From the IMG/VR virus record IMGVR_UViG_3300009428_000008, positions 1 to 60,233 of that record: a stretch of 60,233 bases of DNA, one strand, 5' to 3'. The stretch comes from a virus. The notes under the pieces are model-generated. The model ran no database searches, was not told the origin of the DNA, and saw only the letters and a list, made by a program, of their open reading frames with translations. The position numbers and the translations under genes are program-made. Positions 1 through 60,233 of the stretch are shown here, in pieces (position 1 is the first letter of the stretch; each line of letters opens with the position of its first letter).

Positions 1-13
1 AAAAATAAGAGTT

Positions 14-346
14 ATGTTAAATAAACAAAAAGTACAAGAATTTAGAACGGAATTTGAAAAAGCAGTTAAACAATTAGAGGAAGATTTTGGTGTAGCTATT
101 TCATTAGGTACAATTTCATTTAACGCCGATGAATTAAGAACTAAAATGACAGCTAGAGTAGGAAAAACGCAACCTCGATTATCAGCGGCAGATTTTTCAG
201 TTGGTGATGTAGTATTTATTAATCATAAAAAAATTGCTAATACTAGAACATTTGAAATCTTAAAGATTAATAATAAAAATGTTAAGGTTAGAGATAGAAA
301 TGATAATTCATTACTTACAGTTTCACCTTCATTATTAAGTAAATAA
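14..346 (+). CDS. Conserved small phage protein, function unknown
   Basis: A 110-residue protein that I do not assign to a named family. Residues 1-25 are charged and helix-forming; the middle holds SLGTISFNADELRTK, a pattern I recall from short proteins of marine T4-like phages; the C-terminal half (about 60-105) looks like a small beta barrel, with alternating hydrophobic residues around FSVGDVVFINHKK, possibly nucleic-acid binding. The start follows AGAGTTATG, the same GTTATG context used by seven early-type genes in this window. It is the first gene visible and may be part of an operon that begins upstream. Confidence 0.75.
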   Translation: MLNKQKVQEFRTEFEKAVKQLEEDFGVAISLGTISFNADELRTKMTARVGKTQPRLSAADFSVGDVVFINHKKIANTRTFEILKINNKNVKVRDRNDNSLLTVSPSLLSK

Positions 347-365
347 AAAGGCTTCCGGTAAATCG

Positions 366-397
366 CTTGGAGGAGCCAAGAAGCATTCGTATATTGA
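366..397 (+). promoter_or_regulatory. Host-type promoter, TTG-N20-TATATT, for the DUF932-like gene
   Basis: CTTG at 366-369 and TATATTGA at 390-397 are separated by exactly 20 bases, and TATATT is preceded by TTCG. This matches the Bacteroidota -33/-7 layout (TTTG, 19-21 bases, TAnnTTTG). The gene starts 44 bases further down. The CTTG lies in the loop of an imperfect hairpin (350-355 with 372-377). The same arrangement recurs at seven other sites in the window. Confidence 0.65.
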
Positions 398-440
398 CGG
401 TGCAATAAGAAAGTAATATTAATTAAAATAAATAAAAGTT

Positions 441-1274
441 ATGAGTCAAGATTTAATAGTAAACCCGTTAGAATTATCGCAAACAGCAAAATATCTAACA
501 AAAGAAATGATTAGGAATATGGCACCATCAGTATTTGCAATGAAGCCTTCAAGTGAAGTTTCAGAAAAATACACACACATTCCAACAGAAAGAGTAATTG
601 ATGATATGGAGTTATTAGGTTGGAAGCCAATTGAAGCTAAGCAGGTTCAAGCTCGTAAAGACTCTACAAAAGGATTTCAAAAACATTTACTAGTATTTAG
701 AAATAATGATGTTGTTATTAATGGTGAAGATGGTGATGTAGTTTACCCACAAATTATGCTTACAAATTCTCATGATGGGAAGAATTCATTTCAATTTCAA
801 GCAGGATTATATAGAATGATTTGCTCTAATGGATTAGTTATTGCAGATGAGTGCTTTGAAGATGTTAAAATGCGCCATATGGGTTATACATTTGAAGATT
901 TACAAATATTAATTAAAGATATGGTTGAAAAGCTACCACTAACGGTTGAATCTATGAATAAGATGAAAGCTATGGAGATGGAGCAAGAGCAAATATTATC
1001 ATTTGCTAAAGCAGCATTAAATACAAGATTTACGAAGAAGGAAATGAAGCGCATTGAGGTGGATTTAGATGAGTTAGTTTCTCCGGTTAGAAAAGAAGAC
1101 ACAGGAAAAGATCTTTGGTCGGTGTTTAATGTAGTTCAAGAAAAACTAATTGAAGGTGATTTTCAATATAGAGCAGGTGGAAAAGTTAGACAAGCTCGTG
1201 TTATAAAAAACTTCAAGCAAGATATGATTATCAATAAAAAATTGTTTAATGTAGCTTTGGAATATGCCTCATAA
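441..1274 (+). CDS. DUF932-like phage/plasmid protein
   Basis: A 277-residue protein resembling the DUF932 (phage/plasmid-like, TIGR03299-type) family, whose biochemical role is not established. Diagnostic stretches are the T-N-S-H-D-G block followed by FQFQAG, then M-I-C-S-N-G-L-V (about residues 107-134), with a beta-rich core before and a helical charged C-terminal third. The start is chosen for its AAAGTTATG context and its position 44 bases below a host-type promoter. The stop overlaps the next gene by 11 bases, so the two are probably translated together. Probably expressed early, judging by the promoter type. Confidence 0.75.
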   Translation: MSQDLIVNPLELSQTAKYLTKEMIRNMAPSVFAMKPSSEVSEKYTHIPTERVIDDMELLGWKPIEAKQVQARKDSTKGFQKHLLVFRNNDVVINGEDGDVVYPQIMLTNSHDGKNSFQFQAGLYRMICSNGLVIADECFEDVKMRHMGYTFEDLQILIKDMVEKLPLTVESMNKMKAMEMEQEQILSFAKAALNTRFTKKEMKRIEVDLDELVSPVRKEDTGKDLWSVFNVVQEKLIEGDFQYRAGGKVRQARVIKNFKQDMIINKKLFNVALEYAS

Positions 1275-1665
1275 AAATATAGTTTGGATGAATGGATCGT
1301 TTGATGTGCTTCATATTGGGCACATCAAACTTCTTCAAAGAGCAAGACAGATGGGCTTGCCGGTAATGATTGGAATTGGAACGGATGATTACTATCAGTC
1401 GGGTGAGAATGCTAATTCTAATCCACCCATAACTCCCCTAAAGGACAGGATTGAATTCCTAAAATCAATTAAATATATTGATGCAGTAGCAGCTTACGCT
1501 ACGGATGATGAGCTACTTACCGTAATTGCTGCTCACTCTCCTCGATATATGATGATTGCAGATGATTTGGGTGTTGGCTTTGAAGGACTTAAGGATGAAA
1601 TAATTGCTTCAAAAGGAGTTAAGGAAATAATTTATACTAAAGTTAATGGAACCCACAAAACGTGA
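1264..1665 (+). CDS. Nucleotidyltransferase of the cytidylyltransferase (HIGH) superfamily
   Basis: A 133-residue single-domain enzyme. Residues 10-20 read N-G-S-F-D-V-L-H-I-G-H, the canonical nucleotide-binding turn with the HIGH motif of the TagD / HldE C-domain / NMNAT superfamily. These enzymes transfer a nucleotidyl group from CTP or ATP to a phosphorylated substrate; the substrate cannot be told from sequence. Length fits TagD/RfaE-type domains (about 130 residues). It overlaps the DUF932-like gene by 11 bases. The stop codon is immediately followed by a TATTTATAA late-promoter motif. Confidence 0.8.
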   Translation: MPHKNIVWMNGSFDVLHIGHIKLLQRARQMGLPVMIGIGTDDYYQSGENANSNPPITPLKDRIEFLKSIKYIDAVAAYATDDELLTVIAAHSPRYMMIADDLGVGFEGLKDEIIASKGVKEIIYTKVNGTHKT

Positions 1666-1674
1666 TATTTATAA
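1666..1674 (+). promoter_or_regulatory. Late-type promoter motif TATTTATAA
   Basis: Exact 9-mer directly after the TGA of the nucleotidyltransferase gene, with its last base 16 bases before the next start. The string CGTGATATTTATAAC here recurs almost unchanged at 28956-28969 and 46041-46054, each time fused to the TGA of the upstream gene. Confidence 0.6.
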
Positions 1675-1689
1675 CTAAATCATAATACA

Positions 1690-2055
1690 ATGCCAACATA
1701 TCCCAGCTCATCATTAAATGGAAGTGGATCCATAGGTACGTCAGCAATGACGGCCGGAGTAACCTACACGTTTGAATTAGAAAATACACCGACGACAATT
1801 GGCTCGGTTGCTTACTTCACACTGGAGGCTAACTCAACTGCAAATCAAAATCTCACCGTACAAACCCCAATTGAGGGTGCCTTTGGCTCATTTCCTTCTT
1901 TCATTCGACCACATTCATTGGTAACTTCTTCATTTAATTTTTCCCTTTCTGTTAGTGAAACGGGAGGTGCATTTGAATTTACCCCAACACAAACAATTCC
2001 GGCAAATACTTACTATATTAAAACAACTGGGCGAATAGGATTGCAACTGTCATAA
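1690..2055 (+). CDS. Probable virion structural protein, beta-rich
   Basis: A 121-residue protein rich in Ser, Thr, Gly and Asn with alternating hydrophobic residues and almost no charge, typical of beta-sandwich phage decoration or tail-fibre-associated proteins. No catalytic motif is visible. It has its own TATTTATAA motif and an ACAATG start context like other late genes, and its composition resembles the virion protein at 59577-60038. It is an isolated late-type gene among early-type neighbours. No specific family recognised. Confidence 0.65.
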   Translation: MPTYPSSSLNGSGSIGTSAMTAGVTYTFELENTPTTIGSVAYFTLEANSTANQNLTVQTPIEGAFGSFPSFIRPHSLVTSSFNFSLSVSETGGAFEFTPTQTIPANTYYIKTTGRIGLQLS

Positions 2056-2125
2056 TATATACGTATGTATAGATGCTATAATGTTAAAAGGAGAAGTTTC
2101 GAGATCCCTCTATTAAATAAAAATT

Positions 2126-2545
2126 ATGAAATACTTTAAAAAAATACAAGAAACTCTACTATATTATGATTTTCAACCTCTGTTGTTTTTTTGGATTTTT
2201 AGTGATATTTTAAATAATCAAGTTCTATGGACTAGTTTATCTTATTGGGAAGTTGCGGGTCAACCTTATACTTATTGGTTGTATTTTACTTATCTTATTG
2301 TTAGTATATCTATGATGGTATTTATACATAACATTAAATGGTTATCACGATTTGTTTCCGTTTATCTTACGCTTTATTTATTTTCAACAATAAGGTATTT
2401 AGTAAACATTTTTAATAATGATGAAATTTTTGATGTTACGGATTTTAAAAACATTTTAATAACTTGTTTTTATGCTTTTATGTGGGGTTGGATACTATTT
2501 AAGCTTAAAAAAGAATTATTACATAAGACATTAAACAATGAATGA
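2126..2545 (+). CDS. Polytopic membrane protein, function unknown
   Basis: A 139-residue protein with about four hydrophobic segments: near residues 15-30 (rich in F, L and W), 48-68 (Y-W-L-Y-F-T-Y-L-I-V-S-I-S), 75-95 and 110-130. The two ends are charged. It overlaps the following coiled-coil membrane protein by 8 bases, so the pair could work together at the inner membrane; a lysis role (holin) is possible but unproven. A weak promoter-like sequence (aTTG at 2040-2043, then TATGTATA at 2064-2071) lies upstream. Confidence 0.65.
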   Translation: MKYFKKIQETLLYYDFQPLLFFWIFSDILNNQVLWTSLSYWEVAGQPYTYWLYFTYLIVSISMMVFIHNIKWLSRFVSVYLTLYLFSTIRYLVNIFNNDEIFDVTDFKNILITCFYAFMWGWILFKLKKELLHKTLNNE

Positions 2546-2846
2546 AAACTTAACAACTATAATAATTACCTTTTTAACAGTTGTCACAGGAGCAGGTGCT
2601 TGGAAGTTTTATGAATTTATGGTACGTAATAGACGTGAAAAAGAAAAAGAAGTATTAACAGAGCAAACCGTCTATAGAGATGATCTTAAAAAAAGAGTTG
2701 AAATACTAGAAAGGGATAAAGATGATTATCAAAGAACAATATTAGACATGAGTACCCAGCTAGCAGCAATTAATGTTAAAGTTGAGTTTTTACAAAAAGA
2801 AAATGAACGTTTGAATTGGACTGTTAAAAACGGAAAAGGTTACTAA
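2538..2846 (+). CDS. Small protein with N-terminal membrane anchor and coiled coil
   Basis: A 102-residue protein. Residues 5-22 form one transmembrane segment (TTIIITFLTVVTGAGAW); residues 30-95 are strongly charged with heptad-spaced hydrophobics, predicting a long coiled coil facing one side of the membrane. Such architecture is seen in phage spanin-like or holin-associated proteins, but no lipobox or lysis motif is visible. It overlaps the upstream membrane-protein gene by 8 bases and is followed one base later by a zinc-ribbon gene. Confidence 0.7.
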   Translation: MNENLTTIIITFLTVVTGAGAWKFYEFMVRNRREKEKEVLTEQTVYRDDLKKRVEILERDKDDYQRTILDMSTQLAAINVKVEFLQKENERLNWTVKNGKGY

Positions 2847-2847
2847 T

Positions 2848-3039
2848 ATGGGACATAAGGTATTTATTCGTCACACATATATTTATAAATGCTCAGATAA
2901 AAAATGTGAGGGAGAATGGAAAATAAATGAAGCCGATAAGATTGAAAAATTAAGATGTCCACACTGTGGAAAACAAGATGTTGTAGAATATGTTTTTGTT
3001 GATCAGAGAGAAAAGTACATTAAAAAATGGGGTAATTAA
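2848..3039 (+). CDS. Small zinc-ribbon protein
   Basis: A 63-residue protein with four cysteines in a ribbon arrangement: C15 and C20 (C-x4-C in YKCSDKKCEG) and C37 and C40 (CPHCGK). The rest is short beta strands. It is probably a zinc-stabilised nucleic-acid or protein-binding module; no enzymatic domain is present. The start lies one base after the previous stop, indicating the same operon. A copy of the 9-mer TATTTATAA occurs inside this gene at 2880-2888 but encodes conserved-looking residues and is judged coincidental. Confidence 0.75.
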   Translation: MGHKVFIRHTYIYKCSDKKCEGEWKINEADKIEKLRCPHCGKQDVVEYVFVDQREKYIKKWGN

Positions 3040-3056
3040 AAATACCCACAAAAATG

Positions 3057-3088
3057 GTTGGTTTCCCAAATAATTATTCGTATATTTA
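3057..3088 (+). promoter_or_regulatory. Host-type promoter, TTG-N20-TATATT, for uvsE
   Basis: GTTG at 3057-3060, exactly 20 bases, then TATATTTA at 3081-3088, preceded by TTCG. The gene starts 39 bases below. Only ATC, not ATAA, follows TATATTT, so it is not a TATTTATAA site. Confidence 0.65.
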
Positions 3089-3126
3089 TCGAGTAAATAA
3101 GATTGTTTAATTAAAAAATAAAGGTT

Positions 3127-4023
3127 ATGAATTTAGGATACGCTTGCATCAACACTGCACTAAGTGCCAACAAAATTATGACAAATCGTACAATGCGTCG
3201 AAAAACATTCGATGCCCAAGGTATTGATTATGTCTCGGATCTAGCATTACTTAATGTTAAAGATCTTAAAACTATTGTTCAATGGAACAATGAAATGAAA
3301 ATTAAATTATTTAGATTATCTAGTCAAATATTTCCATGGTCTGATGAGTATGATGTTAAAACTCTTAAAGATTATAAGGAAATATCTAAAATAATGTTAG
3401 AGGTAGGTAGAATTGCTAAAGATGGAGGTCAACGTCTTACCATGCACCCAGGTCCTTATAATTGCTTAGCATCACCAACACAGAAGGTAGTCGATAAAAC
3501 TGTTCGTGAATTAAATTTCCATAGCGAACAATTCAATATGATGGGATATGATCCTTCCCCTTACAATAAAATTAACATTCATGTTGGAGGCGCATATGGT
3601 GATAAAAAATTAACATTGGCGCGTTTTGTGCGGAATTTTAGTTTATTGAGTAACGACGCTAAAAAACGCTTAGTTATTGAAAATGATGACAGTCCCAACG
3701 AATATTCTGTTAAAGATTTATTTGATGGTATTTTCCAAAATATAGGTATTCCAATTACATTTGATTATTTCCACCATAAATTTAATACTGGTGATCTTAC
3801 TGAAGAGCAAGCTTTAAAAATGGCATCTATTACATGGCCTGAGGGAATTGCTCAATGTTGTCATTATTCTGAAAGTAGAAGGAAAGAAATGTTAGATGAA
3901 TCCATAAGACCTCAAGCCCACTCAGATTTAATTTATGAAAAGATTCAAACTTATGGACTTGAACCTGATATTGTTATTGAAGCTAAAATGAAAGAACAAG
4001 CAATTTTCAAAAGACCAATATAA
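3127..4023 (+). CDS. uvsE: UV damage endonuclease (UvdE/UvsE family)
   Basis: A 298-residue TIM-barrel metalloenzyme of the UVDE family, which nicks DNA 5' of UV photoproducts in an ATP-independent excision pathway. Supporting motifs: N-terminal L-G-Y-A-C-I-N (2-8), the F-R-L-S-S-Q-I-F-P strand (about 62-70), R-L-T-M-H-P-G-P (about 102-109), I-N-I-H-V-G-G-A-Y-G-D-K (about 149-160), L-V-I-E-N-D-D (about 179-185), and T-F-D-Y-F-H-H-K (about 199-206), giving the His/Glu/Asp metal ligands of the family. Length is typical. It has its own host-type promoter and an AAAGGTTATG start. It probably protects phage DNA in sunlit water. Confidence 0.9.
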   Translation: MNLGYACINTALSANKIMTNRTMRRKTFDAQGIDYVSDLALLNVKDLKTIVQWNNEMKIKLFRLSSQIFPWSDEYDVKTLKDYKEISKIMLEVGRIAKDGGQRLTMHPGPYNCLASPTQKVVDKTVRELNFHSEQFNMMGYDPSPYNKINIHVGGAYGDKKLTLARFVRNFSLLSNDAKKRLVIENDDSPNEYSVKDLFDGIFQNIGIPITFDYFHHKFNTGDLTEEQALKMASITWPEGIAQCCHYSESRRKEMLDESIRPQAHSDLIYEKIQTYGLEPDIVIEAKMKEQAIFKRPI

Positions 4024-4055
4024 TTTGGATTTCTAATAATCTATTCGTATATTAT
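4024..4055 (+). promoter_or_regulatory. Host-type promoter, TTTG-N20-TATATT
   Basis: A perfect TTTG at 4024-4027 directly after the uvsE stop, 20 bases, then TATATTAT at 4048-4055 preceded by TTCG. The next gene starts 19 bases below with an AAAGTTATG context. This is the best single match to the Bacteroidota -33 box in the window. Confidence 0.7.
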
Positions 4056-4073
4056 AGTAAATAAATAAAAGTT

Positions 4074-4271
4074 ATGAACACAGTTAAAAATGAATTCCTA
4101 TTAAACGCAACAACTAACGATATGTTAGAGTTTGCCCAATTAGTTGGGAAAGTTGAAAATTCAGGGTTATTAGTAGAAATAATCCATACATCCTTAAAAG
4201 AAATTAAAAACAACCCAAAGACCTCTCCTTTACTTGCTTTACAAATTGCAGTTGAGGATTGGGATTTATAA
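4074..4271 (+). CDS. Small hypothetical protein
   Basis: A 65-residue, mostly helical acidic protein with no recognised domain. The start is supported by the AAAGTTATG context and by the perfect host-type promoter just upstream. It is followed 10 bases later by another short gene with the same start context, suggesting a two-gene early operon ending in the tRNA cluster. Confidence 0.6.
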   Translation: MNTVKNEFLLNATTNDMLEFAQLVGKVENSGLLVEIIHTSLKEIKNNPKTSPLLALQIAVEDWDL

Positions 4272-4281
4272 AAAAAAAGTT

Positions 4282-4455
4282 ATGAATATTACAAAAGAAC
4301 AAGAAGAATCAAGTACACCCATTACTCAAGAAGAAATGACTGCTAATTATGATGGATGGTGGAATAGTTTAACAGATAAAGACAAAGAAAAATTATTTGA
4401 AGAACAAGAACAAGCAGAAAAACACTTTAACAATCTTCCTACCTCTAAAAAATAA
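4282..4455 (+). CDS. Small acidic hypothetical protein
   Basis: A 57-residue highly charged helical protein (many Glu, Lys, Gln). The ATG at 4282 is preferred over an in-frame ATG at 4234 because it carries the AAAAAGTTATG context used repeatedly here and avoids a 38-base overlap with the previous gene. No domain recognised. The tRNA genes begin six bases after its stop. Confidence 0.6.
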   Translation: MNITKEQEESSTPITQEEMTANYDGWWNSLTDKDKEKLFEEQEQAEKHFNNLPTSKK

Positions 4456-4461
4456 ACTAAT

Positions 4462-4550
4462 GCCGCTGTGGTGGAATTGGTAGACACGAGGGACTTAAAA
4501 TCCCTTGGACAGATATGTCCGTGACGGTTCGAGCCCGTCCAGCGGTACCA
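4462..4550 (+). tRNA. tRNA-Leu (anticodon UAA), CCA encoded
   Basis: A type II tRNA of 89 bases. Acceptor GCCGCTG (4462-4468) pairs with CAGCGGT (4540-4546, one G-T wobble), followed by discriminator A and an encoded CCA. The anticodon loop CTTAAAA gives anticodon TAA for UUA codons. The long variable arm is GGAC/GTCC, and the T arm is GACGG-TTCGAGC-CCGTC. UUA is the dominant leucine codon in this AT-rich genome, so the tRNA fits phage codon use. Confidence 0.95.
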
Positions 4551-4575
4551 ACCCCCAAAATGTTGTTTGACTTAC

Positions 4576-4649
4576 GGACCAATAGCTCAGATGGATAGAG
4601 CATCGCCCTTCTAAGGCGACGGTCAAAGGTTCGAGTCCTTTTTGGTTCA
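4576..4649 (+). tRNA. tRNA-Arg (anticodon UCU)
   Basis: A standard 74-base cloverleaf: acceptor GGACCAA with TTGGTTC (one G-T), D stem GCTC/GAGC, anticodon stem TCGCC/GGCGA with loop CTTCTAA (anticodon TCT, reads AGA), T arm AAAGG-TTCGAGT-CCTTT, discriminator A. CCA is not encoded, unlike in the neighbouring tRNA-Leu. AGA is the favoured arginine codon here. Confidence 0.93.
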
Positions 4650-4655
4650 CTACAC

Positions 4656-4732
4656 AGGTATGTATCTCCTCAAGCTTATATCTTGTAGAAAGAGTAATTG
4701 GTTACATAAGAGTTCGAGTCTCTTCTTACCTA
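4656..4732 (+). tRNA. tRNA-like element with intact T arm, anticodon uncertain (possible pseudo-tRNA)
   Basis: Bases 4708-4724 form a perfect T arm (AAGAG-TTCGAGT-CTCTT). AGGTATG (4656-4662) pairs with CTTACCT (4725-4731) except for one T-T mismatch, giving an acceptor stem. Between them a normal D arm and anticodon arm cannot be folded. CAAG-CTTATAT-CTTG (4671-4685) could be an anticodon arm with TAT (Ile, AUA), while GTAA-TTGG-TTAC (4694-4705) looks like a D loop in the wrong place. TGTAGA (4684-4689) also pairs with TCTACA (4735-4740). Either a decayed or rearranged tRNA or an unusual fold. Confidence 0.4.
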
Positions 4733-4747
4733 CATCTACACACTACA

Positions 4748-4782
4748 TGCGTTTTAAGCGCAATTTTATGCGTTTTAACGCA
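4748..4782 (+). repeat. Two near-identical short inverted repeats
   Basis: TGCGTTTTAAGCGCA (4748-4762) and TGCGTTTTAACGCA (4769-4782) are imperfect direct copies, six bases apart. The second is a perfect palindrome with 6-base arms and a TT centre. They lie between the tRNA cluster and a terminator-like hairpin and could be tRNA-processing or protein-binding sites. No other function is visible. Confidence 0.5.
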
Positions 4783-4809
4783 CCAACCCCCCACGATCAC
4801 CACAATCAT

Positions 4810-4848
4810 CCACTATAGTATTTAACAATATTGTACGTGGATTTTTTT
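4810..4848 (+). terminator. Possible terminator after the tRNA cluster
   Basis: CCAC (4810-4813) pairs with GTGG (4837-4840), with GTA/TAC as a second short pairing inside, followed by a run of seven T at 4842-4848. The stem is interrupted by a four-base bulge, so it is weak, but its position at the end of the tRNA operon and the T run support it. Confidence 0.45.
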
Positions 4849-4873
4849 ATTTATAGATTATTTGGATTATTAG

Positions 4874-4882
4874 TATTTATAA
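4874..4882 (+). promoter_or_regulatory. Late-type promoter motif TATTTATAA
   Basis: Exact 9-mer in the gap after the tRNA cluster, with its last base 39 bases before the next start. It has no TTG box at the 20-base distance. The intergenic stretch 4733-4920 otherwise holds only the inverted repeats and the weak terminator. Confidence 0.5.
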
Positions 4883-4920
4883 CATATATTACATGGTTTA
4901 AACAATTAATTTTATAATAA

Positions 4921-5103
4921 ATGGGACACTACGAAGATGTTATTTATTTTGTATATGAAGAAGTTGAAAGGTTAGGATTAAAAGATGAATTTTCTAAAGA
5001 AATGAAGAAGATGAATAATCAAACCAAACATAAATATAAAAGCATGAATGAAAAGTATGAGTATGCTCTTCATAAAATTAAATATGGGGAGAAATATAAA
5101 TAA
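4921..5103 (+). CDS. Small charged hypothetical protein
   Basis: A 60-residue Lys/Glu-rich helical protein (E-E-V-E-R-L-G-L-K and K-M-N-N-Q-T-K-H-K-Y-K stretches). No family recognised. Its stop overlaps the start of the following gene by one base (TAATG), so the two are translationally coupled. Confidence 0.65.
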   Translation: MGHYEDVIYFVYEEVERLGLKDEFSKEMKKMNNQTKHKYKSMNEKYEYALHKIKYGEKYK

Positions 5104-5531
5104 TGATTGATGTTAATGACATATTTAGCTTATTCCCTAATAGTGGGAGTAAAAAAGAAGAAGTAATTGAGGATATTGTTGAAATAACATCCTCCCCAAA
5201 ATACTGGTTAGGTATGCATAAAAAACTAGTACTTAATCATATCAATTTTAAAAAGAAGGCACTTAAATTTTTTAAAGAATCTAATCATGAATTAGATATT
5301 GAAGATGTTAAAAAAGCTGGAGAGTTTGTTGCTTATAACAAAGCTTGGTATTACATTAAAAAAATTGATATGAGTAATGAAAATCATATTTTAAATATAA
5401 TTGAATATGGTGATGATATTCTAGAAACTTCTTTAGAACTATCAATCAAATACTTCCAGGACATTGAGGAGTATGAAAAGTGCGCCCATTTATTAAAAAT
5501 ACTAAAAAAATCTCAAGAATTCCACCTCTAA
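5103..5531 (+). CDS. Hypothetical helical protein
   Basis: A 142-residue all-helical protein without recognised motif; helices near residues 38-62, 65-85 and 95-140 with regular hydrophobic spacing. TAATG coupling to the 60-residue protein upstream suggests a functional pair. A late-type motif lies in front of the pair. No enzymatic signature. Confidence 0.65.
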   Translation: MIDVNDIFSLFPNSGSKKEEVIEDIVEITSSPKYWLGMHKKLVLNHINFKKKALKFFKESNHELDIEDVKKAGEFVAYNKAWYYIKKIDMSNENHILNIIEYGDDILETSLELSIKYFQDIEEYEKCAHLLKILKKSQEFHL

Positions 5532-5556
5532 ACTTGGATATTAAAAAAACTTTGGG

Positions 5557-5571
5557 TACCTTGGAGGTACA
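5557..5571 (+). other. Short hairpin with TTGG in the loop
   Basis: GTACC (5557-5561) and GGTAC (5567-5571) form a 5-bp stem around TTGGA, followed by AGGTTTTA. It may be a weak terminator for the upstream pair, or part of a promoter: the CTTGG of the loop resembles the -33 boxes at 366 and 42933, which also sit in hairpin loops, but the nearest TATTTA lies only 18 bases on. Confidence 0.35.
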
Positions 5572-5683
5572 GGTTTTAAAGATATTTAGGAAAATATGAG
5601 GATTAAGAGATTATGATGATAGGTAGGATGGGTGGTGGAGTTATTGTATATTGGGGTAATATATAAAATAAATACAAAACATT

Positions 5684-5878
5684 ATGGCATTTAGAAACAA
5701 AGAATTGGTTGACAGAGGATTTACAAACATTAAATCCCAGGTTAAAACTCTAGATCTTACAGTAGCTCGTGGAGGGGGAAGTATAGAGGATTTTAGAAAA
5801 GAGATAAAAAGATTATATAATAAAATTGAAGATTTAGAAACTCTAGTTGAAAGAGAATCATCACATATTAACGGATAA
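5684..5878 (+). CDS. Small coiled-coil protein
   Basis: A 64-residue protein. Residues 12-28 contain T-N-I-K-S-Q-V-K-T-L-D-L, then a glycine-rich turn R-G-G-G-S, then a helix (35-60) with heptads typical of a short coiled coil (L-Y-N-K-I-E-D-L-E-T-L-V). Function unknown. TATATTGG at 5647-5654 upstream resembles the -7 boxes of the window but lacks a TTG partner. Confidence 0.65.
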   Translation: MAFRNKELVDRGFTNIKSQVKTLDLTVARGGGSIEDFRKEIKRLYNKIEDLETLVERESSHING

Positions 5879-5893
5879 TACAAAATAAAAGTT

Positions 5894-6667
5894 ATGAAGC
5901 TAACAGCAGAACAAATCCAAATGAATTGGGTAGAATTTCTATCTAATATTGAAACTTATATAACAGGTAAGCGTAAAAAACAATTACTTGATTTTTATAA
6001 CAAGTATGGAGAGAGAATTATGATGATGCCCGCATCTCATAAAAAAGAATACCATTCTGCATTCCCAGGTGGTTATGTAGATCATGTTAATAGAGTTGTT
6101 AAAGCATCTTTATCTATGTCAGGTCTTTGGGAAGGTTTTGGTTGTGATATGACTACATTTACTACTGAAGAGTTAGTATTTTCAGCAATCAATCATGATT
6201 TAGGTAAAATCGGTGATAATGAACATGAAGCTTATATACCCCAAACAGATAAATGGAGAAAGGATAAGTTAGGTGAAGATTATACATTTAATAAAAAATT
6301 AGCTTTCGCATCAGTTCCAGATCGTGGTTTATTTCTTCTTCAAGAACATGGCATATCATATACATTTAATGAGATGATTGGTATCCAAACACATGATGGT
6401 TTGTACGACTCAGCAAATGATAAATATTTAAAAGGGTGGATGCCAGAGCAAAAACCACGTACTTCTCTTCCATTTATTTTACATCAGGCCGATATGTTAG
6501 CAGCTAGGATTGAATTTGAGGTTGAATGGTTACCTAAATTTAAAAATAATGTGGATACCTCAAACTCAAATTTTACATTGAATAATAATAAAAAATCATC
6601 AGTTAAAAATAAAGCATTAAGTTCTATTCAAAGTGAAGGTTTAAAAAATATATTTGATAAATTATGA
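5894..6667 (+). CDS. HD-domain metal-dependent phosphohydrolase
   Basis: A 257-residue predicted hydrolase of the HD superfamily, acting on nucleotides or nucleic acids with divalent metals. The signature His and Asp residues are in order: H64 in G-Y-V-D-H-V-N-R, H101-D102 in I-N-H-D-L-G-K, H167 in Q-T-H-D-G and D200 in H-Q-A-D-M-L-A. Spacing resembles the HD domain of YhaM-type 3'-5' exoribonucleases, but no OB domain is fused. It has an AAAGTTATG start, and its stop overlaps the next start (ATGA). It may take part in nucleotide salvage or RNA turnover; the substrate is not determinable. Confidence 0.85.
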   Translation: MKLTAEQIQMNWVEFLSNIETYITGKRKKQLLDFYNKYGERIMMMPASHKKEYHSAFPGGYVDHVNRVVKASLSMSGLWEGFGCDMTTFTTEELVFSAINHDLGKIGDNEHEAYIPQTDKWRKDKLGEDYTFNKKLAFASVPDRGLFLLQEHGISYTFNEMIGIQTHDGLYDSANDKYLKGWMPEQKPRTSLPFILHQADMLAARIEFEVEWLPKFKNNVDTSNSNFTLNNNKKSSVKNKALSSIQSEGLKNIFDKL

Positions 6668-6951
6668 TTTCATCAACTACAATAGTTATAACATTACTAG
6701 TAATAGCAGTTTTAATATTATTATTCACTACTTGGAATTTACTTAGAAAAAATGAATCTTCCGAAGATATAGTTGTTGGGTATCTTCAGTATTTAGATCA
6801 AATTTCAAGAGTAATAGAAGCATCAGATGAAAAATTAAAAAAAATAGATATTAAAGGTTCATTTTCATCAGATGATGAGGTAGGTTTTTTCTTTAAGCAA
6901 ATCAAACAAATCCAAGATATTCTTAATGAATTTAAATTAAAAAAATTATAG
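6664..6951 (+). CDS. Small membrane-anchored protein
   Basis: A 95-residue protein: residues 6-26 are a single transmembrane helix (T-I-V-I-T-L-L-V-I-A-V-L-I-L-L-F), and the rest is a charged helical tail likely forming a coiled coil. ATGA overlap with the HD hydrolase gene upstream and a six-base gap to the sigma-factor gene place it in one operon. Function unknown. Confidence 0.7.
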   Translation: MISSTTIVITLLVIAVLILLFTTWNLLRKNESSEDIVVGYLQYLDQISRVIEASDEKLKKIDIKGSFSSDDEVGFFFKQIKQIQDILNEFKLKKL

Positions 6952-6957
6952 AAATTT

Positions 6958-7770
6958 ATGGATGACATAATAAGAAGGCATAAAGCCCAACCCCAAAAGA
7001 AAGTATACTTTTCAAAAGATACAGAAAATGCGATTGTTAGATACAATCGCTCTTCTGATCCCGAAGAAAGAAGTGACTTATATTCTGAATGGATACACTG
7101 GCCTTTTTACAAATTAACAGAAAATATTATCCATACTTTTAAATTTTACCATACTGATGGAGTTGATAATTTAGAAGATTTACAACATGAAATAATAACA
7201 TTTCTACTATCAAAAATTCATTTATTTAATCCTGAGAATGGAGCTAAAGCATACTCATATTTTGGCACTATAGTTAAACGTTGGCTTATTGTATATAATC
7301 AGAAAAACTATGGCAATAAAATAAAAAATATATCAATATCAGATCTAAACCATTATTCTCAATTAGATACAACTGATCCATCATTTATTTTATCATCATC
7401 AAGAATGGAAGATGTTAATAAAATTGAAGAAGAGGAAGAATTTAGTAATAGAGGACTTACAGAAAATAAACATCACAAATATGAGGATCGTTTATCATTA
7501 TTTATTGATCAATATGTTGAGTATTGTACAGATAGAATTTATACCCTCTTTCCAAAAGGTAACGATGCTTCTATTGCAGATGCAATTTTAGAATTATTTA
7601 GAAAAAGAGATAATATTGATGTTTTTAATAAAAAGGCACTTTATATTTACATTCGTGAGATGGTTGATGTTAAAACACCTAAAATTACTAAAATAGCAAA
7701 TAAGTTATATGGCATATTTAAAGAAAAATACTTATTTTATTTAGAACACGGTTATTTTCCTCCAAAATAG
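6958..7770 (+). CDS. 55: Late-transcription sigma factor, T4 gp55-like
   Basis: A 270-residue protein that I read as a divergent homologue of T4 gp55, the sigma subunit that directs host RNA polymerase to late promoters. The correspondence covers about residues 50-120: a helix ending T-F-K-F-Y-H-T-D-G, then D-L-Q-H-E-I-I-T-F-L, F-N-P-E-N-G-A-K-A-Y-S-Y-F-G-T-I-V-K and N-Q-K-N-Y-G-N-K, matching gp55's R-F-N-F, F-D, A-Y-I-T-Q and K-K-E-R-K positions (sigma region 2-like). T4 gp55 is 185 residues; this one has about 80 extra C-terminal residues. It sits immediately before the tail cluster and the TATTTATAA sites it would recognise. Confidence 0.7.
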   Translation: MDDIIRRHKAQPQKKVYFSKDTENAIVRYNRSSDPEERSDLYSEWIHWPFYKLTENIIHTFKFYHTDGVDNLEDLQHEIITFLLSKIHLFNPENGAKAYSYFGTIVKRWLIVYNQKNYGNKIKNISISDLNHYSQLDTTDPSFILSSSRMEDVNKIEEEEEFSNRGLTENKHHKYEDRLSLFIDQYVEYCTDRIYTLFPKGNDASIADAILELFRKRDNIDVFNKKALYIYIREMVDVKTPKITKIANKLYGIFKEKYLFYLEHGYFPPK

Positions 7771-7783
7771 TTTTAAATTCACA

Positions 7784-7792
7784 TATTTATAA
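7784..7792 (+). promoter_or_regulatory. Late-type promoter motif TATTTATAA
   Basis: Exact 9-mer between the sigma-factor gene and the tail cluster. The next start is 12 bases past its last base, so the leader would be only about six bases if the motif is the -10 element. Confidence 0.6.
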
Positions 7793-7803
7793 TCAAAAAC
7801 AAC

Positions 7804-8142
7804 ATGGGACAATTAGAATCATACGTTTTTGGTGATAAAAAATTTTCGGATTTACTTGAGGAAATTTATAATAACCAAAAAAGACGAGACGCTCAAGTAG
7901 TAGCACTTATATCAGAATTAAAACCTTTAGTTCAAGAAATAGGAGATGCTACTCTTATAGTACCACTTATTAAAGAATATATGGAGATTGGTGTTAAGAA
8001 TGATGATGCTTTAATTAAAATGGCTACAATAGTTCAGAGAGCACTTCAAAACGCAAGTGAGGATGGAGGGCTTGGAATTTCAGATGAAGAAAAAGAACAA
8101 CTTCTAGCAGAAATGGAAAAACTCCAAATAAAGGAAAAATAA
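7804..8142 (+). CDS. Conserved helical protein at head of tail operon
   Basis: A 112-residue, nearly all-helical protein with E-D-G-G-L-G-I-S-D-E-E-K near the C terminus. Middle segment: I-V-P-L-I-K-E-Y-M-E-I-G-V-K-N-D-D. I recall similar proteins next to baseplate genes of T4-like marine phages, but no function is known to me. It could be an assembly chaperone or a minor virion protein. Directly followed by the spike gene (one-base gap) under the same late promoter. Confidence 0.65.
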   Translation: MGQLESYVFGDKKFSDLLEEIYNNQKRRDAQVVALISELKPLVQEIGDATLIVPLIKEYMEIGVKNDDALIKMATIVQRALQNASEDGGLGISDEEKEQLLAEMEKLQIKEK

Positions 8143-8143
8143 T

Positions 8144-9382
8144 ATGCCAATCAAACAGAGTGTAGATTCTAAAACTAGCAGTAGTGGAGATATTAGTATA
8201 TTTGGTGCTAGGGTAATATCAATTATACTTGAAGATAAATCCTACCCTCAAGAATTTAAAAAAAATGGAAAGTGGAGTGCTGTAGGTAGTGTTTTTTTCT
8301 CTAAATTAAATGAATCAAATGCTAGTAAATCTGCATTATCTAATAATATTGCAAAACCTTTATTTCCAAATTCTTCAGTAATTCCTTTAAAGAATGAAGT
8401 AATTTATATTATACCCTTACCTAATAATAATGTTCAATCTGATGTAAATGATGTATCTTATTATTATTTTCAACCTATAAACATATGGAATAGCGTACAT
8501 CATAATGCTATACCAGATCCAGTACATGGCCCATCAACCGTTCCTGCATCACAAACCCAAAATAATCAACAAACTGCTGCAGGGAATCCTCGAGTAGTTA
8601 ATGATTCAAATATTAATATAGATTTAGGTCATACATTTAATGAAAAAATAGAAGGATCAGATTCAATTAGAAATTTACAACCCTATGCTGGGGATGTAAT
8701 ACATCAAGGGAGATGGGGACAATCACTTAGGTTTGGATCAACTGTTAAAAATTCAAACCCACCAAACCCTTGGTCTAAAGATGGAGAAGATGGTGATCCT
8801 ATAACTATTATTAAAAATGGTCAATATGAAGAAAGTAATGATCCTTGGATTCCACAAGTAGAAGACATAAATCTTGATCCTTCAAGTGTATATTTAACAA
8901 CTACCCAAAAAATACCAATTGAAGTAGCAAGTAAAAGTTATAAATCATACCAAAGTGCTCCTGAGTCTACTAATTTATATGTAGGTGATCAAATAATTTT
9001 AAATTCTGGCCGTTTACTATTTAATTCAAAAGTAGATTCAATATTATTAAGTGCTAATACCACTATTAATTTAAATTCAGTTGATAGTGTTAACATAGAT
9101 TCACCATTAACAGTAATCCAATCCCCTGAAATATATTTAGGTGATAAAAATGCAACTGAACCCGTAATATTAGGTGATATATTTTTAACGGATTTTAGTA
9201 AATTAGCACAAAATCTTGTTAGTTTAGCTACGGGTTTAGTAACGGGTTTAGGTGGAAATATAGGAGGAACATTAGGACCTAATGGAGCAGTATTAGCGGC
9301 TGCATCACAATTACAAGTTAATGCTAATCAAATGGTAACTAAGATTGAAAAATATAAATCAAAAGTAAGCAAGTCTAAATAA
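8144..9382 (+). CDS. Baseplate central spike / gp5-like OB-fold protein
   Basis: A 412-residue protein resembling T4 gp5-type hub and spike proteins without the lysozyme domain. Residues 15-115 form a beta-rich domain consistent with an OB fold, and residues 182-200 hold G-D-V-I-H-Q-G-R-W-G-Q-S-L-R-F-G-S, a pattern I recall from these phage spike proteins. Residues about 270-335 show regularly alternating strands (I-I-L-N-S-G-R-L-L-F-N-S, I-N-L-N-S-V-D-S-V-N-I-D) as in the gp5 C-terminal beta-helix. The tail is a helical Gly/Ala stretch. It would form the membrane-piercing tip. The TAATG stop overlaps the next gene. Confidence 0.65.
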   Translation: MPIKQSVDSKTSSSGDISIFGARVISIILEDKSYPQEFKKNGKWSAVGSVFFSKLNESNASKSALSNNIAKPLFPNSSVIPLKNEVIYIIPLPNNNVQSDVNDVSYYYFQPINIWNSVHHNAIPDPVHGPSTVPASQTQNNQQTAAGNPRVVNDSNINIDLGHTFNEKIEGSDSIRNLQPYAGDVIHQGRWGQSLRFGSTVKNSNPPNPWSKDGEDGDPITIIKNGQYEESNDPWIPQVEDINLDPSSVYLTTTQKIPIEVASKSYKSYQSAPESTNLYVGDQIILNSGRLLFNSKVDSILLSANTTINLNSVDSVNIDSPLTVIQSPEIYLGDKNATEPVILGDIFLTDFSKLAQNLVSLATGLVTGLGGNIGGTLGPNGAVLAAASQLQVNANQMVTKIEKYKSKVSKSK

Positions 9383-11046
9383 TGCAATTTCTAAATAAAT
9401 TAATAGGCAAAGCAGTATATAAAGTAATATCTAATGTTACTAAGATGGATATTGTAATTGATTTTTTAAAAGATAAATTTAAAGATCAATGTCCTCCTAG
9501 AGCAGAATTACTTGCTATTGTTAAGCAAAAAAACCAAATCCAATCAGGGTTAGAAGCTTGTTTAGTAGTTTTTAATCCTATTAATACAGCAGCAGCAACC
9601 GTTGATGGTATAGTAACAACTGTAGGTATAGCAGTAAAAATAATTAAACTAATTCCAATTCCAACTTCATTCCCCCCTGGTGTTGGTATTCCTATTAATG
9701 TTATAACAATTTTATCAGATTCCTTAGATCAACTAGATAAATTATTAACATCAGCTAAAATAACAGTATCAATAGTAGCTCCATTATCAAAAATTATATC
9801 GGATGCAATTACTAAAACAATTGCAAGACTCCAAGAATTAGATATTCTTTTTAATGAGTGTATGGGAGAAATAGTTAAGGGTACTAATGAAGGTGGTACT
9901 GGTGTTCCTTTAACACCCCAAGAACAAGACGAATTAGCTTTAGAAATAGTTAACATTGCAGCTACCTCCGGAGACTTTGATAATCCTGCGTTAAATGCAA
10001 ATACTGATGCTGATCTTTTAGATAGATTATCCCCAAATTCAGCAAATCCACTTGCATATAAAGGTTTTGTATTTATGGTTGAATATGAAACTGTAGAAGT
10101 AATTTCTGATACAGGAGTTATTACTCAAGAACAAGAATATTCTTTCCCTTCAAGAAGAATTAAAGCAACAAATAAAGATACATCTGCGGGTAATGTATAT
10201 TTAGGTTTAGAAGTTTATAATTTAGTGGGTGGTAGATATTCATTTAGTGCATCCACCCAAGTCTTAATAAATGAAGCAAAGTTTAGAATTGATAATTTAA
10301 ACTATACAAAATATTGGAAGGAATGGATAAAATCTAATAATACACAAACATTAGCACCAGGTAAAATTACAATAGCAGGCCCTGTTAATAATAATACAAT
10401 AGGTCCTAATCCCCTACCACCAAGCAATACAGGAGGATCATTTCCATCACCAATTGAAGTAATACAGGAAAGTTGGACAAATTGGAATCAATTAAGTGGA
10501 ATGAAATCAAATATGCAGCAGCAAATGTACGGTTCAAACCCATATAAAAATATTCCATATAGTATTGATATTGGCCAATCATTATTTTTAAATTCTACTA
10601 GAAATTCTAGTGGTACTTTAACATCAGCAACTAAAGGTTTACCTACAAAAAGTGCTATAAGGTTAAAAGCAAAAGTTAATTCACCAGGTGCTAAAATAAC
10701 ATTTACAGTTGATACTGGAGGGTTTACACCACAATCCCCTTGGGGTTATGGTAACCCAGGTGTTGGAAATTATAATGATGGAGTTAAACAACCTTATAGA
10801 AGAGGAGAGGTGGAAATTAAAATTAATGCTGCTTCTGGATCTCAATATCAAAATATAAAACTTCTTAAAGTAAATAAAGGAGTAGGGATTTATACCTTTA
10901 CTTATCCTAAAATAGGTACATATTATATTGAGGCTATAATTTGGAATGGGGGACGATATGGTACAAATTTTAATAATCAAACAGCTGAATATATTAATTC
11001 CAACCAATCATCATCTTTAATCGTAACATATGATTCTCAACAATAA
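9382..11046 (+). CDS. Large baseplate/hub-associated structural protein
   Basis: A 554-residue protein of unknown family. Residues 40-160 are long hydrophobic helices (V-D-G-I-V-T-T-V-G-I-A-V-K, V-S-I-V-A-P-L-S-K-I) and could act as a membrane-interacting or short tape-measure-like segment. Residues 220-310 are beta-rich around Y-K-G-F-V-F-M-V-E-Y-E and Y-S-F-P-S-R-R-I-K-A; residues 420-554 form a Gly/Asn-rich beta domain. Translationally coupled to the spike gene (TAATG). Probably a hub component contacting the spike; no catalytic motif seen. Confidence 0.6.
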   Translation: MQFLNKLIGKAVYKVISNVTKMDIVIDFLKDKFKDQCPPRAELLAIVKQKNQIQSGLEACLVVFNPINTAAATVDGIVTTVGIAVKIIKLIPIPTSFPPGVGIPINVITILSDSLDQLDKLLTSAKITVSIVAPLSKIISDAITKTIARLQELDILFNECMGEIVKGTNEGGTGVPLTPQEQDELALEIVNIAATSGDFDNPALNANTDADLLDRLSPNSANPLAYKGFVFMVEYETVEVISDTGVITQEQEYSFPSRRIKATNKDTSAGNVYLGLEVYNLVGGRYSFSASTQVLINEAKFRIDNLNYTKYWKEWIKSNNTQTLAPGKITIAGPVNNNTIGPNPLPPSNTGGSFPSPIEVIQESWTNWNQLSGMKSNMQQQMYGSNPYKNIPYSIDIGQSLFLNSTRNSSGTLTSATKGLPTKSAIRLKAKVNSPGAKITFTVDTGGFTPQSPWGYGNPGVGNYNDGVKQPYRRGEVEIKINAASGSQYQNIKLLKVNKGVGIYTFTYPKIGTYYIEAIIWNGGRYGTNFNNQTAEYINSNQSSSLIVTYDSQQ

Positions 11047-11087
11047 ACATAATGAAAAATAAACATGCAAAAAATTAACTAACTTAA

Positions 11088-11096
11088 TATTTATAA
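11088..11096 (+). promoter_or_regulatory. Late-type promoter motif TATTTATAA, very close to a start codon
   Basis: Exact 9-mer with its last base only six bases before the ATG at 11102. If it occupies the -10 position, transcription would start at or near the A of the ATG, giving a leaderless message. Confidence 0.6.
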
Positions 11097-11101
11097 TAAA
11101 A

Positions 11102-11464
11102 ATGAAGTCATCAGAATTAAAAAACCTAATAAAAACAGCAGTAAGAGAAGCAATTCAAGAAGAATTAAAAGATATCTTATTGGAAGCTGTTAAGACTCCT
11201 ACAGTTATCGCACAACAACCACAAACTTATTCTCCTCCAGCAATTGTAGAGAACCAAAATTCTCTCCCACCTCAACAGCCTATGATGTCTGCTGAGGATA
11301 AAAGAGCAGCATATAAAAATATTTTAGGAGATACAGCCTCAACATTAACATCAAATAATGTTCCTCAAACTTTCAACCCTCAACAAGGATTTGATTCATC
11401 AAATGGAACTTTACCACAAGGTGAAGTAGATATGTCTCAAATATCAGGATTAATGAATCGTTAA
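11102..11464 (+). CDS. Small virion-associated protein with capsid-targeting-like N terminus
   Basis: A 120-residue protein. Residues 1-30 form an amphipathic helix starting MKSSELKNLIKTA and ending L26-L27-E28-A29, which fits the L/I-x-E recognition of T4 gp21 protease; the start is near-identical to those of the genes at 34441 and 46070. The rest is Pro/Gln-rich and low complexity (about 35-110). It lies between hub and gp25 genes, so it may instead be a baseplate assembly factor; no domain recognised. Confidence 0.6.
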   Translation: MKSSELKNLIKTAVREAIQEELKDILLEAVKTPTVIAQQPQTYSPPAIVENQNSLPPQQPMMSAEDKRAAYKNILGDTASTLTSNNVPQTFNPQQGFDSSNGTLPQGEVDMSQISGLMNR

Positions 11465-11465
11465 A

Positions 11466-11873
11466 ATGGCAAGAATAATAAATAATAGATTTCCAATTGA
11501 CTCAGTTGCTCGAAAGGCAGTTGGGTTTGGTTTTCCTATAAACGGTCCTGCTGTTTTTGTACCAACTTATACAGTTCGGGAACAAACAAAGGCAAATTTA
11601 ATTAATTATTTATTAACCAATAAAGGTGAAAGAGTATTTAATCCTATGTTTGGGGCTGATTTAAGAAGTTTATTATTTGAAAATGTTTTAGATCGTACAA
11701 CAGATGAACTACAATCGATAATACAAAATGATATTAATATTTATTTCCCACAAGTTGATATTAAAGAAGTAAAATTTATAAACACACCAGACAACAACAC
11801 AATCAATTTTTCCTTAACATATACAATAGCTAATTTTGGAATAACAGATGATTTAACTATATTACTACAATAA
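11466..11873 (+). CDS. 25: Baseplate wedge protein gp25
   Basis: A 135-residue member of the gp25-like family (T4 gp25 is 132 residues), a core wedge component that with gp6 nucleates the baseplate. The family core is clear at residues 40-74: helix E-Q-T-K-A-N-L-I-N-Y-L-L, then N-K-G-E-R-V-F-N-P-M-F-G-A-D-L and the following helix. The C-terminal strands end in I-T-D-D-L-T-I-L. Its stop overlaps the gp6 start (TAATG), the same gene order as in T4 and most contractile systems. Confidence 0.92.
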   Translation: MARIINNRFPIDSVARKAVGFGFPINGPAVFVPTYTVREQTKANLINYLLTNKGERVFNPMFGADLRSLLFENVLDRTTDELQSIIQNDINIYFPQVDIKEVKFINTPDNNTINFSLTYTIANFGITDDLTILLQ

Positions 11874-13735
11874 TGGCAGATTTAAAAAGAGACATAAGAT
11901 ATGTTGATAAGGATTTTAATCAGTTTAGAAATTCCTTAATACAATATTCTAAAACATATTTTCCAGATACCTATAATGATTTTACAGATACATCTACAGG
12001 TATGTTATTTATGGAGATGGCATCCTATGTGGGTGATGTTTTATCATTTTATTTAGATAACCAAATTCAAGAAACCTTTATACAAAAGGCAAGACAACAG
12101 GAAAATTTATATCAGATGGCCTATTTATTAGGTTATGAGCCAAAAGTAACAACAGCAGCTTCTGTAAATATTGATTTTTACCAACAACTACCTGCATCCC
12201 AATCAGCAGGAGAATATTTTCCAGATTTTGATTATGCTATGATAATTCCTGAAAATACACAAATAGTATCGGATAATGATGCTTCTCAAAAATTTATAAT
12301 TGAAGATATAATTGATTTTTCAGCTTCAGGTTCATTAGATCCTACAGAAGTTACAGTTTACCAAATATCAAATGATAACCCAACATATTATTTAATTAAA
12401 AAAACAAGAAAAGCAATATCAGCTGCAATTAACTCTACTCAATTTACTTTTACAACATCAAAAAAATATGATGTAAGAACTATTTCTACTCCTAATATTA
12501 TAGGCGTATTAGACGTAGTAGATAGCGATGGCAATACTTGGTATGAAGTCCCAAACATGGCGCAGGAAAACGTATTTGATACGATTAGAAACACAAATCA
12601 AAACGACCCAACATACAACCAAGAAGTTGATGCCCCATATTTATTAAAATTAAAACAAGTACAAAGAAGATTTGTAACTAGATTTATAAATTCAGGATCA
12701 TTAGAATTCCAATTTGGAGCCGGTTCAACAAGAAGTAATGATGAAGAAATTGTCCCAAATCCAGATAATGTAGGTTTAGGTTTACCATTTGAAAGAGATC
12801 AATTAACGACAGCATTTTCACCTTTAAATTTTGTATATACTAATACTTATGGTATTGCTCCCTATAATACAACTTTAACCGTAAGATATTTAACAGGAGG
12901 TGGAGTTGCATCTAATGTTGAAGCAAATACCTTAACAGTACTAAATGATAGTAATTTTACATTTATTAACCCAAATCTAGCTGATACAGCTTTAGCAAAT
13001 CAAATATTCTCTTCAGTATCATCAATTAACCCATTAGCAGCTGATGGTGGTCAAGATGGAGATACTACAGAAGAATTAAGATTAAATGCTGTAGGTAACT
13101 TTCAAAATCAGCTACGTACAGTAACAAAAGAAGATTATTTAATTAGAGCATTATCTATGCCTTCTAATTTAGGTACTATAGCAAAAGCATACGCTTCACC
13201 CACTAAGATAGATGGTTATAATCCTGGTGAATTACCTACAATTTTAGATTTATTTGTTTTAACATATAATTCTACTGGTAAATTACGAACTGCATCATCT
13301 TTAATGAAAGCTAATCTAACAACATATTTAGCAGAATATAGAATGATAAATGATTCTGTTAAAATTAAAGATGCTTTTATTATTAATATAGAAGTAATAT
13401 TTGATATAATAGTCCTACCTAATTATAATAATAATAAAACAATTACTGATTGTATTACATCCTTATCCAGTTTCTTTGATATAGATAAATGGCAGATAAA
13501 CCAACCAATTTTATTAAGTGATTTATTTATTCTTTTAGATAAAGTAGAAGGTGTTCAAACTGTTAAAAATGTAAATATTAATAATTTAGTAGGAGAAGCT
13601 TTAGGTTATAGTGATTATGCTTATGATATACAAGGAGCAACAATAAATCAAGTAGTTTACCCATCAATTGATCCTATGATTTTTGAAGTAAAAAATCCTA
13701 ATGTAGATATTAAAGGTAGAGTAGTACCTTTATAA
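11873..13735 (+). CDS. 6: Baseplate wedge protein gp6 (baseplate J-like)
   Basis: A 620-residue protein comparable to T4 gp6 (660 residues), the ring-forming wedge subunit. N-terminal hallmarks: Y-V-D-K-D-F-N-Q-F (11-19), D-T-S-T-G-M-L-F-M-E-M-A-S-Y-V-G-D-V-L (38-56), then the J-like helix with R-Q-Q-E-N-L-Y and L-L-G-Y-E-P. The middle has beta domains, and the region near 400-435 reads D-G-D-T-T-E-E-L-R and T-K-E-D-Y-L-I-R-A as in J-like proteins. Coupled to gp25 through TAATG. Confidence 0.9.
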   Translation: MADLKRDIRYVDKDFNQFRNSLIQYSKTYFPDTYNDFTDTSTGMLFMEMASYVGDVLSFYLDNQIQETFIQKARQQENLYQMAYLLGYEPKVTTAASVNIDFYQQLPASQSAGEYFPDFDYAMIIPENTQIVSDNDASQKFIIEDIIDFSASGSLDPTEVTVYQISNDNPTYYLIKKTRKAISAAINSTQFTFTTSKKYDVRTISTPNIIGVLDVVDSDGNTWYEVPNMAQENVFDTIRNTNQNDPTYNQEVDAPYLLKLKQVQRRFVTRFINSGSLEFQFGAGSTRSNDEEIVPNPDNVGLGLPFERDQLTTAFSPLNFVYTNTYGIAPYNTTLTVRYLTGGGVASNVEANTLTVLNDSNFTFINPNLADTALANQIFSSVSSINPLAADGGQDGDTTEELRLNAVGNFQNQLRTVTKEDYLIRALSMPSNLGTIAKAYASPTKIDGYNPGELPTILDLFVLTYNSTGKLRTASSLMKANLTTYLAEYRMINDSVKIKDAFIINIEVIFDIIVLPNYNNNKTITDCITSLSSFFDIDKWQINQPILLSDLFILLDKVEGVQTVKNVNINNLVGEALGYSDYAYDIQGATINQVVYPSIDPMIFEVKNPNVDIKGRVVPL

Positions 13736-13747
13736 AAATAAAATAAT

Positions 13748-14200
13748 ATGGCAGATTCAATAATAGATAGTTTAGGAAAAACAAATTTAGATACTACAGA
13801 TAAAGCACCATTAGGGGGACCTATAAATGCTCCACAGTATAATTTTGAAACTAAATACTCATCAACAGATCCATATTTTATACCAGGTACACAGTTACAA
13901 GAAACAAGACTAAGCCAATCATTAACGATTACAGCTTTAGATGTTGAAAGTGATGAAGCTGGTGTAGCTCAAGGAGTAACTGGAGGACCTAATAGAACAA
14001 ACTCAACAAATATACCAAGTGGTCAATATAAAGCACTTGGCTCATCACCTCTCCCATTAACACCAACACCAGGAGGACCAGCTTTAAAAACTAGAGAAGG
14101 TAAAGATAAAGAATTTACATTAAATGCTTATACTCCCCAAAGCACCTATATGGAGGCAATGGTTAAATTTAGAGATGATGCAAAAAACGACTTAATATAA
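13748..14200 (+). CDS. Hypothetical tail/baseplate protein
   Basis: A 150-residue protein rich in Pro, Gly, Thr and Asn with little predicted secondary structure until a C-terminal helix (about 130-150). Probably an extended linker protein of the baseplate. It is embedded between gp6 and further structural genes with 6-12 base gaps. No family recognised. Confidence 0.65.
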   Translation: MADSIIDSLGKTNLDTTDKAPLGGPINAPQYNFETKYSSTDPYFIPGTQLQETRLSQSLTITALDVESDEAGVAQGVTGGPNRTNSTNIPSGQYKALGSSPLPLTPTPGGPALKTREGKDKEFTLNAYTPQSTYMEAMVKFRDDAKNDLI

Positions 14201-14206
14201 TAAACA

Positions 14207-15355
14207 ATGGCTATATATAAAATATTTCCTGAAAAAGATGCTACACTCTATACTGAATTTCCTTCCCAAAATACAGGATTAGATCAGATTATAGAATCAT
14301 CTATGTATCTTGCTAATTCTGTACCACAAGTTAGTAGATATTTAATTAAATTTCCTACATCTCAAATTACAGAAATGTATGAAAATAAAATTACAAATGG
14401 AGAATATGCCGTTTACTTAAGAAACTTCAATGCTGTTGTAACAGGTTTAAATGCAGATCAAAAACTAGAATTTTATCCAACATGGGGTAATTGGGATATG
14501 GGTACTGGTAGATTTAATGATTTACCTATAGTAACAAATGGTACAAGTTGGACATACTTAAAATACTCAGGATCTACATCCTGGGAAGAAAGTGGTTTTG
14601 ACCCTTATGTAACAGCATCATTTCAATCTACTCTACCAGGTGGTGGTAATTGGTATACAGGTTCAAATTTATCCTCAACTTTAGATCCGATTTCTCAATC
14701 ACAAAACTTTAACTATTCAGATACTAAGGATGTTGTAGTTGATGTAAAAAATACAGTTGAAACTTGGTATAGTTATTCATTAGATAATACTAAGGGATTT
14801 AAAAATGAAGGATTTATTGTTAAAAATCCAGATAATGTTGAGTTTATAAATAGTAAAGCTAATACTACTATATTTAGATTTTTCTCAATAGATACTAATA
14901 CAATCTACCCACCACAATTAGAATTTAGATTTAATGATTATATATTTTCTACAGGTTCATCTACAAATGTAGTTCTACCACAAGTAGAAAGTTTTATATC
15001 AGTTTATAATAATCAAGGAACTTATTATTCACAAAGTATTCCAAGATTAAGATTTGCGGCAATGCCTAAATACCCTGATAGAACATTTCTAACATCTTCC
15101 TTATACTCAACAAATTATTACCTACCAGAATCACAATCTTTATATGCTGTAAAAGATACAGAAACTAATGAATTTGTAATTGATTTTGATAGTGAATATA
15201 CAAGAATTAGTGCTGATGATACTTCAAGTTTCTTTGATTTATATTGTAATGGTTTAGAGCCTGAAAGATATTATACAATTTTAGTAAAAACTTCAATAAA
15301 TGGTGAAGTTAAAGTATTTGATGAAAATATAATGTTTAAAATAGCTAAGGGATAA
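14207..15355 (+). CDS. Tail/baseplate structural protein
   Basis: A 382-residue beta-rich protein. The N terminus I-Y-K-I-F-P-E-K-D-A-T-L-Y-T-E-F-P and a following N-T-G-L-D-Q-I-I-E resemble a jelly-roll type domain that I recall from T4-like marine phage structural proteins (DNRLRE-like). Residues about 270-380 form a second beta domain. No catalytic residues. Start context AAACAATG is that of late genes. Its stop overlaps the next start (TAATG). Probably peripheral baseplate or fibre-attachment protein. Confidence 0.65.
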   Translation: MAIYKIFPEKDATLYTEFPSQNTGLDQIIESSMYLANSVPQVSRYLIKFPTSQITEMYENKITNGEYAVYLRNFNAVVTGLNADQKLEFYPTWGNWDMGTGRFNDLPIVTNGTSWTYLKYSGSTSWEESGFDPYVTASFQSTLPGGGNWYTGSNLSSTLDPISQSQNFNYSDTKDVVVDVKNTVETWYSYSLDNTKGFKNEGFIVKNPDNVEFINSKANTTIFRFFSIDTNTIYPPQLEFRFNDYIFSTGSSTNVVLPQVESFISVYNNQGTYYSQSIPRLRFAAMPKYPDRTFLTSSLYSTNYYLPESQSLYAVKDTETNEFVIDFDSEYTRISADDTSSFFDLYCNGLEPERYYTILVKTSINGEVKVFDENIMFKIAKG

Positions 15356-15747
15356 TGGATAATAGTAAACAAGTTCAAATAGTAAGACAAGTATTTGATA
15401 GAGAAGCTTTTAATGAAACTGTAAGTACAGAATTCACACAACTTATATCTCCATTAGATCCATCTTTCTTTGATATTAATTTGGCTACCCAAGAAGATTT
15501 TTGGATATTATATAACAAATATTTTTATGAAATCCCAAAATATTCAAATCCGGACTCAAGCTCACCTAGTATGCAAACATCTCACCAATATTTAGTTGAA
15601 ACTAGTGGAGAATTTATTGATTATGATCCAAATAGAGAAGAAATAGAGGCTTTATTACAAGAAATAGCAGATTTAAGAGCAGAAAATTTAGAAGTTAGAC
15701 AAGAAATGGTAGAAGTTATTAATAATTTTGCTGATTCACAACAATAA
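15355..15747 (+). CDS. Baseplate-associated protein with C-terminal coiled coil
   Basis: A 130-residue protein. Residues 1-85 include V-R-Q-V-F-D-R-E-A-F-N and D-P-S-F-F-D-I-N; residues 90-125 form a clear heptad coiled coil (I-E-A-L-L-Q-E-I-A-D-L-R-A-E-N-L). Coiled coils of this size are often trimerisation stalks. Coupled to the upstream structural gene by TAATG and 13 bases before the giant tail gene, so possibly an adaptor for it. Confidence 0.65.
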   Translation: MDNSKQVQIVRQVFDREAFNETVSTEFTQLISPLDPSFFDINLATQEDFWILYNKYFYEIPKYSNPDSSSPSMQTSHQYLVETSGEFIDYDPNREEIEALLQEIADLRAENLEVRQEMVEVINNFADSQQ

Positions 15748-15760
15748 TAATAGTAAATAA

Positions 15761-18700
15761 ATGGAATACGAAAATAATAATTTTCTTAGTGGTGTAGAAA
15801 TTCCTATAAGTGCGTCCATGATGCCTATAGCTCCTCGTGAATTAACTTCTGATAGTTTTATTACACCTGAGGATGAAGCTATTATTCCTAATTCAGGTTT
15901 AACATCTTCTTTTGCCCCTACAGAAAATATAGTAGAATTTTATGCTTATGATGCTCAAAAGAATATCATTAGTAGAAATTACGATTTTAAAGATTGGAAA
16001 ATAACACAAAATTCAGCAAATACTGAAGTTCCTACTGATTTTACTGATGATCAAGGTTTAGAAGTAATAGTTTCATCTACGGGTTCTATTCCTACAGATT
16101 ATATTGAAGTTAACCCACCTGTTGATCTTTATAATTTAGGTTTTGATAATGGTGAAGTTTATGCTTTATATAATTTTATAAACTATGAATTAAGTTCATC
16201 AATAGATAATACATATTATATATCAGAAATATCAGGAGATAGAACTGAGGTTAGAATTAAGTCTAATACAATATCCAATGGAGATATTAGAAGTACTTAT
16301 AAGAAATTCCGCCAACAATTTAATTCACAAGAATATTTTGATGAATTTTATCTTGGATTATTTGATAATAGATATGAAATTTGTACTAATATTTTTCTTG
16401 AACAGGAGGATGAACAAGCATCTATTCTTCTTAAACTATATAATGAATTAGATCCTTCAATATCAACAGGTTCTCAAGTTTATGTTGCTACTAAAGTAGG
16501 TGAAACTGTATCTTATAAAGTAAAATTTGAAGAAGATTTTAGATCTTTTATTGATAATGCTACTTATATTAAAGGACCTAATATTAATATTCCTCTACAG
16601 GATTTAATTAATAACTCAACTACATTAAAAAATAAAGAAGAATTATTAAATTCTCCATCATCAGCCTCGGTTGATAGTGTATTAAATATATTAAATAAAA
16701 CAGGTGTAACTCTTACACCAAATTATTCATATGATACATTTGAAGAATTCATTAATTTTTCATCTGCAAAGGAAAGACTAAATAACTTTGTTGAAAAAGT
16801 AACACAGATTCAATCTCATGAAGCTGATATATCAGCTCTTATAGCTATAACAGGTTCAAACCCAACAGTAACACCAGTATCACAAAGTTTAGCATCAGCA
16901 CAATCTTCAATAACCAATTTAGTTGAAAATTTTGACGGTTATGAAAATTATTTATATTATAATACATCATCAGCTTTTGCTTATCCAAAAACCGGTTCAT
17001 ATTACCCATTCCCACTATTACCAACAACAGATCAAGAAGTAGTAGAATGGATTGGTAGTGATGTAGAAGGATCTCAATATTATGGTGGTTATTTATTATC
17101 TGCTTCTTTGTATGATGAAGATAATCAAAATTATTTATATTATACTATTCCTACTTTTATTACTGAAAATAGTAATAATGATGACTATACTACATTTTCC
17201 AATATGGTTGGTCAATCTTTTGATGAAGTTTGGATGTATACAAAAGCATTAAGTGAAAGATATAATACTACAAATGATCCCGAAAAAGGATTACCTTTAG
17301 ATCTAGCAGCTGATGCCATTAAGGGTCTAGGATTTGAAACATTTGGGAATAATTATGATAATCAAGATAACTTTATAGGTTTAGCAGGTGAAAATAATGG
17401 TACATATACTCCCCCAACAGGTAGTGAATTAATTACTGATTATATTGCAATAAATGGTGGTAGTGTAATGCTTTATTGGGATTACGATTACTCATGGGCT
17501 GATTATGTAGAAGAATTTATAGAATATGGTTGGCCTTATGCTATTGATAAAGTAAGTAAAGAAATTTACAAACGTCTTTATCATAATATGGCTTACCTTA
17601 CAAAAAAGAAAGGTACAATATCAGGTTTAAGACAACTTATCAATGTTTGGGGTATACCAAATACAATTCTTCGTATTAACGAATTTGGAGGTAAGAATAG
17701 AGACAATACTGATGATTATGATTTATGGTATAATAGATATAACTACACATACACACCTGTAGCAGCCCAGAATTTTATGGCAAGTTCATCCGTTAAAATA
17801 CCATGGATGCCTTTACTAAGAAATAAAATAGTTGCAGATAACCCACCAAACCCAATTATTAACCCAACTACAATTGTAAATCAAGGTTATGGTCAGTTTT
17901 TAGGTGGTAGGGTTATGTCTTATGATGGCACCCCAGGAACATCAAATCAATATGAAATAACTGGATCTGGACTTGGAGGACCCAACCTAGGTAGTGGAGG
18001 ACTTTCTACATTACGTACTATTGCTAATAATGGAGCTCCACAAGGATTAATACCTAGTAGCTCTTTAATTAATGATGTTAAAGTATTTTCTCCCGTAACT
18101 ATAACAGGAGCAAACACTCAAACCAACTCAGGAGTTTTAAATGGAATAGATAGTTATTTTACAGTAACTGGTGGAGGAGTTGGTGGTGAAATTGTTGTTT
18201 ACTCCGATTTAAGTGGAGGAATAGATAGGATTTTTATAAATAGTAATGGTACTGGTCAACGGGGGGGTTTAGGATATACAACTTCTTCAATAATAACAAT
18301 TACAGCAGCTCAATTAAATAGTATAAATGGTACTTTAGGTAATTCAATGTCAGGGGCAGATTACCAATATTCAGTAACTAGTGCTGATTTACAAGATGGA
18401 AGTCCAACTCAAATAATTACAGATAATAATTGGACAGTAGGAACAACATCTTCCTTAAGTACAAGAACAGGAACAATAACTGGGGGTGGTAGTGGTTTAT
18501 TTGTTAAATTTGATATTATAGGTAATGTTCTCTATAACTTACAAGTAGCAGATTATGGGGCGGATGGTTCCACTATTCCACTTGATACCAACACATTTGC
18601 AGGTGGTTGGGATTATAATGTGGGTGATATAATTTCACTAGCCTCATCTATTAATCCATTTGGTAATCAAGATGTCCCACAATCATGGTATAGTGGTAAT

Positions 18701-21700
18701 AATATTTTTAGAGCTACAGTACTTAAGGTTAGTGGTTCTAGAGTTCATGAATTAAGCATTGTTCAAGATGGATCTACAGGATGGTCAAGTGCATCTGAAA
18801 TTTGGGCATATTCACAGGCAGTTAATTCTCTTAACGATCCTACCATTGGGGTAGGATTTGCTAATCAATACCCAAACAATTCAGGTCCAACAGTATTTGA
18901 TATAACTACAGTTCCATCATTTGCAGGCTCAGGCTCATCACCTGCATATGTAGTACCTGATGGAGTTGCTCTTAGATTTAAAGCTCCAAAAGGTCCACCT
19001 TCATCAAGTTATGGTGGTTCATTTTATAGTCAATCAATAATAGTTAAAAAATCTAACGGTACTAATGACAGTCAGATGGATTGGGGTATTAGTTTATTTT
19101 ATGAAGATCAACCTACAGGCTCCTACAGTGGTTCAAGTTTTAGTGATTACTACAATTATGGTAAATTAAGATTTTATATGTCTGCCTCACAAGCAGATGG
19201 AGGTGTTCAGGTATCAGATGATATTTATTTACCCTTCTTTGATGGAGGATGGTGGAGTGTTTTACTTCAAAGAGATCAACACGTAAGTATTGCTGATGAT
19301 TCTCTTCCAACTACCTACACTATGTTTGCCGCTAATAAACAAGATAATGGCTGGGATGGTAATTCTTTAGGATTTTCTGGATCTGTAAGTATGAGCTCAG
19401 CACCAATACCTTTTAATAGTGGTTATGGTGGAGGTTTTTATGATGAAGCTATTTATAATACTGATAGTGGTTCAATTAAAACATCACTAAATAATGCTTG
19501 GAATTCCTATGGTGTTACAAATGTTGATGGTGTTTATGTTGGTGGTTATGTATCAGGTTCAGATATAATGACTGAAATATCTAATGAAAATGGTAAAATA
19601 TTCTCAGGATCTTTTCAAGAATTTAGATATTATTCAAATAATATTTCAAAAGAAGTATTCAATGATTTTGTAATGAATCCAGAATCTATTGAGGGAAATA
19701 ATATTACAGGATCAGAAAGCTCATTTGATATAGTAAATTTTAGAGCACCTTTAGGTAATGAATTAGAATATAAATTTATAGCAATTGCTGAAGTTACGGA
19801 AGCAACTAATAGTTATGGTACTGCTCTTTATGATGTAGATCCTTATGGGGGGGTAGGATTTAGCAATGAATTTACCAATAAACAAACATCAGTTCACCCT
19901 GCAATTACAGGCTCAGCTGTTGTAGTAATTACAGGTTCTTTCTATAACCCCGCAACTGGGGGGATAACTTCAAGTTATGATTTTATAGAATATGGAAATT
20001 TAAGTGGATCTGTATATAGTAAAACAAATGTAGAAACTTATTTCTTAGATCAACCTTCAATAGGAATTAGAAATAGAGTATCAAATAAAATACAAGTAGA
20101 AGATGGAGATGCTTATGGTAAGGTTTTATCAAAATACCAAAGTATAGATCAAAACTACTTAATTAGTCAAAGTTATACTGAAGATATTACAAGTTTAGAA
20201 GTTGGTTTTTCACCACAAGATGAAGTAAATGATGATATCATCGCTGCTTTTGGTTATGGTGCCGTTTCTTCAGTCATAGCAGATCCAAGATTCTTCTTTG
20301 ATTCACAGGATGATTATTATCCTAAATTAAGACAAATATCAGAAGAATACTTTAAAAAATATACAACAGGTAATATTCAAGATTATTTAAGATTAATTAA
20401 ATATTTTGACAATTCCTTATTTAAGGCAATTAAGTCATACGTACCAGCTCGTACTAGTGTGACTACCGGCGTTATAATCAAGCAAAATATGTTGGAGCGT
20501 AATCGTGTCCGACCCGTAAGAGTTAACCCAAATACTATAATAGCATACACATCAGAAACAGGATCTATAGCTGGGGATGTATCTCCAACTGAAACTGGAA
20601 TGAACAGTGCAATTTCATATAGAAATATAGAAATAACAGGTAATATTAATATAGGAACATTAAGTGGTTTACATGGTAATGTTCCACCAAATTTAGAGGG
20701 TAAAGTATCATCCAGTGGTGCTGGATTTAACATTGTTCCTGTAACACAAAGTTGGAATGGAGCTCATAAAACTCCAGCAGGATTAATTAATTTTACAGAT
20801 TCATCATCAACTGAGTTTTACAATGGTGAGTATAGTGGTAGTACAATAGTTGTTACTTCACAGTCACTACAAAATAATCCTTATACTGTAGATCCAAATT
20901 TAGATATAAATTATACAGTAGCAATTACTTCAAGTACTGGGCAATATAGTTATACTTATCTTTCTGTAATTGATACTTATCCTTCATTTTCTATGTGTAT
21001 GGAATTTTACACTAGAAACCCATCACAAAAAGGATGGAAAGATCAGTTTGATAGTTGGGCGTCATCCCAAACTACTAATGCTACAGGATCTGTGTGGTTA
21101 AATAGAGACCCAGATATAGAAAATAGATTTTACATAGATGGAATACAATTTTCAAATGTAGCATCTACATTAGGTAGTGGTATTGGATCAAATAATTCAT
21201 TTGAACCTGGAGCTGCGTTTGGTTTATCTCATACATCTAATGGAGGTTATCAAAATAATTGGCAATTGGCTCCAAGAATAGAAATCCCTCTACCCCCAAG
21301 AGAAGGATCAGGCTTAATAGATATTGAAGCTCTACCATCATCCCCTAATTATGTAGCAACAAATACTATAGGTCCATATTTTAAAATGGATATATCAGGC
21401 TCAATTGATAGTATAGGAGCTGCCCCAAATACTGCATTTAAAACTAATAATGGAAAAATGGGAGGTTTAGATGATAATATAATCATTTCTACTATGTTGG
21501 GTGCTAATAATATAATTGAAAAAACAGCAGGTTATATTAATAATGCAGGTCTCACAGAAGGTCTTTGTAAATATTGGTATGCTGATGCTTATCTTCAAAA
21601 TGCTAGATATATAAGCTTAGTTGATGTTAATAGTGGTAATCCAACCCCATTTCCTGATCCCGTTGGTGTTTTTACAGGCTCAATTCAGATGGAAATAAGG

Positions 21701-23920
21701 ATTTCAAATTACGATACTTTTAATAATTTTTCATACTTTGCTTACAATACATCAACACCCCCTTCCCTCCCTGAAATAGGAAGTGCTAGTTTAAATTTAA
21801 TAGGAAGTACATGGACTGGCTCCTTTAGTGATTATGGTGTTTGGTCACCCTTATCTTTAGTAGTTAATGAAAGAAGTATAGATCCAACAACAGGTTTAGA
21901 AATAGATAATACAGATACACTACTAAATGCTCCTGATTTTGATTTTGATATTACAAATTATTCAGGAACACCAGAAAGTTTACCTATAAACTTTAAAGCA
22001 AATAATCAATCAATTAATGGAATCGTAACATATCAATCCCCCGCAGATCGAACATCAGTAGGGTTTAGATATACTCCTCTAACAAGTCAACAATTTACGG
22101 GATCATCTGGACCAAATACTGGGGGTGCTTTAAATGCTTTATTTGTTCCAACAGGATCACAATCTCCACAAACTTTATGGTTTGACCCTACATCCCCATC
22201 TCAAACATTTTATAATTCTAATTTCAACCCATTAATTAATAATGTATCTGAAAGTATAGATAATACATACATACAAGTAGTAGAATATGCTGATGGTCCT
22301 GTTCCTTCAAACTTCGATCTTATAGTTAATAGAACAGCTAAAAAAGCACAAATACCAGATAGTTTCTATACTCAAAAGGCATCAATTCTTCCAAGATATG
22401 TAGGAAGTACTTTAGAAAGTGCTGATTATAATACTTATACACCATCAGGAAGTATTACATTTTTAAATAATATAACAGGAAGCGCAACACAAGTATCAGG
22501 ATCCGGGTGGGATGGTGATGTTAGTTTTGGTAAAACTTCAGTAATTGATAAAAACCCAATTTACTTTGCTCACTATAAATCATCAAAAGAAAATTATGAA
22601 TTATGGGATACTTATACATTTAACATTGATCAGTTAATTTTATGCCCTACAGAAGCTATATTAGGATCAAAAGCACCTGAAAATCCTGTAGTTATTAAAA
22701 TTGATGGGAGTAATGATAACTTATCGGAGGTCAGAAGTACTTTTGAATATGGAAGACAAATATCAGTAGCTTATAATGCAGGTAAAGTTGCAAAATCTGT
22801 ATCCCAATCTATATTTTATTCTACTTTAAAAATAGGAACTCAAGGAATATATCAAGGTGGTTTAGAGTATAATATGGTTATAGGATCTGAACCATCAAGA
22901 ATAACAAACCTAAGGGCAATAAATTTTAATGTGGCTGAGTGGAATCAATTATATTATACTGAAGACCTCGGTCAGGTAAATCGAGAGTTTGTTAATTTAC
23001 AATCCGGTGCACTTCCAAATGGTGGGGTACCATCAGGTTCTAATTATGGTACAGCTAAATGTTGGATGACAACAGGATCAAATACTTTAATATTACAAGG
23101 TGGAGGTATAGCTATATCAGCATCAACTGGGTTAGATAGAGTTTCCTATAACAACCACGTTCAAACATTATATGGTCCTGGATTAGGTGTAATCCATTCT
23201 TTTAATAAATATGCTCAACTTCGCAAAGTATTCATAGATTTTCCTCTTAATAGTACTGATTTTGGTCAACTTGGAATACCTGATGGTTTTAAAATGAATA
23301 CCGGTTCTGTTGATAATTATCACACATTTAATATTTCCGAAACAGCAAATAATGTCAATAATTCAGCATCAATATTAACTCCTTCAGTACCAGGAATAGA
23401 TAATTATGAAGATTTTAACATACCCTTTCTTATTAATAAGGGAGACGAAATAAGAGTTACTTGGAATCCCAATTCAGGCTCTGGAGACCCACAATTTTTC
23501 AGAACAGAAGATTTTACAGTAATAGATACCCCAACATCTCCTATAGAAGATCAAGATTATTTTGTCCGTTTAAAGAAAACTTTATTCCAATTTGATTATT
23601 ATTTTGCACCATCATCTTCATTATATAATCAATTAACTGTTTATCCTGATCCTTCTAATTATGATATTGTAAATGGGGAAATTTATGGTTTTACAGTTAG
23701 AAGAAGAGTAAATGCTGATGATAGGGTAATAGTATATCAAACCCCACCAACAGGATCTGCAGGTATTAATACATTATCCCCATCAGGATATTTAATACCA
23801 AATGATTTTTCAGCAGTACAAAAAAGAAATGTACAAACTATAATAAATCAATTAAAAGCTAAAAATGCCTTTTCTTCAGATGAAGCAAATGATAATAGCA
23901 ACAGTAACATGCAGTCTTAA
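15761..23920 (+). CDS. Giant tail/baseplate protein (2719 residues)
   Basis: By far the longest gene here (8.2 kb). Residues 1-600 are mixed alpha/beta. Residues about 600-650 (K-K-K-G-T-I-S-G-L-R-Q-L, G-I-P-N-T-I-L-R, E-F-G-G) resemble the tail protein I family of P2-like phages, a baseplate component. The remaining roughly 2000 residues are Ser/Gly/Thr/Asn-rich beta domains with recurrent I-T-G-S and S-G-S turns, including LamG-like stretches (about 1080-1330) and a late segment around 2197 (I-P-D-S-F-Y, I-L-P-R-Y-V-G-S) that I recall from marine phage baseplate proteins. Likely the wedge-to-fibre protein (positionally like gp7/gp10). No frameshift seen. Confidence 0.75.
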   Translation: MEYENNNFLSGVEIPISASMMPIAPRELTSDSFITPEDEAIIPNSGLTSSFAPTENIVEFYAYDAQKNIISRNYDFKDWKITQNSANTEVPTDFTDDQGLEVIVSSTGSIPTDYIEVNPPVDLYNLGFDNGEVYALYNFINYELSSSIDNTYYISEISGDRTEVRIKSNTISNGDIRSTYKKFRQQFNSQEYFDEFYLGLFDNRYEICTNIFLEQEDEQASILLKLYNELDPSISTGSQVYVATKVGETVSYKVKFEEDFRSFIDNATYIKGPNINIPLQDLINNSTTLKNKEELLNSPSSASVDSVLNILNKTGVTLTPNYSYDTFEEFINFSSAKERLNNFVEKVTQIQSHEADISALIAITGSNPTVTPVSQSLASAQSSITNLVENFDGYENYLYYNTSSAFAYPKTGSYYPFPLLPTTDQEVVEWIGSDVEGSQYYGGYLLSASLYDEDNQNYLYYTIPTFITENSNNDDYTTFSNMVGQSFDEVWMYTKALSERYNTTNDPEKGLPLDLAADAIKGLGFETFGNNYDNQDNFIGLAGENNGTYTPPTGSELITDYIAINGGSVMLYWDYDYSWADYVEEFIEYGWPYAIDKVSKEIYKRLYHNMAYLTKKKGTISGLRQLINVWGIPNTILRINEFGGKNRDNTDDYDLWYNRYNYTYTPVAAQNFMASSSVKIPWMPLLRNKIVADNPPNPIINPTTIVNQGYGQFLGGRVMSYDGTPGTSNQYEITGSGLGGPNLGSGGLSTLRTIANNGAPQGLIPSSSLINDVKVFSPVTITGANTQTNSGVLNGIDSYFTVTGGGVGGEIVVYSDLSGGIDRIFINSNGTGQRGGLGYTTSSIITITAAQLNSINGTLGNSMSGADYQYSVTSADLQDGSPTQIITDNNWTVGTTSSLSTRTGTITGGGSGLFVKFDIIGNVLYNLQVADYGADGSTIPLDTNTFAGGWDYNVGDIISLASSINPFGNQDVPQSWYSGNNIFRATVLKVSGSRVHELSIVQDGSTGWSSASEIWAYSQAVNSLNDPTIGVGFANQYPNNSGPTVFDITTVPSFAGSGSSPAYVVPDGVALRFKAPKGPPSSSYGGSFYSQSIIVKKSNGTNDSQMDWGISLFYEDQPTGSYSGSSFSDYYNYGKLRFYMSASQADGGVQVSDDIYLPFFDGGWWSVLLQRDQHVSIADDSLPTTYTMFAANKQDNGWDGNSLGFSGSVSMSSAPIPFNSGYGGGFYDEAIYNTDSGSIKTSLNNAWNSYGVTNVDGVYVGGYVSGSDIMTEISNENGKIFSGSFQEFRYYSNNISKEVFNDFVMNPESIEGNNITGSESSFDIVNFRAPLGNELEYKFIAIAEVTEATNSYGTALYDVDPYGGVGFSNEFTNKQTSVHPAITGSAVVVITGSFYNPATGGITSSYDFIEYGNLSGSVYSKTNVETYFLDQPSIGIRNRVSNKIQVEDGDAYGKVLSKYQSIDQNYLISQSYTEDITSLEVGFSPQDEVNDDIIAAFGYGAVSSVIADPRFFFDSQDDYYPKLRQISEEYFKKYTTGNIQDYLRLIKYFDNSLFKAIKSYVPARTSVTTGVIIKQNMLERNRVRPVRVNPNTIIAYTSETGSIAGDVSPTETGMNSAISYRNIEITGNINIGTLSGLHGNVPPNLEGKVSSSGAGFNIVPVTQSWNGAHKTPAGLINFTDSSSTEFYNGEYSGSTIVVTSQSLQNNPYTVDPNLDINYTVAITSSTGQYSYTYLSVIDTYPSFSMCMEFYTRNPSQKGWKDQFDSWASSQTTNATGSVWLNRDPDIENRFYIDGIQFSNVASTLGSGIGSNNSFEPGAAFGLSHTSNGGYQNNWQLAPRIEIPLPPREGSGLIDIEALPSSPNYVATNTIGPYFKMDISGSIDSIGAAPNTAFKTNNGKMGGLDDNIIISTMLGANNIIEKTAGYINNAGLTEGLCKYWYADAYLQNARYISLVDVNSGNPTPFPDPVGVFTGSIQMEIRISNYDTFNNFSYFAYNTSTPPSLPEIGSASLNLIGSTWTGSFSDYGVWSPLSLVVNERSIDPTTGLEIDNTDTLLNAPDFDFDITNYSGTPESLPINFKANNQSINGIVTYQSPADRTSVGFRYTPLTSQQFTGSSGPNTGGALNALFVPTGSQSPQTLWFDPTSPSQTFYNSNFNPLINNVSESIDNTYIQVVEYADGPVPSNFDLIVNRTAKKAQIPDSFYTQKASILPRYVGSTLESADYNTYTPSGSITFLNNITGSATQVSGSGWDGDVSFGKTSVIDKNPIYFAHYKSSKENYELWDTYTFNIDQLILCPTEAILGSKAPENPVVIKIDGSNDNLSEVRSTFEYGRQISVAYNAGKVAKSVSQSIFYSTLKIGTQGIYQGGLEYNMVIGSEPSRITNLRAINFNVAEWNQLYYTEDLGQVNREFVNLQSGALPNGGVPSGSNYGTAKCWMTTGSNTLILQGGGIAISASTGLDRVSYNNHVQTLYGPGLGVIHSFNKYAQLRKVFIDFPLNSTDFGQLGIPDGFKMNTGSVDNYHTFNISETANNVNNSASILTPSVPGIDNYEDFNIPFLINKGDEIRVTWNPNSGSGDPQFFRTEDFTVIDTPTSPIEDQDYFVRLKKTLFQFDYYFAPSSSLYNQLTVYPDPSNYDIVNGEIYGFTVRRRVNADDRVIVYQTPPTGSAGINTLSPSGYLIPNDFSAVQKRNVQTIINQLKAKNAFSSDEANDNSNSNMQS

Positions 23921-23925
23921 TATAG

Positions 23926-23960
23926 CTTGGATTAAAAACAAAATTAACGTATATTTATAA
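23926..23960 (+). promoter_or_regulatory. Promoter with both signals: CTTG-N20-TATATTTATAA
   Basis: CTTG at 23926-23929, exactly 20 bases, then TATATTTA at 23950-23957, which overlaps the late-type 9-mer TATTTATAA at 23952-23960. It could serve both host polymerase and the gp55-modified form. The next start is 17 bases past the motif. Confidence 0.65.
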
Positions 23961-23976
23961 TTAAAACAATATAATA

Positions 23977-24660
23977 ATGGGATATTTAAATAATCAGGTA
24001 GTAACAGTCGATGCTATCTTAACAACAAAAGGAAGAGAGCTCTTAGCTAGAGGTGATGGTTCTTTCAACATAAGAGCATTCGCTTTGTCAGATGATGAAA
24101 TTGATTATACTTTGTATAATCCAACAAACCCATCAGGCTCTGCTTATTATGGTGAAGCAATTCAAAATATGCCTCTATTAGAAGCATTTCCGGATGAAAC
24201 TCAAATGATGAAGTATAAGCTAGTAACTCTTCCAAGAGACACAGCTAAAATGCCAGTTGTTACAGCCGGTGGAGTATCAGTAGTTACTTTAAAACAAACA
24301 GGACAAATTACAATTACACCTCAAACATTAAATTACTTAGGTAACAATTCAGTTCAAGAATCTTCAGGATATTCATTTACAGTAAGTGATGTAAGACAAT
24401 TTGCTAGTCAAAATGGTGTAATGGGTCAAGGTATTACAACTGATGCTTCTGTTGCTTTAAACGCAGTATCAATGCAAACTAATGGTACTAATGTATCAAG
24501 AACAGTAATTGGTATGCAGTGTGTATTAACAGCAACTGGTGTTAGTACATTATTTGGTGCAGCCGGTAACACAACAGCAACACTATACAGTTTACTATCA
24601 ATTATAGGTTTAGACTCAGGAGCAAGAATACAAATTCCAATCCAAATCACTAGAACATAA
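23977..24660 (+). CDS. Conserved virion structural protein
   Basis: A 227-residue protein with the N-terminal pattern G-Y-L-N-N-Q-V-V-T-V-D-A-I-L-T-T-K-G-R-E-L-L-A and F-A-L-S-D-D-E-I-D-Y, which I recall from a widespread structural protein of T4-like marine phages lying next to tail genes. The rest is beta-rich with two helical hairpins. The exact virion position is unknown to me. It is first in a four-gene unit behind a dual promoter. Confidence 0.7.
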   Translation: MGYLNNQVVTVDAILTTKGRELLARGDGSFNIRAFALSDDEIDYTLYNPTNPSGSAYYGEAIQNMPLLEAFPDETQMMKYKLVTLPRDTAKMPVVTAGGVSVVTLKQTGQITITPQTLNYLGNNSVQESSGYSFTVSDVRQFASQNGVMGQGITTDASVALNAVSMQTNGTNVSRTVIGMQCVLTATGVSTLFGAAGNTTATLYSLLSIIGLDSGARIQIPIQITRT

Positions 24661-24672
24661 ACAAAAAAAAAT

Positions 24673-25791
24673 ATGGCAGCCCAAGACAATAAAAACCCAG
24701 CAAGACGAAATAACCAAACAGGTGAATCACCAGTTATTCCTGCTTTTTCAACTGCAGTACCTCAAAATACAATTGCAACTTTTTCAACATTTGAATCTCA
24801 AGATTTATTAATTAGTACTGAGAATGTAACAAGTACAGTGTGGGAGGGTAACCAACCAACATTAACTAATTATTATACTTCTTCAACCCAAGTAGGTAGT
24901 TCAACAGGTCAGTTTTATTATAATGTATGGGCATCTGTAGAAGCTACAGGATCTATACAATTTGCAATGGCTTACTGTGACGCTGATGGAAGTGGAAGTT
25001 TATTATATAACCCAAATGTTCCTCAATTATCCCCAACAAGAACTAATTATGGTCAATATAGAAATTTAGTATTAGGAGATGAAAACGCAAATTTTGTATT
25101 TGGTAATCAATCATCATCTTACTTCTATGCTTTACCTATAGAAAGATCCGGATATAAAGAAGAATTACTTCCAGGAGTTTGGACAATGACTCTTGGTGCT
25201 TTACGTCTTACAGATGATAGTAAAGTTAACCAAGCAGCTATATTTTCAGATGCTGGTAGAGTATATAATATAGTTTCAGGATCAGCAGGTACTGTTAATA
25301 CTACAGTAAATACTCAAGGTTGGTCAGAAGGTTCGGGATCGTATGGTTGGTTCTTACCGGACATTGCAACCTTACTTTTAAGTGGTGAAGCTTTAGATAG
25401 TTTAGTAGCTGATGGTGGTACAAATTTAACTACTGTTAGGGGTAGTAATACTGAAGATAATAATCCTGAATTATTATACCAAAAATTAGAAACAGGAGGA
25501 CAAGCTGCTAATGGTGGGTGGACATTAAATTCATCTGAGCAACTATCATCTGATTTTATTTTCTGTAGAGCAAGAAGTCAAAACTTTAACTACTCAACCA
25601 ACCCATCATTTATTTCAGGATCAGATGGATCTGTTTTATATAATTCATTTATTAACGATCCTCAAGTATACATTACAACTGTAGGTTTATATAGTGATGA
25701 TCAAGAATTAGTAGCAGTAGCTAAACTATCAAGACCACTATTAAAGGATTTTACTAAAGAATTACTTGTAAGAATAAAATTAGACTTTTAA
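24673..25791 (+). CDS. Tail structural protein, paralogue A
   Basis: A 372-residue beta-rich, Ser/Thr/Asn-rich protein. The last about 65 residues (S-T-N-P-S, then V-G-L-Y-S-D-D-Q-E-L-V-A-V-A-K-L-S and a final hydrophobic strand) are clearly related to the end of the next gene's product (S-T-N-P-S, V-G-L-Y-N-E-A-Q-Q-L-V-A-V-G-K-L-S), so the two are tandem paralogues that diverged at the N terminus. Presumed tail or fibre protein; no enzymatic motif. Confidence 0.7.
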   Translation: MAAQDNKNPARRNNQTGESPVIPAFSTAVPQNTIATFSTFESQDLLISTENVTSTVWEGNQPTLTNYYTSSTQVGSSTGQFYYNVWASVEATGSIQFAMAYCDADGSGSLLYNPNVPQLSPTRTNYGQYRNLVLGDENANFVFGNQSSSYFYALPIERSGYKEELLPGVWTMTLGALRLTDDSKVNQAAIFSDAGRVYNIVSGSAGTVNTTVNTQGWSEGSGSYGWFLPDIATLLLSGEALDSLVADGGTNLTTVRGSNTEDNNPELLYQKLETGGQAANGGWTLNSSEQLSSDFIFCRARSQNFNYSTNPSFISGSDGSVLYNSFINDPQVYITTVGLYSDDQELVAVAKLSRPLLKDFTKELLVRIKLDF

Positions 25792-25794
25792 TGA

Positions 25795-26757
25795 ATGGGT
25801 GCATGGAAACAATTCACAACTAAGGACGTTACACAAACTCCTTTTACAGCAGATAAAGGTTGGAACCTAACAGGATCAGTAATGACTGGCTCTGACTATG
25901 GTGTTAACTTTTTTCAAGGAGAAGATGTTGATTATTTAGCTTACAATAATTATTCTACAGGATTTGTATTTACATCTTCTTACAATTCTGTTTATAATAG
26001 TGCTAAGCAGTTATACTATACAAATTATAGAACTTCAAGTACTGGAGATTATCTTACCACAGCTAGTGTAATAAGAGGTGTAACAAGAGAAGACGATAGA
26101 TTAACAGGTCCCATTCAATCTCCTTTATATGATAATTATTTACAATCTTCATTAACTCAACAAAGAAACCTTAGAAGTAGATGTTCAATTATTTCAATAC
26201 CAACAAAACTTTTTGGTGAAAAAATAATGCCTTATACCTTTGAACTAAACTATACAGGATCATATGGAATATCAGGAATACGACAATTAGTTGATGATGG
26301 TGAGGGTAATGTTATAGATCCAACTATAACCCCTATCCCAGGTAAAGTAACTAATATTATGGGACAAATATTTTACTCCCAAGGAATGGTAGTATTAACA
26401 GACTCAGATTGGGATACTTTTTCAACTATTGTAGCTGAGTCTGAAAGTGGGTTTAAAGAATTAATAAATGTAGGTATTAATTTCTCCTCATCACTTACAA
26501 TTCACGAAAATCAATATAAGTGTACTATATTAGAAAATGAGTTTGGGGTTTCAACTAATCCATCTCTACTTTCTTCATCATTTGAAGGTGATTTAAATTA
26601 TTACTCATGGGCAACAGCTTCATATTTTGAACCTTACGTAACTTGTGTAGGTTTATATAATGAAGCACAACAGTTAGTAGCTGTAGGAAAATTATCATTT
26701 CCACTACCAGTATCAAAATTTACAGATACTACAGTTATTGTAAACTACGATATATGA
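25795..26757 (+). CDS. Tail structural protein, paralogue B
   Basis: A 320-residue protein sharing its C-terminal domain (about 250-320) with the preceding gene. Residues 85-170 contain R-G-V-T-R-E-D-D-R-L and C-S-I-I-S-I-P-T-K-L-F-G-E-K-I, suggesting a conserved structural fold. ATG at 25795 is used; an out-of-frame ATG at 25791 overlaps the previous stop. The gene's stop overlaps the next start by four bases (ATGA). Confidence 0.7.
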   Translation: MGAWKQFTTKDVTQTPFTADKGWNLTGSVMTGSDYGVNFFQGEDVDYLAYNNYSTGFVFTSSYNSVYNSAKQLYYTNYRTSSTGDYLTTASVIRGVTREDDRLTGPIQSPLYDNYLQSSLTQQRNLRSRCSIISIPTKLFGEKIMPYTFELNYTGSYGISGIRQLVDDGEGNVIDPTITPIPGKVTNIMGQIFYSQGMVVLTDSDWDTFSTIVAESESGFKELINVGINFSSSLTIHENQYKCTILENEFGVSTNPSLLSSSFEGDLNYYSWATASYFEPYVTCVGLYNEAQQLVAVGKLSFPLPVSKFTDTTVIVNYDI

Positions 26758-27203
26758 TAAATTGGACATATCTTAAAGAAGAAATAACTGACATAAAACA
26801 ATTAGATAAACATATAATGGGATTTGTTTATAGAATTGATCATATTCCATCTAATAAATCTTATATTGGTAAAAAATTTCTTGTATTTACTCGTAAGCAA
26901 AAATTAGGTAAAAAAGAATTAAAAGTATTTGAAGGTCAAAAAGGTAGACCACCTAAATTTAAAATAGTATCTAAAGAATCAGATTGGAAAACATATTGGA
27001 GTTCAAATAAACATTTAGTAAAATTAGTAAAAGGCGAACCTGAAGAAAACTTTAAACGTACTATTATTAGATTTTGTACTAGTAAAAAGGAACTAACATA
27101 TTTTGAAACTAAGTATCAATTTCTACATGAAGTTTTAGAAAATCCAAAAGAATACTTCAATGACAATATTCTCGGAAAATTCTTTACTAAAGATTTCATT
27201 TAA
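26754..27203 (+). CDS. GIY-YIG-like nuclease-fold protein
   Basis: A 149-residue protein with a GIY-YIG-type core: F-V-Y-R-I (24-28) and S-Y-I-G-K-K (35-40) correspond to the two GIY/YIG strands, followed by K-E-S-D-W-K-T-Y-W-S-S-N, and a Glu in L-T-Y-F-E-T-K-Y-Q (about residue 121) at the place of the catalytic Glu. GIY-YIG enzymes cut DNA using a metal; related free-standing proteins occur in many T4-like phages. Whether this one is a homing endonuclease or a phage DNA-processing enzyme is open. ATGA overlap with the tail gene. Confidence 0.65.
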   Translation: MINWTYLKEEITDIKQLDKHIMGFVYRIDHIPSNKSYIGKKFLVFTRKQKLGKKELKVFEGQKGRPPKFKIVSKESDWKTYWSSNKHLVKLVKGEPEENFKRTIIRFCTSKKELTYFETKYQFLHEVLENPKEYFNDNILGKFFTKDFI

Positions 27204-27205
27204 GC

Positions 27206-27236
27206 GTTGATGCACCAAATATGTTTCGTATATTAC
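27206..27236 (+). promoter_or_regulatory. Host-type promoter, GTTG-N19-TATATT, for primase
   Basis: GTTG at 27206-27209, 19 bases, then TATATTAC at 27229-27236 preceded by TTCG. It overlaps the first codons of the longest primase reading frame (ATG 27221), which argues that the ATG at 27242 is the real start and that the message from this promoter is nearly leaderless. Confidence 0.55.
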
Positions 27237-27241
27237 GATTC

Positions 27242-28174
27242 ATGATAAATGAACTATTAGTAAATCTAGTTAATTCTGTTATAGGAACAGGCAAGCGGAC
27301 AGCTAGGGGCAATCAAGCTCACTCATGTCCCTATTGCAATCATGTAAAACCTAAATTAGAAATAAATTTTTCCGAAAATAAAAAAGGTTATAATCCTTGG
27401 CATTGTTGGGTGTGTGATAAAAAAGGAACTCGAATTACATCTTTATTTAAACAAGTAAAAGCAGCTCCCGAAAAATTTGATGAATTATTTAAATTAATTG
27501 GTAATGAACAAGAACATAAAAAAGTTGTATCTGTTACAGATTTAAAATTACCCGAAGAATTTAAATTATTTGAAAATATTACAACCTCAAATATTGCAGG
27601 TAGGAAGGCAGTAGCATATTTAAAAAATAGAGGCATTACAAAAGATGATGTAGATAAATATAATATGGGGTATTGCACATCAGGTAGATATACTAATATG
27701 GTTATAATTCCATCCTATGATGAAACTGGTAAATTAAACTACTTTACAGGCCGTTCATTTGAAAAAGACCCTTATATAAAATATAGAAACCCAGAAACAT
27801 CTCGTGATATTATACCATTTGAGTTGTTTATAAACTGGAAATTACCGTTAATACTGTGTGAGGGACCATTTGACGCCATAGCCATTAAAAGAAACGCAAT
27901 ACCGCTATTAGGCAACAATATACAACAAAATTTAATGAAGCGAATTGTAACATCCACAGTTGAAAAAATTTACATAGCATTAGATAATGATGCTTTAAAA
28001 AAGGCAATATATTTTGCTGAGCAGTTTATAAATGAAGGAAAAGAAGTTCATCTAATTGAACTTAAAGGGAAAGACCCTAGTGAAATGGGATTTACTCAAT
28101 TTACAAATTTAATACAAAAATCAACTCCCCTTACAGAATATAATTTAATGGAGAAAAAATTATCATTAGTATGA
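27242..28174 (+). CDS. 61: DNA primase (gp61/DnaG-like) with zinc finger and TOPRIM domain
   Basis: A 310-residue primase that synthesises RNA primers for lagging-strand replication. N-terminal zinc motif: C29-P-Y-C32 and H54-C55-W-V-C58. The TOPRIM domain shows L-I-L-C-E-G-P-F-D-A (about 201-210) with the catalytic Glu, and Y-I-A-L-D-N-D-A (about 245-252) with the metal-binding D-x-D. Length is close to T4 gp61 (342). Start 27242 is chosen over 27221 because a TTG-N19-TATATT promoter overlaps the region between them. It overlaps the downstream nuclease start by four bases (ATGA). Confidence 0.88.
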   Translation: MINELLVNLVNSVIGTGKRTARGNQAHSCPYCNHVKPKLEINFSENKKGYNPWHCWVCDKKGTRITSLFKQVKAAPEKFDELFKLIGNEQEHKKVVSVTDLKLPEEFKLFENITTSNIAGRKAVAYLKNRGITKDDVDKYNMGYCTSGRYTNMVIIPSYDETGKLNYFTGRSFEKDPYIKYRNPETSRDIIPFELFINWKLPLILCEGPFDAIAIKRNAIPLLGNNIQQNLMKRIVTSTVEKIYIALDNDALKKAIYFAEQFINEGKEVHLIELKGKDPSEMGFTQFTNLIQKSTPLTEYNLMEKKLSLV

Positions 28175-28959
28175 AAAAGAAAACAATTAAAAAATCTTAT
28201 AATAGGATTTTAGAAATTTCGGAAGATGCAAAGCAAATTACCTTACCAGATGCACGATATTATAGAAGAAACGGTAAATATTACCCATCTATAACTTATG
28301 TATTAAGTTGTTACCCTAAAGGAAAACACTTCCAAGATTGGTTAAAAAAAGTAGGATATAGTGCTGATTGGATTGTTAAAAAAGCAGCTGAGGAAGGTAC
28401 TCAAGTACATGAAATGATTGAGGATTATCTTAATGGTAAAGAATTAAATTTCTTACAACATGGTATCCCAATGTACAATCCAGATGTTTGGCAGATGTTC
28501 CTAAAATTTGTTGATTTTTGGGAAGAATACACCCCAACACTAATTGAAGCTGAAGTACACCTATTTTCAGATGAAATTAAGGTAGCAGGTACTTGTGATT
28601 TAGTATGTGAGATTGAAGTAGAAGGTAAGACAGAAATGTGGATTATTGATTTTAAAACATCAAATAACTTACAAGTAACTCATGATTTACAAGGGGCTAT
28701 TTATGCTAAATGTTATGAAGAATGTTATGGTAAAACTGTAGATAGAGTAGGAGTATTATGGTTAAAATCAAAATCTAGGGGTAAAGATAAAGAAGGTAAA
28801 CGCCTAAAAGGTAAAGGATGGGAAATGCATGAGTCAAAACGCACACAAGATGAAAATATAGATATATTTGAAACTGTAAAAAAATTATTTGATTTAGAAT
28901 TTCCTAGACATTCTCCAATATTTACTGAATTTAAAACGCAAGCTAAACGAATTTTGTGA
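28171..28959 (+). CDS. RecB/Cas4-like PD-(D/E)XK nuclease
   Basis: A 262-residue nuclease of the PD-(D/E)XK superfamily (RecB C-terminal type). Motifs in order: G-T-Q-V-H-E-M-I-E-D-Y (about 76-86), A-G-T-C-D-L-V with the metal-binding Asp (about 138-144), I-I-D-F-K-T-S (about 158-164) giving the D-x-K pair, and Q-G-A-I-Y-A-K-C-Y (about 173-181), the Q-x-x-x-Y element of RecB-like enzymes. A few cysteines are present but no clear iron-sulphur set. Encoded right behind primase, so likely in replication or recombination. Its TGA is fused to a late-type promoter motif. Confidence 0.85.
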   Translation: MKKKTIKKSYNRILEISEDAKQITLPDARYYRRNGKYYPSITYVLSCYPKGKHFQDWLKKVGYSADWIVKKAAEEGTQVHEMIEDYLNGKELNFLQHGIPMYNPDVWQMFLKFVDFWEEYTPTLIEAEVHLFSDEIKVAGTCDLVCEIEVEGKTEMWIIDFKTSNNLQVTHDLQGAIYAKCYEECYGKTVDRVGVLWLKSKSRGKDKEGKRLKGKGWEMHESKRTQDENIDIFETVKKLFDLEFPRHSPIFTEFKTQAKRIL

Positions 28960-28968
28960 TATTTATAA
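28960..28968 (+). promoter_or_regulatory. Late-type promoter motif TATTTATAA
   Basis: Exact 9-mer whose first T overlaps the end of the string TTGTGATATTTATAAC directly after the nuclease stop. The next start is 13 bases past its last base. It opens the presumed internal-protein block. Confidence 0.6.
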
Positions 28969-28980
28969 CAAAATATTCAA

Positions 28981-29802
28981 ATGGACAATTTTAACTTAAA
29001 AAAATATTTAACTGAAGGTAGTTTACTTAAAGAAGCTCAAGATAACCCAAAGGCAATTATATTAGCAGGAGCACCTGGAGCTGGTAAAGGTTATATCTTA
29101 CGAGGTTTAGATTTAGGAGGTTTAAAGATATTAAATGTAGATGATATTTACATGGAACTTCTTAAGAAAGGAAATATTTCCCTTAATCTAAAAAAAGCAA
29201 CTCCTGAAGAAAGAAGCCAACAAGCTTCTGCTATGGCAGTTGCAAATAAAGAATTTAAGGGTGATGTTGCTAACACAATTGAAGGTAAAGAATCATTTAT
29301 ACTAGATGGTACAGGTGCTTCATATAACCAAGCTGTTAAATTAAAAGGTGAATTAGAAGAAGCGGGATATAGTGTATTTATGCTTTATGTTTATACTGAT
29401 TTAGAACGTGCATTATACCAGAATCAGGACAGATATGAAAAATCTGATGGTAAGGATAGAAGTTTAGCACCTGCTATAGTAATGAAAACTTGGAAAAATG
29501 TAACAAAAAATTATACACCATATCAAGAATTATTTGGTGATAATTTTATATCAGTAGCTAATACTTTAGAGGATCAAGAAATAGGTGACTTGGATAGCAT
29601 TGTAAAAAAATATCTTGAGCCTTATAAGCCTGAGGGAACAATACCAAAAACACCAAAACAACAAGCTCGTAGAGATAAAGAAAAAGCACAAGATGCTGAA
29701 GAGTTAAGATCTATGCTCAATGATAAATTTGTACAAAATATTGTAGATTCATCAATATCCAAAGATGAGGCACAAACAAGATTAAAAAACTTTTTAAAAT
29801 GA
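28981..29802 (+). CDS. Zeta-toxin-like P-loop kinase with capsid-targeting-like N terminus
   Basis: A 273-residue protein. Residues 1-19 form a helix with two L-x-E sites, Y-L-T-E12 and L16-K-E18-A19, resembling the T4 capsid-targeting peptide cut by gp21; the first eight residues MDNFNLKK are identical to those of the protein at 41602. The enzyme domain has a P loop G-A-P-G-A-G-K-G (30-37), V-D-D-I-Y (53-57), and F-I-L-D-G-T-G (about 106-112), as in zeta toxin/AAA-type small-molecule kinases. The C-terminal 70 residues are charged and helical. Substrate unknown. It could be carried in the head and injected. It overlaps the next gene by four bases. Confidence 0.7.
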   Translation: MDNFNLKKYLTEGSLLKEAQDNPKAIILAGAPGAGKGYILRGLDLGGLKILNVDDIYMELLKKGNISLNLKKATPEERSQQASAMAVANKEFKGDVANTIEGKESFILDGTGASYNQAVKLKGELEEAGYSVFMLYVYTDLERALYQNQDRYEKSDGKDRSLAPAIVMKTWKNVTKNYTPYQELFGDNFISVANTLEDQEIGDLDSIVKKYLEPYKPEGTIPKTPKQQARRDKEKAQDAEELRSMLNDKFVQNIVDSSISKDEAQTRLKNFLK

Positions 29803-31508
29803 GTAAAATAATAGCAGCCTATGGTGGTGGGTTTAAACCCCCAACAGCAGGCCACTTTGAAGTAGTTAAAACGGCACTAGAAAACAACCCGGAAATAGAT
29901 GAATTTATAATTTATGTTGGTAGTGGTGAACGAGATGGTATATCACAAGATGAATCAATTTTAATTTGGGATACCTTTGCTAATTATCTCCCTATGAAAG
30001 TTAAAATTGAACCCTCAACAGCACCTATTGGTGATATTATTCGTTTAGGTAAAAATAATCCTGAAGACGAGGTTTATTTTGTAATTGGGGGTCGTGATGA
30101 TAATGCAGGTGATATGAAAGATATTTCTTCTAGAACTAAAAATATTGAAGCTGCATACCCAAATATGAAAGTAAAAGTAATAATAACACCCGATAAAGGA
30201 ATGAGTGGTACTAATGCTCGAAAAGCAGCTAAAAAATCCGAAGAAGAATTATCAAAATTTTTACCAAATGGTTTAACACCAGAAGAAAAATTAGAAGTGT
30301 TTAATATTATACGTCCTGTAGTTAAAGAGCAATTAAATGAAAATGCTACATATACTAAAAAAATAAATCTTATACATAAATTAGCTACTCTAACTCAACA
30401 TATGTTAGATAAAGGTATGAATATTGAACCTTTACCTAAGTTAGAATTTATAGAAGATGACAGAGAAAATGCCAGTAAATTTTTAGGTAAAACTGCGTAT
30501 TATGATCCAAACACTCAAACCATAGTGCTATATACAGAAGGTAGACATCCTAAAGATATAACGCGTAGTTACGCGCATGAAATGATACACCACATACAAA
30601 ATTTAGAGGGTAGATTAGGCGATATTCAAACTACAAACACTCAAGAAGATGATCATTTAAATGATATTGAAGCAGAAGCTAATTTAAAAGGTACAATGAC
30701 ATTCAGAAATTGGACTGATAGTTTAAATGAAGCTATTGTAGGTGATAAAATCGAATGCGATAGTTGTGATTGGAGTTGGGATATAAAAGATGGAGGAGAT
30801 GATTTATATATTTGCCATGAATGTGGGCATGATAATACCCCATTAAATGAAGATGAAGATCCATGTTGGGATGATTATAAAATAGGAAGTCCAAAAACTA
30901 AAATATCTCCAAAAACCGGTAAACGAGTTAATAATTGTATACCTAAAAACGAGAGTCAAGATTATTTTGGTTTAACAAAAATGGTTAAAGAAATTTTGAT
31001 ATATGAAGAAGAGGTCGTATCTTCCCCACCTATGAAATATAAGATATACTCAGATATGGATGGTGTGTTAACAGATTTTGACAAATCATTCGAAAAATAC
31101 TCAAAAGGAATACCACCTAGAGAATATGAAGAAAAATTTGGTAAGGATGGTTTTTGGAAATTAATTGATGGTGAAGGTAAAGTTGGATTTTGGGTAGGAA
31201 TGCCTTGGATGGGAGATGCTAAACAGTATTGGGATTATATTAAAGACTTTGATGTAGAACTATTATCATCACCTTCTAGATCTGAAACCTCAAGATTAGG
31301 TAAAAGATTATGGGTTAGAAATAACCTACCAGGTGTGAAATTAACACTAGCACAAGCTTTCAATAAGAAAAATTATGCTGAACCTAATCATATATTAATT
31401 GATGATAGAAAGTCAAACATAGATCAATGGGTAGCAGCTGGAGGGGTAGGTATACTACATACATCAGCAGTAGATACAATCCAACAACTTAAAAAATTAG
31501 GATTATGA
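29799..31508 (+). CDS. Four-domain protein: nucleotidyltransferase, zincin peptidase, zinc ribbon, HAD phosphatase
   Basis: A 569-residue multidomain protein. Residues 1-140: nucleotidyltransferase of the HIGH type (G-G-G-F-K-P-P-T-A-G-H at 9-19, S-G-T-N-A-R at 136-141). Residues about 185-310: zincin-like domain with H260-E-M-I-H264-H (HExxH). Residues 320-345: zinc ribbon C320-x2-C323, C339-x2-C342. Residues 354-383: a C-W-D-D-Y...N-C-I-P-K module that I recall from marine phage proteins. Residues 413-569: HAD-type hydrolase (D419-M-D421-G-V-L-T-D; I-D-D-R-K-S-N at 534-540). L-N-E tripeptides at 179-181, 309-311 and 349-351 lie between domains, fitting gp21 cleavage. Possibly a packaged polyprotein. 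Confidence 0.75.
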   Translation: MSKIIAAYGGGFKPPTAGHFEVVKTALENNPEIDEFIIYVGSGERDGISQDESILIWDTFANYLPMKVKIEPSTAPIGDIIRLGKNNPEDEVYFVIGGRDDNAGDMKDISSRTKNIEAAYPNMKVKVIITPDKGMSGTNARKAAKKSEEELSKFLPNGLTPEEKLEVFNIIRPVVKEQLNENATYTKKINLIHKLATLTQHMLDKGMNIEPLPKLEFIEDDRENASKFLGKTAYYDPNTQTIVLYTEGRHPKDITRSYAHEMIHHIQNLEGRLGDIQTTNTQEDDHLNDIEAEANLKGTMTFRNWTDSLNEAIVGDKIECDSCDWSWDIKDGGDDLYICHECGHDNTPLNEDEDPCWDDYKIGSPKTKISPKTGKRVNNCIPKNESQDYFGLTKMVKEILIYEEEVVSSPPMKYKIYSDMDGVLTDFDKSFEKYSKGIPPREYEEKFGKDGFWKLIDGEGKVGFWVGMPWMGDAKQYWDYIKDFDVELLSSPSRSETSRLGKRLWVRNNLPGVKLTLAQAFNKKNYAEPNHILIDDRKSNIDQWVAAGGVGILHTSAVDTIQQLKKLGL

Positions 31509-31717
31509 GTAAATTAGGTTCAATAAATGGGGGGTATGAGGGAGGATCTCCTAGAATTAAAAGTGATAATCCCTTAGTACCTTATAACGGTGCAATCCCA
31601 AAACAAGTACCACCATTAGATATAATAAATAGACTAAAAACACTTCATTCTGGTGGTAATCTATCAGATGAAGGTATAAGGATAATAATAGATCAGTTAA
31701 AACAATTAGTTTCATGA
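31505..31717 (+). CDS. Small hypothetical protein
   Basis: A 70-residue protein with a Gly/Pro-rich first half (N-G-G-Y-E-G-G-S-P-R-I) and a C-terminal helix (D-E-G-I-R-I-I-I-D-Q-L-K-Q-L-V). Both ends overlap neighbours by four bases (ATGA), so it is inside a tightly coupled operon from 28981 to 32292. Function unknown. Confidence 0.65.
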   Translation: MSKLGSINGGYEGGSPRIKSDNPLVPYNGAIPKQVPPLDIINRLKTLHSGGNLSDEGIRIIIDQLKQLVS

Positions 31718-32292
31718 GTAAAGTCCAAGGGTTAAATAAACAATTTTCAGAAAAAGATGTAAATCGTATGCGTAACCTTATTCAAGGTAAGCATGGAGAA
31801 AAAGTAGGTCAAAGTGTAGGTTATGCTAAACATGATCAAGATTATAAAGAAGGAGATATTTGGGAGGCAGATGACCGAAAGTGGACTATCAAAGACGGAA
31901 TAAAACAAAATATAACAAAATTAGATGCTGCTAAGAAAGCATATTTGCTACCTATTTTTTGTCCTAGTTGCAATTCAAAAATGCATTCTGATTTAGATAA
32001 ACCATACTATAATATTCATAAAAAATGTCTTAATTGTGTTATTGATTTTGAAGCAGATTTAAGATCAGCAGGATTATTTGAAGCCTATGAATCAAAAATA
32101 ATAAATTCTGAATTAGATGGGTTTATTGAAAGTTTTAAATCTTATGTAGAGTCTGAATTATCTAATCAATCAAATCAAGGATTTATTTCAGAACAAGGTG
32201 ATGTAGAAAAATGGTCAGGTTCTATAAATAAAGATAGAGTATTAGAAGGATTAGAAAAAACCATAAAACATTTAAATAAGCTTAAAAGATAA
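31714..32292 (+). CDS. Conserved zinc-binding phage protein
   Basis: A 192-residue protein with a zinc site formed by F-C-P-S-C-N (about 83-86) and K-K-C-L-N-C (about 105-108). Conserved-looking segments G-K-H-G-E-K-V, D-I-W-E-A-D-D-R-K-W-T-I-K-D-G-I-K-Q-N-I-T and G-D-V-E-K-W-S-G are ones I remember from uncharacterised proteins of T4-like marine phages. No catalytic motif is visible. ATGA overlap with the previous gene. Probably a virion or head-assembly protein by location; function unknown. Confidence 0.7.
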   Translation: MSKVQGLNKQFSEKDVNRMRNLIQGKHGEKVGQSVGYAKHDQDYKEGDIWEADDRKWTIKDGIKQNITKLDAAKKAYLLPIFCPSCNSKMHSDLDKPYYNIHKKCLNCVIDFEADLRSAGLFEAYESKIINSELDGFIESFKSYVESELSNQSNQGFISEQGDVEKWSGSINKDRVLEGLEKTIKHLNKLKR

Positions 32293-32302
32293 CATATTTT
32301 TA

Positions 32303-32313
32303 TATATTTATAA
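32303..32313 (+). promoter_or_regulatory. Late-type promoter motif TATATTTATAA
   Basis: The extended form, with the 9-mer at 32305-32313 and the next ATG nine bases past its end. There is no TTG box at 19-21 bases. Context AAAACAATG at the start codon. Confidence 0.6.
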
Positions 32314-32321
32314 TTAAAACA

Positions 32322-32852
32322 ATGTCAGAATTCAACATTACAGGGTGGCTTAAAAATCATTATTTAGCAGAAGCCGGTGAACCTAGCTCTAAAGTAACAT
32401 CTTTAGTCCCATTAATAGTAGATGCTATTAATCAAGTTGATGAAAACCTTTCATACAAAGACTTAGCTGAAGCTATTGGTATAATCCTTATTGAACAATA
32501 TGGCTCCCATAATTTTCAACCTTTTATAGGTGTACTTCATTCTAAAATAGGAATGGATGAAAATATACTAAAAGAATCACTTGATCTTAATGACATAGCA
32601 ATAACCCACACTGCAGAGTTAGAGAAGATATTTGATAGTAGACCTTATGTTAGTATGGGTCCTTATGGAGAGGGTAGTTTAACATTTAATATAAAAGATG
32701 AATTATCTGATGAAGATTGGAAGAAAGCACTTACATGGGTTAAAGATCAGGGTTATCAAATAGAAACTCAGTCTAATTACTATGAAGTTGACATTGATGA
32801 TGATAGATCTTGGTTTCCAAAAATCAACTTTAGTTTTCCAACTCCAAATTAA
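32322..32852 (+). CDS. Hypothetical protein with capsid-targeting-like N terminus
   Basis: A 176-residue protein. Residues 1-18 ([18 protein letters not shown]) form a helix ending L15-A-E17-A18, a good match to the T4 gp21 cleavage rule. Residues 20-90 are helical; residues 100-176 contain repeated acidic and aromatic stretches. L-K-E at about 82-84 is a second possible cut. No fold recognised. Behind its own late-type promoter. Confidence 0.65.
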
Positions 32853-32862
32853 AAAATATATA

Positions 32863-34395
32863 ATGAAAGATATAAAAAATATACAGGAATTCTTTTCTAA
32901 AACCATAGAAGAAATGATGGATTTAAATGATCCTGTTTTAGTAAAATCAAGAGCACAAAAATCCAAACCAGAATCTTCTCGTGGGATTGATTATGATGAA
33001 GCTTTAACTCTTAGAGGTATGAAAGCAGATATAGAAAAAAGAATTAAACAACTATATATTGATATGGAGCAAGAAGCTGAGCCAGAAGGTGGTGAAGTAG
33101 CTGATAGATATGGTAGTGAATTAAATAAATTAGAAGATCGTTTATATAAAATTGAAAAACAATTGAGAGATTATGATATGAATGAATCATTAGAAGAAAA
33201 AGAAGGTGTAAAACATTATACAAAAGATGGTAAAGAATGGAAGGGTACAACACATAAAATGCCAAACGGTAAACTTATGACCCAAAATCCTCATAATAAA
33301 GATAGTGAAAAATTATTCCATAAAGAAGATTTAACTGAATCAATAGATGAAGTTAAAGAATATACAAGGGTATCAAAACCTAGATTTATAAAAGATAAAA
33401 GAAATCCTAACTTTTTAAATGTGTATATGGATTATGATATTGGACCTGGAGGTGCATCAATAGCATTAGGCAAAGAAACAATGACAGGTCAAATTAGAAG
33501 ATTAAGCTCAGCTGAAGCTGTAAGACAAATGAATAACGTAGCTAAAAAGCTTAACGATAATTTTGATGTAGAAGATATTGAAGTAACAGATTTAGAAAAT
33601 GGTAAAGTAAGAATATTCGCTGTATCTGATGATTTTATTAATATGGATCCAAACATGTTAAGTGAAATTAAAGAATCACTTAACCCAGAAGTACACAGAT
33701 TAGTAAATGGGTTTATTAGAAAAATGGCTGATAGATATGATTATTCTCTTCAAGATGCAGTTAATGCTACGATGCAAGTTTTAAGAAATCAAAATTATGA
33801 TGGTATTAATGAATTATTAAATGAATTAGATCTTCCTCAATCTTTATTAGCAAAAGCAAATAATCAGGTAAAATCTCCCTCAACTATGGCTAGTTTATTA
33901 TTAAACTTATATGATGCTATTCAAGCTAAAGAACAGATTGATTATTCAAAAAATTCAAAATTTAAAAGAGCATTAGATTTATTTAAAGATTTAGCAGATG
34001 ACAAAGTAGAAGGTACAAATGGTGAAGATGTAGAATCTGTTACTGAAGCAACTAATATATCAATTCAAAACTATTGGGATAAAGAAAATCAATCCGGGGG
34101 TAGTATGGATACAAGTAGAGAATTAGAAAAAAATGATGTTAAACAATTTTCTATAAATGTTGACAATAAAGTCGCATATTTAACAAAATTAAGAGATGAT
34201 GGTAAGTTTAAAAGTACAAAAGTAACTGACGACAAAATAGAAAGTTGGTCAATTAAACCTAAAATGCCAGGATCTAAAATAGCATCTATGTTAATAGACG
34301 AAAATGTTGTAAGGGTAAATAAAGTCATACAATCAATAAAAGAATCTAAAACATATAAATTATCAACAAAATATGGCAAGAATATTAATAAGTAA
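32863..34395 (+). CDS. Large probable internal head protein, modular
   Basis: A 510-residue protein with no recognised enzyme. The ATG at 32863 is preferred over an in-frame ATG at 32782, which would overlap the previous gene by 71 bases. Residues 1-20 form a helix ([12 protein letters not shown]); 40-95 a coiled coil. Residues about 105-145 hold [11 protein letters not shown] and [10 protein letters not shown], a module that I recall from other marine phage proteins. Several L-x-E tripeptides (S-L-E-E, L-T-E-S) separate segments. The protein is charged and mainly helical after residue 260. Likely a head-core or co-packaged protein by context. Confidence 0.6.
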
Positions 34396-34404
34396 TATTC
34401 TCAA

Positions 34405-34415
34405 TATATTTATAA
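34405..34415 (+). promoter_or_regulatory. Late-type promoter motif TATATTTATAA
   Basis: Extended motif with the 9-mer at 34407-34415, 26 bases before the ATG at 34441. No TTG partner box. Confidence 0.6.
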
Positions 34416-34440
34416 TCAAAACAACTAAAATATTTTCATA

Positions 34441-35106
34441 ATGAAAAAATCAGAATTAAAAGAAATCATCAAAACAGCTATGTTAGCTGAAGCTAATGAT
34501 TCCAAAAAAGGAAACAGCGAAGAGCAAAAACGCATGGAAGGTGCTATCAAAGATGATAGAGATCATATTAAAAATCTTGAAAAAGATATTAAAGATAATG
34601 AAGATAAATTATCTAAACTTAAAGACGACTACAAAGAAGACGTTAGTGAAGGTGGTAAATACTATGAAGACGATACAGTTGAAGAAGCTGAAGAAGTAGA
34701 TGTTGAAGATAATGAAGATATTAATGTTGATATTGAAGACGAAGTTGATATTGATGATGAATCTTCAAAATCAGAAATTGAAGTAGATTCAGAATTAGCA
34801 GGTGAAGATTCTGACGTAGCAGCTATATTGGGTCTATTAACTAAGGCACAATCTGAAGCAAAGAACTTAGGTGATGAAAAATTGATGGATCAAATTGGAA
34901 ACACAATTACATATTATACTAGAGCACACGTTGTAGCTGAGGAAGAAGGAATGGATCCTGAAAGATTTATGGGATCAGGAGGTGATGAAGTAGATTCAGA
35001 TAGTATAGTTAATGTAACAAAAGACAACCCAGCAGAAGACGCTGAAATTGGCTTCGCATTAGATGAGTCAACAAACAGATTTAAAAAATTAGCAGGTATT
35101 ATTTAA
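34441..35106 (+). CDS. Acidic scaffold-like protein with gp22-type ends
   Basis: A 221-residue protein. The N-terminal helix MKKSELKEIIKTAMLAEA ends in L15-A-E17-A18, matching gp21 cleavage. The centre (about 65-125) is extremely acidic (runs of D, E and V, e.g. V-D-V-E-D-N-E-D). The C terminus is R-F-K-K-L-A-G-I-I, almost identical to the end of the gp22 scaffold at 54276-55337. Acidic middle plus targeting helix plus shared C-terminal tag suggests a second scaffold or core protein, or a mimic that enters the prohead through the same contact. Confidence 0.65.
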   Translation: MKKSELKEIIKTAMLAEANDSKKGNSEEQKRMEGAIKDDRDHIKNLEKDIKDNEDKLSKLKDDYKEDVSEGGKYYEDDTVEEAEEVDVEDNEDINVDIEDEVDIDDESSKSEIEVDSELAGEDSDVAAILGLLTKAQSEAKNLGDEKLMDQIGNTITYYTRAHVVAEEEGMDPERFMGSGGDEVDSDSIVNVTKDNPAEDAEIGFALDESTNRFKKLAGII

Positions 35107-35142
35107 TAGTTATTAACAATAAAATTTATAAAAAAAACAATT

Positions 35143-35316
35143 ATGACAACAGTAGAATTAAAAGAACAGTTTGATGGAATTTACGAAAAATTTACAACTG
35201 AGCATTTAGGAAAATCAAAGGCAGCACATGGACGTGCTAGAAAAGCTTTAGGTGAAATTAAAAAACTTATAAGTGAATATCGTAAGGCTTCAATTGCTGA
35301 GGATAAAGCAAAATAA
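35143..35316 (+). CDS. Histone H1-like DNA-binding protein
   Basis: A 57-residue protein: M-T-T-V-E-L-K-E-Q-F-D-G-I-Y at the start, then H-G-R-A-R-K-A-L-G-E-I-K-K-L-I-S-E-Y-R-K-A-S. The R-A-R-K-A ... E-I-K-K-L ... E-Y/F-R-K pattern closely resembles the Bacteroidota Hc1-like (histone H1-like) proteins of about 58 residues. Basic and helical, it probably binds and compacts DNA. The stop is immediately followed by the next ATG. It may be carried with packaged DNA or act on the host nucleoid. Confidence 0.65.
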   Translation: MTTVELKEQFDGIYEKFTTEHLGKSKAAHGRARKALGEIKKLISEYRKASIAEDKAK

Positions 35317-36963
35317 ATGAACGAACGCAAACTAACCAAATCCGAACTTGCAAAGAGAGAGGATATTATTTTAAATATGAAGGGTAACAAACGTGACCTT
35401 GTAAAAAAATATGGGGCGGATGCGGAAAAAGTAATGTATGGTCGAGCTACTAATATGGCCAAAAAACAATCAGAATCAATGACTCAAACAAACGTGAAGC
35501 TAAAAGAGATGGTTAAGGATGCTCTTAAAAATCCTAAAAAGGCCGATTTAAATAAGGATGGTAAATTGTCTGATTACGAAAAAACAAGAGGTAAAGCCGT
35601 TGAAAAAAATCTATCTGAGGATTTTGATGAAGAAAACTTAAAACCTCTACCACCAAGAGCCAAATTAGATAATAGGGAGGATTTTGGATATGAAGAAGAA
35701 GACTTAGACAATCCAGATGAAGACTTAGTTATAATAGGATCAGGATATTTAGAAGGTTTTAATAGGCCTCATTCTTTAAATAATGGAGAATTAGAAATGT
35801 TGGGTAAAAAAATCGTTAAACAATTATATAAAGGTGATAAAAATGCTGCCTTTAAAGACATTGTTGATAGATTAAATGAAGATCTAGATTTAGGTCATGA
35901 AGACAACGAACCCCACATGCTTAAAGCAGATTTATATCGTATTGGAAAATATGCTATGGAATTATACAATATAGTAGACGGGTTTGAAGGTGAAGGAGAA
36001 GTTGATTTTCCTTCTTGGTGGCAAGCTAAAATAACAAATGCTAAAACAGCAATTGTTGGGGCTAAACATTATCTTGATTTTGAAATTAATGAACCTAAAA
36101 TTGATGCTGTAGTTGACACTATAGATGATATAACACCAGACGATGATGTTGTAGATACCGATGTTTTAGACGTAGATATCGATGAATCTCAATTAGGCAC
36201 AGACGATGACACAGGTTTTACTAAAACGTTATATACACCTAATGAAATGGGAGATGTATCAGTTGCAGGTGAATATGCTTCAGGAGCTTTTGAGGAAAGT
36301 TTAAAAAAAACAGTAGCAGAAAAATTAGCTAAAAAATTAAAAGAATCTATATCTGACGAAGATAAAAAACATCTAGATATGATAGCATATTATGAATTTG
36401 GTGCAGATTCTACTAGTGGTGGATTTGATAAGTTAGGAGATGCCGAAAAAGAAGAAGCTAGAAAATTTATGGTGTATGCCAATGTTGATAAAACATTTGA
36501 TGACAAACCAGTAAAAGAAGGTTTACCTAAAGGCTATTGGGATAAAAAAATCGATGCCAAAGATGAAGATCAAGATGGTAAAATAGATGAAGATCTTAGT
36601 GGTGTAGAAGCAGGTAAAACCTATGCTAATATGAATAGAGAAGAAAGAAAACAATATGGTAATTATATTGATCATGTAGACATAGGTCATTTTGTAACTC
36701 CTAGTAGTGAGTGGAAAGACAATGATAATGATTACTTTTACAAATTAGGTTTAAGAGTAGTTAAACAAAGGTATAAAGGTAATATAGGTGCCGCTTATGA
36801 TTATTTAAAAAATAATCAAAAAGTTGATGAGTCATATAATACTTTAGTTAATAAAATCGAAAAATCAGGTAAATCTAAAAAGGCAGCTAAAGCCATTGCT
36901 GGAGCAGTAGCATCATATAAAGCAAAAGGTGGAGGTAAAGGCCCAACAGCAAAACAGAAATAA
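35317..36963 (+). CDS. Modular probable internal protein with EF-hand-like loops
   Basis: A 548-residue mosaic. Residues 5-50 carry L-T-K-S-E-L-A-K-R-E-D-I-I ... V-M-Y-G-R-A-T-N-M-A, a module I recall in many marine phage proteins. Residues 77-88 (D-L-N-K-D-G-K-L-S-D-Y-E) are a perfect EF-hand calcium loop; residues 416-427 (D-E-D-Q-D-G-K-I) form a second loop that lacks the final Glu. The stretch about 150-190 (D-L-V-I-I-G-S-G-Y, L-G-K-K-I-V-K-Q-L-Y-K-G-D) is repeated in diverged form near 455-500 (K-L-G-L-R-V-V-K-Q-R-Y-K-G). The C terminus is Lys/Gly/Ala-rich. L-S-E at 99-101 follows the gp21 rule. Likely packaged. Confidence 0.65.
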   Translation: MNERKLTKSELAKREDIILNMKGNKRDLVKKYGADAEKVMYGRATNMAKKQSESMTQTNVKLKEMVKDALKNPKKADLNKDGKLSDYEKTRGKAVEKNLSEDFDEENLKPLPPRAKLDNREDFGYEEEDLDNPDEDLVIIGSGYLEGFNRPHSLNNGELEMLGKKIVKQLYKGDKNAAFKDIVDRLNEDLDLGHEDNEPHMLKADLYRIGKYAMELYNIVDGFEGEGEVDFPSWWQAKITNAKTAIVGAKHYLDFEINEPKIDAVVDTIDDITPDDDVVDTDVLDVDIDESQLGTDDDTGFTKTLYTPNEMGDVSVAGEYASGAFEESLKKTVAEKLAKKLKESISDEDKKHLDMIAYYEFGADSTSGGFDKLGDAEKEEARKFMVYANVDKTFDDKPVKEGLPKGYWDKKIDAKDEDQDGKIDEDLSGVEAGKTYANMNREERKQYGNYIDHVDIGHFVTPSSEWKDNDNDYFYKLGLRVVKQRYKGNIGAAYDYLKNNQKVDESYNTLVNKIEKSGKSKKAAKAIAGAVASYKAKGGGKGPTAKQK

Positions 36964-36965
36964 TA

Positions 36966-37400
36966 ATGACAGCAGCAGAATTAAGAGAAAAAATCAGAGT
37001 ATTAATTCCTCAAGTCTATGCTAATGTTAAACAAGGTGAGGCAGCAGCTGTAGAATTTGATGAGTTAACTAAATTTCCAGAATTAAAATCCGTAATTACA
37101 GATTTATTATCACATGAATTTGATAATTTTCTATCATCTATTGATTGGGTTGCACCTAAACCCTCAACATTTAGAATTAATTTAAAAAATAATCAAGAAT
37201 TTTACTTAACATACTCTAGAAGGAGTTGGATTGCTCAAGTTGAAGGTAAAAAATATTATTTATTAAACTTACCCGAAGAAGAAAGAGCAACAGAAGCTAT
37301 AGCACGTATTTTAAGATATGGGGTTAAAGTAGATGCTGATGCTGTGGAAGGAAATGATGTAGATGTAGATGTAGAAGTTGATGACACTGTAGAAATATAA
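36966..37400 (+). CDS. Hypothetical protein
   Basis: A 144-residue protein. Residues 1-60 are helical; 68-115 form a beta-rich part (T-F-R-I-N-L-K-N-N-Q-E-F-Y-L-T-Y); the last 20 residues are an acidic D-V/D-E repeat (D-V-D-V-D-V-E-V-D). It lies in the internal-protein block with short spacing to both neighbours. No family recognised; the acidic tail resembles those of the scaffold-like proteins here. Confidence 0.65.
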   Translation: MTAAELREKIRVLIPQVYANVKQGEAAAVEFDELTKFPELKSVITDLLSHEFDNFLSSIDWVAPKPSTFRINLKNNQEFYLTYSRRSWIAQVEGKKYYLLNLPEEERATEAIARILRYGVKVDADAVEGNDVDVDVEVDDTVEI

Positions 37401-37417
37401 AATAAAATAAAGTATTA

Positions 37418-38401
37418 ATGGACCCAATTACTAAATATTTAAATAGTGTAGCATATAAATTCCCAAAAGGATATCCTGACATGAATAATGATCAGGATGT
37501 AAAACTTTTAATGTCTTTAGTAGAAAATTTAGTAGATAAAAATATAATTTTAAAAGAATCTTCTGAAGATTATGATAATACTATTAAAAGAGCTTTAAAC
37601 GTTGAAGAAATTCCAAGATCAAAAAATAAATACCCATTCCCTGGTAAAGGAGGATCTACCTTTAATATAACGGTAAAATCTGATGATATGCTTACATTTA
37701 AAGCTCTTTATGGAGTGGCCCCACCTAAAAAAGGAGAAACTGAAGGTCAAACTAAAGGTGTAGGTAATGGAGAAATAGCATTATATTGGTTATATAATTT
37801 CTCAGATAGTAGTGTTGAAGTATCTGAAGGTAGAGCAGGAGATGATCCAGATTTATATTTTAATGGAATTGGGGTTGAAGTAAAAGCATATGGTAAACCC
37901 GTTATAGGTTTAGGTCGTTTTGGAGCTGATAAAGAAAATTTAGGTCTTTTAAGTGTAATTTTTGGCATTAATGCTTTAAGTAAAGCTTTAGGAGGTGAAG
38001 GTACTAAAAGAACTGTTAACCCAACAAATTTTAAAGGAAGTGATTTAGTCCCTGCTTTACAGCAAGTATTAGATTTAGAAGATATAGATGATCTACCAGG
38101 TTTAGCCCGTAGATATCCAATTTTCAAAACCATACTGGATAATATTAAAGTTGTAAACAGTTCTTTAAACGATCCAACCAATGCAGTAGATGCAGCTGTA
38201 GCTATGTCATTTGAGTTATTAGATTCTAAACTTGGGAGAAAACCAGGAGATGGTGGATTTTTAGCAGATGTAGAAGGAAATGGTGATGTTAAATTTTATG
38301 GTATAGATTTAAAAAAACTAAGAACTTCTGATAATTTACTAGACAATTTTGGATCTAAACAAAGTAGTTTATATCTTAATTTTGGAGCATTATTTGGATA
38401 A
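37418..38401 (+). CDS. PD-(D/E)XK-like nuclease candidate
   Basis: A 327-residue protein. The region 114-160 shows a restriction-nuclease-like arrangement: G-N-G-E119, D-D-P-D145-L-Y, then G-V-E154-V-K156, that is Glu ... Asp ... Glu-x-Lys, as in PD-(D/E)XK enzymes; the pattern resembles phage and restriction nuclease folds. Residues 40-48 (I-I-L45-K-E47-S) hold a gp21-type L-x-E site before the domain. If packaged and injected, it could attack host DNA or act on packaged DNA. Activity not proven; residue assignment is by eye. Confidence 0.55.
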   Translation: MDPITKYLNSVAYKFPKGYPDMNNDQDVKLLMSLVENLVDKNIILKESSEDYDNTIKRALNVEEIPRSKNKYPFPGKGGSTFNITVKSDDMLTFKALYGVAPPKKGETEGQTKGVGNGEIALYWLYNFSDSSVEVSEGRAGDDPDLYFNGIGVEVKAYGKPVIGLGRFGADKENLGLLSVIFGINALSKALGGEGTKRTVNPTNFKGSDLVPALQQVLDLEDIDDLPGLARRYPIFKTILDNIKVVNSSLNDPTNAVDAAVAMSFELLDSKLGRKPGDGGFLADVEGNGDVKFYGIDLKKLRTSDNLLDNFGSKQSSLYLNFGALFG

Positions 38402-38425
38402 TCTTTAAAATAAAATAAAATAATT

Positions 38426-39691
38426 ATGTGTAAAAAATGTGGATGTAATAAGTGTGAAACTGAAAGTACTGCGTTAGTACTTAATGAGAGCAAAGCTCCG
38501 GCAAGTATACTGTCTGAAGGGTTAAAACGTCATATTGACACTAACAAACCACTTACTACTCCAATATATCGTAAGGGTTCACAATCATATTTTAATTTAA
38601 TAGCAGAAGCAAGATCATTATATAGTAGAGGTATTTTAAATTTTACTAATAAGAGAGACATAGAGCTACTTACTGAAACCGATCAAGGTTATTTTGGCAT
38701 ATATGAAGGTAAAAAAGTGCCTTTAGATTTTCCTATGTTAGAAGCTGAAATAGACTATGAAAAAGAAAAGACTTGGAGAATACAAGATAAATTTCCCATT
38801 GAAGTAACTGTAAAAAAAGGATGGACAGGAAACTATTATACAATTGAACCTAAACCAATGGACATCAGTTATGATACTTTTATAGATTTGGGTAGTGGTG
38901 GAAATGTAGATTACACATCTTACGATTATACCACAGGTAAAGCTAGATGGACTTCTAATTCATTAGAACAAATTAAACAATGGGAAGAAGATAACCAAGA
39001 TAAAATTAAAGTAGTATATTCGAACAGTCTAAATGAATCATACGATTACGATGAAGTAGCACAATCTGAATTTGGTATGGATTACGATCAATTAGGCCCA
39101 GGTGAAAAAGAATGGGTGCGTGATGAAATAGACAATATGTCTATGGAAGAATCATTAAACGAGTCTAAAATTCCTACTCAAGACCAAGTAGATAAATTCT
39201 TTACATTGACTCAAAACGAAACACATTATCTAAATTCCAAACCAGTAGCAGGTCAAGAAGGCACATTTAACTTAATGAAAGTTGAACCTTGGGATGAGTA
39301 TGATTTATCAAATTTCAATTCATTAGTTAGAAAAGCAAAAGATAAAAAATCTAAATTCAAAAAACATGGAGAAATGTCAGGTTTCGATATGAGAGGTATA
39401 GACGAAGCTAAATTTAAAGGTAAAACCGTTGAATTAAATAAACCAACAAGAGGCGACAGTAAGAAATTTAAAGTTTACGTTAACTCAGGTAAGAAAAATG
39501 CTGATGGATCAATTAAGGTAAAAAAAGTAAATTTTGGGCATGGTGGAACTACTGCTAAAAAAGCAGGACAAAAAACCATGTCAATAAGAAAATCAAACCC
39601 TAAAGCAAGAAGCGCATTTAGAGCAAGACATAATTGCTCTTCCCCAGGACCTAAAACTATGGCAAGATATTGGTCTTGTAAAAAATGGTAA
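38426..39691 (+). CDS. Cys-rich N terminus, modular probable internal protein
   Basis: A 421-residue protein starting MCKKCGCNKC, a compact C-x2-C-x-C-x2-C metal-binding cluster. Potential gp21 sites L-x-E recur: L19-N-E21-S, L29-S-E31-G, and two further L-N-E-S copies near residues 202 and 246. The C-terminal about 90 residues (K-F-K-G-K-T-V-E-L-N-K-P ... K-K-V-N-F-G ... A-R-S-A-F-R-A-R-H-N-C ... A-R-Y-W-S-C-K) are a module that I recall in many marine phage proteins and that probably binds metal through its two cysteines. Likely a multi-cut head protein. Confidence 0.65.
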   Translation: MCKKCGCNKCETESTALVLNESKAPASILSEGLKRHIDTNKPLTTPIYRKGSQSYFNLIAEARSLYSRGILNFTNKRDIELLTETDQGYFGIYEGKKVPLDFPMLEAEIDYEKEKTWRIQDKFPIEVTVKKGWTGNYYTIEPKPMDISYDTFIDLGSGGNVDYTSYDYTTGKARWTSNSLEQIKQWEEDNQDKIKVVYSNSLNESYDYDEVAQSEFGMDYDQLGPGEKEWVRDEIDNMSMEESLNESKIPTQDQVDKFFTLTQNETHYLNSKPVAGQEGTFNLMKVEPWDEYDLSNFNSLVRKAKDKKSKFKKHGEMSGFDMRGIDEAKFKGKTVELNKPTRGDSKKFKVYVNSGKKNADGSIKVKKVNFGHGGTTAKKAGQKTMSIRKSNPKARSAFRARHNCSSPGPKTMARYWSCKKW

Positions 39692-39696
39692 AATAA

Positions 39697-41364
39697 ATGC
39701 CAAATCCTTTAAAATACACAACATCAATACCTGCTGGAGCATTAAGACATGCTACTCTTGGGATAGGTGTAGAAAATGTTCAATATGATAGTACTTGGAA
39801 GAATGGAATATCTCCAAATACTCTTACCTCATACTATCTTGTATATGAACCTGTTAGTGGAGCAGCCGTAAGAATTTATGCACCTGCTGATGCAGCAGAA
39901 TTAATACAATTAGCACAATCTAAAGGATCACCTGAAACTACAGAAGCAGGAGCTTTAGCATGGTTCCCATCTAATGGCTTCTACCCAGCAAATAAAGTAT
40001 TAAATAACATTGTTACTGATGAGTTAGTATTAGCTTTAAATGCTGGTACTATTACTTCATACCCTACATCAGGTACAAATTGGTTAGATTTAAGTGGTGA
40101 AGCAAATGATGGTACATTAGTTAATAATCCTACATTTAACCCAAATGGGTATTTAGATTTAAATGATGGGGGGAGTGGTAATGAAAGATTAGAAATCTCA
40201 AAACCATCACAGTTAGCTACAAATCAATATTTAACTATTCAAATATTATTTAAATTAAATACTTTACCTACAGTAGCTTATGGTGATAACAGTCCTATAT
40301 TAGGAGCAAGAATAGGAAGTGATTATATGATATTTGCTTATCCTGCAAGTAATAATAAAAGTCATTTAGGAGTAAGTTATGATGATTCAAGATACCAATC
40401 AGGCCATGAAAGTGTTTTTGAAACAGAAGCAGGAAGGTGGGTTCAGTTTACTCATGTAGGAATACCTTATGAATCCGGGGGTTATCAAAGGGGTAAACTT
40501 ATGTATTACATAAATGGTGTTTTAGATAGAGATGAATTTATATCAGGAGATTCTAATGGTTGGGCAATCCCAAACCCCTTTTATGGAGGGTATGATGCTA
40601 GATGGTTTAAGTATTCTGATATTAGTATATCTAAGATTAAAATGTATAATAAACAACTTACAGCTGAAGAAATTTCACAAAACTATTACCAAGCACCAAT
40701 CGTTACAGACGGTTTAGTATTTGCTATAGATGCTAGTAATTTAGTCTCATATGAAAGTGGCTCAACTACTACTTATTCACTAACAGGTTCTGATACAGGT
40801 ACATTATCTGGAGTTATCCATAGTAATTCTGCTAACGGTAGTTGGAGTTTTGGTAGTAATCGAAACACATATTTAAAAGCTGGTGGAAATCCCGGCCCTT
40901 TTGATCTTCCTGCATGGGATGGATACACGATAAATATTTGGGTTAAAAGAACAGCATTTGGTACATGGCAATCAGGAACTACAAATTATGATGGTATTTG
41001 GAATTATTATTGGAATCATAATTTAAGTTTTACAGGAGCACATACAGAAGTTAACGCAATCCAAGGAACAGGTTTATCAGCCTACACAATTCAAATGGAT
41101 AGATGGTATAATGTTATTATGACCCACGATAATACTTCAAGTTCTGGTAATCATAAAGTTTATATAGATGGTAATTTAATCCAAACAAGCAATATACCTA
41201 ATCCAACTTATTCAAGTGGTAACATAAGACAATTTTTTATAGGAAATTGGGACTCAGGTTGGTCTATGGTGGGAGAAATAGGAACACTTCAAGTTTATGA
41301 TAAACAGCTTACAGATAGTGAGGTTTTACAAAATTTTAATGCTTGTACACAAAAATATAACTAA
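39697..41364 (+). CDS. LamG/concanavalin-like adhesin with two repeated domains
   Basis: A 555-residue protein. After an N-terminal domain (1-100) come two related LamG-type jelly-roll domains: the first begins V-T-D-E-L-V-L-A-L-N-A-G (about 108) and the second V-T-D-G-L-V-F-A-I-D-A-S (about 337). Both include a W-V/W-I strand with R-x-x-x-F and a K-M-Y-N-K/Q-V-Y-D-K-Q-L-T ending typical of LamG. These bind glycans or peptides, so this is probably a receptor-binding or head-fibre protein. Unusual location within the internal/head block rather than with tail fibres. Overlaps the next ATG by one base. Confidence 0.8.
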   Translation: MPNPLKYTTSIPAGALRHATLGIGVENVQYDSTWKNGISPNTLTSYYLVYEPVSGAAVRIYAPADAAELIQLAQSKGSPETTEAGALAWFPSNGFYPANKVLNNIVTDELVLALNAGTITSYPTSGTNWLDLSGEANDGTLVNNPTFNPNGYLDLNDGGSGNERLEISKPSQLATNQYLTIQILFKLNTLPTVAYGDNSPILGARIGSDYMIFAYPASNNKSHLGVSYDDSRYQSGHESVFETEAGRWVQFTHVGIPYESGGYQRGKLMYYINGVLDRDEFISGDSNGWAIPNPFYGGYDARWFKYSDISISKIKMYNKQLTAEEISQNYYQAPIVTDGLVFAIDASNLVSYESGSTTTYSLTGSDTGTLSGVIHSNSANGSWSFGSNRNTYLKAGGNPGPFDLPAWDGYTINIWVKRTAFGTWQSGTTNYDGIWNYYWNHNLSFTGAHTEVNAIQGTGLSAYTIQMDRWYNVIMTHDNTSSSGNHKVYIDGNLIQTSNIPNPTYSSGNIRQFFIGNWDSGWSMVGEIGTLQVYDKQLTDSEVLQNFNACTQKYN

Positions 41365-41531
41365 TGAAATATTTAATACAAATGGAAAATATTATCCAAG
41401 GATGGGAAGTAAAATATTTTGAAAATGGTATAGAATATTCACAAATTTTTCCTACTCAAGAAGAAGCTATGGATTTAATTGATGAGTGTGATTTAACAGG
41501 ACTTTACCTTCCCCAAAATACACTTAGTTAA
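41364..41531 (+). CDS. Small hypothetical protein (55 residues)
   Basis: A short gene coupled to the LamG gene by TAATG. The product starts MKYLIQMENIIQGW and contains I-F-P-T-Q-E-E-A-M-D-L-I-D-E-C. Good codon use for this genome and exact coupling argue that it is real. No family recognised. A dual promoter follows 20 bases after its stop. Confidence 0.55.
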   Translation: MKYLIQMENIIQGWEVKYFENGIEYSQIFPTQEEAMDLIDECDLTGLYLPQNTLS

Positions 41532-41550
41532 TAAACTAAATAGATTATTA

Positions 41551-41585
41551 TTTGTGAATCTAAATAATTTTTCGTATATTTATAA
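41551..41585 (+). promoter_or_regulatory. Promoter with both signals: TTTG-N20-TATATTTATAA
   Basis: TTTG at 41551-41554, exactly 20 bases, TATATTTA at 41575-41582 preceded by TTCG, with the late-type 9-mer at 41577-41585. The next ATG is 17 bases past the end. Confidence 0.7.
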
Positions 41586-41601
41586 TAAAAAATAACAAAC
41601 A

Positions 41602-42117
41602 ATGGATAATTTTAATTTAAAAAAATTTATTGGTGAAAAATCACTATTAAATGAAAGTTCACCTGGATACGATACAAGAAAATTCGGTGGAGCTCTACCA
41701 ACACTAGAAAGCGTTAAAGCAGCTTATGAAGCTAAAGAATGCAAATGTGGTAAAGGAGAAACATGCAAGTGTAATGACATTAAAGAAGATGCAAGTAATA
41801 ATTTAGTTGAAGATATAATAGAAAGACTTAAAGGTGCAGATTTAGATGGAGAAACAATGCAATATATTTTGGAAAAAATAGGTATGGACTATCAAATGTA
41901 TAAACAACTAAATGTAAAATATGATGATGAAGTTGATGCTGATGAAGATGCAATGGCTTCTATTATGATGGATGCACCTGATAGATTTGAAGAAGGAGAA
42001 AAAATAGTTCCACCCCAACCTTCTGATGAAAGAGTTATAGATATAATTAAAAAAATGGCTCCTAAAACTAAAATAAAATTCTTAGAAAAATTAGCTAAAA
42101 TGAAAAATCAAAAATAA
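41602..42117 (+). CDS. Hypothetical protein with capsid-targeting-like N terminus
   Basis: A 171-residue acidic protein. The N terminus MDNFNLKKF is nearly identical to that of the zeta-like kinase at 28981 and leads to L16-N-E18-S19, a gp21-type site. Residues 45-60 contain a cysteine cluster (C-K-C-G-K-G-E-T-C-K-C). Helical afterwards. Behind a dual promoter, probably a packaged small protein; function unknown. Confidence 0.65.
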   Translation: MDNFNLKKFIGEKSLLNESSPGYDTRKFGGALPTLESVKAAYEAKECKCGKGETCKCNDIKEDASNNLVEDIIERLKGADLDGETMQYILEKIGMDYQMYKQLNVKYDDEVDADEDAMASIMMDAPDRFEEGEKIVPPQPSDERVIDIIKKMAPKTKIKFLEKLAKMKNQK

Positions 42118-42123
42118 AACAAT

Positions 42124-42861
42124 ATGGCATTTTTAATATACTCAGGATTAACAGAAACATTAGCCCCTAAAATAACAGGAATATGGAATTGGTGCTGTTA
42201 TAATAACCAAAATCCCGGAGATCCTTATTTTACAGATTCAACTGTATTAACAATTGATACACCAAACTTTCCTACTCTTTCTAATGGATTAACTGTTAAT
42301 GGAGCAAATTGCGGTGTAGGGATGACAGATGCTGGTCAAGTTGCACAGGGGCAAAATGTAATAGGAAAAGGACCATGTGGTAACTTTGGATTCGTTGGTA
42401 GCCAAGCTTGGCCTGCAACTGCACAACAATTCTATATGGGGGGTGTAGATTGGGATGTTTATACTGGTTCAGGTAAAACTAAAGAAGATTTTCGAACTGA
42501 TATGGGTAATGGTATGTTTGTTTATGGAAAGGCTGCGGGTACAGCTCCAACCCAACACCAGTACCCAGGACAATTAGACGAAGAATTTATTAATGTAATT
42601 TTACCATCATCATATTTTGTAGGTGCTGATCAAGCATCTCCTGATGATGATGCTGCAAGAATACACTACTCAGTTTCTCGTGGTGGTAATTTTTTAGCAA
42701 TTTTACTAACTAAGATATGGTCTGGATATAAATTTCCAAAAATAGATAATACAATTGGGATTAATGCCGCAATGTCCAATGAGGAAGCTGCTGCTAATTG
42801 GTTAGCTAATGGATATGGTTTAGAAGATTTAGGTGAACCATTATTCGCTTCAAAGATTTAA
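42124..42861 (+). CDS. Probable virion structural protein
   Basis: A 245-residue protein with several cysteines in the first third (W-C-C-Y, N-C-G-V-G, P-C-G-N-F-G), Gly/Asn/Trp-rich strands and a helical C terminus (S-N-E-E-A-A-A-N-W-L-A-N-G-Y-G-L). No family recognised. AAACAATATG start context is that of late genes. It ends the block, being followed by the strongest terminator but one in the window. Confidence 0.65.
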   Translation: MAFLIYSGLTETLAPKITGIWNWCCYNNQNPGDPYFTDSTVLTIDTPNFPTLSNGLTVNGANCGVGMTDAGQVAQGQNVIGKGPCGNFGFVGSQAWPATAQQFYMGGVDWDVYTGSGKTKEDFRTDMGNGMFVYGKAAGTAPTQHQYPGQLDEEFINVILPSSYFVGADQASPDDDAARIHYSVSRGGNFLAILLTKIWSGYKFPKIDNTIGINAAMSNEEAAANWLANGYGLEDLGEPLFASKI

Positions 42862-42923
42862 TAAAGAAAACATTTAGACTGATTCATAGCCAGTCGATTG
42901 AAAAAGAAAAACAAGACATCTGT

Positions 42924-42951
42924 GGCGTCTCCCTTGGAGACGCCATTTTTT
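42924..42951 (+). terminator. Strong rho-independent terminator containing a -33 box in its loop
   Basis: GGCGTCTCC (42924-42932) and GGAGACGCC (42936-42944) form a perfect 9-bp GC-rich stem with loop CTT, followed by A and six T. It separates the internal-protein block from the FAD oxidoreductase gene. CTTG at 42933-42936 (loop plus first stem base) also serves as the -33 box of the downstream promoter. Confidence 0.9.
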
Positions 42952-42974
42952 GTTTGTATATTAACATATAAATA
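42933..42974 (+). promoter_or_regulatory. Host-type promoter CTTG-N20-TATATT plus TATAAATA
   Basis: CTTG 42933-42936, exactly 20 bases, TATATTAA 42957-42964. Three bases further lies TATAAATA (42967-42974), identical to the T4 late promoter core. The ATG of the oxidoreductase is at 42985, 11 bases past TATAAATA. The site may therefore fire both early and late. Confidence 0.6.
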
Positions 42975-42984
42975 AGGATACAAT

Positions 42985-44328
42985 ATGAGTAAGAACATAG
43001 TAATGATTGGAGCTGGAGTAGCAAATGTAAATGCTGCTACCAAATTAATCGATGGGGAGTATAAGGGTAAAATTACTATTATTGATATGGGTAAAAACCC
43101 ATACGATAGAAAATATAGTGAAGTAATGGAAGGTTTTTTAGGAGCTGGAGGTTGGTCTGATGGTAAATTAACCTATCATACTTCAATTGGAGGTCAATTA
43201 AGTAAATATTGTGGTGAAGAAAAAGCAATGGAACTATTCGACCAGGTTATAGCTAACTTCAAACGTTTCCATCCTAACCCATCAGAAGTACAATGTTCTG
43301 ATCCTAAATCGGAACCTGAATTTATTAAACCATATTTTGGATTAAGATTATTCCCAGTATGGCACGTTGGTACTGATTATTTACATGAAATTGGTAAAAA
43401 TTGGTATGACTTTTTAGTTGAGGGTGGTGTTGAATTTTATTGGGAATCTAAAGTTACAGACATTAATTTTAAAAATAATAAATTAGAAATAGGAAAGAAA
43501 ATGGATGGTCATTTCTTATATTATGACACCCTTATCTTTGGTGTAGGTAAATCCGGTATTGATTTTGGTAAAAAATTAGCGGAACAATATGACTTACCAA
43601 CAGAACCCAAACCAGTACAAATAGGTGTTCGATTTGAAGCACCACAAAAACACTTCCAGAAATTAATTGATGTATCTTATGATTTTAAATTATATAGAAA
43701 ATTCGAAGACAAGGGAGTATCATTACGTTCTTTCTGTACAAACAACAATGCAGCATATGTTGCCGTTGAAGAAACGTATGGAGACCATTCGTATAATGGA
43801 CACGCTAAAAAAGATGAAGCCTTCCGAAATAATATGACTAACTTTGGTATCCTAATGGAAGTACAAGGCATAGATAATCCATTTGAATGGTCTAGAGAAT
43901 TAGTAGGTAAAGTACAAGAAGAAGGTACAGGTTTATTTTATAGTCCTACCCGTAAACCTACAACAACCTCTGAAGGAATTGAGGTAAGTACTATTCAAAT
44001 TGATTCATTAAATAGAATTAGAGAAGCATTTAAGGGTTATTATACTTATATTGATGATTTTATTGAAGATATGAAAAAAGTATTCCCAACATTAGGAGAT
44101 GATTGGGGAGTATATATACCAGAAATTAAATATCTATCCCCTGAACCTTTAGTTAATTATAAAGATTTAAGTTTAACAAAATATCCAAATGTACACTTTG
44201 TAGGTGATGCATTAAGTGCTAGAGGTATTACAGTATCGGGAGCACAAGGAATATATGTTGTTGAATCATTATTAGGAGATATAAAAGAAGATGATTACAT
44301 TGAAACAGGAGATATAATAAGTTTTTAA
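42985..44328 (+). CDS. FAD-dependent oxidoreductase
   Basis: A 447-residue flavoprotein. Residues 5-20 are a Rossmann dinucleotide-binding turn (V-M-I-G9-A-G11-V-A-N14) followed by an acidic strand end I-I-D-M-G-K; residues 49-61 contain F-L-G-A-G-G-W-S-D-G-K-L, typical of FAD-dependent dehydrogenases of the COG2509 type. A second strand F-G-V-G-K-S-G occurs about residue 188, and the C-terminal F-V-G-D-A-L-S-A-R-G (about 410) is the second FAD contact. The substrate is unknown. It stands alone between a terminator and its own promoter, suggesting a host-metabolism gene. Confidence 0.85.
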   Translation: MSKNIVMIGAGVANVNAATKLIDGEYKGKITIIDMGKNPYDRKYSEVMEGFLGAGGWSDGKLTYHTSIGGQLSKYCGEEKAMELFDQVIANFKRFHPNPSEVQCSDPKSEPEFIKPYFGLRLFPVWHVGTDYLHEIGKNWYDFLVEGGVEFYWESKVTDINFKNNKLEIGKKMDGHFLYYDTLIFGVGKSGIDFGKKLAEQYDLPTEPKPVQIGVRFEAPQKHFQKLIDVSYDFKLYRKFEDKGVSLRSFCTNNNAAYVAVEETYGDHSYNGHAKKDEAFRNNMTNFGILMEVQGIDNPFEWSRELVGKVQEEGTGLFYSPTRKPTTTSEGIEVSTIQIDSLNRIREAFKGYYTYIDDFIEDMKKVFPTLGDDWGVYIPEIKYLSPEPLVNYKDLSLTKYPNVHFVGDALSARGITVSGAQGIYVVESLLGDIKEDDYIETGDIISF

Positions 44329-44339
44329 AAAAAATAAAC

Positions 44340-44612
44340 ATGGCTAAAAAAGTAAAGTTATTTGAAGAAAAAGTAATTAAATATAAAGGTGCAAGACACT
44401 ATTTAATAAGAACAGAAGGAGAAGAACATTTTAAACATCATAGATATGACCATCCAGCTATAGTACCCATTACCAAAGACTCAGAATTTAAAAAAGGTTA
44501 TTTTTTAAATGGTATTGAATACACAGTGGATAGTTTTAACGAAATAATGCAAGAAAGAGAAGGTTTACCTTGGTATAAAACTACAGCTGGAAAAGGAACA
44601 TCAAGACATTAG
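44340..44612 (+). CDS. Small hypothetical protein
   Basis: A 90-residue protein with H-Y-L-I-R-T-E-G-E-E-H-F, Y-D-H-P-A-I-V-P-I and G-Y-F-L-N-G-I-E-Y-T, a repeat-like beta pattern (x-N-G-x-x-Y/H) seen in some phage and bacterial MORN-like proteins. No firm assignment. It follows the oxidoreductase by 11 bases and precedes the methyltransferase by one base. Confidence 0.6.
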   Translation: MAKKVKLFEEKVIKYKGARHYLIRTEGEEHFKHHRYDHPAIVPITKDSEFKKGYFLNGIEYTVDSFNEIMQEREGLPWYKTTAGKGTSRH

Positions 44613-44613
44613 T

Positions 44614-45507
44614 ATGATAGAAATAAAATATAACCATAAATTGAATAGGGTTTCCCATAAAAATCTAACGGATACCCAATCAACTTTTGATTTAATTGCT
44701 ATTGATTTAGATACAAATCTTCCATTTATAAAATGGTATGTTATGTTACCCCCAAATGAGTCTGCTCATTTTGATTTAGAAAAATCATTTATGTCTAACA
44801 TATCAGGAATAGAAATAAATGCTTATCATAATGGAGATTTAATACATACTGAAAGGTTTCAATGGGCTAAATTAGATAATAGATTTACATTTATTTGCCC
44901 CAAAACAGAATTAGCATATGCTTCTTGGCATAGTTTAGTTTATGATGATGAATATAAGTCAAAATTTAAAAATGATGATGTTATATATGATTTAGGAGCT
45001 AATTTTGGGGTTTATACAATGTTGGCTGTAAATAATGGTGTAAAACAAGATTACGCCTTTGAACCAACCCCAAATAATGTAGATTGTTTAAAGAAAACTT
45101 TTAAATTTGATAGTAATGTAACTATCTTCGATAAAGCAATAGGTGGTAAAGATGAAAAATTAATATTTTACCTACAACAACATTCAGTAGCAAATAGTAT
45201 ACATAATACTAATGGCACTCCCCTAGAAGTAGATTGTATTAATTTAGAAAATTTTATAAATACAAATCAATTATTAAAACCAACCATTATTAAATGTGAT
45301 ATTGAAGGTTCAGAATATGATTTTATAGAATCATGTACTGATGAATTCTTTAAGGGCATACATACAATTATATTTGAGTTCCATAATAATAATAACAATC
45401 AAATTTGGAATCCAACAAAAAAGTTATTAAATTTAGGTTATAATATAAAAATGAACAAAGATAATTATATAGATTCTTCTATGTCTACCTTTGTTGCTAG
45501 AAAATAA
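44614..45507 (+). CDS. FkbM-family methyltransferase
   Basis: A 297-residue SAM-dependent O-methyltransferase-like protein. The SAM-binding motif D-L-G-A-N-F-G-V-Y-T is at about 126-135, then A-F-E-P-T-P-N-N (about 149-156) as motif II, D-K-A-I-G-G-K-D (about 173-180), and I-K-C-D-I-E-G-S-E-Y (about 228-237), the FkbM hallmark with the metal-binding Asp. The N-terminal 110 residues are beta-rich and may bind the acceptor. FkbM enzymes usually methylate sugars or lipids, so host or virion glycan modification is plausible but inferred. Confidence 0.85.
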   Translation: MIEIKYNHKLNRVSHKNLTDTQSTFDLIAIDLDTNLPFIKWYVMLPPNESAHFDLEKSFMSNISGIEINAYHNGDLIHTERFQWAKLDNRFTFICPKTELAYASWHSLVYDDEYKSKFKNDDVIYDLGANFGVYTMLAVNNGVKQDYAFEPTPNNVDCLKKTFKFDSNVTIFDKAIGGKDEKLIFYLQQHSVANSIHNTNGTPLEVDCINLENFINTNQLLKPTIIKCDIEGSEYDFIESCTDEFFKGIHTIIFEFHNNNNNQIWNPTKKLLNLGYNIKMNKDNYIDSSMSTFVARK

Positions 45508-45513
45508 AAAGTT

Positions 45514-46044
45514 ATGAAAATAGGATTTTGTGGTACAATGTCAGTAGGTAAAACAACTTTAGTTAATGCTTTAGAAGAACTACCAGAATTTAAAGGTTAT
45601 AAATTTACAACAGAGCGTTCTAAATATCTTATGGAGATGGGTATTCCATTAAATACTGACTCAACAGTTAAGGGGCAATCAGTATTTTTAGCTGAAAGAG
45701 CTAGTGAATTAATGTATGATAACATTATAACAGACAGAACTATCATTGATGTTATGGCATTTGCTAAATGTTCAAAATCAATGAATTATTTAGAAGCTAA
45801 TGATTTTTGTGGTTTTGCAAATAATATGTTAAGTGAATATGATCATATATTTTATGTATCAGCTGAAGGAGTTAACATTGAAAATAATGGAATAAGAGAA
45901 ACTGATGCTGATTATAGAAAATTAATCGATCAAAATATTCAACTTTTAATCATTAAATATAGACATAAAATTAAAAATTTAACTGAAATTAAAGGTTCAA
46001 CTGAAGAACGTATTAAATCTGTTAAACAGGCAATTTCTTCGTGA
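45514..46044 (+). CDS. P-loop ATPase/kinase, NadR-kinase-like
   Basis: A 176-residue kinase. The Walker A motif is G7-T-M-S-V-G-K13-T-T15; T-E-R-S-K-Y (about 38-43) and T-D-R-T-I-I-D-V (about 72-79) follow the pattern of the AAA_28 / NadR ribosylnicotinamide kinase-type family, and R-E-T-D-A-D-Y-R (about 128-135) looks like a lid. Such enzymes phosphorylate a nucleoside or small metabolite. AAAGTTATG start. The TGA is fused to a late promoter motif. Confidence 0.75.
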   Translation: MKIGFCGTMSVGKTTLVNALEELPEFKGYKFTTERSKYLMEMGIPLNTDSTVKGQSVFLAERASELMYDNIITDRTIIDVMAFAKCSKSMNYLEANDFCGFANNMLSEYDHIFYVSAEGVNIENNGIRETDADYRKLIDQNIQLLIIKYRHKIKNLTEIKGSTEERIKSVKQAISS

Positions 46045-46053
46045 TATTTATAA
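46045..46053 (+). promoter_or_regulatory. Late-type promoter motif TATTTATAA
   Basis: Exact 9-mer immediately after the kinase stop in the string CGTGATATTTATAAC. ATG follows 17 bases past its end. It opens the packaging/head gene block. Confidence 0.6.
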
Positions 46054-46069
46054 CGAAATATACCATACA

Positions 46070-46417
46070 ATGAAAAAATCAGAATTAGCAAAAGCTATAA
46101 AAGAAACAATTATAGATGTTCTTCAAGAAGCTACAATTGAAACATCAGCAAAAGACTTAAGACAAGTTAAGGCATCAGCTGATAAAGATGATGTGATAAA
46201 AGTAACAGAAGAAGAAGATGAAGATAAGGAACCTACAAAGTCCCAACTAAAAAACGAACCACTATCTAAAATAGGATATAAACTAGCTGATACTCAAAAA
46301 GAAATGAAGCAAGTAGTTAAAAAGTGGAAAACTGCTGAGGGCGCTGAAAAGGAAAGATTAACTAATCGATTAAGAGATTTAACTAAAATTAAAAAAGAAC
46401 TTGAAGGACTTCTTTAA
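46070..46417 (+). CDS. Small helical protein with capsid-targeting-like N terminus
   Basis: A 115-residue charged helical protein. The start MKKSELAKAIKETIIDVLQEA ends L18-Q-E20-A21, fitting gp21 cleavage, and matches the starts at 34441 and 11102. The body is Lys/Glu-rich with a coiled coil near 80-115. Probable core or internal protein. The downstream gene starts inside its last codons. Confidence 0.65.
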   Translation: MKKSELAKAIKETIIDVLQEATIETSAKDLRQVKASADKDDVIKVTEEEDEDKEPTKSQLKNEPLSKIGYKLADTQKEMKQVVKKWKTAEGAEKERLTNRLRDLTKIKKELEGLL

Positions 46418-46994
46418 AAATATAAAAAATTTACTTATTGTAGTTCTAGTAGTATTTCTTTTATTTCAAAGGGGATGTTCCTCTAACTCCGATGGGGTTG
46501 AACCTAAAATAATAACTAAGATTGAAACTAAGTGGGATACAATTACTATTAATAAAGTAGAATATATTCCTAAATGGGTTGAAAAAATTGTAACTATATA
46601 TGAAAATGATACTATAGTAATTAATACTCCAATAGATACATTAGAAGTATTAAAAGAATATTACGCTAAAAATGTTTATGTTGATAAAATTGTATTAGAT
46701 TCTTTGGGAATAGTAACAATAACAGATACAATATCTCAAAATAAAATATTTTCAAGAAGTATTATATCTGATATACTGATTCCAACTACAACTATTACAA
46801 GTGATATTTATATTAATGAAAGAGAGTTTTATTGGGGTTTAAATGTAGCAGGTAGATCAAGTCAAATTAATTATTTAGGTGGTGGATTATTATATAAATC
46901 AAAGCGTAAAAATGTATATGGTTTGGGGATTGGAATTAATGAAGGCTTCCAACCTATTATATCAGCTAGTTACTATATGAAAATTGGAAAATAA
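46401..46994 (+). CDS. Membrane-anchored protein with beta-strand C terminus
   Basis: A 197-residue protein starting at a TTG (46401) that overlaps the previous gene by 17 bases; no ATG is available before the membrane segment. Residues 10-25 are a transmembrane helix (L-L-I-V-V-L-V-V-F-L-L-F) ending Q-R-G-C-S-S, possibly a lipoprotein-type signal with a poor lipobox. Residues 35-140 are Ile/Thr-rich strands; 148-197 look like outer-membrane beta strands (L-G-G-G-L-L-Y, Y-G-L-G-I-G-I). Role unknown; a cell-envelope or lysis function is possible. TAATG overlap with terminase. Confidence 0.55.
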   Translation: MKDFFKNIKNLLIVVLVVFLLFQRGCSSNSDGVEPKIITKIETKWDTITINKVEYIPKWVEKIVTIYENDTIVINTPIDTLEVLKEYYAKNVYVDKIVLDSLGIVTITDTISQNKIFSRSIISDILIPTTTITSDIYINEREFYWGLNVAGRSSQINYLGGGLLYKSKRKNVYGLGIGINEGFQPIISASYYMKIGK

Positions 46995-48565
46995 TGGCTG
47001 AAGATTTAAAAAAAATAATAAGACAAGAATATTTAAAATGTGCTAAAGATCCTGCACATTTTATGAAAAAATATTGTTTTATTCAACACCCACAGAGAGG
47101 TAGAATACAATTTAATCTTTACCCATTTCAAGAAAAAGCATTACATTTAGTTAGAGATAATCCTTATTCAATTATATTGAAATCTCGTCAGTTAGGTATA
47201 TCAACCTTATCTGCAGGTTACTCATTATGGTTAATGTTGTTTCATAAGGATAAAAACGTGTTATGTATCGCGACCAAACAGGAGACAGCACGTAACATGG
47301 TTACTAAGGTTAAATTCATGTATGACAACTTACCATCGTGGCTTTCAATACCAGCTCCTGAAAATAATAAATTATCACTTAGATTAAATAATGGATCTAT
47401 AATTAAAGCAACTTCAGCCTCTAGTGATGCTGGTAGATCAGAAGCAGTATCTTTACTATTAATTGATGAGGCAGCTTTTATTGATAATATTGGAGAAATA
47501 TGGGCATCAGCTCAACAAACCCTAGCTACAGGTGGTGGTGCTATTGTATTATCAACTCCTTACGGTACTGGTAATTGGTTCCATAAAACATGGGTTAATG
47601 CTGAATCAAATGACAATCAATTTTTACCAATTAAATTACCATGGTGGGTACATCCCGAGAGAAATCAAGAATGGAGAGATGCACAAGATGGTTTATTAGG
47701 TGATCCTAGACTAGCAGCACAGGAGTGTGATTGTGATTTTAGTACATCGGGTGATATTGTTTTTCATAGTGAATGGATTCAATTTCTAACAGAATCAACT
47801 ATTAAAGAACCAACAGAAAGAAGGGGTGTGGATCAAAATCTATGGATTTGGGAAGCAGCTGATTATTCTAGAGAATATATGGTAGTAGCAGATGTTGCTC
47901 GAGGTGATGGTAAAGATTTTTCGGCCTGCCATATTATGGATATTGCAACAAATACACAAGTAGCAGAATATAAAGGTCAAATGCCACCAAAAGAATTTGG
48001 TTTTTTCCTTACAGGATTAGCTACAGAATATAATAACGCAATGTTAGTAGTAGAAAATGCTAATATAGGATGGGCAACATTAGATGCAATTATTGAACGA
48101 GGGTATAGAAATTTATACCAATCTCCCAAGTCTGATGCTTTAACGGCCGAATCTTATTTAAGAGTATATGAAAGAAATAGCGAAATGGTTCCAGGATTTA
48201 CAATGTCAATGAGAACAAGACCTTTATGTATTAATAAATTTAGAGAATTTGTTGGCGATAATTCAGTAACTATTCGTTCAAAACGTTTGGTTGAAGAGAT
48301 GAAAGTGTTTATTTGGAAAAATGGAAGACCAGAAGCTCAAACAGGCTACAACGATGACTTGGTTATGTCATTTGGGATTGGTATGTTCCTACGAGACACC
48401 TCGATGAAATTTCAACAACAAAGTCTAGATATGACAAGAGCAACATTAGGAGCAGTAAAAGCAAATAAAGTATCATATAGTGGGGGCCATGCAGGTAATA
48501 CTGTTGATAACCCATATGAAATGAAAATCGGAGATCAGTCTCATAATTTAGATTGGTTACTATAA
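46994..48565 (+). CDS. 17: Large terminase subunit, T4 gp17-like
   Basis: A 523-residue DNA-packaging motor (T4 gp17 is 610). ATPase: variant Walker A K63-S-R-Q-L-G-I-S-T71, Walker B L-L-L-I-D-E-A (154-160), coupling motif S-T-P (187-189). Nuclease: D300 in V-V-A-D-V-A-R-G, E354 in V-V-E-N-A-N and D454-D455 in G-Y-N-D-D-L-V-M. The usual Walker A lysine is replaced by Ile (G-I-S-T), but a lysine sits at the motif's start (K63), as in other terminases with a shifted lysine. No small subunit gene precedes it here. Confidence 0.93.
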   Translation: MAEDLKKIIRQEYLKCAKDPAHFMKKYCFIQHPQRGRIQFNLYPFQEKALHLVRDNPYSIILKSRQLGISTLSAGYSLWLMLFHKDKNVLCIATKQETARNMVTKVKFMYDNLPSWLSIPAPENNKLSLRLNNGSIIKATSASSDAGRSEAVSLLLIDEAAFIDNIGEIWASAQQTLATGGGAIVLSTPYGTGNWFHKTWVNAESNDNQFLPIKLPWWVHPERNQEWRDAQDGLLGDPRLAAQECDCDFSTSGDIVFHSEWIQFLTESTIKEPTERRGVDQNLWIWEAADYSREYMVVADVARGDGKDFSACHIMDIATNTQVAEYKGQMPPKEFGFFLTGLATEYNNAMLVVENANIGWATLDAIIERGYRNLYQSPKSDALTAESYLRVYERNSEMVPGFTMSMRTRPLCINKFREFVGDNSVTIRSKRLVEEMKVFIWKNGRPEAQTGYNDDLVMSFGIGMFLRDTSMKFQQQSLDMTRATLGAVKANKVSYSGGHAGNTVDNPYEMKIGDQSHNLDWLL

Positions 48566-48574
48566 TATTTATAA
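48566..48574 (+). promoter_or_regulatory. Late-type promoter motif TATTTATAA
   Basis: Exact 9-mer just after the terminase stop, followed by ATAAAACAAAATG; ATG lies 11 bases past its end. Confidence 0.6.
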
Positions 48575-48584
48575 ATAAAACAAA

Positions 48585-50492
48585 ATGGCAGATAAAGGTT
48601 TATTCCCAAGATTAAAAAGATTATTTTCTACAGACGTAATTATACGTAATGTAGGTGGTAATCAACTTAAGGTTTTTGATGTTAATAAAATCCAACAATC
48701 CGGAGAAATTGAAAGTAATTCTCTAGTTGATAGATTTAATAAAATTTACACAAATTCATCAACTTCACTATATGGTCAACAAGCTGGATTTAACTATCAG
48801 TATTTAAGACCTATGCTCTATTCAGAGTATGATGCTATGGATACAGATGCAATTATTGCTTCTGCTTTAGATATTATAGCTGATGAGTCTACTCTTAAAA
48901 GTGATATGGGTGAAGTATTATCTATCAAATCATCAGATGAAGATATTCAAAAAATTCTATATAATTTATTTTATGATGTTTTAAACATTGAATTTAATCT
49001 TTGGCCTTGGGTTAGAAATTTAGCTAAGTATGGTGATTTTTTCTTAAAGTTAGAAATTGCAGAGAAGTATGGTGTTTATAATGTTATACCTTATACAGCA
49101 TTTCATATTGAAAGATTAGAAGGAGAAATGGGTCACGGAAGTAAAGACAATCCATCAGAAATTAGATTCCGTTTTGATCCTGAAGGAATACAAGCATCAG
49201 ATACAGGATATTATAATGTACCTGGACAGACTCAAGATCGCCCAGGTTCAATTATATTTGATAATTATGAAATGGCTCATTTCCGTTTATTAACGGATAT
49301 GAATTTCTTACCTTATGGTAGATCATATATTGAACCAGCTCGTAAATTATTTAAGCAATATGTTTTAATGGAGGATGCTATGTTAATTCATAGAATTGTT
49401 CGTGCTCCTGAAAAACGTATCTTCTACATGAATGTAGGTTCTATACCTCCAAATGAAGTAGATGCATTTATGGAAAAAACATTAAGTAAACTTAAGCGTA
49501 CACCTCATGTTGATGAAAAAACAGGTGAGTATAACTTAAGATATAACATGCAAAATCTACTTGAAGATTACTACATACCAGTAAGAGGTAATGATGCAAG
49601 TACTAAAATTGAAAGTGCAAACGGTTTACAGTGGGATGGTATTGCTGATGTTGAGTATTTAAGAGATAAATTATTTGCTGCACTTAAAGTACCTAAAGCC
49701 TTCATGGGTTATGATGAGAACACAGATGGTAAAGCTACTTTAGCAGCCCAAGATATTAGATTTGCACGTACTATTGAACGTATTCAAAGAATTGTAGTTT
49801 CAGAGTTATACAAAATTGCATTAGTTCATTTATATACCCAAGGTTATAGAGATGAACAATTAGCAAATTTTGAATTATCATTAACAACACCTTCAATAAT
49901 ATATGATCAAGAAAGAGTAGCATTAATGAAGGAAAAAATGGATTTAGCATCTCAAATGACTGAAACCAATTTATTCCCATCAGACTTTATATATGATCAT
50001 TTATTCCATTTAAGTGAAGACCAATATGATGACTTTAGAGATTTAATTAGAGAAGATGCTAAACGTAAATTTAGAATTGATCAAATTGTAGCAGAAGGCA
50101 ACGATCCAGTAGAAACTGGTCAATCATATGGTACCCCTCATGATTTAGCTTCACTATATGGTAAAGGAAGAATGTATTCAAATCCAGGAGATGTACCTAA
50201 ACCCGATAAGTATGCCGCAGATGATAAAAATACAAAGGGTAGACCTAAAGAAAAAGCATCTAAAAGAAATACTCAAGATGATAATTTTGGTAAAGATAGA
50301 TTAGGAGCTAAAGGTATGAAGAAAGATTATAATGATACTAACAAAAGTCCTCTAGCATTAGAGAATAATTCACAGTATTTAAAACATCAATCTATGTTAG
50401 ATAATATCCCAACAAATGGAAAAAAATTAGTATTTGAACAGAAAGACGCAGAAGGCTCGCTTCTTGACGAATCAAATATTAAGGAACAATAA
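48585..50492 (+). CDS. 20: Portal vertex protein gp20
   Basis: A 635-residue portal (T4 gp20 is 524), the dodecameric channel at the packaging vertex. Typical stretches: L-R-P-M-L-Y-S-E-Y-D-A-M-D-T-D (about 65-79), S-A-L-D-I-I-A-D-E-S (about 86-95), F-H-I-E-R-L-E-G, H-F-R-L-L-T-D-M-N-F-L-P-Y-G-R-S (about 227-242), R-A-P-E-K-R-I-F-Y (about 275-283) and Y-Y-I-P-V-R-G (about 334-340). The C-terminal 110 residues are polar and low-complexity (G-R-P-K-E-K-A-S-K-R) and extra relative to T4. The region S-L-L-D-E-S near the end may be a gp21 site. Confidence 0.93.
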   Translation: MADKGLFPRLKRLFSTDVIIRNVGGNQLKVFDVNKIQQSGEIESNSLVDRFNKIYTNSSTSLYGQQAGFNYQYLRPMLYSEYDAMDTDAIIASALDIIADESTLKSDMGEVLSIKSSDEDIQKILYNLFYDVLNIEFNLWPWVRNLAKYGDFFLKLEIAEKYGVYNVIPYTAFHIERLEGEMGHGSKDNPSEIRFRFDPEGIQASDTGYYNVPGQTQDRPGSIIFDNYEMAHFRLLTDMNFLPYGRSYIEPARKLFKQYVLMEDAMLIHRIVRAPEKRIFYMNVGSIPPNEVDAFMEKTLSKLKRTPHVDEKTGEYNLRYNMQNLLEDYYIPVRGNDASTKIESANGLQWDGIADVEYLRDKLFAALKVPKAFMGYDENTDGKATLAAQDIRFARTIERIQRIVVSELYKIALVHLYTQGYRDEQLANFELSLTTPSIIYDQERVALMKEKMDLASQMTETNLFPSDFIYDHLFHLSEDQYDDFRDLIREDAKRKFRIDQIVAEGNDPVETGQSYGTPHDLASLYGKGRMYSNPGDVPKPDKYAADDKNTKGRPKEKASKRNTQDDNFGKDRLGAKGMKKDYNDTNKSPLALENNSQYLKHQSMLDNIPTNGKKLVFEQKDAEGSLLDESNIKEQ

Positions 50493-50498
50493 TTTTAG

Positions 50499-50509
50499 TA
50501 TATTTATAA
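50499..50509 (+). promoter_or_regulatory. Late-type promoter motif TATATTTATAA
   Basis: Extended motif (9-mer at 50501-50509) in the short gap after the portal gene; ATG at 50524, 15 bases past the end. No TTG box at 20 bases. Confidence 0.6.
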
Positions 50510-50523
50510 ATAAATAAGTATTG

Positions 50524-51381
50524 ATGTATATAAAACATTCGAAGTTTAGGAACACAGGGATTTTATTTGAAGTAATAGTAAGAAAAATTACTTCAGAAAC
50601 CCTGTCAGGAAAAGATTCACCAGCTATAGAAATATTAAAATCTTATTTTGTTAATACAGAATTAGGAAAAGAATATAAATTGTATGAAACTATATTCAAA
50701 TCTAAAAACTCAGATTATTTTAGAGCAAGTACAACCTTAGATACAATATTAGAATCATCTAAAAAATTAAATAGATCATCTATTAGAAAAGAAAAATATA
50801 ACTTAATTAAAGCTTTAAAAGAACACTATGATGTAGAAGGTTTATTTAAAACTAAACTTCATGATTATAAAGCACAAGCTTCTTTATATACTTTATTAGA
50901 GGTATACAATACCGATAAATTAATAAATCCTAATCAAATTATAGATAACAAGGTAACCTTATTAGAATATTTAACTTCAAATGAGGTAGCTAGTGATAAG
51001 GTTAAAGAAGATGTAATTTCAGAATTTAAATCTCAAGATAAAGATATTCGTACACTAACATATTATGTGTTATTAGAAAAATTTAATGATAAGTATTCTA
51101 CATTAAATGAAAGACAGAAGAATATACTTAAAGAATTTATTGAATCTGTAGATAATACACCTTCACTTAAAGAATTTTATAATAAAGAAGTTACTTTTAT
51201 TACTGAAACAATTCAAAAAGAAATAATTAAAACTAAAAGTGAAGTTATTAAAATTAAATTAACAGAAGTTTCTTCTTTAATTAAAGAATTAGATAAAAGA
51301 ACTACTATTAAAAGTGATCATTTAGTTGATTTATTACAATACCATTCATTAATTGAAGAATTAACAAAATCAAATGGGTAA
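50524..51381 (+). CDS. Conserved helical protein between portal and protease
   Basis: A 285-residue, almost entirely helical, Lys/Glu-rich protein. Starts M-Y-I-K-H-S-K-F-R-N-T-G-I-L-F-E-V-I-V-R-K-I, a pattern I recall from an uncharacterised protein found at the same place in T4-like marine phages, between gp20 and gp21. ATG 50524 is used; a TTG three bases upstream is not needed. It probably takes part in head assembly (position of T4 gp67/gp68), but no homology is visible. Overlaps the next gene by eight bases. Confidence 0.7.
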   Translation: MYIKHSKFRNTGILFEVIVRKITSETLSGKDSPAIEILKSYFVNTELGKEYKLYETIFKSKNSDYFRASTTLDTILESSKKLNRSSIRKEKYNLIKALKEHYDVEGLFKTKLHDYKAQASLYTLLEVYNTDKLINPNQIIDNKVTLLEYLTSNEVASDKVKEDVISEFKSQDKDIRTLTYYVLLEKFNDKYSTLNERQKNILKEFIESVDNTPSLKEFYNKEVTFITETIQKEIIKTKSEVIKIKLTEVSSLIKELDKRTTIKSDHLVDLLQYHSLIEELTKSNG

Positions 51382-52255
51382 TATAATAGATAAAATATAC
51401 GAACGTATAACAGAAGCTAAAAAGGATGTAACACCAGAATTAAAATCCTGGATTTCTGATAGATATGGTCCTTGGAATGATAAAGACTTTATTTCTGATG
51501 ATGGTGATACTTATTTTAAATATGAAAAAACTTCTGAAGGTGGGGGGGATTCACATACTATAATCAAATTACCATCTTTTACAGAATTAGTAAAACAACT
51601 TAAAGCAACTAAAGATGCAGCTAATAATTTAGTTAGAGGTGAATCTGTAAGAGATGATGAGGTGTTAAGAAGTATAGCAGATGAATTAAGGTTAGAATTT
51701 AATAAGTTTAGAACTCATTTAAGAAAAGAATACCCAGCATTTTATTCTCAATTAAAAGGACAACTTACAGAAGAAGAAGTTGAAGAAATTTCATCATCTG
51801 GTGGTGCTGGTAGTTATTTAACACCATACGCTTTTAGACTATCAGGATCTAAACCAAATGATAAAGCTTATACTGAATTAGGGTACAAACCTGTTAAAGA
51901 AGATATAGGTGCTACATTAGGTCCAGGTCCTAAAGCAAGTGATAATGGTGTCAGAGATAATTCATATGTAAAAGATTATGGATATAAATTAGTACCCTCA
52001 AAAATTAAAGGATCTGGATTAGAAGTTAAACAATTATTTGAGGATTCAAATGTTGATGATTTTCAAAAAGAAAGAATAGCATCCTTTGATTTAATTGAAC
52101 AGGAAATGAATGATATTTATAAGATATTGAGCAACGCTAAAAACGAAACAGCTGATTATTATAGTGAAAACCCAGCATCATATTCTGTGGTTAAACCTAC
52201 TGATCTAGTTCTAGACTATATAAAAGATATAAAAGACTTACTAAAAGGAAATTAA
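51374..52255 (+). CDS. Probable prohead core protein
   Basis: A 293-residue protein. The N-terminal helix M-G-N-I-I-D-K-I-Y-E-R ends I12-T-E14-A15, a gp21-type site. Residues about 130-155 (L-T-E-E-E-V-E-E-I-S-S-S-G-G-A-G-S-Y-L) contain another, and resemble a linker module I recall from marine phage head proteins. Helical at both ends. By position between portal and protease it is probably a cleaved core or internal protein. Confidence 0.65.
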   Translation: MGNIIDKIYERITEAKKDVTPELKSWISDRYGPWNDKDFISDDGDTYFKYEKTSEGGGDSHTIIKLPSFTELVKQLKATKDAANNLVRGESVRDDEVLRSIADELRLEFNKFRTHLRKEYPAFYSQLKGQLTEEEVEEISSSGGAGSYLTPYAFRLSGSKPNDKAYTELGYKPVKEDIGATLGPGPKASDNGVRDNSYVKDYGYKLVPSKIKGSGLEVKQLFEDSNVDDFQKERIASFDLIEQEMNDIYKILSNAKNETADYYSENPASYSVVKPTDLVLDYIKDIKDLLKGN

Positions 52256-53479
52256 ATGAAAACATTACAAGAACAATATAACCAAATTAAAAAAGGAAAA
52301 GGTAGTAAAGAAATTTTCCTTAAAGAAGTTAAATTAAAATATCCAAATTTAATTCGTAACTCTGCTAAATTTGAAGAAGCAAAATCAACCTTAATAGGGC
52401 GAAGCATCATATCCGAAGGATTATATGTTGCTAATGCTTCAAAGGAAAATCCAGATTGGTTTAAACTATTCGATGAGAATATGAACCTTATTTCTGAAGA
52501 AGCAGCAAAGGCACTTGAGAAAAAAACAACTAAAGAAGTAACAAACCTACAAGCTCCAGATACTGGGTATGATTATAAAGATGATAAAAATATCAACAAT
52601 GTATCAGGTGAGCAATTTCGTCAAGGATACTTTACAGAACTTACAGATGTAACTAATGCCGATAAAACTAAACAACAATTAATTGATTTAGTTATTAATA
52701 ATATGTCTAAAAACCCACAATATTATACTGAGGAAGCTCAATTTGGTATTAAAGGAATTGGATATACTGAAGATGCCCCAGCGTTAGGTGCTGGTACCGA
52801 AATTAAATATAAAGATGGTTCGGGGTATGGTACTGAAACAAAGAAAAAAATTAAAAAGAAAGATTCATCAGCTTATGCTGACAAAATGTCAGCCAAGGTA
52901 TTCTCAACAGGATACACTGATTTAGCACCAAAACAACCTTTAGAAGAAAACAAAATGATATCATTAATAGATTTAATGGAACAACTTCCATTAGGAGAAA
53001 AACCATCTCCAAAACGTAAAAAAGCAACAGTTAAAAAAGAAACAACAGATTCAAAATTAGCTGAAATTGAAAAAAATGGAAGAATAGCTACATTAGAATT
53101 ACAAATTGAAGCTATAGAAGAAATTATTTCTAGTAAAAATGAAAGAATTTCAATGGTTACTGAGGATGATAGTTTATCAGAATTAGTAGATGCAAAGAAA
53201 ATGAAATTAATGCAACGTGAAGTTAAGGATTTAGAACGAAGAAAAGTGAAATTGGAAAAGTTATACGAGAAAATGTGTGGTAGTGCTTATAAAAAAGTCG
53301 TTAATGAGTTGGATGCCGAAGCTTGGAAAAAACAAAATGGTCAAGATGCTGATTGGAGTCCAAAAATGGAAGAAGGTAGTAATGATAATTCAAATTTAAA
53401 TTCTAACGATAATAGTAACGATAATAGTAACGATAATCCTGAGTCATATTCAGGTCAAACTAAGTTCAGATCTAAATAA
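52256..53479 (+). CDS. Probable prohead core/scaffold protein with coiled coil
   Basis: A 407-residue highly charged protein. Residues 1-60 helical with I-I-S-E-G at about 52-56 (gp21-type); residues 265-345 are a long coiled coil (I-A-T-L-E-L-Q-I-E-A-I-E-E-I-I); the end is a low-complexity N-D-N-S repeat from a 12-base DNA tandem repeat. One base after the previous stop. No direct counterpart known to me, but the composition fits a core protein removed or trimmed at maturation. Confidence 0.65.
   Translation: MKTLQEQYNQIKKGKGSKEIFLKEVKLKYPNLIRNSAKFEEAKSTLIGRSIISEGLYVANASKENPDWFKLFDENMNLISEEAAKALEKKTTKEVTNLQAPDTGYDYKDDKNINNVSGEQFRQGYFTELTDVTNADKTKQQLIDLVINNMSKNPQYYTEEAQFGIKGIGYTEDAPALGAGTEIKYKDGSGYGTETKKKIKKKDSSAYADKMSAKVFSTGYTDLAPKQPLEENKMISLIDLMEQLPLGEKPSPKRKKATVKKETTDSKLAEIEKNGRIATLELQIEAIEEIISSKNERISMVTEDDSLSELVDAKKMKLMQREVKDLERRKVKLEKLYEKMCGSAYKKVVNELDAEAWKKQNGQDADWSPKMEEGSNDNSNLNSNDNSNDNSNDNPESYSGQTKFRSK
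53404..53439 (+). repeat. Three 12-base tandem repeats encoding N-D-N-S
   Basis: TAACGATAATAG occurs twice exactly (53404-53415, 53416-53427) and once with the last two bases changed (53428-53439). In frame it encodes S-N-D-N repeats at the C terminus of the core-like protein. The length is a multiple of three, so copy-number change would not break the frame. Confidence 0.85.
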
Positions 53480-53487
53480 AATTTACC

Positions 53488-54090
53488 ATGAGCCAAATTT
53501 TAGTAGAAACTCATATTTTCAAACCTGTTAGATCAAAGCTAGATGAAAATAAATCCAACAGAGGTCTTCCTCTAGTTGAAGGTATTTTAGCAACGGCTGA
53601 AATCAAGAACGGAAATGGTAGATACTATTCAAGAGAATTATGGGAAAGAGAAATAGCAAAATATCTTCCACTAGTTAAAGAGCATAGAGCTATGGGAGAA
53701 TTAGATCACCCCGAATCATCAGTAATCAATCTAAAAAACGTATCACATAATATTGCTGATATGTGGTGGGATGGAGATAATGTAATGGGAAAAATAGAAA
53801 TACTACCTACCCCAAACGGAAATATACTTAAATCGTTAGTTGAAAGCGGTATTACTGTTGGTGTGTCATCTCGAGGGATGGGTTCACTTAAAGATGTAGG
53901 TGGGTTAATGGAAGTACAAGATGATTTTGAATTGCTATGTTGGGATTTTGTTTCAACACCTTCTAATCCAGATTCATTTATGAATTTAGTAAGAGAAAGC
54001 AAGGAATTCAAATCTCAAGATCAATACCAAAAAGTAAATACAATATTAGGTGAAATATTATGTTCACATGGAGCATGCCCTATTATATAA
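53488..54090 (+). CDS. 21: Prohead protease gp21
   Basis: A 200-residue serine protease of the T4 gp21 type (212 residues in T4), which matures the prohead by cutting after L/I-x-E. Catalytic candidates: H74 in G-E-L-D-H-P-E and S127 in G-V-S-S-R-G (T4 H85 and S140), with D153 in W-D-F-V-S-T-P as a possible third residue. N-terminal strands R-G-L-P-L-V-E-G-I-L-A-T and N-G-N-G-R-Y-Y are also typical. It directly precedes the scaffold gene, as in T4. Its presence makes the many L-x-E helices in this window meaningful. Confidence 0.92.
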   Translation: MSQILVETHIFKPVRSKLDENKSNRGLPLVEGILATAEIKNGNGRYYSRELWEREIAKYLPLVKEHRAMGELDHPESSVINLKNVSHNIADMWWDGDNVMGKIEILPTPNGNILKSLVESGITVGVSSRGMGSLKDVGGLMEVQDDFELLCWDFVSTPSNPDSFMNLVRESKEFKSQDQYQKVNTILGEILCSHGACPII

Positions 54091-54114
54091 AATAACAACC
54101 CCTGATTCCAGAAG

Positions 54115-54144
54115 AGGCGTTATCATTAATATGGTGCGCCTTTT
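54115..54144 (+). terminator. Moderate terminator after gp21
   Basis: AGGCG (54115-54119) pairs with CGCCT (54137-54141), with TCAT/ATGG pairing inside, followed by TTTT. It may reduce read-through into the scaffold gene or act as a processing site so that gp22/gp23 messages accumulate separately. Confidence 0.55.
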
Positions 54145-54181
54145 CGCTTTTTATATCTCCCCATATACGTATAATGGTAAT

Positions 54182-54214
54182 ATGTCATTTCTTATATGAC
54201 ATCAATATTTATTA
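54182..54214 (+). promoter_or_regulatory. Hairpin plus near-promoter motif in the gp22 leader
   Basis: ATGTCAT (54182-54188) and ATGACAT (54196-54202) form a perfect 7-bp hairpin. TATTTATTA (54206-54214), one mismatch from the late motif, follows. TATAATGG at 54170-54177 is a further -7-like sequence with CTTT 19 bases upstream. The scaffold ATG is 62 bases past the near-motif, an unusually long leader here. Confidence 0.4.
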
Positions 54215-54275
54215 TTAAATAACCCCCTATTACGTTTCTTAATAAGCGTAGTTTCCCAACAAAAAATTTAGGAAA

Positions 54276-55337
54276 ATGAACAGAAACTTTTTAAAAGAAG
54301 CAATCGCTGATGCTAAAGCAGTCAAAGAATCTGCAATAGCAAATGCTAAAGTTGCTCTCGAAGAAGCATTCACACCTCAAGTTCAAGCCATGTTCGCCCA
54401 AAAGGTAAATGAAATGGACATTGAAGAAGAGGAAGAAAGCAACGACGAAGTAACAGAAGCGAAAGCTAAAAAAGAGTACAAAGACGACGATCGTAAAGAC
54501 GGTGGTGAAAGTAAAGAAACTAAACGTACAGAAAAAATGAAGTACGGAAAAGACTTAGCTGAATCCGAAGTAGACGAAGATCTAGACTTGGACGAAATTT
54601 TAGCAGAATTAGAAAAAGATGATACCTCATCTAAAAATCTTAAAGAAGCAGAATCTGATGAAGATGCTGAAGAAGAAGGATATGAAGATGGTATGGAAGA
54701 TGAAAAAGAAGACATGGACGACGAGGAAGATATCGATCTCGAAGATATGTCAGAAGATGATCTTAAATCATTTATCGAAGACGTAATTGAAGACATGGTT
54801 ACAGCTGGTGAATTAGAAGCAGGTGAAGAATTTGAAGTTGAAGGTGAAGAACCTGAAGATGAAGAAATCGACATCGATGTTGAAGATGAAGTAGAAGTAA
54901 CAATGGATGAAAATGAACGTACAGATACAGAAGAAGAAGGATATTTAGATGGTGAAAAAGATGCAAGGGAAGATTTAGAAGAAGCAATGAAAACAGTTGC
55001 AGTTTTAAAATTAGAACTTAATGAAATCAACCTTTTAAACGCTAAACTTCTCTACACGAACAAAGTGTTTCGTGGTAAAAACTTAACTGAAGCACAAAAG
55101 GTTAAAGTATTAGGAGCTTTTGATAAAGCTGAAACGGTTAAAGAAGCAAAACTTGTATTTGAAACTATCAACGGTAGTATTAAATCTAAATCTACTAAAT
55201 CTATAAGTGAAAACTTTAAGTCAAAAGGTAGTGCTTCAAACTTAACTTCAACTCCAAAAGTAAGTAAGAAAAAACCAATTGTTGAATCAAATGAGATGGT
55301 ACTACGATTCAAAAAGTTAGCTGGTATTATCAGTTAA
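54276..55337 (+). CDS. 22: Prohead scaffold protein gp22
   Basis: A 353-residue scaffold (T4 gp22 is 269), positioned between gp21 and gp23 as in T4. N-terminal helix M-N-R-N-F-L6-K-E8-A9 with a gp21-type site and an alanine-rich continuation. The middle (about 45-230) is dominated by acidic runs; residues 240-300 form a coiled-coil region (A-V-L-K-L-E-L-N-E-I-N-L-L-N-A-K-L-L), then Lys/Ser-rich, ending R-F-K-K-L-A-G-I-I-S. The same C-terminal tag ends the protein at 34441-35106. It would be degraded by gp21 during maturation. Confidence 0.88.
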   Translation: MNRNFLKEAIADAKAVKESAIANAKVALEEAFTPQVQAMFAQKVNEMDIEEEEESNDEVTEAKAKKEYKDDDRKDGGESKETKRTEKMKYGKDLAESEVDEDLDLDEILAELEKDDTSSKNLKEAESDEDAEEEGYEDGMEDEKEDMDDEEDIDLEDMSEDDLKSFIEDVIEDMVTAGELEAGEEFEVEGEEPEDEEIDIDVEDEVEVTMDENERTDTEEEGYLDGEKDAREDLEEAMKTVAVLKLELNEINLLNAKLLYTNKVFRGKNLTEAQKVKVLGAFDKAETVKEAKLVFETINGSIKSKSTKSISENFKSKGSASNLTSTPKVSKKKPIVESNEMVLRFKKLAGIIS

Positions 55338-55378
55338 TAGGTAAAAATTTAAAAATAATTAAAAACACAAATTAAAAA

Positions 55379-57022
55379 ATGAGTCAATTAAACTCCCTTT
55401 TAGAAAGTGCTAATCCTTACAAGTCATTACAAAGTGATGCTGCAAGATTAGCCAACAAATGGAACAAGACTGGATTATTAGAAGGTGCCGGAAACGAAAC
55501 TGAGAAAAATAATATGTCTATGATCCTAGAAAACCAAGCTAAGCAATTAGTTATGGAAGAATCAAACACTGGTGGTGGTGCAAATGCTGGTACATTTACA
55601 CCTGGAACAGGTGCACAGTGGGCTGGTGTAGCTTTACCTTTAGTAAGAAAAGTATTTGGTCAAATTGCAGCGAAAGAATTCGTTTCAGTTCAACCAATGA
55701 ATCTTCCTTCTGGTTTAGTATTTTATCTAGATTTCCAATACGGAACTACAAAATCTCCATTTACAGCAACTGAGTCACTTTATGGTGATACTGATGGTAA
55801 TCTTCCATTCGGTAACGGCGCAACAGGTGGATTATATGGTGCTGGTAGATTTGGATATTCAATCAACAATACTCAATCTGCTGCTTATACTCCGGTATCA
55901 GCTTCTGTAGATTGGTACTCAGAATTAAATGCTGATTCTTCAGTTTCTGCATCTGCAGCAGCCGGAGACATTGTAAAATTAGTTGTCCCAGTTGCATCAT
56001 TTCCTAATTTTGATACAAGAGCAGTAAGAGCTTTTTATCCATCAGGATCTTTAACTGAAATACCATTAAATAATACATTTTATCCTCAATTTACTAAACT
56101 AAGTGCTGATGGTACAGACATCAACTTCTACATAGAAAATGGTATAGATGGTTCGGCAGCAGCTGCTGCAATTAAATTTGAGTATTTACTTCAAACAAAT
56201 GACGCCGAAAGAGGTGATTTTGAAGATAGAAATCCTAATTTAAATGCTGATAACTCTCCAGCAATTACAATTCCAGAAATCAATATTCAAATGCAGTCAG
56301 AAGCAATTGTTGCTAAGACTCGTAAATTGAAAGCTGTTTGGACGCCAGAATTTGCACAAGATTTAAATGCTTACCATTCACTAGATGCTGAAGCTGAATT
56401 AACTTCAATTATGAGTGAGTACATCTCGTTAGAGATTGACTTAGAAATTCTTGATATGTTGATCGAATCTGCTTCTGCAGGTACTGAATACTGGTCAGCA
56501 CAAAATAATTTAGCATTAGCTTCAACAGGTATTGTAAATAGTGATTTAGGTTTCTATAACTCACAAGGACAATGGTTCCAAACATTAGGAACTAAAATCC
56601 AGAAGTTAAGTAACATTATTCACCAGAAAACACTTAGAGGTGGTGCAAATTTCTTAGTATGTTCTCCAACAGTAGCTACAATTTTGGAATCAATTCCAGG
56701 ATTTGCTAGTACTTCTGATGGTGATGCAGCTAAAATGAGCTACGCTTTTGGTGTACAAAAAGCAGGTACTATCAATTCAAGATATACTGTTTATAAGAAT
56801 CCATACATGACTGAAAATACCATTTTAATGGGCTTTAGAGGTGGACAATTCTTAGAAGCAGGTGCTGTATTTGCTCCATATATTCCGCTAATTATGACTC
56901 CATTAGTATACGATCCAGAAACTTTCACTCCAAGAAAAGGTTTACTTACTCGTTATGCTAAGAAAGTAGTAAGACCAGAATTTTATGGTAAGATCTTCGT
57001 TGAAGGTTTGAATACTCTATAA
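55379..57022 (+). CDS. 23: Major capsid protein gp23
   Basis: A 547-residue HK97-fold capsid protein (T4 gp23 is 521). The N terminus parallels T4: N-K-W-N-K-T-G-L-L-E-G (27-36) matches the N-K-W-K-P-L-L-E-G of T4, followed by M-I-L-E-N-Q and V-M-E-E-S near the expected maturation cleavage around residue 60-65. Downstream A-L-P-L-V-R-K-V-F-G-Q-I-A, V-Q-P-M-N-L-P-S-G (about 105-113) and the C-terminal P-R-K-G-L-L-T-R-Y-A-K-K are family features. Followed by a strong terminator. The most highly expressed late product, presumably. Confidence 0.96.
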   Translation: MSQLNSLLESANPYKSLQSDAARLANKWNKTGLLEGAGNETEKNNMSMILENQAKQLVMEESNTGGGANAGTFTPGTGAQWAGVALPLVRKVFGQIAAKEFVSVQPMNLPSGLVFYLDFQYGTTKSPFTATESLYGDTDGNLPFGNGATGGLYGAGRFGYSINNTQSAAYTPVSASVDWYSELNADSSVSASAAAGDIVKLVVPVASFPNFDTRAVRAFYPSGSLTEIPLNNTFYPQFTKLSADGTDINFYIENGIDGSAAAAAIKFEYLLQTNDAERGDFEDRNPNLNADNSPAITIPEINIQMQSEAIVAKTRKLKAVWTPEFAQDLNAYHSLDAEAELTSIMSEYISLEIDLEILDMLIESASAGTEYWSAQNNLALASTGIVNSDLGFYNSQGQWFQTLGTKIQKLSNIIHQKTLRGGANFLVCSPTVATILESIPGFASTSDGDAAKMSYAFGVQKAGTINSRYTVYKNPYMTENTILMGFRGGQFLEAGAVFAPYIPLIMTPLVYDPETFTPRKGLLTRYAKKVVRPEFYGKIFVEGLNTL

Positions 57023-57046
57023 TCTAAGATTATATAAATAATAAGG

Positions 57047-57075
57047 AAGCCCCGCATTAGCGGGGCTTTTTTTTT
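57047..57075 (+). terminator. Strong rho-independent terminator after the capsid gene
   Basis: AAGCCCCGC (57047-57055) and GCGGGGCTT (57060-57068) form a 9-bp stem with loop ATTA, followed by a run of T to 57075. It is the clearest terminator in the window and caps the head operon. Confidence 0.95.
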
Positions 57076-57079
57076 CCTA

Positions 57080-57114
57080 CTTGGTTACCCAATAAATAGT
57101 TAGTATATTTATAA
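57080..57114 (+). promoter_or_regulatory. Promoter with both signals: CTTG-N20-TATATTTATAA
   Basis: CTTG at 57080-57083, exactly 20 bases, TATATTTA at 57104-57111, with the 9-mer TATTTATAA at 57106-57114. It begins five bases after the terminator and drives the amidinotransferase/PSD/PhoH operon; first ATG at 57146. Confidence 0.7.
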
Positions 57115-57145
57115 TCGATATAAAAATTCAACTAAAAGTTTTAAA

Positions 57146-58060
57146 ATGAAAGAAACACCATCACAGTTACCTATTCAAAGTTATGTAATGAATTTTCCCT
57201 TTACATTTTCAACAGATGATCCTAATAATGTTTGGATGAAAGAAATGTCAGGGAAAGAATTATCAATAAATAGACCTAAAGCTTATAAACAGTTTATGGA
57301 TCTCTATAATTTTATGGCTGGACAATCTTTAGTTCATTTACTACCAGCAGAGGGCAATTTTCAAGATTTAGTATATGTTGCTAATCTTGGCTTACAACTA
57401 CCCCATATTAAAGATGAAAATCATATCTTACTATCAAATTATACTTCACCACCTAGACAAGGTGAAGAATATGTAGGTGAAAAATTCTTCAATCAGATGG
57501 GTTATAAAACTCATATATCCCCCCATAAATGGGAAGGAGAAGCAGATATAAAATATTTAAATGGTAACACTTATATTGGTGGTTTTGATATTAGATCAGA
57601 TATTCAAGCATACCATTGGATGGAGGAAAATTTTGATATGAATATTATCAAAGTAAAAATGGTTGATGAATATATGTACCATTTAGATTGTAGTATATTT
57701 CCGTTAAATACGCGCTCAACTATGGTTTGTACGGAATTATATGATAAAACCGAGTTAGCGCAAATAAGCAAATATACTAACGTAATAGACGTAAATGTTG
57801 ACGACTCTATGTATGGAATGGCCAATTCTGTTAGATTAGGAAATATGATTTTATGTGCCTCAAACATATCAGAAATGAAGCGAGGTGATGAATTTTATGA
57901 TGGTGAAAAACACAAAATAGAATCACTTGAAAAAATATGCTCTGATGAAGGAATGGAACCAATAATATTTAACTTATCAGAATATATGAAATCTGGAGCA
58001 ATGTTAAGTTGTATGGTAATGCATTTAAATAGAGTTGATCATTTTAAAACTTTATTATAA
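57146..58060 (+). CDS. Amidinotransferase/dimethylargininase-family enzyme
   Basis: A 304-residue protein of the guanidino-group-modifying superfamily (DDAH, arginine deiminase, amidinotransferase; pentein fold). Catalytic pattern in order: D74-L-V-Y-V-A-N (D-x-V-F-x-x-N type), G131-E-A-D, H179-L-D181, and the nucleophile C289 in K-S-G-A-M-L-S-C-M-V-M-H. Length suits DDAH-like enzymes (about 255-310). Likely hydrolyses or transfers from arginine or a methylated arginine; the exact substrate is unknown. First gene of an operon separated from the capsid gene by a terminator and promoter; the next gene starts one base after its stop. Confidence 0.8.
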   Translation: MKETPSQLPIQSYVMNFPFTFSTDDPNNVWMKEMSGKELSINRPKAYKQFMDLYNFMAGQSLVHLLPAEGNFQDLVYVANLGLQLPHIKDENHILLSNYTSPPRQGEEYVGEKFFNQMGYKTHISPHKWEGEADIKYLNGNTYIGGFDIRSDIQAYHWMEENFDMNIIKVKMVDEYMYHLDCSIFPLNTRSTMVCTELYDKTELAQISKYTNVIDVNVDDSMYGMANSVRLGNMILCASNISEMKRGDEFYDGEKHKIESLEKICSDEGMEPIIFNLSEYMKSGAMLSCMVMHLNRVDHFKTLL

Positions 58061-58795
58061 ATGGCAGAAAAGTTAGAGGATTGGCTTAATGGTGAAGTCG
58101 CTGAATTATCTAAATTATCTGTTGGTGAATTAAGTAACACATTCTTTTTTAGAGATCCCTTAAGATCAACATTAATAGATTATAAACACTTCTATAGTCC
58201 TGCAGATGGAACCATATTATATCAAAAAATAGTTCAACCCGGAGAGCAAGTACTTGAAATAAAAGGTATAGATTATACAATTCAAGATGTAATGGGTGAT
58301 AAAGATTATAACCAACCCTCTTTAGTTATTGGGATATTTATGTCATTTTATGATGTTCATATTAATAGAATTCCTTATGGTGGTGTACTTAAATATAAAC
58401 GTTTGGAACCCATAGAATCAACAAACAAACCAATGTTGGCGGTTGAAAAAGATATATTAAATAAAGTAATTAATCCTAATAATATGGATTATTTGAAATA
58501 CAATGAAAGAATGTCTAACCAGGTATATGTCCCTTCTTTAGATTACACATACCATATAATACAAATAGCCGATGAAGATGTAAACGTTATAGCTCCCTTC
58601 AAACAACAACGAGATCTTTGTACTCAAAATGAAAGATTTAGTTTAATTAGATGGGGATCACAGGTAGATTTAGTTCTACCCCTAGATTCTAGATATGAAT
58701 TTGAGACTATTCTAGACGATACAATGCATATTAATGCAGGTCTTGATAAATTAATTAAAATTAAAGAAGTTAAAAATGACCTCAAATCATCATGA
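58061..58795 (+). CDS. psd: Phosphatidylserine decarboxylase-like protein
   Basis: A 244-residue pyruvoyl-type decarboxylase homologue, converting phosphatidylserine to phosphatidylethanolamine in the family. Motifs: F-F-F-R-D-P-L-R (28-35), S-P-A-D49-G (46-50), I-F-M-S-F-Y-D-V-H100-I-N-R-I-P (92-105), N-E-R (148-150), I-I-Q-I-A-D (166-171) and R-F-S-L-I-R-W-G-S200-Q-V-D (192-203), where G-S is the self-cleavage site giving the pyruvoyl group. Length fits short-form (type II) enzymes. No transmembrane segment seen. Unusual in a phage. It overlaps PhoH by 20 bases. Confidence 0.85.
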   Translation: MAEKLEDWLNGEVAELSKLSVGELSNTFFFRDPLRSTLIDYKHFYSPADGTILYQKIVQPGEQVLEIKGIDYTIQDVMGDKDYNQPSLVIGIFMSFYDVHINRIPYGGVLKYKRLEPIESTNKPMLAVEKDILNKVINPNNMDYLKYNERMSNQVYVPSLDYTYHIIQIADEDVNVIAPFKQQRDLCTQNERFSLIRWGSQVDLVLPLDSRYEFETILDDTMHINAGLDKLIKIKEVKNDLKSS

Positions 58796-59510
58796 AGATG
58801 AAGTCTTCAGACCAAAAAGAATAGTGAAAAATCCAATTAAATTTAAATTAGCTCTAAATGAAGAGCAAAAGTTAGCTAAAGATGAAATATTAAATAATAC
58901 CTTAACATTATTAGCAGGTAGAGCAGGTTCAGGTAAAACATTATTAGCATGTCAAGTAGCTTTAGATGGTCTTTTAAGAAGACACTATTCAAAAATTATT
59001 ATAACTAGACCAACTGTGTCTAAAGAAGAAATTGGTTTCCTACCTGGAGATTTAAGAGAAAAAATGGATCCTTGGATTCAACCAATTTATCAAAATATGT
59101 ATGCTTTATTTGATAAAGTAAAAGTAGAAAAACTTATTGAAGATGGTAAAATAGAAATTGTACCTTTAGCATTTATGAGAGGTAGAACGTTTTTGGATGC
59201 ATGTATTATAGTAGATGAAGCTCAGAATGTTACTCATGAACAAATGGAAATGATTTCAACTCGTATTGGTTTAAGATCAAAAATGATTATCTGTGGTGAC
59301 GATCATCAAGTAGATTTAAAGTCTCGACGTGATTCTGGATTTAGATTTTTATATAAAGAAGCTCGTAGGGTAAAAAATATGTGTTCTATAACTTTATTAA
59401 AAAATCATAGAGATCCTATTGTAGATAGTTTAATTGAGATTTATGAAGAAGCTGAAAGAAAAGGAATAACTAAATCCTCCTCGGGTACTAGCGGAAGAGG
59501 AAAAAAGTAA
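58776..59510 (+). CDS. phoH: PhoH-family ATPase
   Basis: A 244-residue P-loop protein. Walker A G-R-A-G-S-G-K-T (48-55), R-P-T-V-S-K-E-E-I-G-F-L-P-G-D (about 76-90), Walker B I-I-V-D-E-A-Q-N (about 145-152), sensor I-C-G-D-D-H-Q-V-D (about 169-177) and N-H-R-D-P-I-V. These are the PhoH hallmarks; phoH is a common gene of marine phages, with a proposed ATP-dependent RNA/phosphate-stress role. The start overlaps the previous gene by 20 bases, the longest overlap in the window, and no later in-frame ATG keeps the N-terminal part. Confidence 0.93.
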   Translation: MTSNHHEDEVFRPKRIVKNPIKFKLALNEEQKLAKDEILNNTLTLLAGRAGSGKTLLACQVALDGLLRRHYSKIIITRPTVSKEEIGFLPGDLREKMDPWIQPIYQNMYALFDKVKVEKLIEDGKIEIVPLAFMRGRTFLDACIIVDEAQNVTHEQMEMISTRIGLRSKMIICGDDHQVDLKSRRDSGFRFLYKEARRVKNMCSITLLKNHRDPIVDSLIEIYEEAERKGITKSSSGTSGRGKK

Positions 59511-59554
59511 ACCATCAATTTAGGGAAGACTTAGCAATTGAGTCACCCCCTTTG

Positions 59555-59565
59555 TATATTTATAA
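59555..59565 (+). promoter_or_regulatory. Late-type promoter motif TATATTTATAA
   Basis: Extended motif with the 9-mer at 59557-59565, after TTTG directly adjacent (59551-59554). ATG at 59577 is 12 bases past its end. A TTAG 20 bases upstream is at best a weak -33 box. Confidence 0.6.
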
Positions 59566-59576
59566 CAAAAACGAAT

Positions 59577-60038
59577 ATGGCATCGATATTATCTCCAACA
59601 ACCTTTCAAATTAAAATCAAGGAGGAACACGTAGTTAAAGGTATAAAAACTTTAAACGAAACTTACTTCACTCTATCTAATATTACTAATGTAGATAGAA
59701 GAATTGTTACCATACCGCAAACCACATCTATAGATTTAATAAATGTGAATGGTATTAATCCTGGTGCTGGTACTTTCCCATCTAGCAGTATGAAGTATGT
59801 AAGAATTACAAATTTAGATTTATCATCATCTCTATCTGTAAACTTTACATCATCGGATGCTGGTGATGGTCCTTCTTATTGGAGTATGAAATGTCTTCCA
59901 ACTTCGTCTTTAATGTTTTCAAGTCCTCAAGTAACCGGAAGTATTTTTAATGGTTCCTTTGGTCAAGATATAGAATTCATCTCAGTTTATGCTATTAGTG
60001 AAAGTATAGATGTTGAGTATGTAGTAGTTAACGGATAA
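59577..60038 (+). CDS. Virion structural protein, beta-rich
   Basis: A 153-residue protein rich in Ser, Thr and hydrophobic strands (I-T-N-L-D-L-S-S-S-L-S-V-N-F-T-S). Start ATG 59577 is chosen because an upstream TTG-initiated extension would run through the late promoter. Composition and promoter resemble those of the protein at 1690-2055. Probably a head or neck decoration protein; no named family recognised. Confidence 0.7.
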   Translation: MASILSPTTFQIKIKEEHVVKGIKTLNETYFTLSNITNVDRRIVTIPQTTSIDLINVNGINPGAGTFPSSSMKYVRITNLDLSSSLSVNFTSSDAGDGPSYWSMKCLPTSSLMFSSPQVTGSIFNGSFGQDIEFISVYAISESIDVEYVVVNG

Positions 60039-60047
60039 AAATAAAAT

Positions 60048-60233
60048 ATGGCAAATATACCAATATGGCCCGGATCTAGTTCATTCGCCCCAGGAGATAC
60101 ACCTTTTGGGTGGTACGATAATGATTTAGAATTCCAGGTAGATGCAGATAAATTTTCAGTCTTCTCAGCTCGAAGATTAGGATACCCAATTGTTGATGTA
60201 GAATTACAAAATTTAAACTTTTACGCAGCTTTA
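60048..60233 (+). CDS. Conserved structural protein, cut by the window end
   Basis: The first 62 codons of a gene running off the right edge. The product begins MANIPIWPGSSSFAPGDTPF and includes A-R-R-L-G-Y-P-I-V-D-V-E-L-Q, a pattern I recall from a conserved virion protein of T4-like marine phages near the neck/tail genes. Nine bases after the previous stop with an AAAATATG start. The rest is not visible. Confidence 0.8.
   Translation, partial: MANIPIWPGSSSFAPGDTPFGWYDNDLEFQVDADKFSVFSARRLGYPIVDVELQNLNFYAAL

Follow-up and report, generated by a model that had tools for sequence, protein, structure and literature searches.

The locus analysed here raises the question of why a phage would carry a gene of the phosphatidylserine decarboxylase (PSD) family, and on what its product might act. 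The gene (58061..58795, ATG start, 244 amino acids) lies in a viral sequence record 60,233 bases long, referred to in the following as the window; coordinates written as start..end denote features on its + strand. A preliminary description had reported that this reading frame contains the motifs of short-form PSDs and is flanked by an arginine-type enzyme on its upstream side and by PhoH on the other, and had suggested that the phage remodels host phospholipids, which it called rarely reported. The motifs and both neighbours are indeed present. The analysis nevertheless favors a different substrate; i.e., we propose that a soluble protein with the PSD fold has been repurposed for a small cationic amino acid, and that, with the arginine-dihydrolase-like enzyme encoded upstream, it would take arginine to ornithine and then to putrescine. 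We assign this reading a probability of about 0.5.

The PSD-like gene and its phage setting

The motifs of the protein comprise SPADG (residues 46-50), DVHINRIP (98-105) and RWGSQVDL, the last with G199-S200. Its sole Pfam match is PF02666 (PS_Dcarbxylase; E = 6.2e-23, 81.9 bits, cut-off 22), which places it outside the AdoMetDC family of the SpeD type. Against all curated NCBIfam PSD equivalog models it scores far under the cut-offs, with a best value of 71.9 bits versus 183, an early sign that the protein may not be an ordinary PSD.

Alignment with E. coli PSD assigns the catalytic residues. The codons of G199-S200 (58655..58660) specify the predicted self-cleavage site and pyruvoyl serine, equivalent to E. 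coli S254; the codon of D49 (58205..58207) corresponds to D90, and those of D98-V99-H100 (58352..58360) include the equivalents of D142 and H144. In E. coli PSD, D90/D142, H144 and S254 act in self-cleavage, and H144 acts in decarboxylation (PMC7952604). Among 74 aligned sequences of the clade described below, D49, H100, G199 and S200 are invariant, and D98 is kept in 73. Because the equivalents D49, D98, H100 and S200 are conserved, the pyruvoyl chemistry of the protein is expected to be intact. The dN/dS of the gene, measured against eight close relatives, is 0.03-0.08, and the gene is therefore under strong purifying selection.

An AlphaFold2 model of the protein (pLDDT 83, pTM 0.85) was used for a fold search of the PDB. 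The only significant or near-significant matches, with low TM-scores of 0.38-0.49, were E. coli PSD (E 1e-4, probability 1.0) and the mushroom enzyme PsiD (E 0.018, probability 0.99, just under significance). A PDB sequence search with the single protein gave no match, and a PDB profile search matched E. coli PSD alone.

The window is a fragment of a T4-like phage, in which a Pfam search matched the gp21 protease and gp23. Its terminase is closest to that of Flavobacterium phage immuto (60%), and Shine-Dalgarno-like tetramers were found for 2 of its 39 genes, versus 10% at random positions, a scarcity like that in Bacteroidota. On these two grounds, the host is probably a flavobacterium or a relative. 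The PSD-like gene overlaps by 20 bp with a phoH-like gene (58776..59510; PF02562, 1.6e-62). A terminator-like hairpin with a T run (57043..57077; RNA fold -21.7 kcal/mol, z = -4.1) sits between gp23 and the genes for the partner enzyme, the PSD-like protein and PhoH, thus parting them; at its inverted repeat, a pattern scan flagged the other strand. Elsewhere, the window encodes a UvdE-type UV-damage endonuclease (3127-4023; PF03851, E 3e-56), a Zeta-toxin-like P-loop kinase domain (28981-29802; PF06414, E 5e-15), and a flavoprotein-like oxidoreductase (weak Pyr_redox_2) near an FkbM-type methyltransferase (42985-44328 / 44614-45507).

A constant arginine-dihydrolase-like partner

The upstream gene (57146..58060, 304 amino acids) ends immediately ahead of the start codon of the PSD-like gene, and encodes an arginine-dihydrolase-like, guanidino-group-modifying enzyme, the constant partner of the PSD-like protein. 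It matches the NCBIfam model Arg_dihydro at 2e-23 (82.8 bits, under the cut-off of 450), and its dN/dS against eight relatives is 0.05-0.08. By sequence, profile and fold, its closest solved structures are AgrE and ArgZ; the model of the partner (pLDDT 90.5) matches ArgZ/AgrE at E 8e-21, with TM-scores of 0.79/0.88, while DDAH (1e-12) and an amidinotransferase (2e-11) are weaker matches.

In the alignment, N80, R104, E130, D134, R150 and H179 of the partner correspond to AgrE N71, R90, E118, D122, R139 and H168, respectively. R104 is kept in all 72 sequences compared, E130 and H179 in 70 each, R150 in 68, and D134 in most, with glutamate in ten. The N80 codon (57383..57385), equivalent to ArgZ/AgrE N71 as counted on the profile alignment, specifies asparagine in 69 of the 72. 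The predicted catalytic cysteine, C289 (58010..58012), was equated with ArgZ C264 by motif match, outside the HMMER alignment, and is cysteine in 67 of the 72. We take ArgZ R90 and R139 to bind the substrate carboxylate, and N71 to be needed for the second hydrolysis. The roles assumed for N71 and C264 agree with PDB titles, namely those of 6juz (ArgZ N71S with a trapped intermediate) and 6jv1 (ArgZ C264S). The partner thus appears, from its sequence, to be like an arginine dihydrolase, with the active-site residues of ArgZ kept. Since the two presumed carboxylate-binding arginines are among these (R104 and R150), the partner should act before decarboxylation.

In marine phage contigs, the two genes are adjacent wherever the contig extends far enough. 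This is the case in 78/78 contigs among 80 loci fetched with the PSD-like protein; a search with the partner yielded 79 loci, and the PSD-like gene follows it in 77/77, many contigs being common to both sets. The genes are also adjacent in Bacteroides phage DAC16. A phage collection yielded 45 records matching the PSD-like protein and 46 matching the partner, from two host groups that are the same for both. In Campylobacter phage NCTC12673, the homologues gp86 (annotated as PSD, 35% identity) and gp45 (amidinotransferase, 38%) are encoded 43 kb apart and annotated separately, and the record notes no link between them. Flavobacterium phage immuto and Microcystis phage Mel-JY01, the latter also near by terminase, carry different genes in the interval from gp23 to phoH, and neither protein was matched in these two phages; the pair therefore behaves as a cassette. 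No phoH adjoins the pair in Bacteroides and Campylobacter phages; phoH therefore lies outside the conserved unit, and the phoH-like gene of the window is probably a neighbour outside the proposed pathway. A role of the pair in the gp23-phoH structural block was rejected on similar grounds, i.e., other phages carry it without adjacent phoH or gp23. One irregular record was noted, that of Campylobacter phage PT14_12670_16 (PV052266.1), in which the psd homologue appears as two annotated ORFs, and many genes are broken into fragments. This record is filed under Rountreeviridae, at odds with its T4-like content, and probably combines sequencing errors with a wrong taxonomy label.

A scan of 84,980 species genomes revealed at least 17 full-length bacterial loci with relatives of the PSD-like protein (42-51% identity, E 1e-76 to 7e-65); those among the matches listed belong to Actinomycetota, Verrucomicrobiota, Acidobacteriota and Latescibacterota. 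The partner lies directly downstream of the PSD-like gene in 16 of 17 loci among these matches; in the 17th genome, from Latescibacterota, it is found elsewhere, beside a MATE gene. Samples of 396 and 388 genomes from two phyla gave one further match each, with the partner alongside both. At the locus of genome G188, the order is psd-partner-MATE. The locus of genome G549 (L342; contig C341, 88050-89759), sampled as Verrucomicrobiota, has the phage order, partner-psd, on a contig of 28% GC, with endolysin-like, dUTPase-like and GAPDH-like genes beside the pair; this contig may be phage, perhaps of a further lineage. With G549 left out, the partner is present in all 18 bacterial genomes found, and adjacent in 17, among the matches listed. 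The module is rare in bacteria.

Exporter genes, either MATE or ABC, are alongside at 13 bacterial loci in all. MATE genes lie by the pair at eight of these and by the partner alone in the Latescibacterota genome, and ABC exporter genes lie by the pair at four. The ABC evidence is the weaker, because ABC matches also occur in about 10 of 63 canonical PSD loci; the same 63 loci gave no MATE match and one distant PotD match. In three Verrucomicrobia, each with a MATE gene, the pair is followed by a PotD/PotF-like polyamine-binding protein. Two loci are cut by contig ends, and the three that have no exporter are exactly those whose partner has lost active-site residues. These three, and a second copy in Streptoalloteichus hindustanus (G001:C11:29230-30036), are from Pseudonocardiaceae; their partner lacks the catalytic cysteine and other residues, and is possibly a pseudo-enzyme, while their PSD-like protein is intact. 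Such a degraded partner next to an intact PSD-like protein, seen in Streptoalloteichus and one Allokutzneria, means that the coupling is not enzymatic in every case.

The pairing, the exporters and the loss of lipid context would also fit the production of another amine. That is, the partner might deiminate arginine or serve as an amidinotransferase, or arginine, citrulline or another amino acid might be the substrate of the PSD-like enzyme, so that agmatine or a guanidino compound would be exported. Campylobacter phage records do name the partner an amidinotransferase, and the notes of the NCTC12673 record point to actinobacterial relatives, including AF210249, which we take to be the bleomycin cluster. 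However, the fold and residues of the partner fit an arginine dihydrolase better than an amidinotransferase or an agmatine deiminase, and the arginines presumed to bind the carboxylate are precisely those retained in 72/72 (R104) and 68/72 (R150) sequences. A natural-product cluster around the Streptoalloteichus copies was considered and rejected, as no NRPS/PKS motif was found in ~72 kb; this is a weak negative that counts slightly against another amine, since the same regular expression found no ABC motif either. We regard this alternative as unlikely, albeit one to be taken seriously.

A clade apart from canonical PSDs

In the genome scan, E-values fall from 7e-65 to 8e-19 after the 17 clade loci, and canonical PSDs begin at that point; among the matches listed, the latter are mostly alphaproteobacterial. 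A phylogenetic tree splits the phage and bacterial clade sequences from canonical PSDs with a support of 96/93 and a long branch. A Sinorhizobium PSD on CP090106, which looks frameshifted in that record, was left out. The motif Q[IV]AG[LF][VI]ARRI is found in 63/63 canonical short-form PSD loci and pssA in 62 of them, versus no pssA at the 17 bacterial clade loci among the matches listed, or at the 80 phage loci. When 74 clade and 13 canonical sequences are aligned, position 175 is arginine in all 13 canonical proteins and N/D in 73 of the 74 clade members; position 201 is arginine in 13/13 and glutamine in 74/74, respectively; and E129 and D171 are acids invariant in the clade only. The PSD-like protein accordingly lacks the conserved arginine positions of short-form PSDs (the ARR motif and GSR). 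Its N-terminus is not hydrophobic (maximal 19-residue hydropathy of 0.45, versus 2.2-2.7 in two short-form PSDs), and amphipathic helices as in E. coli PSD are possible. Judged from these sequence features, the protein is a member of a separate, soluble subclade of the PSD family.

A member of this subclade might still be a true PSD, with which the phage would turn host phosphatidylserine to phosphatidylethanolamine and so adjust membrane composition. The Pfam match and the retention of every catalytic residue are consistent with this possibility, as are the fold search, in which E. coli PSD was one of two matches, and the annotation of the Campylobacter phage homologues. The genomic context argues otherwise. 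Not only is pssA absent from the clade loci, but eight phage records contain no CDP-alcohol phosphatidyltransferase, and in 15/17 bacterial genomes, among the matches listed, the clade gene is a second paralogue beside a gene for a canonical PSD. The N-terminus also counts against a true PSD, but a soluble N-terminus and a missing ARR motif would not by themselves speak against a lipid substrate, since E. coli PSD likewise has neither a transmembrane N-terminus nor ARR. Moreover, a true PSD leaves the coupling to an arginine enzyme and to exporters unexplained. We consider this alternative improbable.

Of the preliminary description, then, the assignment to the PSD family with intact self-cleavage residues stands. 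Lipid remodelling of the host as the main reading was set aside on account of the genomic context (pssA, the paralogue, the N-terminus), the lost arginine positions, and the coupling to the arginine enzyme and exporters. Its statement on rarity holds only in part; the homologue is already annotated as phosphatidylserine decarboxylase in many Campylobacter phage records, and a list of metabolic genes from ocean viruses includes psd (PMC11360552).

A proposed arginine-to-putrescine pathway and its known counterparts

Since the two genes nearly always occur together, the probable function of the pair is the synthesis of a small amine, and not the remodelling of host membranes. We infer ornithine as the substrate of the decarboxylase from the nature of the partner and from the residue changes in the clade. 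In the proposed pathway, the partner would hydrolyse arginine through its cysteine, giving ornithine, two NH3 and CO2. The PSD-like proenzyme would cut itself at G199-S200, whereby Ser200 would become the pyruvoyl group; this group would form a Schiff base with ornithine, and release of CO2 would yield putrescine. In the infected cell, putrescine would be raised for phage DNA packaging and translation. Putrescine neutralises packaged DNA in T4. In bacteria with the pair, the MATE or ABC transporter would carry the product out of the cell, although the cargo could be other than putrescine. No spermidine synthase was found in the eight phage records, and polyamine synthesis by the phage would therefore stop at putrescine; as the phosphatidyltransferase is missing from the same records, they yielded no complete route to spermidine and no phospholipid route either.

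The broader claim is that arginine is converted to putrescine by a new two-enzyme route, whose ornithine-acting decarboxylase arose within the PSD family, and that at least three phage lineages share this route with bacteria from four phyla, in which an exporter usually accompanies the pair. We hold this claim tentatively, at slightly less than even odds. That the pair instead supplies nitrogen or tunes the arginine level of the infected cell, with an unrelated substrate for the PSD-like enzyme, is very improbable, for although the cyanobacterial arginine dihydrolases ArgZ and AgrE serve an ornithine-ammonia cycle (PDB titles) and NH3 would be a by-product, this gives no account of the decarboxylase's constant presence with the partner in phages and bacteria.

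In Campylobacter, Bacteroides and marine T4-like phages, the clade genes pass for phospholipid enzymes, a reading that encourages claims of viral membrane remodelling. Should putrescine or another amine prove to be the product of the pair, this reading would be mistaken; phages would then possess a second, independent type of pyruvoyl decarboxylase for polyamines, and there would be a testable product for the rare operon that bacteria carry with an exporter. Cultured Campylobacter jejuni phages carry both genes, and the question is thus directly testable. Searches of the open-access literature, subscription papers aside, turned up no account of the pair or of the separate clade, and none of an ornithine decarboxylase with the PSD fold.

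Besides the Campylobacter phage homologues, four known systems bear comparison with the pair. ArgZ/AgrE of cyanobacteria, the best fold match of the partner, has active-site residues in common with it, but is fused to an ornithine cyclodeaminase domain, whereas here the second step would fall to a separate PSD-like decarboxylase. Short-form PSDs (PF02666, PRK05305, TIGR00164) share with the PSD-like protein the fold family, the G-S site, SPADG, H-x-N-R and the catalytic D/H/S. They differ from it in that the PSD-like protein is only ~28-35% identical, with a soluble N-terminus and an extra segment at ~113-150, and in that its clade has replaced arginine positions, no pssA, and an arginine enzyme as partner. 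The SpeD-family pyruvoyl decarboxylases known from phages act on ornithine or arginine, for putrescine or agmatine; they are likewise phage-encoded pyruvoyl enzymes but originate from S-adenosylmethionine decarboxylase and not from PSD (PMC9992855, PMC10407285); these two papers make no mention of arginine dihydrolase or of phosphatidylserine decarboxylase. Lastly, PsiD, an L-tryptophan decarboxylase (PDB 8x4q), is larger than the PSD-like protein, has an aromatic substrate, and shows 6% identity to it in the fold alignment; it nonetheless belongs to the PSD family and takes a free amino acid as its substrate, and thus provides the precedent that the PSD fold can decarboxylate one.
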